Assembly: GCA_031254445.1 (NCBI GenBank)
Contig: JAIRUL010000169.1
Location: 1 to 14,746, forward strand
Source: Chitinispirillales bacterium
GTDB lineage: Bacteria > Fibrobacterota > Chitinivibrionia > Chitinivibrionales > Chitinispirillaceae
Direction: 5' to 3'
Length of the DNA: 14,746 bases
Shown here in pieces: positions 1 through 14,746 of the stretch (the first letter of the stretch is position 1; each line of letters starts with the position of its first letter). Below the pieces are notes generated by a model, which saw nothing but the letters and a program-made list of their open reading frames with translations, ran no database searches and was not told the DNA's origin. Both the position numbers and the translations under genes were made by a program.

Positions 1-986
1 TGGCACCGCATGATTCTTTCCGTCAACCCCCCGCTGCTGTCAATCCCCGTCCCCAAATACCCCCATATCTCTTTCATCCTGCCGAGAACCTTTATTGGGC
101 TGGGGTGGTCGGCTAAGGCATCAAGCAGGTCATTTAAAAAAGCCTTTACCGCAGGTAGATTTTTTATTGGCGTTGATATGGCGTTTGTATCGTTCGGTAT
201 TGATGCGTCAAGGCCGTTCGCCGATGCAGATGCGTCAAAACCAGATGCGTCCGCCCCATTAACGTGATACCTCAAATCCGTAAGCAGATTAGGGTTTTTG
301 ACGATTCCTCGGCCTATCATCCACCTGTTGATATTTGGGAAACGTTCGGATAAACGCTTAAAAGTATCAACAGAGACGATGTCGCCATTATACACTATGG
401 TATGATCCGACACCCCTATGCACTCTTCAAACGTGTCGATGTCCACGCCCCCGCCGTAGGCCTGCGCCCCGGTTCGCGGGTGGATTATCAGCTCTTTTAG
501 CGGGTAATTGTTGAATATCGGGATGAGCGCCGCTAGGTCGTCTTTGCCCTCTAGGCCGAGGCGCGTTTTTATTGATAGCGGGAGCTGGAGTTTTGGGGCG
601 ACGTCGTCGAGGAAGCGTTTGATGATATCCCTATGCGGTAAAAGCCCGCACCCCCGTTTTTTCTTTGCGATGAGCGGGGCGGGGCAGCCGAGATTCCAGT
701 TGACGGATAGGAAGCCTAGGTCTGCGAACTTTCGGCAGAGCAGGAGAAAGCCGGTGGGGTCGTTGCCGATGATTTGGGGGATTAGGCGAGCGGTGCCGTT
801 GCCGTTGGTGTTAGGCAATAAATCCTTTATGTGGTGATCTCGTACATATTTTCCTAGTACGGTAGGGACAAAGGGGGCCATGATGTAGTCGAATTGCCCG
901 AAGTGTTTCTCGTAGGCTGCCCGAAAAACATTATCGGTAATCCCGCGCAATGGGGCCAGATAGAATTTATGTGTTTGTGTTGACAT
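1..986 (-). CDS. tRNA-dihydrouridine synthase family protein (3' end outside window)
   Basis: Reading the minus strand from the ATG at 986 gives an uninterrupted frame of about 328 codons that leaves the window at position 1. Flavin-dependent Dus enzymes reduce specific tRNA uridines to dihydrouridine. Family signatures in order: LAPLRGITDNVFR (residues 10-22, FMN barrel start), NLGCP with the expected catalytic Cys at 101, SIKTRLG with the FMN-phosphate Lys at 140, IHPRTG with His at 169, and NGDI at 200-203. The C-terminal helical part (HPSPIKVLGRMKEIWGYLG) also fits. Between barrel and helical domain lies a low-complexity stretch with three Asp-Ala-Ser units, unusual for Dus. No good Shine-Dalgarno precedes the ATG; an ATG 13 nt upstream is in another frame. 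Family call is secure; which Dus subgroup (A, B or C type) is not decided. Confidence 0.88.
   Translation of the reverse strand, partial: MSTQTHKFYLAPLRGITDNVFRAAYEKHFGQFDYIMAPFVPTVLGKYVRDHHIKDLLPNTNGNGTARLIPQIIGNDPTGFLLLCRKFADLGFLSVNWNLGCPAPLIAKKKRGCGLLPHRDIIKRFLDDVAPKLQLPLSIKTRLGLEGKDDLAALIPIFNNYPLKELIIHPRTGAQAYGGGVDIDTFEECIGVSDHTIVYNGDIVSVDTFKRLSERFPNINRWMIGRGIVKNPNLLTDLRYHVNGADASGFDASASANGLDASIPNDTNAISTPIKNLPAVKAFLNDLLDALADHPSPIKVLGRMKEIWGYLGTGIDSSGGLTERIMRC
202..252. repeat. Three short 9-bp direct repeats inside the dus gene
   Basis: GATGCGTCA occurs at 202-210 and 229-237, and GATGCGTCC at 244-252. On the coding strand each unit encodes Asp-Ala-Ser in a low-complexity insertion between the catalytic barrel and the C-terminal helices of the Dus protein. 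It looks like slippage or duplication expansion in a tolerant linker. Confidence 0.7.
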
Positions 987-1023
987 TTTGTGAATCCATT
1001 ATCTTTTAAATCTTTTAAAATCA

Positions 1024-1277
1024 AAATCTTTTTCAGACGAAGCCTACGGCTTCATAACGTGTGGCGCAGAGCCGCCACACAAAGTCAAAATCAAAGTCAA
1101 AACACCGGTCCCCCCGCCCGATAGACACGGGCGTTGCACGCAACGCCCCTACAACGTCAACATCGCCGTCAAAATCAAAACCATCCACACCGCCGCCTTT
1201 GACTTTGACGTTGACTTTGTGTGGCGGCTTTAGCCGCCACACCATATGAAGCCGTAGGCTTCGTCTGAAAAAGATTT
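1024..1277. repeat. Large imperfect inverted repeat element (~78-bp arms, ~96-bp centre)
   Basis: Arm 1024-1101 is the near reverse complement of arm 1198-1277. Both carry the block TCAGACGAAGCCTACGGCTT, a GTGTGGCG...CGCCACAC block, and a stretch built from GTCAAA-like words. Smaller perfect hairpins nest inside: the palindrome at 1219-1242 (11-bp stem, 2-nt loop) and the one at 1129-1148 (9-bp stem, 2-nt loop). The element fills the gap between the barrel-protein gene and dus, both on the minus strand. It could act as a strong RNA hairpin or terminator, or be a non-autonomous (MITE-like) insertion. No transposase is encoded, and the 62-70 codon frames across it are by-products of the symmetry. 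Confidence 0.85.
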
Positions 1278-1332
1278 AAAGAATTTGACTTTTATAGGCT
1301 TCGTCTGAAAAAGATTTAAAGAATTTGACTTT
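1255..1332. repeat. Tandem duplication, two 38-bp copies, period 40
   Basis: The 38-bp unit starting TAGGCTTCGTCTGAAAAAGA occurs identically at 1255-1292 and 1295-1332, separated by 2 nt. The first copy forms the outer end of the right arm of the inverted repeat at 1024-1277. The second copy ends at the stop codon of the barrel-protein gene (1332-1334). This suggests that element ends were duplicated or that two elements inserted next to each other. Confidence 0.9.
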
Positions 1333-2219
1333 CAATACCTAAACCTAAACCCTATCTCAAGCAACCTATCCCTACTAAGCAACATCAACGATTTCGGGAA
1401 TTCGTAGTTATAGACGGCAAAGAATCCCGCCGAGTGTTTGAGATTATAAATATCCGCGTCAACCCCTGCCGTTCCCGTCCAGTAAAGAGCACCTGAGGTA
1501 TCGCCTAGCAGCGTTAATTTATTGTTGGCGCTAAACAGCCACGATTTCGTCTTATAAACCGAATACCCAACGTCAACCTCGGCGGTAGCGGCCCACGGGT
1601 GCGCGCCCGATAGAAGCGTTTTGTCCATCCCGCCCATCTTGCGTACGAAGTATCCGGCCCGCGCTTGCCATCTTAGCTTGTCAAAATATCCGTCGCGCCC
1701 TGTATTGATATAGTTTCTTTTCATCTGCGAGAATCTATAGTTTGCGGACGATGCGCTTATGTAGGGCTGGTTCCAGTAGGGCGGGATGGGGCGCGTCGCC
1801 CTATCGACTTCGTGGTGGCAGCTGTGGTCGAGGCCGGCTTGGTAAAATATTTCTTTTCGGCGAAACTCGAAAAGCGGGATGACGGAGTAGCGGACGTCGC
1901 GCGGGTCGAAGACAATAGCCCCAGTTTGCCGCCCCATCCCCAGATAGTTGTCATACCGTATGCCGAAATGAAACACGGTGTCGACCGATACAGCCATTGC
2001 CTCAAACTCCGTGAGCGCGGAGGCCATGTAGGCGTCGCGGAGTTCGCCGTTTTTGTGGTTGAAGAACGCGCGGATGTCTTGATAGAAGTAGTATTCGGAT
2101 ATGAAGTTTATTCTGCCGGCATATTCGGAATGCTCATCCGCAGATACGGCAATGATCGCTACGGTGATGATTGATAGAGCGGCGTATGATGTAAGCCGCA
2201 TATTAAATATCCCAGCCAT
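1332..2219 (-). CDS. Predicted outer-membrane β-barrel protein
   Basis: 295 aa from the chosen ATG at 2219, which lies 4 nt after the TAA of the upstream polymerase gene, so the two are probably co-transcribed and coupled. The frame is also open to an ATG at 2252, but that would overlap the polymerase; an internal ATG at 2201 is a second alternative. The N-terminus is a signal peptide (MRLTSYAALSIITVAIIAVSA then DEHSEY). The mature part has alternating hydrophobic and aromatic β-strand patterns, for example FHFGIRYDNYLGMG, and ends in GFRFRY, the terminal aromatic pattern read by the BAM machinery. A His-rich loop (LDHSCHHEVDR) lies mid-protein. I do not recognise a specific family. An enzyme-type barrel (lipase or lipid A-modifying) is possible but unsupported. 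Confidence 0.75.
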   Translation of the reverse strand: MAGIFNMRLTSYAALSIITVAIIAVSADEHSEYAGRINFISEYYFYQDIRAFFNHKNGELRDAYMASALTEFEAMAVSVDTVFHFGIRYDNYLGMGRQTGAIVFDPRDVRYSVIPLFEFRRKEIFYQAGLDHSCHHEVDRATRPIPPYWNQPYISASSANYRFSQMKRNYINTGRDGYFDKLRWQARAGYFVRKMGGMDKTLLSGAHPWAATAEVDVGYSVYKTKSWLFSANNKLTLLGDTSGALYWTGTAGVDADIYNLKHSAGFFAVYNYEFPKSLMLLSRDRLLEIGFRFRY

Positions 2220-2223
2220 GATT

Positions 2224-4548
2224 TTAGAATAGCTCCTGTTGGCCCGATACAAGGTTATCGAAATCCGCGCCCATCCATACTAAAATCGAATCGGCTATTG
2301 GTCTTAGCTGACAGTCTATATAGTGTTGATAGTCTAACGGGGCCGACAGTTTTTCTACCGGCTGCGGTCCGTTTTTGGTTATATAGTACCGTATCGCCCG
2401 CACCGGCGTGTCCAATAGTTTTGCGGCTTGCACGTGCGGTGGGATGTTTGTTGTGTAGTCGCCGAGTTCTTTTCTTACGCGTTTCCTGTAGATTAGTTTT
2501 TGATCGAAGTCGCCGCGCTGCAAGTGTTCGGCGGTGGCGATAACGTAGTCCTCTAGCGGCTTGCCGGAGAAGAATCGTATGAATAGTTCGTGTTGGAATT
2601 CTTTCGCCAAATCCGTCCAGTCGCTGCGGGCCGATTCCATCCCTTTGAATGTCAGCTCCATCGCGCCGTCACTATTCACCTCCGCCCCGCAGTAATGTTT
2701 TTTTGTCCCAAGGCCGGTGTCGCCGCCCCTAAGCGATGGGATGAAGAAATGGCGGTAGTGGTTTTCGTACTTTAGTTCAAGCGCCGATTTCACCCCGAAG
2801 TCTTCAAGCAGGCGCTCGCGCAGCCAGACGCCGGTCTCTTTGGATATTTTCGCGCCGATTTCGTTTGCGTTCCCTTTCATCTCTTTTCCCATGTTGACAA
2901 AGATGGAATCGGTGTCGCCGTAGATTACTTTTTTGCCGACGGAGTTTTCTATGTGTTCGATGGATGACTTAAGGATGTATTGCCCCGTGAGGGTGATGGA
3001 GGGGGACACCTCGTCCGAGAAGAAGCGGCAGCCGGTTGACGCCAAAACGCCGGCGAAGCTGTTCATGAGGATTTTTATCGCCTGCGAGAGGTACGGATTT
3101 TTGAGCTGTACGGCTAAGGCTCTCGCGGCCATCAGCTCGCGGATAATCTCCGGCATGATTGAGGTGTTTTTTGAGAACGTGGTGCCGATAGGCGTTTTTA
3201 TCCTGTCGGCGTCATCGATTTTGAAGCCTAGCGGGTCAATCATGAATGTCATTATGATAGAGGGGTATAGGCTTTTGAAGTCGAAGACTAGGACATTGTC
3301 GTATAGGCCGGGCGTTGGTTCCAGCACGTATCCGCCGGGCAGCGGCTTTGTGGGCTGCGCGATGTCGGCGGTGTCTATGGCCGCGAAGCCTGCGCGGTGG
3401 AGGCGCGGCAGGTAGAGGTGGTCGAACGAGGCCACGCTCCCGCCGGTCCCGTCGAGCGTCTGCCCGCTGCGCCGCGAGCGCTCGATGGCGTTTGGGAGGA
3501 TATCGGCGCTTGTGAAGATGTTGAGGATGTCTTTCGCTCCTGTCAAGCAGTCGGTGAAGTCGATGTGGCAATCGTCGGCGGAGCGGTTGTACGCCCGCAG
3601 CATGGTGGGGACGTCCATGACCACCCGCCCGGGGACGCGCGCCGTCCAAACGGTTTTTGTGGAAGCGCCGCCGCCGCGCCACTCCCGCCTGCGCTCGGAG
3701 CTCGCGACGCGGCTCCCGTTTTCGCGCCCGATCTCAAAGCGGATGCCGTGTTTGGTGCAGCGTTCTTGGAGTATGCGGAGGGTGAAGCCGGCGGCCTTCC
3801 AGCCGATAATGACGTCCGGGTCGCGCTGCTTTATATAGGTGAGGAAGTCGGTTAATAGCTGATGTTCATCCTTGCATTGCCGTGTCTCGATTTTGGGATG
3901 GCCGCTTCCGGGCTCACGGTTGTTGCCGTGTTGGCGGTTATCACCGTATTGATTATTTCCGCCGTCCCGTTGCCTGTCATCCCCCAATCGTTGATCAACC
4001 AACGCGAAGCGCGTCTCCCTATTGTCCTCCGCGCAGCCAATCCTGCGGAGTTCCTCGCCCTCCCCGGCATCAACGCAAATCGACATAACCCGCAGCTCCG
4101 GTATGAATTCGCATCCCCGCAGATGCGGGTTTTTGAAGTTTGCGAACGCCCCCTGCCGCATTGGTTCGCCGGCGACCCGCATCGACCCGCTGACCATCCG
4201 CTCCATTAGGTATCTTGAGAGGGGGTTGACGTCGGATTCGTAGACGCGGTGCCCGTTTGCCCGCATTCGCCGCGCCGTTTGGAGCATCTGCGCGTGCGTG
4301 TCGAAGTAGAGGCAGTCGACCTCCCGCATATCAAACGACCGCATGGGCAGCGGTTTCCGTTCTTGCGCGCCCTCCGTCTCGCTTCCCGGCACGCTTCGCG
4401 GGCAGAAGAACATGGGCCGGAAGTCGTCCACGAGGATCCTAGCCCGCTCCCCGGAGCCGCCAGCCGCCCAGAGCGTAATTTCGAACTTGCGCCCGCTGTC
4501 CCGATAGTGCGCGGTCAACAAAAAACAGTTTAGGGTTGAATTGGCCAT
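2224..4548 (-). CDS. polB: Family B DNA polymerase, Pol II-like, probably exonuclease-deficient
   Basis: 774 aa; E. coli Pol II is 783 aa and is recognisable along the full length. Polymerase motif A is VFDFKSLYPSII (Asp423), motif C is YGDTDS (Asp545, Asp547), and the thumb-side block SALELKYENHYRHFFIPSLR is Pol II-like. The last residues, QQELF, match the clamp-binding tail of Pol II. Oddities: motif B reads KILMNSFAGVL, with Ala499 where Tyr is expected. The exonuclease acidic motifs are damaged: Exo I reads SICVD (156-160) where Pol II has SIDIE; Exo II reads GWKAAGFT, with Thr256 in place of Asp; Exo III is shortened and reads TGAKD. A 35-residue Asn/Asp/Gln/Gly-rich linker sits at ~186-222. 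Pol II acts in SOS-associated replication restart and bypass. This copy would be a non-proofreading version. No SD precedes the ATG; TATAAT lies 17 nt upstream. Confidence 0.9.
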   Translation of the reverse strand: MANSTLNCFLLTAHYRDSGRKFEITLWAAGGSGERARILVDDFRPMFFCPRSVPGSETEGAQERKPLPMRSFDMREVDCLYFDTHAQMLQTARRMRANGHRVYESDVNPLSRYLMERMVSGSMRVAGEPMRQGAFANFKNPHLRGCEFIPELRVMSICVDAGEGEELRRIGCAEDNRETRFALVDQRLGDDRQRDGGNNQYGDNRQHGNNREPGSGHPKIETRQCKDEHQLLTDFLTYIKQRDPDVIIGWKAAGFTLRILQERCTKHGIRFEIGRENGSRVASSERRREWRGGGASTKTVWTARVPGRVVMDVPTMLRAYNRSADDCHIDFTDCLTGAKDILNIFTSADILPNAIERSRRSGQTLDGTGGSVASFDHLYLPRLHRAGFAAIDTADIAQPTKPLPGGYVLEPTPGLYDNVLVFDFKSLYPSIIMTFMIDPLGFKIDDADRIKTPIGTTFSKNTSIMPEIIRELMAARALAVQLKNPYLSQAIKILMNSFAGVLASTGCRFFSDEVSPSITLTGQYILKSSIEHIENSVGKKVIYGDTDSIFVNMGKEMKGNANEIGAKISKETGVWLRERLLEDFGVKSALELKYENHYRHFFIPSLRGGDTGLGTKKHYCGAEVNSDGAMELTFKGMESARSDWTDLAKEFQHELFIRFFSGKPLEDYVIATAEHLQRGDFDQKLIYRKRVRKELGDYTTNIPPHVQAAKLLDTPVRAIRYYITKNGPQPVEKLSAPLDYQHYIDCQLRPIADSILVWMGADFDNLVSGQQELF

Positions 4549-4554
4549 ATACTA

Positions 4555-4669
4555 TAATATATTTTATTATAGACTGGGGGCGGGGAAATAATGCTCAAAT
4601 AATCGTTAAGGCTGGCGCTCGACGGTTTTGACATTAATCTCTTTGGTTTTTTATTGAGCGTTGGGCGCA
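4555..4669 (+). repeat. Dispersed ~115-bp repeat, copy A
   Basis: Copy A matches copy B (6373-6484) in the same orientation over its whole length. The first 20 bases (TAATATATTTTATTATAGAC) and the internal block GGTTTTGACATTAAT are identical, as is TTGGGCGCA at the end; the sequence between differs by scattered substitutions and small indels. It contains an internal inverted pair, ATGCTCAAATAA near 4591 and TTATTGAGCGT near 4651, so it could fold as a long hairpin. It lies in the divergent gap between the polymerase and the GNAT-methyltransferase genes. A further partial right-end-like stretch (TTTTTTATTGAGGGTTGAGA) follows at 4711-4730. Confidence 0.85.
4566..4571 (-). promoter_or_regulatory. 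Possible -10 box for the polymerase gene
   Basis: The minus strand reads TATAAT at 4571-4566, 17 nt before the polymerase ATG, which predicts a leader of roughly ten nucleotides without a Shine-Dalgarno. No convincing -35 box is visible at the right distance. The box lies inside the conserved end of the 115-bp repeat (copy A), so the repeat may supply the promoter. A LexA-type operator was looked for in this gap and not recognised. Confidence 0.4.
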
Positions 4670-4739
4670 TAAAGTGTGCCGGAGATAAAAAAGTTGAGAA
4701 TTGCGAAAGGTTTTTTATTGAGGGTTGAGACTTAAAAAA

Positions 4740-6302
4740 ATGAGCAGACTTCCCTTAGATAATATTACTTACACTAATATCCTACCGACCGATATGGAAT
4801 CTGCTATAGCGGATTGCGCAAAGATTTATTCTGAGCATTATGGTGTTTGGGGCGAGCGCAGCGGCCGCAGCGGCCGCAAGGGGGAGCATATAAAACTTTC
4901 CGCCCAAAGGTTGCAGAGTTGGCTTAACAATGAGAACACGGGCTTATATGTGGCCAGTTATGATGAAAAATTGATTGGTTACGCGATAGCGTTGAGAGCG
5001 ATCTTGCATAGTCATGGAACGGTGTCTTGGGTTACCCAATTTGTTGTCCATACAGATTATCAAAACAACGGCATAGGGTCTCATTTGTTGCGCCATATAT
5101 GGGGAATGTCGAATGACTACGCTTGGGGCCTTATAACATCCAATCCTTACGCGGTGCGGGCGTTAGAAAAGGCTACGCGTAGAAATTGCGATCCTAAGTA
5201 TATAAGCGGCAACGGTAGGGTTGGTAAATTGCTTAACTTCGCATCTAAGAAAGTTCATTACATTGACGCCGGCATTGAGTGTAAGATAGGCTCGGCAACC
5301 GCTCAGGTAAATACTAATTTTTGTGTTGATCATTCCAATATAGAGTCAAAAATAAAGGCGTTGGAAGACAAAGGCATAAATTGGAAAATGGGGGCGTTAC
5401 AAGAATGCTGGGAGTGGTTTGCGTTCACATTTCGTAATCAAGAGCCGTTTCCCCTCGAAAAGGCTGAAATAGAAAGCATACTTAGAAGCTCGGAAAAAAC
5501 GGTAAAGCAGGCGTATAAGCGTATGTTCGGCGGACAGAGTAAGCCGTATACAAAATATACCGATACGGAGGTGTCGTTTATTTTTTCCGAATGCAGGTTG
5601 CGTAAAGATTCTGTAGTATTTGATTTTGGGTGCGGCACCGGTAGGCACGCTATAGGATTAGCCTTTAAAGGGGTTGTTGTGCGCGCGTTTGACTATGTTG
5701 AAGAAAACATTGAGGCATGTAAGCGCAATCAGCCGTCAATGCCGCCGTCGGGTAAACTAACGTTTCAAGTTGACGATTGCCGAGACCTCGACTTGCCGGA
5801 GCAAGCGGACGCGGTTATTTGCTTATATGACGTGATAGGTTCTTTTAAGGAAGAGGCGGATAATGTAAAAATTATAAAGAATATCGCCACGTGCTTAAAA
5901 CCCGGGGGAACGGCGTTAATATCTGTTATGAATAGCGGGTTAACGCGGGGAAAGGTAAGGGAGTTTGCTTTTAGCAAAGACCCGAATACGTTGTTTGAGT
6001 TGGGTGCAAGCGAAACGATGCAGCGTTCGGGGGAAGTTTTCAATCCGGATCTTATGTTTTTTGACACAGATAGCGAGGTTTTTTATAGAAGGGAGCAATT
6101 TTTAGTAGGGTCGGAATTGCCCGTAGAACTATTCGTATGCGATAGGCGGTACACGAAAGATTCTATATCGCGTATGTGCGAGGATGCCGGGCTACGCGTT
6201 GATTTTGTCCGCCGCGTCCATGCCGGAGACTGGCAAAATGATTTGCCCGAAAGCCATGGCAGCGCCAAAGAAGTCCTTGTGAAGTGCACTCGGGTTGTTT
6301 AG
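4740..6302 (+). CDS. GNAT acetyltransferase / class I SAM methyltransferase fusion
   Basis: 520 aa from the ATG at 4740. A TTG at 4725 in the same frame lies in repeat-derived sequence directly against a GAGGG, so it is less likely. Residues ~10-170 form a GNAT domain: GLYVASYDEKLIGYAIAL, VSWVTQFVVHTDYQNNGIG with the acetyl-CoA loop at ~108-113, then AWGLITSNPYAVRALEKATR. A linker of ~100 residues follows. From ~275 comes a class I methyltransferase: motif I VFDFGCGTGRHAIGLA (~293-308), an acidic residue in AFDYVEENIEACK, then DDCRDLDL and LKPGGTALISV. The substrate is unknown. A small molecule, peptide or tRNA-linked substrate are all possible. The gene is visibly AT-richer than its neighbours and is enclosed by two direct repeats, which suggests acquisition as a cassette. 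The Ser-Gly-Arg repeat near residues 41-47 is encoded by a GC-rich 9-bp duplication. Confidence 0.85.
   Translation: MSRLPLDNITYTNILPTDMESAIADCAKIYSEHYGVWGERSGRSGRKGEHIKLSAQRLQSWLNNENTGLYVASYDEKLIGYAIALRAILHSHGTVSWVTQFVVHTDYQNNGIGSHLLRHIWGMSNDYAWGLITSNPYAVRALEKATRRNCDPKYISGNGRVGKLLNFASKKVHYIDAGIECKIGSATAQVNTNFCVDHSNIESKIKALEDKGINWKMGALQECWEWFAFTFRNQEPFPLEKAEIESILRSSEKTVKQAYKRMFGGQSKPYTKYTDTEVSFIFSECRLRKDSVVFDFGCGTGRHAIGLAFKGVVVRAFDYVEENIEACKRNQPSMPPSGKLTFQVDDCRDLDLPEQADAVICLYDVIGSFKEEADNVKIIKNIATCLKPGGTALISVMNSGLTRGKVREFAFSKDPNTLFELGASETMQRSGEVFNPDLMFFDTDSEVFYRREQFLVGSELPVELFVCDRRYTKDSISRMCEDAGLRVDFVRRVHAGDWQNDLPESHGSAKEVLVKCTRVV
4859..4878 (+). repeat. 9-bp GC-rich tandem repeat inside the GNAT domain gene
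   Basis: The sequence CAGCGGCCGCAGCGGCCGCA contains two abutting AGCGGCCGC units and encodes Ser-Gly-Arg twice. It stands out as a GC-rich island in an AT-rich gene and may be a recent slippage expansion in a loop near the N-terminus. Confidence 0.7.
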
Positions 6303-6327
6303 CGGCCTCATGCCAGCGCTTATTTTT
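6301..6327 (+). terminator. Weak possible terminator after the GNAT-methyltransferase gene
   Basis: Overlapping the stop codon, the strand reads AGCGGC CTCAT GCC AGC GCT followed by TATTTTT. The stem is short and has a bulge, so this is a tentative call. Confidence 0.25.
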
Positions 6328-6372
6328 CCGTTAAATTTGCACATTTTATTTGCTTGCAATATTGAATTACCC

Positions 6373-6484
6373 TAATATATTTTATTATAGACGGGAGGCG
6401 GGGAAACAATGCTCAATAAACGCCAAGGTTAACGCCCGGCGGTTTTGACATTAATTTCTTGATTTTTATTGAGTATTGGGCGCA
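6373..6484 (+). repeat. Dispersed ~115-bp repeat, copy B
   Basis: Direct-oriented partner of copy A (4555-4669); starts to starts are 1818 bp apart. It has the same AT-rich head, GGCGGGGAAA, TTTTGACATTAAT and TTGGGCGCA blocks. Its internal inverted pair is TGCTCAATAAA near 6409 and TTTATTGAGTA near 6465. It occupies most of the gap (6303-6560) after the fusion gene. The two copies could recombine to delete the gene between them. Confidence 0.85.
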
Positions 6485-6560
6485 AGCAATGCGCCTAGGT
6501 AAACAAGTTTAGCGCTAAGTATCGTAAAAACCACTCTTTAATCATATAGGAGGCGTAATT

Positions 6561-6905
6561 ATGGACATGGACAATGTGTGGGAGAAGATCAAGAAGAGTT
6601 TGCGGGACGGCGCGGTTATGTCGGCTGAGAAGATTGAGGAGTACACCAAGGTCGGCAAGCTGAAGATAGACGAGATGTCGGCCAAGCGCAAGATTGAGCG
6701 CAACTTCTTGGACATCGGCGAGCGCTTTTACGACCTGGCGCAGGACGCGCGCGAGGCGGACGCCGGCGGGGATCTTGTCGTCACCAAGGCTATTGAGAAC
6801 ATCCGCTCGCTCTACGCGGAGATCGCCGAGATAAACGAGAAGATAAAAGAGGTTCACAAAGCCGCGCGGAAAGACGTCGCGGACGACGCGGACGCCGGCG
6901 TATAG
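6561..6905 (+). CDS. Small highly charged helical protein of unknown function
   Basis: 114 aa, starting at an ATG with a perfect AGGAGG at 6548-6553, 7 nt upstream, so the start is secure (the next ATG at 6567 is spaced worse). The protein is almost entirely predicted amphipathic helix rich in Lys, Glu, Ala and Asp (for example KIEEYTKVGKLKIDEMSAKRKIER). It has no signal peptide or membrane segment and only an acidic, Ala-rich tail. It stands between the repeat-flanked fusion gene and the M23 peptidase gene on the same strand. I recognise no family. Cytoplasmic coiled-coil scaffold or phasin-like roles are possible but unsupported. Confidence 0.8.
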   Translation: MDMDNVWEKIKKSLRDGAVMSAEKIEEYTKVGKLKIDEMSAKRKIERNFLDIGERFYDLAQDAREADAGGDLVVTKAIENIRSLYAEIAEINEKIKEVHKAARKDVADDADAGV

Positions 6906-6908
6906 GGG

Positions 6909-6976
6909 GCTCCACGGGCTCTAGCGCGCCGTGCATGCCGCCTAGGCGCTAGGCGCGTACGCAAAGTTTTTGCGGG
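6909..6976 (+). other. Hairpin-rich spacer
   Basis: Between the helical-protein gene and the M23 gene there are three small possible hairpins: CACGG with CCGTG, GCCTA with TAGGC, and CGCAAA with TTTGCG. None is followed by a proper T-tract, so they are not called a terminator. They may cause partial attenuation or RNA processing between the two genes. Confidence 0.3.
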
Positions 6977-7032
6977 GCGCTCGCGCGGGGGAAAGGCATC
7001 TTTTTAATGTATAGCATAGGAAAGCGGTGTAG

Positions 7033-7911
7033 ATGAAAAAAGGACGTTCTGTTTATCTTGTGCCCGCCAGCGGCGGGCGTGTGCGTTCGGTTCGCGTGTC
7101 TCTTTGGATTGTTATCGCGCTCGTCCTGATGGCCGCGGTGGGCGTCGCGGGGTACTTCGTCCCGTTAAATAGGCTTATCCTCACGGAGCAGGAGCGCTCG
7201 CAGAAGAGCAGCCTTATGGAGCAGAACGAGCGCCTGCACAACAACATCGGGTCGACCCTCAAGCACCTAAGCGCCCTCAAAGAGCGGACAGCGCGCCTAG
7301 AGGAGAAGAGGGAGCAGCATAAGGATACGATCGGGCTCCCCAAAAAGCCGCTGCCCATTAAGCCCCCGCAGAAGACGCCCGCGGTAGGGCTCTCCTCGGC
7401 GGCGGTGCTGCGCCACATCGGCGAGTACGAGAAAGCCGTGGCGAACTTTGTCGACGCGATGGTCGGCGAGGGGCGCGGGCTCTTCGACACGGTTCCGGTC
7501 TGCCGCCCGGTTTCGAGTTCGCGCTCCATCGTATCGAAGCAGTTCGGCATGGACCGCGACCCATTTACCGGCAAGCAGAAGATGCACTACGGGACCGATT
7601 TGGCGGCGGAGGCGGGCGTCCCGGTGGTCGCCACGGCGGTGGGCATCGTGACCATGATAGAGAACGACCCCGTGTGGGGCCACCGCGTGACGGTAACGCA
7701 TGGGCGCGGCTTCAAAACGGTCTACGCCCACTTAGGTTCGGTGCGCACGGCGAGGGGGAGGACGGTGGCCCGCGGCGACGAGATAGGGACGGTAGGGATG
7801 TCGGGGATGACGACGGGGCCGCACCTGCACTACGAGCTTTGGCTGCGGGACAAGCAGCTGAACCCGGAGGAGTACTTCTTCCCCGAGGCGGTGGAGGTCG
7901 CGGCGCGCTAA
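7033..7911 (+). CDS. Membrane-anchored M23 family peptidoglycan peptidase
   Basis: 292 aa. A short cytoplasmic N-terminus is followed by one membrane segment (~24-44, LWIVIALVLMAAVGVAGYFV). Then come a periplasmic coiled coil (~50-98), a Pro/Lys linker (101-116) and a C-terminal LytM/M23 domain (~165-285). The zinc ligands are visible: His185 and Asp189 in HYGTDLAA, and His264/His266 in GPHLHYELW; the YAHL motif is at 231-234. Residues typical of active M23 enzymes are all there, so it is probably a working endopeptidase cutting peptide cross-bridges, not a degenerate activator. This coiled coil plus M23 layout is typical of cell-shape or division hydrolases in Gram-negatives. A GGAAAG lies ~11 nt before the ATG. 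The gene is followed closely by a strong terminator. Confidence 0.92.
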   Translation: MKKGRSVYLVPASGGRVRSVRVSLWIVIALVLMAAVGVAGYFVPLNRLILTEQERSQKSSLMEQNERLHNNIGSTLKHLSALKERTARLEEKREQHKDTIGLPKKPLPIKPPQKTPAVGLSSAAVLRHIGEYEKAVANFVDAMVGEGRGLFDTVPVCRPVSSSRSIVSKQFGMDRDPFTGKQKMHYGTDLAAEAGVPVVATAVGIVTMIENDPVWGHRVTVTHGRGFKTVYAHLGSVRTARGRTVARGDEIGTVGMSGMTTGPHLHYELWLRDKQLNPEEYFFPEAVEVAAR

Positions 7912-7934
7912 GGCGGCGCTTCGGCTAGTTGCAT

Positions 7935-7963
7935 GGGCGGATACGCGTGTCCGCCCTTTTTTT
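7935..7963 (+). terminator. Rho-independent terminator after the M23 gene
   Basis: GGGCGGA and TCCGCCC form a 7-bp GC-rich stem around an inner ACGCGT, followed by seven T residues at 7957-7963. It closes the transcript of the M23 peptidase, 24 nt after the stop codon, and separates it from the coupled pair downstream. Confidence 0.88.
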
Positions 7964-7979
7964 ATTGCGGCGGGTATTG

Positions 7980-7985
7980 TATAAT
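7980..7985 (+). promoter_or_regulatory. Probable -10 box, leaderless-type arrangement
   Basis: A perfect TATAAT lies just after the terminator and only 8 nt before the ATG at 7994. Normal -10 to start-site spacing puts transcription initiation at or next to the ATG, and no Shine-Dalgarno precedes it, so the mRNA may be leaderless. A -35 box is not clear because the expected position falls in the terminator T-tract. Confidence 0.5.
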
Positions 7986-7993
7986 GGTTGGGA

Positions 7994-8293
7994 ATGAGTT
8001 ATATTGAAGTTATACGTAAAACAGAGAAACGAAAGTACCGGGCAGACATGAGCATCCGCTGGCTTAGAAACGTGGTGATCGACGGCGAAAAAAGCGCCGT
8101 GGAGGTTCAAATCGGCGACAGGCGCATCGGCGACAAGTGTTACACGCGCATCAACGAGGAGGTGGAGTCGTGGTTCGACAATTACAGCGAAGTGCGCGGC
8201 GAAATCATCGCGCAGGGGGTCGACATCCTCAGAAACAGGCTTATGGGAAAAATCATAACATACCCGAACGGACAGCCCTATGACTGGCAATAA
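7994..8293 (+). CDS. 99-aa protein of unknown function coupled to the GH57 gene
   Basis: The ATG at 7994 is preferred over a TTG at 7988 in the same frame. The sequence is soluble, of mixed strand and helix (SIRWLRNVVIDGEKSAVEVQ, then INEEVESWFDNYSEVRGEII), with one Cys and no signal or membrane segment. Its stop codon lies 14 nt inside the start of the GH57 gene: the codons TAT GAC TGG CAA TAA contain the next ATG. That tight overlap implies coupled translation and probably a shared role, perhaps as an accessory or regulatory subunit of the glucan enzyme. I recognise no family. Confidence 0.75.
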   Translation: MSYIEVIRKTEKRKYRADMSIRWLRNVVIDGEKSAVEVQIGDRRIGDKCYTRINEEVESWFDNYSEVRGEIIAQGVDILRNRLMGKIITYPNGQPYDWQ

Positions 8294-10739
8294 GTATCTG
8301 ATAGTGCACGGCCACTTCTACCAGCCGCCGCGCGAGAACCCGTGGCTAGATATTATCGAGGAGCAGGAGTCCGCCGCGCCTTACCACGACTGGAACGAGC
8401 GGATCTACGACGAGTGCTACCGCCCGAACGCCTACTCGCGCCTGCTTGACGCGAAAGGGATGATCACGGGCATCCACAATAATTACCACAACATGAGCTA
8501 CAACTTCGGCCCGACGCTTTTTACATGGATGGAGCGCTACCACCCCGTCACGGCGCGCAAGGTTATAGCCGCCGACAAGGAGAGCGCGGTGCGCTTCGGC
8601 GGGCACGGGAACGCGGTGGCTCAGGTCTTCAACCACATCATCATGCCGCTCTCCTCGCGGCGCGACCAGCTCACGCAGATACGGTGGGCCAAGCACTTCT
8701 TCAGGAAAAGGTACGGCCGCGACCCCGAGGGGATGTGGCTCGGCGAGGCCGCCATCAACATGGAAACGGTTTTGTGCTTGATAGAGGAGAAGATCGGGTA
8801 TGTCATCCTCTCGCCGAATCAGGTGGAGTCGTTTAGGCGGATGGGCGACAGCGAGTGGGTGAGTACAAACCACGCGCCAATAGACACCCGCCGCCCCTAT
8901 CGCATTTTCCCGCGCACGAGCGGCGGCGAGCAGTTAGACGGGCACATAGACGTCTTTTTCTTCGACGAAGGGCTGTCGAAAGAGGTCAGTTTCAATAACC
9001 TATTGCAAGATTCGCGGACGCTCGGGAACCGCATAAACGGGTGCTACGACAATAACGACGGCAGGAACCAGCTTGTCACTATCGCCACCGACGGCGAGAC
9101 TTTCGGCCACCACAAGGCTTACGGCGACATGTGCCTCGCCTACTTTTTCACGAGCATCGCGCCGGAGATGGGCATAAAGCCGGTCAACTTTGGTTACTAT
9201 TTGTCAATCAACCCGCCCGAGTACGAGGTAATGCTCGGCGACGCTTTCGGCGAGGGGCGCTCTTGGAGCTGCGCGCACGGCGTGGGGCGGTGGTCGCGCG
9301 ACTGCGGCTGCCAGACGGGCGGCAAGCCCGAGTGGAATCAGGCGTGGCGCGGCCCGCTTAGGCAAGCGCTTCAGAAGCTCCAGTCGCAGATAGACTTTCA
9401 CTTCGAGGGGCGTCTCTCCACGCTCTTCAACGACCCGTGGGCGTTGCGCGACAAGTATATAAACGTGATGTGGGAGCCGTCGCTCGACAAGATGTCCGAC
9501 TTTTTGCGGGCGCAGGCGGGCGGCAAGTTCGTCTTCGGCGAGGAGCTCACCGCGGAGATACGCCGCCTCCTCGAGGCGCAGAAGTTCATGCTCTTCGCGT
9601 TTACCTCGTGCGCGTGGTTCTTCTGCGAGATAAGCGGCATAGAGACGATCCAAAACTTAGCCTACGCCTGCCGCGCCCTGCAGCTTGGGCTGCCGGAAGA
9701 CAGCAGGCACCCGACGCTTGCCGCGTTTTTGGACGACCTCTCCAAAGCGCCGAGCAACCTAAGCGAGTTCGGGAACGGGCGGCGGCTCTTCGAGATGAAG
9801 ATACTGCCGTACTACCACCACGAGCGCCTCTTAGCTTTCGCCGCCGCCGCGCAGCAGATACTCGCCGTCAAGCGCCAATCGTCATACGAAAAAACCGTCT
9901 ACAACTTAGAGCTCAAATCGGTGATGTCGTACCGCATAGAACGCATGCACTACGACACCGTCGCCGTGCAGATGGAGAGCGGCATGACGGGCGAGAACAG
10001 TTCGTGGTCGGTGCTCATCTCCCACAGCCCCGAAGCGGAGCTGCGCGGCTGGGTCGTGCCGGCCAAAGGGATGCCGCAAGGCAGCGGAAAACCCGACGCT
10101 TGGATGTCGCACCCGGACGCCTGCGTCTTCACCCTAGCCGACCTCTTCTACAGCTCCCGCCAAGACCTGTCGGGCTACTTCCTAGACCTCATGGCCAAGG
10201 ACACCGACAGCAGGTTCTTGGGCTGGATGGAGCAAAACGAACACAACCTAAACGTCCTCACGCGCCTAAACTACCCGATTCCGGCGTACTGCAGCTCGCC
10301 CGTCGGCTACGTCCTGCAAAACCGCTGGGACGCGCAGATGCAGAAGCTCGAGAAGTGGGGCGGCGAAGAACACGTGGCCGCGGAGCTTGAGACGGTAGAC
10401 TACCTAAGTAAGCTCTACGGCGCGGACATCGATAAAAAGCGAAACTCGTTAGCCCTTCAAAACACAATAATAAAAGGCTTAGAGATGTTGCAGCAGCGCC
10501 CGTCCGCAAAAGTGTGCGACCGCCTGCGCGGCCTGATGGATATCGTAGACAAGTTCGCGGTGCCGCTCTCAAAGAGCAAACTAGAGGATTTCTTCTACCC
10601 CGTCCACGAGGGGGCGCTGAACGACTACTACGCCAAGTACAAGGGCGGCGCTTGCACAATCGAGGAGAAGGAGCTCTTAGAGCAGCTTGTAAGCTTCGCG
10701 AGGAGGATGAATTTTAATACCGACCGTTACGCGATTTAA
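8280..10739 (+). CDS. Glycoside hydrolase family 57 protein with DUF3536 region
   Basis: 819 aa. The N-terminal ~390 residues are a GH57 barrel: VHGHFYQPPRENPW (9-22, conserved region 1), HNNYHNMSYNFGPTL (66-80), GHGNAVAQVFNHIIMPL, MWLGEAAI with the expected nucleophile Glu156, and ATDGETFGHHK with the expected acid/base Asp271. GH57 enzymes are retaining α-amylase, amylopullulanase, branching-type or glucanotransferase enzymes. The long helical C-terminal half (from ~390), including FTSCAWFFCEISGIETIQNL, matches the DUF3536 type of GH57 proteins, whose substrate is not well established. No signal peptide is present, so a cytoplasmic role in glycogen or α-glucan turnover is inferred. The start overlaps the stop of the 99-aa gene. 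No clear terminator follows. Confidence 0.9.
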   Translation: MTGNKYLIVHGHFYQPPRENPWLDIIEEQESAAPYHDWNERIYDECYRPNAYSRLLDAKGMITGIHNNYHNMSYNFGPTLFTWMERYHPVTARKVIAADKESAVRFGGHGNAVAQVFNHIIMPLSSRRDQLTQIRWAKHFFRKRYGRDPEGMWLGEAAINMETVLCLIEEKIGYVILSPNQVESFRRMGDSEWVSTNHAPIDTRRPYRIFPRTSGGEQLDGHIDVFFFDEGLSKEVSFNNLLQDSRTLGNRINGCYDNNDGRNQLVTIATDGETFGHHKAYGDMCLAYFFTSIAPEMGIKPVNFGYYLSINPPEYEVMLGDAFGEGRSWSCAHGVGRWSRDCGCQTGGKPEWNQAWRGPLRQALQKLQSQIDFHFEGRLSTLFNDPWALRDKYINVMWEPSLDKMSDFLRAQAGGKFVFGEELTAEIRRLLEAQKFMLFAFTSCAWFFCEISGIETIQNLAYACRALQLGLPEDSRHPTLAAFLDDLSKAPSNLSEFGNGRRLFEMKILPYYHHERLLAFAAAAQQILAVKRQSSYEKTVYNLELKSVMSYRIERMHYDTVAVQMESGMTGENSSWSVLISHSPEAELRGWVVPAKGMPQGSGKPDAWMSHPDACVFTLADLFYSSRQDLSGYFLDLMAKDTDSRFLGWMEQNEHNLNVLTRLNYPIPAYCSSPVGYVLQNRWDAQMQKLEKWGGEEHVAAELETVDYLSKLYGADIDKKRNSLALQNTIIKGLEMLQQRPSAKVCDRLRGLMDIVDKFAVPLSKSKLEDFFYPVHEGALNDYYAKYKGGACTIEEKELLEQLVSFARRMNFNTDRYAI

Positions 10740-10746
10740 TTTTATT

Positions 10747-10776
10747 TTGCATTGCGGGCGCGCGGTATAGTATATT
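10747..10776 (+). promoter_or_regulatory. Possible promoter for the small membrane protein
   Basis: TTGCAT at 10747-10752 and TATATT at 10771-10776 are 18 nt apart. An overlapping TATAGT at 10766 is an alternative -10. The AT-rich core followed by GGCGGGATGGGGAGGCGGGG resembles the head of the 115-bp repeats but is not a full copy. Confidence 0.35.
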
Positions 10777-10809
10777 ATTAGTAGGCGGGATGGGGAGGCG
10801 GGGTTGAGA

Positions 10810-10884
10810 ATGGCTTTTTCTGCTTCGCCGATAGCATATTACCAAATAGAACGTTGGCGGCTCACTATCAAAGGGGATGTATAG
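10810..10884 (+). CDS. Possible 24-codon upstream ORF (leader peptide)
   Basis: An ATG at 10810, preceded by GGGG with 6 nt spacing, opens a 24-codon frame (MAFSASPIAYYQIERWRLTI...) that ends in TAG at 10882-10884. Its stop lies 4 nt before the favoured ATG of the next gene at 10889, so translation could be coupled. The short length makes a chance frame quite possible. Confidence 0.3.
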   Translation: MAFSASPIAYYQIERWRLTIKGDV

Positions 10885-10888
10885 CGTT

Positions 10889-11146
10889 ATGATTGAGAGC
10901 AATCTGCTGTTTTGGATAGTACAGGCGTTTATACTGCTGCTCGGAATATCAATCGGGCACAGCATCATACTCCTGCGCCTGCGCAGAGAGGAGAATAGGA
11001 AGCGCGAGCTTGAGCTAACCCTCCTAGAGAAGCGCACCGACGTCCTGAGGCAGGGGAGGAAAGTCGCGCAAGACCTAGAAGACGCGCTCTTCAAGGCGAA
11101 AGTGCAGCAGGAGATTGACGATATGATTCGGAAAGACAAAGGGTAA
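10889..11146 (+). CDS. Small membrane-anchored coiled-coil protein
   Basis: 85 aa from the ATG at 10889; AAGGGG ends 12 nt upstream. An in-frame ATG at 10877 would put that purine run directly against the start codon, so it is less likely. One N-terminal membrane segment (FWIVQAFILLLGISIGHSIILL) is followed by a strongly charged helix (LRLRREENRKRELELTLLEKR...), predicted cytoplasmic coiled coil by the positive-inside rule. I recognise no family. Similar small proteins are often scaffold or stress-related membrane proteins, which is only a guess here. Confidence 0.7.
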   Translation: MIESNLLFWIVQAFILLLGISIGHSIILLRLRREENRKRELELTLLEKRTDVLRQGRKVAQDLEDALFKAKVQQEIDDMIRKDKG

Positions 11147-11152
11147 GAAGAT

Positions 11153-11246
11153 AACGCTCAGCGCTCAATGAAGAACAATGTTTTAATGTTTTTTGGCTTT
11201 AATCTTTTGACTTTCATTGAGCGTTGAGCGCTGAACACTGAGCGTT
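11153..11246. repeat. Hairpin-forming intergenic repeat (~94 bp)
   Basis: Left arm AACGCTCAGCGCTCAATGAA (11153-11172) pairs with right-arm segments TTCATTGAGCGTTGAGCGCT and ACTGAGCGTT (11213-11246), leaving a ~40-nt AT-rich loop. The GCTCAAT...ATTGAGCGTTG edges and AT-rich middle resemble the internal inverted pairs of repeats A and B, so these may be one loose family. It fills the gap between the membrane coiled-coil gene and the secreted-protein gene. No T-tract directly follows. Confidence 0.7.
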
Positions 11247-11267
11247 GCTTTTACGGAGGATTAGTAT

Positions 11268-11771
11268 ATGTTTGTTAAGCGGCCGGCAATGTTGGGCGAC
11301 AGAATAATGATGTTGGCGTACGCGGTGACAGCGATAGCCGTTTTTGCCGCCGCTCCTATTTTCTCACCCGCCAATGCCCAGCAGTCCTTTCGTTTTCGCG
11401 GCAGCGACGGTTGGGGGTTCGGTACGCGGTACGAGCAGCTGTTCGATAATTACAATCTAAAAACATATGTGGCCACGGTGGTAAAGGTTGATACCGCCAC
11501 CCCGATGAAAGACATGGGCGTCGCCGTCAGGCTGATAGTGACGTTGGACGGCTCAAAGGACGAGATCCCCGTCCACCTCGGGCCGATGTGGTTCGCGCTC
11601 AACCAAGACATAAACTTCCCAAAGGGCGAAAAGGTGGAGCTCAAGGGTTGCCGGACCAGCTACATGAACGCTGAGTTCATAATGCCGGTGGAGATGCGGA
11701 GAAAAGACAGGGTCTTTAGGTTTAGGGATGACGACGGGAATCCGTTTTGGTGCATATATAGAAATAAATAA
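11268..11771 (+). CDS. Secreted protein with OB-fold-like domain
   Basis: 167 aa; GGAGGA at 11255-11260 with 7 nt spacing fixes the ATG at 11268. A signal peptide (hydrophobic ~13-30) has a likely cleavage site ANA/QQ after residue 37. The mature part is β-rich: YVATVVKVDTATP, VRLIVTLDG, then VHLGPMWFALNQDINFPKGE, VELKGCRTSY and FRFRDDDGNPFW. This order (a 'LGP-WF--Q' strand, a 'G--V-L-G' strand, and a closing 'LRD-DG-P-W' strand) resembles small periplasmic OB-fold-like proteins seen in several Gram-negative groups. Two Cys (128, 162) could form a disulfide in the periplasm. The ligand is unknown. The gene ends 2 nt from the convergent argA gene. Confidence 0.75.
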   Translation: MFVKRPAMLGDRIMMLAYAVTAIAVFAAAPIFSPANAQQSFRFRGSDGWGFGTRYEQLFDNYNLKTYVATVVKVDTATPMKDMGVAVRLIVTLDGSKDEIPVHLGPMWFALNQDINFPKGEKVELKGCRTSYMNAEFIMPVEMRRKDRVFRFRDDDGNPFWCIYRNK

Positions 11772-11773
11772 TT

Positions 11774-13144
11774 TTACTCCACCCTAATCCCTTCCCTCTC
11801 CCTCTGCTCCGATATTTCGTACTTCAGCACTAGGCTGTTTCTATCCTTATTGTATTTCTCCCGCTTGCCTTCCGGCAGCTCTTCTACTTTGGCCTCTACG
11901 AAGCCTAGCTGGTTGAACCAGTCGGCGGACAGCGTTGTTAGTACGAAGACCGATTTTAGGCCGGCTCTAGTCGCTTGCTCTATTAGGTAGGAGATCATCT
12001 TTTTGCCTATGCCCCTGCTCGCGAATTTTTCGTCGACGACTATCGCGGCGATTTCGCCCTGCCTGCCGGGGAATATATGCAGGGCGCCGCAGGCGTGGAG
12101 GGTTCCGTCTACGTCGTAGACGGCGTAGTCGCCAAGCTTCTCGGCTAAGTCGTGGTCGTTTCTCGCCACCAGCGCCCCGCTCTCTACTTTGGGCTGCATC
12201 AGCGAGAGGACGCCGGGGATGTCCGTGGCCGTCATCGGGCGGATGTTTTCATGGCGGTTGGCGTAGATCATCGTGCCGAGGCCGCGGTTGGAGAAAATCT
12301 CCTGCAGTAGCATCCCCTCGGCGCGGCCGTCGATGATGTGCACGCGGCGCACGCCCTGCTTGCAGGCGCGGTAGGCGTAGGAGACGAGGTCGCGCTCGGC
12401 GTCGTGGTCGCTTTCATACTCGTTGTTTAGATCTAAGAACTGGCCGGCCTGCGCCATCGTCATCTGCGAGAGGATGCCGGACTCGGAGACGTAGGCTTCG
12501 TCGGGGACTTTGAAATGGCTTGCCTGTATGCCGCCGTGCTCGGTCACAAAGAAGAGCTTGGAGGCTTTCATCTGCACGCTTATCGTGAACGCCAAGTCGT
12601 TGGACGAGAGGTTGTAGGGTTTCCCTTTCGTGCTCCAGCCGATGTTCGGGAAGATGGGTATCATGCCGTCGTCTAATAGCTTGTTTAGCACGTCGGTCTG
12701 CAGGCTCTCGACCACGCCGGAGTGGCGGTAGTCGACGCCGCCGCGCACGCCGATGCCCCGCGCCTTGACCCAGTTGCCGATGACAGCGCCGGCTTCGTTC
12801 TCGGCGAGCATGGTCATGATGCGGTTTGAGACGTCGAAAGAGGCCATGTTTATGAACGGGATGGCCTCCGGGTAGGAGACGCGCACGCCGTTTACGTAGG
12901 GGCACTCGACTTTGTAGGCGGCGAGCACCTCGTCTATCCGCGTCCGCGAGCCGGGGACTAAGATTATCCGTATGCCCATCCGGCGCAGCATTACCAAGTC
13001 CTTGATAAGCACGGGGAAGAGGGCGTGGTTGGAGATGAGCGCGCTGTCGATTTTGATGACAAAGGCTTCGTTCTTGAACCTGCTTGCGTACCCGAACGCC
13101 TGGCGGATTGTCTCGACTTGCTCTTTCAGTTTGGTCTTGTCCAT
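11774..13144 (-). CDS. argA: Amino-acid N-acetyltransferase (N-acetylglutamate synthase)
   Basis: 456 aa (E. coli ArgA is 443 aa). It catalyses the first step of arginine biosynthesis, acetyl-CoA plus glutamate to N-acetylglutamate. The N-terminal ~290 residues form an amino-acid-kinase-like domain with the ArgA-typical stretches GVDYRHSGVVESLQTDVLNK and GVRRVHIIDGRAEGMLLQEI. This domain is regulatory in the family and binds arginine. From ~299 (ENIRPMTATDIPGVLSLM) comes a GNAT domain with the acetyl-CoA loop ASRGIGKKM (375-383) and SVFVLTTLSADWFNQLGF. No SD is visible before the ATG at 13144. The gene diverges from the TPR gene and converges on the secreted-protein gene. Other arginine genes are not in view. 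Confidence 0.92.
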   Translation of the reverse strand: MDKTKLKEQVETIRQAFGYASRFKNEAFVIKIDSALISNHALFPVLIKDLVMLRRMGIRIILVPGSRTRIDEVLAAYKVECPYVNGVRVSYPEAIPFINMASFDVSNRIMTMLAENEAGAVIGNWVKARGIGVRGGVDYRHSGVVESLQTDVLNKLLDDGMIPIFPNIGWSTKGKPYNLSSNDLAFTISVQMKASKLFFVTEHGGIQASHFKVPDEAYVSESGILSQMTMAQAGQFLDLNNEYESDHDAERDLVSYAYRACKQGVRRVHIIDGRAEGMLLQEIFSNRGLGTMIYANRHENIRPMTATDIPGVLSLMQPKVESGALVARNDHDLAEKLGDYAVYDVDGTLHACGALHIFPGRQGEIAAIVVDEKFASRGIGKKMISYLIEQATRAGLKSVFVLTTLSADWFNQLGFVEAKVEELPEGKREKYNKDRNSLVLKYEISEQREREGIRVE

Positions 13145-13176
13145 ACGGTAAAAATAAAATATGCCGCACGCGGGGG

Positions 13177-13205
13177 TTGAATTTTTTGTGAAAGTATGAT
13201 ATTAT
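13177..13205 (+). promoter_or_regulatory. Sigma-70-type promoter for the TPR gene
   Basis: TTGAAT at 13177-13182 and TATTAT at 13200-13205 are separated by 17 nt, in the divergent gap between argA and the TPR gene. The predicted start is near 13212, which gives a leader of about 40 nt. Confidence 0.55.
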
Positions 13206-13254
13206 TGTATTAAGCGCCGAAAATATATATATTTATAGTAGCGGAGGGAATACG

Positions 13255-14376
13255 GTGGCACCGAGCGATACGTCAATAGAAGAGATCAAGGAACGCTGCG
13301 ACAAGAACCCAACCGACTTGGGCGGCGCGCTGGAGTTAATGCAGCGCTATTGCGAGGTGGGCCGGTACGACGAGGCGCTGGGCTTCTGCCGCGCCGCGAT
13401 GAAGCACCACTCGCGCGCCTACAGCTTCCTCTTGCAGTTCGCCAACGTGCTCTTTCGGCGCTCCGACTTCAAGGAGGCGCGCATGCTCTTCAAGCGCCTA
13501 ACGGAGTTCAAGCCCGATAGGGTTGAGGCTTGGAACAACCTCGGCATGCTCGAGTTCTCCGTTGGCCGCTTAGAGGAGGCCAATAGCGCTTTTGCCAAGG
13601 TTTTGGAGCTTGAGCCGCAAAACGCGGGGGCGCTGTGCAATACGGGGAACTACTACGCCGAGAAGGGCGACGCGGCGCTTGCCGCCACCTACTTCGAGCG
13701 CGCGCTCGCCGTGCGCTCCGACTTCACCGAGGCGTGGTACAACCTTGGGAACTCCTATATGTCGCTCAACCGCTTCGAGCCGGCCAAGGAGGCGTTTGAA
13801 AAGGCGATAAGCTGCGACGGGCGCTTCGGCTCCGCCTACAAAAACCTCGGGTTCGTCTGCGAGCGCCTCGGGGATCACGCCGCCGCCTTGGAGCGCTACG
13901 GCCAGGCCGCCGCGCTGAACAAGTCCGACGCCGGCGTACAGGTCAACATGGCGGGCATATACATGGAGCTCAAGCAGTACGACAAGGCGCTCGAGTGCGG
14001 CAGGCGGGCGGCAAGCCTCGCCCCGGGCGAGACCTCAAGCTGGAACGCCCTGCGCAAAGCCGCTATACAGCTCTGCGACGGGCAGTCCTACCACCGCGCC
14101 GTGACCGCGCTGATAAGCGGCATCGGCGACAACGACTTAGCCGTAAGCATCAGCGACCTGCGCGACATGGGCTTTGAGCTTGAGGCCGAAGAGCTTCTCG
14201 AGTACACCGTCAAAATCCACAGGAGCGGCTCGTCGGTAGACGCGCTGCCTTTCGCGGAGAGTAAAGCGCCGCCGTTACCCGAGGGCGCCTCAGATAAGAA
14301 AACATACAAAATTATCAATAAAAAGAGCCCCGCGTCAGGCGGCGGCAAAGGCGGCAGAAAGGCAGGGCGCGTATGA
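13255..14376 (+). CDS. Tetratricopeptide repeat protein
   Basis: 373 aa with a GTG start, supported by GGAGGG at 13243-13248 and 6 nt spacing. About six to seven TPR units run from ~23 to 260, for example EAWNNLGMLEFSVGRLEEAN, AGALCNTGNYYAEKGDA, TEAWYNLGNSYMSLNRFEPA and GSAYKNLGFVCERLGDHAAA. A mixed helical region (260-325) and a flexible basic Gly/Lys-rich tail (GGGKGGRKAGRV) end the protein. No signal peptide or membrane segment, so it is likely a cytoplasmic protein-protein scaffold. The partner is unknown; the following gene overlaps its stop by ATGA, so the two are translationally coupled and that product is the best candidate partner. Confidence 0.9.
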   Translation: MAPSDTSIEEIKERCDKNPTDLGGALELMQRYCEVGRYDEALGFCRAAMKHHSRAYSFLLQFANVLFRRSDFKEARMLFKRLTEFKPDRVEAWNNLGMLEFSVGRLEEANSAFAKVLELEPQNAGALCNTGNYYAEKGDAALAATYFERALAVRSDFTEAWYNLGNSYMSLNRFEPAKEAFEKAISCDGRFGSAYKNLGFVCERLGDHAAALERYGQAAALNKSDAGVQVNMAGIYMELKQYDKALECGRRAASLAPGETSSWNALRKAAIQLCDGQSYHRAVTALISGIGDNDLAVSISDLRDMGFELEAEELLEYTVKIHRSGSSVDALPFAESKAPPLPEGASDKKTYKIINKKSPASGGGKGGRKAGRV

Positions 14377-14746
14377 ATCAGGGCGTAGCGGTACACATGG
14401 CGGGCAAGGCGGCGGCGGTCTCCGGCAGCAGCGTGGTGGACTCCAACCGGTTTTATTCCATCCTCTTAGACGCGCGCGCGGTAAACGTGGCCGAAGGCAT
14501 GCACGACGTCTCTGAGAAGCTTTTGAAAGGAGAAAAGGACAACGCGAAGTTAGCGCTCGACCAGCTTTGGGCGCTCAAGAAGTCGCTGTCGGGTGACGAA
14601 TCCGGCGCCGCGCTCGAGACCCTCATAGCCTATTATCAGGACAAAATGAATGTCCTGCGCGAAAATGAGGAGGCCGTCAAAAAGGTGAGCCAGGCCACTC
14701 GCTTGCTCATAGAGGAGAAGCGGAAGAAGGACGAGGAGCTTGCGAC
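14373..14746 (+). CDS. Helical protein of unknown function (3' end outside window)
   Basis: The ATG at 14373 overlaps the TGA of the TPR gene (ATGA), with GGCAGGG about 7 nt upstream. The frame is open to the window end (124 codons). The visible part has an Ala/Ser-rich N-terminus and then charged helices (MHDVSEKLLKGEKDN, LIAYYQDKMNVLRENEEAVK) that end in a Lys/Glu-rich coiled-coil segment (LLIEEKRKKDEEL). It could be an export-chaperone-like or secretion-associated helical protein, judged by shape only. I do not recognise a family. Confidence 0.75.
   Translation, partial: MNQGVAVHMAGKAAAVSGSSVVDSNRFYSILLDARAVNVAEGMHDVSEKLLKGEKDNAKLALDQLWALKKSLSGDESGAALETLIAYYQDKMNVLRENEEAVKKVSQATRLLIEEKRKKDEELA

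Follow-up and report, generated by a model that had tools for sequence, protein, structure and literature searches.

A Fibrobacterota clade of DNA polymerase II with a degenerate proofreading exonuclease and a motif B Tyr-to-Ala change: a candidate lesion-bypass polymerase

Can a bacterial DNA polymerase II (Pol II) give up proofreading and still be maintained as a polymerase, and what would such an enzyme be used for? The Pol II group (G1) has been characterized by conserved exonuclease and polymerase sites (PMC12926913). The window analyzed here, a stretch of 14,746 nucleotides, lies on contig C15 of a draft genome (G000; 1.97 Mb, 70% complete, 301 contigs) from a genus (g1) that we take to be a termite-gut genus. 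An initial annotation, made from the sequence alone, had described its polB gene as coding for a Pol II-like enzyme with an eroded exonuclease, and had read this as a selected loss of proofreading that would make the polymerase mutagenic or specialized for lesion bypass. As far as sequence can carry such a claim, our analysis supports this interpretation; the loss itself may have been selected or may reflect relaxed constraint. It also brings in a tyrosine-to-alanine change in motif B and the genomic context of the gene, both of which were absent from the annotation.

The gene occupies positions 2224..4548 on the minus strand and codes for a protein of 774 aa. The open reading frame contains no internal stop, as the annotation had stated for all 774 codons. 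Both PF00136 and PF03104 match the translated frame (Pfam), the NCBIfam model NF004421 ‘DNA polymerase II’ scores 662 bits against a cut-off of 570, and the top match among solved structures is E. coli Pol II. The AlphaFold2 model (pLDDT 86.2) has the E. coli Pol II fold, in agreement with the structural check that the annotation had proposed. Counting segments of at least three residues, pLDDT falls below 50 only at residues 188–216 and in the last three residues. The former belong to a low-complexity N/D/G/R-rich insertion of 30 residues (188–217; 3898..3987, minus strand); the homologue P0002 carries an Asn-rich insertion of different sequence at approximately the same place, as judged by eye. 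No other B-family polymerase was found in the genome of the window.

Aligning the protein with the Pol II of E. coli K-12 and with RB69 gp43 placed the catalytic motifs of the polymerase domain. Motif A (DFKSLYPS; 3259..3282, minus strand) retains the catalytic D423 as well as the steric-gate Y428, and motif C (YGDTDS; 2905..2922, minus strand) retains D545 and D547. By alignment, the protein therefore has the catalytic aspartates characteristic of Pol II, and alignment, NF004421 and fold together bear out the earlier assignment as a Pol II-like enzyme whose aspartates in motifs A and C are in place. The C terminus ends in QQELF (2227..2241, minus strand), which by sequence comparison corresponds to the sliding-clamp-binding type of motif (QxxLF) known from Pol II. 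This motif was present at the C terminus, or a few residues from the end, in all 27 of the homologues P0001–P0027.

The exonuclease region presents a different picture. Between residues 154 and 340 (3529..4089, minus strand), the protein has a degenerate 3'-5' exonuclease domain in which the four metal-ligand positions are altered by alignment: E. coli D156 and E158 correspond to C158 and D160 within what is left of Exo I, where C158-V159-D160 replaces D-I-E (4069..4077, minus strand); D229 of Exo II corresponds to T256 (3781..3783, minus strand); and D335 of Exo III corresponds to G337 (3538..3540, minus strand), just past the junction of a deletion. Measured against the exo-intact relative P0028, this deletion comprises 35 residues. 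The annotation had read CVD for the Exo I motif, Thr for the Exo II aspartate and a gap of roughly 30 residues before Exo III, and was right on all three. Two of its details did not stand: the Exo III tyrosine, said to be replaced by threonine, falls inside the 35-residue gap, and the final Exo III aspartate, said to remain, is missing from the window protein and the other exo-dead homologues alike.

Among the best-scoring 120 of 6400 homologue matches (own protein included), 30 were exo-dead (P0001–P0027, P0032, P0034 and P0035) and 90 intact; the homologues on named genome contigs come from Chitinispirillales, Chitinispirillia, Fibrobacteria and Chitinivibrionales MAGs. An acidic residue (D/E) was found in the D156 column in none of the 28 exo-dead sequences covering it, and in the D229 and D335 columns in none of 30 each. 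All four ligand columns were invariant in the 91 exo-intact sequences (90 homologues and E. coli). Furthermore, the stretch equivalent to E. coli residues 299–330 is wholly missing from 29 of the 30 exo-dead proteins. This profile alignment, which the annotation had suggested as a check, confirms the ligand loss. The window protein lacks the conserved 3'-5' exonuclease active site expected of a G1 Pol II, and judged from sequence it is near certain that the site is lost and the exonuclease dead. A separate search for further exonuclease losses, started from E. coli Pol II (best 120 listed, two shorter proteins set aside), gave 118 proteins longer than 770 aa, all of which keep the four motifs as assessed by text pattern; these matches are close Enterobacterales and therefore have little bearing on distant Pol II.

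The other change concerns the nascent base-pair pocket. Motif B reads KILMNSFAG (3049..3075, minus strand), and its A499 (codon 3052–3054) stands in the alignment column of RB69 Y567 and E. coli Y500. NSFAG replaces NSFYG in 29 of the 30 exo-dead proteins, while the tyrosine is present in 90/90 intact homologues and in E. coli. Among the eight g1 genomes, seven encode NSFAG in their Pol II. A DNA pattern for the alanine motif matched in 6 of 167 Fibrobacterota genomes, every one of them of genus g1; G001 has the motif followed by a residue outside the DNA pattern. Across 3.49 substitutions per site of the tree, the alanine is unchanged. To our knowledge, a motif B Tyr-to-Ala change is otherwise known from laboratory mutants only. 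Elsewhere in the polymerase domain, residue 615 (E. coli S613), the Ser before KK(H/R)Y, is invariant in the 91 intact sequences and has become Thr (26) or Ala (4) in the exo-dead ones; this clade-specific change adjoins the lysine aligned with RB69 K706.

Several RB69 studies indicate what the motif B change may do. The Y567A mutant is reported to form mismatches more readily and to extend them better, being less discriminating (PMC3377560), and to insert opposite guanidinohydantoin with a more than 100-fold higher efficiency, extension beyond this lesion being blocked (PMC3978516). The substitution is also part of triple and quadruple mutants for capturing mismatches (PMC3799440). Since Y567A is described as improving crystals while leaving the catalytic parameters unaffected (PMC3792054), polymerase activity should be preserved. 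Taken together with the predicted absence of proofreading, low fidelity of the window Pol II is likely.

To place both changes in evolutionary order, we used a tree of the polymerase domain from which the Tyr/Ala column had been removed. It grouped the 30 exo-dead sequences into one clade (support 100/99), within which the 29 alanine-bearing sequences form a clade (97/96) with the tyrosine-bearing P0023 as their sister. A quick full-length tree concurred (SH-aLRT 100 for the exo-dead clade, 88 for the alanine clade); because it had long outgroup branches, fewer sequences were used in the polymerase-domain tree. The question raised with the annotation, whether exo-less homologues form a clade, is thereby answered in the affirmative. 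As P0023, the first-branching member, keeps the tyrosine, proofreading would have been lost before the motif B residue, and the simplest order suggested by the sequences is loss of the exonuclease followed by Tyr to Ala.

Loss of a site may herald the decay of a whole gene, and we therefore compared constraint between domains. Synonymous sites were taken as saturated at ~60–70% protein identity, for which reason domain distance ratios were used, together with the retention of invariant positions (at least 97% conserved among the 91 intact sequences). Averaged over the exo-dead set as a whole, retention amounts to 96% for the polymerase domain (111 positions), 90% for the N domain (18) and 46% for the exonuclease domain (38). 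The median exo/pol distance ratio was 2.60 for 28 exo-dead proteins (fragments P0032 and P0034 left out of all distance ratios), compared with 1.23 for 82 intact proteins and 1.26 for the 10 nearest intact proteins; matching the pairs for polymerase-domain distance gave 2.59 for exo-dead and 1.33 for intact proteins. The N/pol ratio amounted to 1.75 in exo-dead proteins, 1.44 in intact ones and 1.63 in the 10 nearest intact ones. With the polymerase domain kept and the exonuclease domain relaxed, as the annotation's reading would have it, the enzyme as a whole is not decaying by these sequence measures. In all eight g1 genomes, the Pol II frame is open over 736–800 codons.

The exo-dead form appears to be a property of the genus. 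Pol II was matched in 31 of 60 genomes (own included): it is exo-dead in 8/8 g1 genomes and intact in 21 others, with partial genes in G011 and G033 left unclassed. The 21 Pol II genes of other genera (L010–L030, two of them truncated) all carry the exonuclease ligands and the tyrosine. Gene searches in 22 of the 24 genomes of family f1 (8 g1 and 14 of other genera; G011 and G023 left out) revealed a marked difference in the repair repertoire. Y-family polymerases (PF00817) scored over the cut-off in none of the 8 g1 genomes vs 13/14 relatives, LexA in 0/8 vs 12/14, and a second, DnaE2-like DnaE in 0/8 vs 10/14. The IMS_C domain (PF11799) was likewise over the cut-off in 0/8 g1 genomes in a search of 13 genomes. 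Relatives outside g1 also include genomes without LexA (2/14) or DnaE2 (4/14). One weak Y-family match, in G002 (20 bits, E 8.4e-4), stayed below the cut-off; it lies in a 449-aa ORF that by eye resembles a protein of response-regulator type.

Other repair genes are more widely retained. At E≤0.001, RecA was matched in 6/8 g1 genomes and 14/14 relatives (over the cut-off, 6/8 and 13/14), and MutS in 6/8 and 14/14 (over the cut-off, 5/8 and 13/14); the matches below the cut-off are fragments. The PHP motifs of DnaE1 are kept in 7/7 g1 sequences examined by eye over the first 420 alignment columns (AIMDHG in two, AITDHG in the others), and G003 yielded no DnaE1 over the cut-off. The g1 genomes are all drafts, three of the eight at 68–70% completeness, and the window's own genome lacks a RecA match; absences in a single genome therefore mean little. 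The probability that a universal gene is missing from all eight through incompleteness is 1.3e-7, assuming independence.

Three further observations concern the SOS genes of the group. G019, a genome of the sister genus (88% complete), has no Y-family polymerase over the cut-off, yet carries an exo-intact, tyrosine-bearing Pol II; it has LexA and may stand at a preceding step of this loss, unless the missing match merely reflects an incomplete assembly. LexA-box-like words upstream of polB were scattered over 4 of 30 regions, none of them in g1, in a scan in which two regions were shorter than 6 bases; this result says little about SOS control of the gene. On L053 (1399–8316), from one relative, lexA is followed by a radical-SAM-like and a DUF72-like gene, and these by a gene for a Y-family protein, probably ImuB, and a dnaE2-like gene; the array resembles an ImuB/DnaE2-type mutagenesis cluster with extra genes mid-row.

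An M23 peptidase gene and a small gene accompany polB both in g1 and in the exo-intact sister genus, which fits a locus that was inherited vertically. Comparison of the neighbors by blastp, with partial annotation, revealed no constant new partner gene beside polB in g1. In the window itself, a divergent gene for a GNAT acetyltransferase–SAM methyltransferase fusion (4725–6302, plus strand) separates polB from the M23 peptidase gene; comparison with eight other neighborhoods revealed no relative of this fusion. Further along, positions 8280–10739 (plus strand) encode a protein of 819 aa that combines domains of glycoside hydrolase family 57 and DUF3536.

How might these observations fit together? 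By sequence and tree, Pol II gave up proofreading in the common ancestor of one Fibrobacterota lineage, represented by one genus in the genomes compared. Alanine then took the place of the conserved tyrosine that motif B lends to the nascent base-pair pocket, in every member except the first to branch off, while the polymerase active site, the fold and the clamp-binding tail were retained. Recruited by the sliding clamp to stalled forks, such an enzyme could use its enlarged, less selective pocket to insert opposite damage or to extend past damage and mismatched ends. Lacking the exonuclease, it would leave the product in place, so that bypass would be gained at the price of errors. As no LexA, Y-family polymerase or DnaE2 was detected in the genus, Pol II is probably its sole specialized polymerase for bypass or mismatch extension. 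We consider it rather probable that, after two losses of fidelity, Pol II is the genus's only remaining specialized, error-prone lesion-bypass polymerase. The bypass role is suggested by a single evolutionary event seen in the sequences, and with gene losses and polymerase changes that each happened once, a causal link between them lies beyond statistical testing. Several observations count against the reading: the intact Pol II of G019 despite its missing Y-family match, the draft state of the g1 genomes, the relatives outside g1 that also lack LexA or DnaE2 and, for RB69 Y567A, the blocked extension past guanidinohydantoin and the unaffected catalytic parameters. The most economical account is that Pol II became a dedicated bypass polymerase as the lineage lost its SOS and Y-family/DnaE2 repertoire. 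More tentatively, and with somewhat more doubt than confidence, a whole SOS-controlled Y-family/DnaE2 system may have been replaced by one accurate polymerase turned mutagenic in two steps, the intermediate (P0023) being extant.

Relaxed selection in a shrinking genome might produce a similar pattern with no new role: Pol II would have become less important, its exonuclease would have drifted, Tyr to Ala would have hitchhiked, and the enzyme itself might be heading for loss. The g1 assemblies are indeed small (2.0–2.9 Mb vs 2.9–6.6 Mb for the other 16 family genomes, uncorrected for completeness), and SOS and TLS genes go undetected in g1, as in reductive evolution. We nevertheless regard this account as unlikely, given the frame left open in all eight g1 genomes, a polymerase domain retaining 96% of its invariant residues, and an N domain without exo-like acceleration. 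Moreover, alanine occupies motif B in 29/29 tyrosine-less sequences, whereas the exonuclease ligand positions wander, and most g1 genomes still have MutS, RecA and the PHP motifs of DnaE1. Retention of MutS and the replicase PHP motifs would suit yet another possibility, less likely still, in which Pol II continues in repair or gap filling, its errors are cleared in trans by another exonuclease, and the alanine fits the pocket to damaged or modified nucleotides; a change of pocket need not mean bypass. The lack of a constant new partner beside g1 polB speaks against it, and the retained steric-gate Tyr428 does not suggest ribonucleotide use.

A further alternative leaves the exonuclease active through rearranged acids, such as the D160, E163 and D333 named with the initial annotation. 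The domain fold is still modeled, the E158 column holds Asp in 24 of the 28 exo-dead sequences covering it, and other acids of the region are conserved, some in the exo-dead set only (151, 174, 349). A working site from the three named residues was not borne out, however: D160 is the residue of the E158 column, the D333 column has Asp in only 17 exo-dead sequences, and E163 is absent from the columns with at least 85% D/E. With three of the four ligand columns free of D/E in every covering exo-dead sequence, the Exo III tyrosine stretch deleted, and the domain evolving about twice as fast relative to the polymerase domain as in intact relatives, an active exonuclease is very improbable. An error of sequencing or assembly in one draft genome, which the fragmentation of G000 into 301 contigs might invite, has a negligible probability: the same changes recur in 30 proteins (best 120 of 6400) and in 8/8 g1 genomes, and with 30/30 members exo-dead, the clade contains no intact-motif relative that would point to errors in this copy.

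The finding matters in several ways. The clade departs from the description of Pol II as exonuclease-conserved (PMC12926913), and the order of its two fidelity losses can be read on a tree. P0028 (exo+, Tyr), P0023 (exo-, Tyr) and P0001 (exo-, Ala) would form a stepwise series toward a bypass polymerase. The genus raises the question of how DNA damage is survived when SOS and Y-family enzymes are missing. In a literature search covering titles and abstract openings, we recognized no published report of an exo-dead Pol II.

Among known systems, the closest by descent is E. coli Pol II (polB, group G1), to which alignment, the NCBIfam model and the fold all link the window protein as an orthologue. 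Both share the N-exo-pol arrangement, motifs A and C and the C-terminal QxxLF; in contrast to E. coli Pol II, the window protein has lost its exonuclease site, carries alanine in motif B and belongs to a genus without detected LexA. PolB2 (G2) is described as having a disabled exonuclease, lacking the first Asp of YGDTDS and carrying a group-specific D(K/R) motif (PMC7544198), and its archaeal form Dpo2 as an error-prone bypass enzyme with no recognizable proofreading domain (PMC7390963). The window protein likewise has an inactivated exonuclease with Exo III missing, but it retains both YGDTDS aspartates, and its score exceeds the Pol II cut-off. Membership in PolB2 was rejected on account of the intact first Asp of motif C, and judged on these features, the exonuclease loss would be separate from that of PolB2. 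The catalytic subunit of Pol zeta, described in the same source as a B-family bypass polymerase of low fidelity whose exonuclease is inactivated (PMC7544198), belongs to another B-family branch and is likened here by description, not by sequence. In RB69 gp43, where exo- mutants have their ligands removed by D222A/D327A (PMC3792054), Y567A and exo- together represent the two kinds of defect seen in the window Pol II. Those mutants were engineered in a phage replicase, whereas the two changes seen here occur naturally in an accessory polymerase and are fixed in a clade; if our reading is true, this Pol II is what nature offers as an equivalent of RB69 exo- Y567A, and P0023 is a living intermediate. 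As far as sequence tells, the window protein resembles PolB2 and Pol zeta in its working and is a Pol II by descent.
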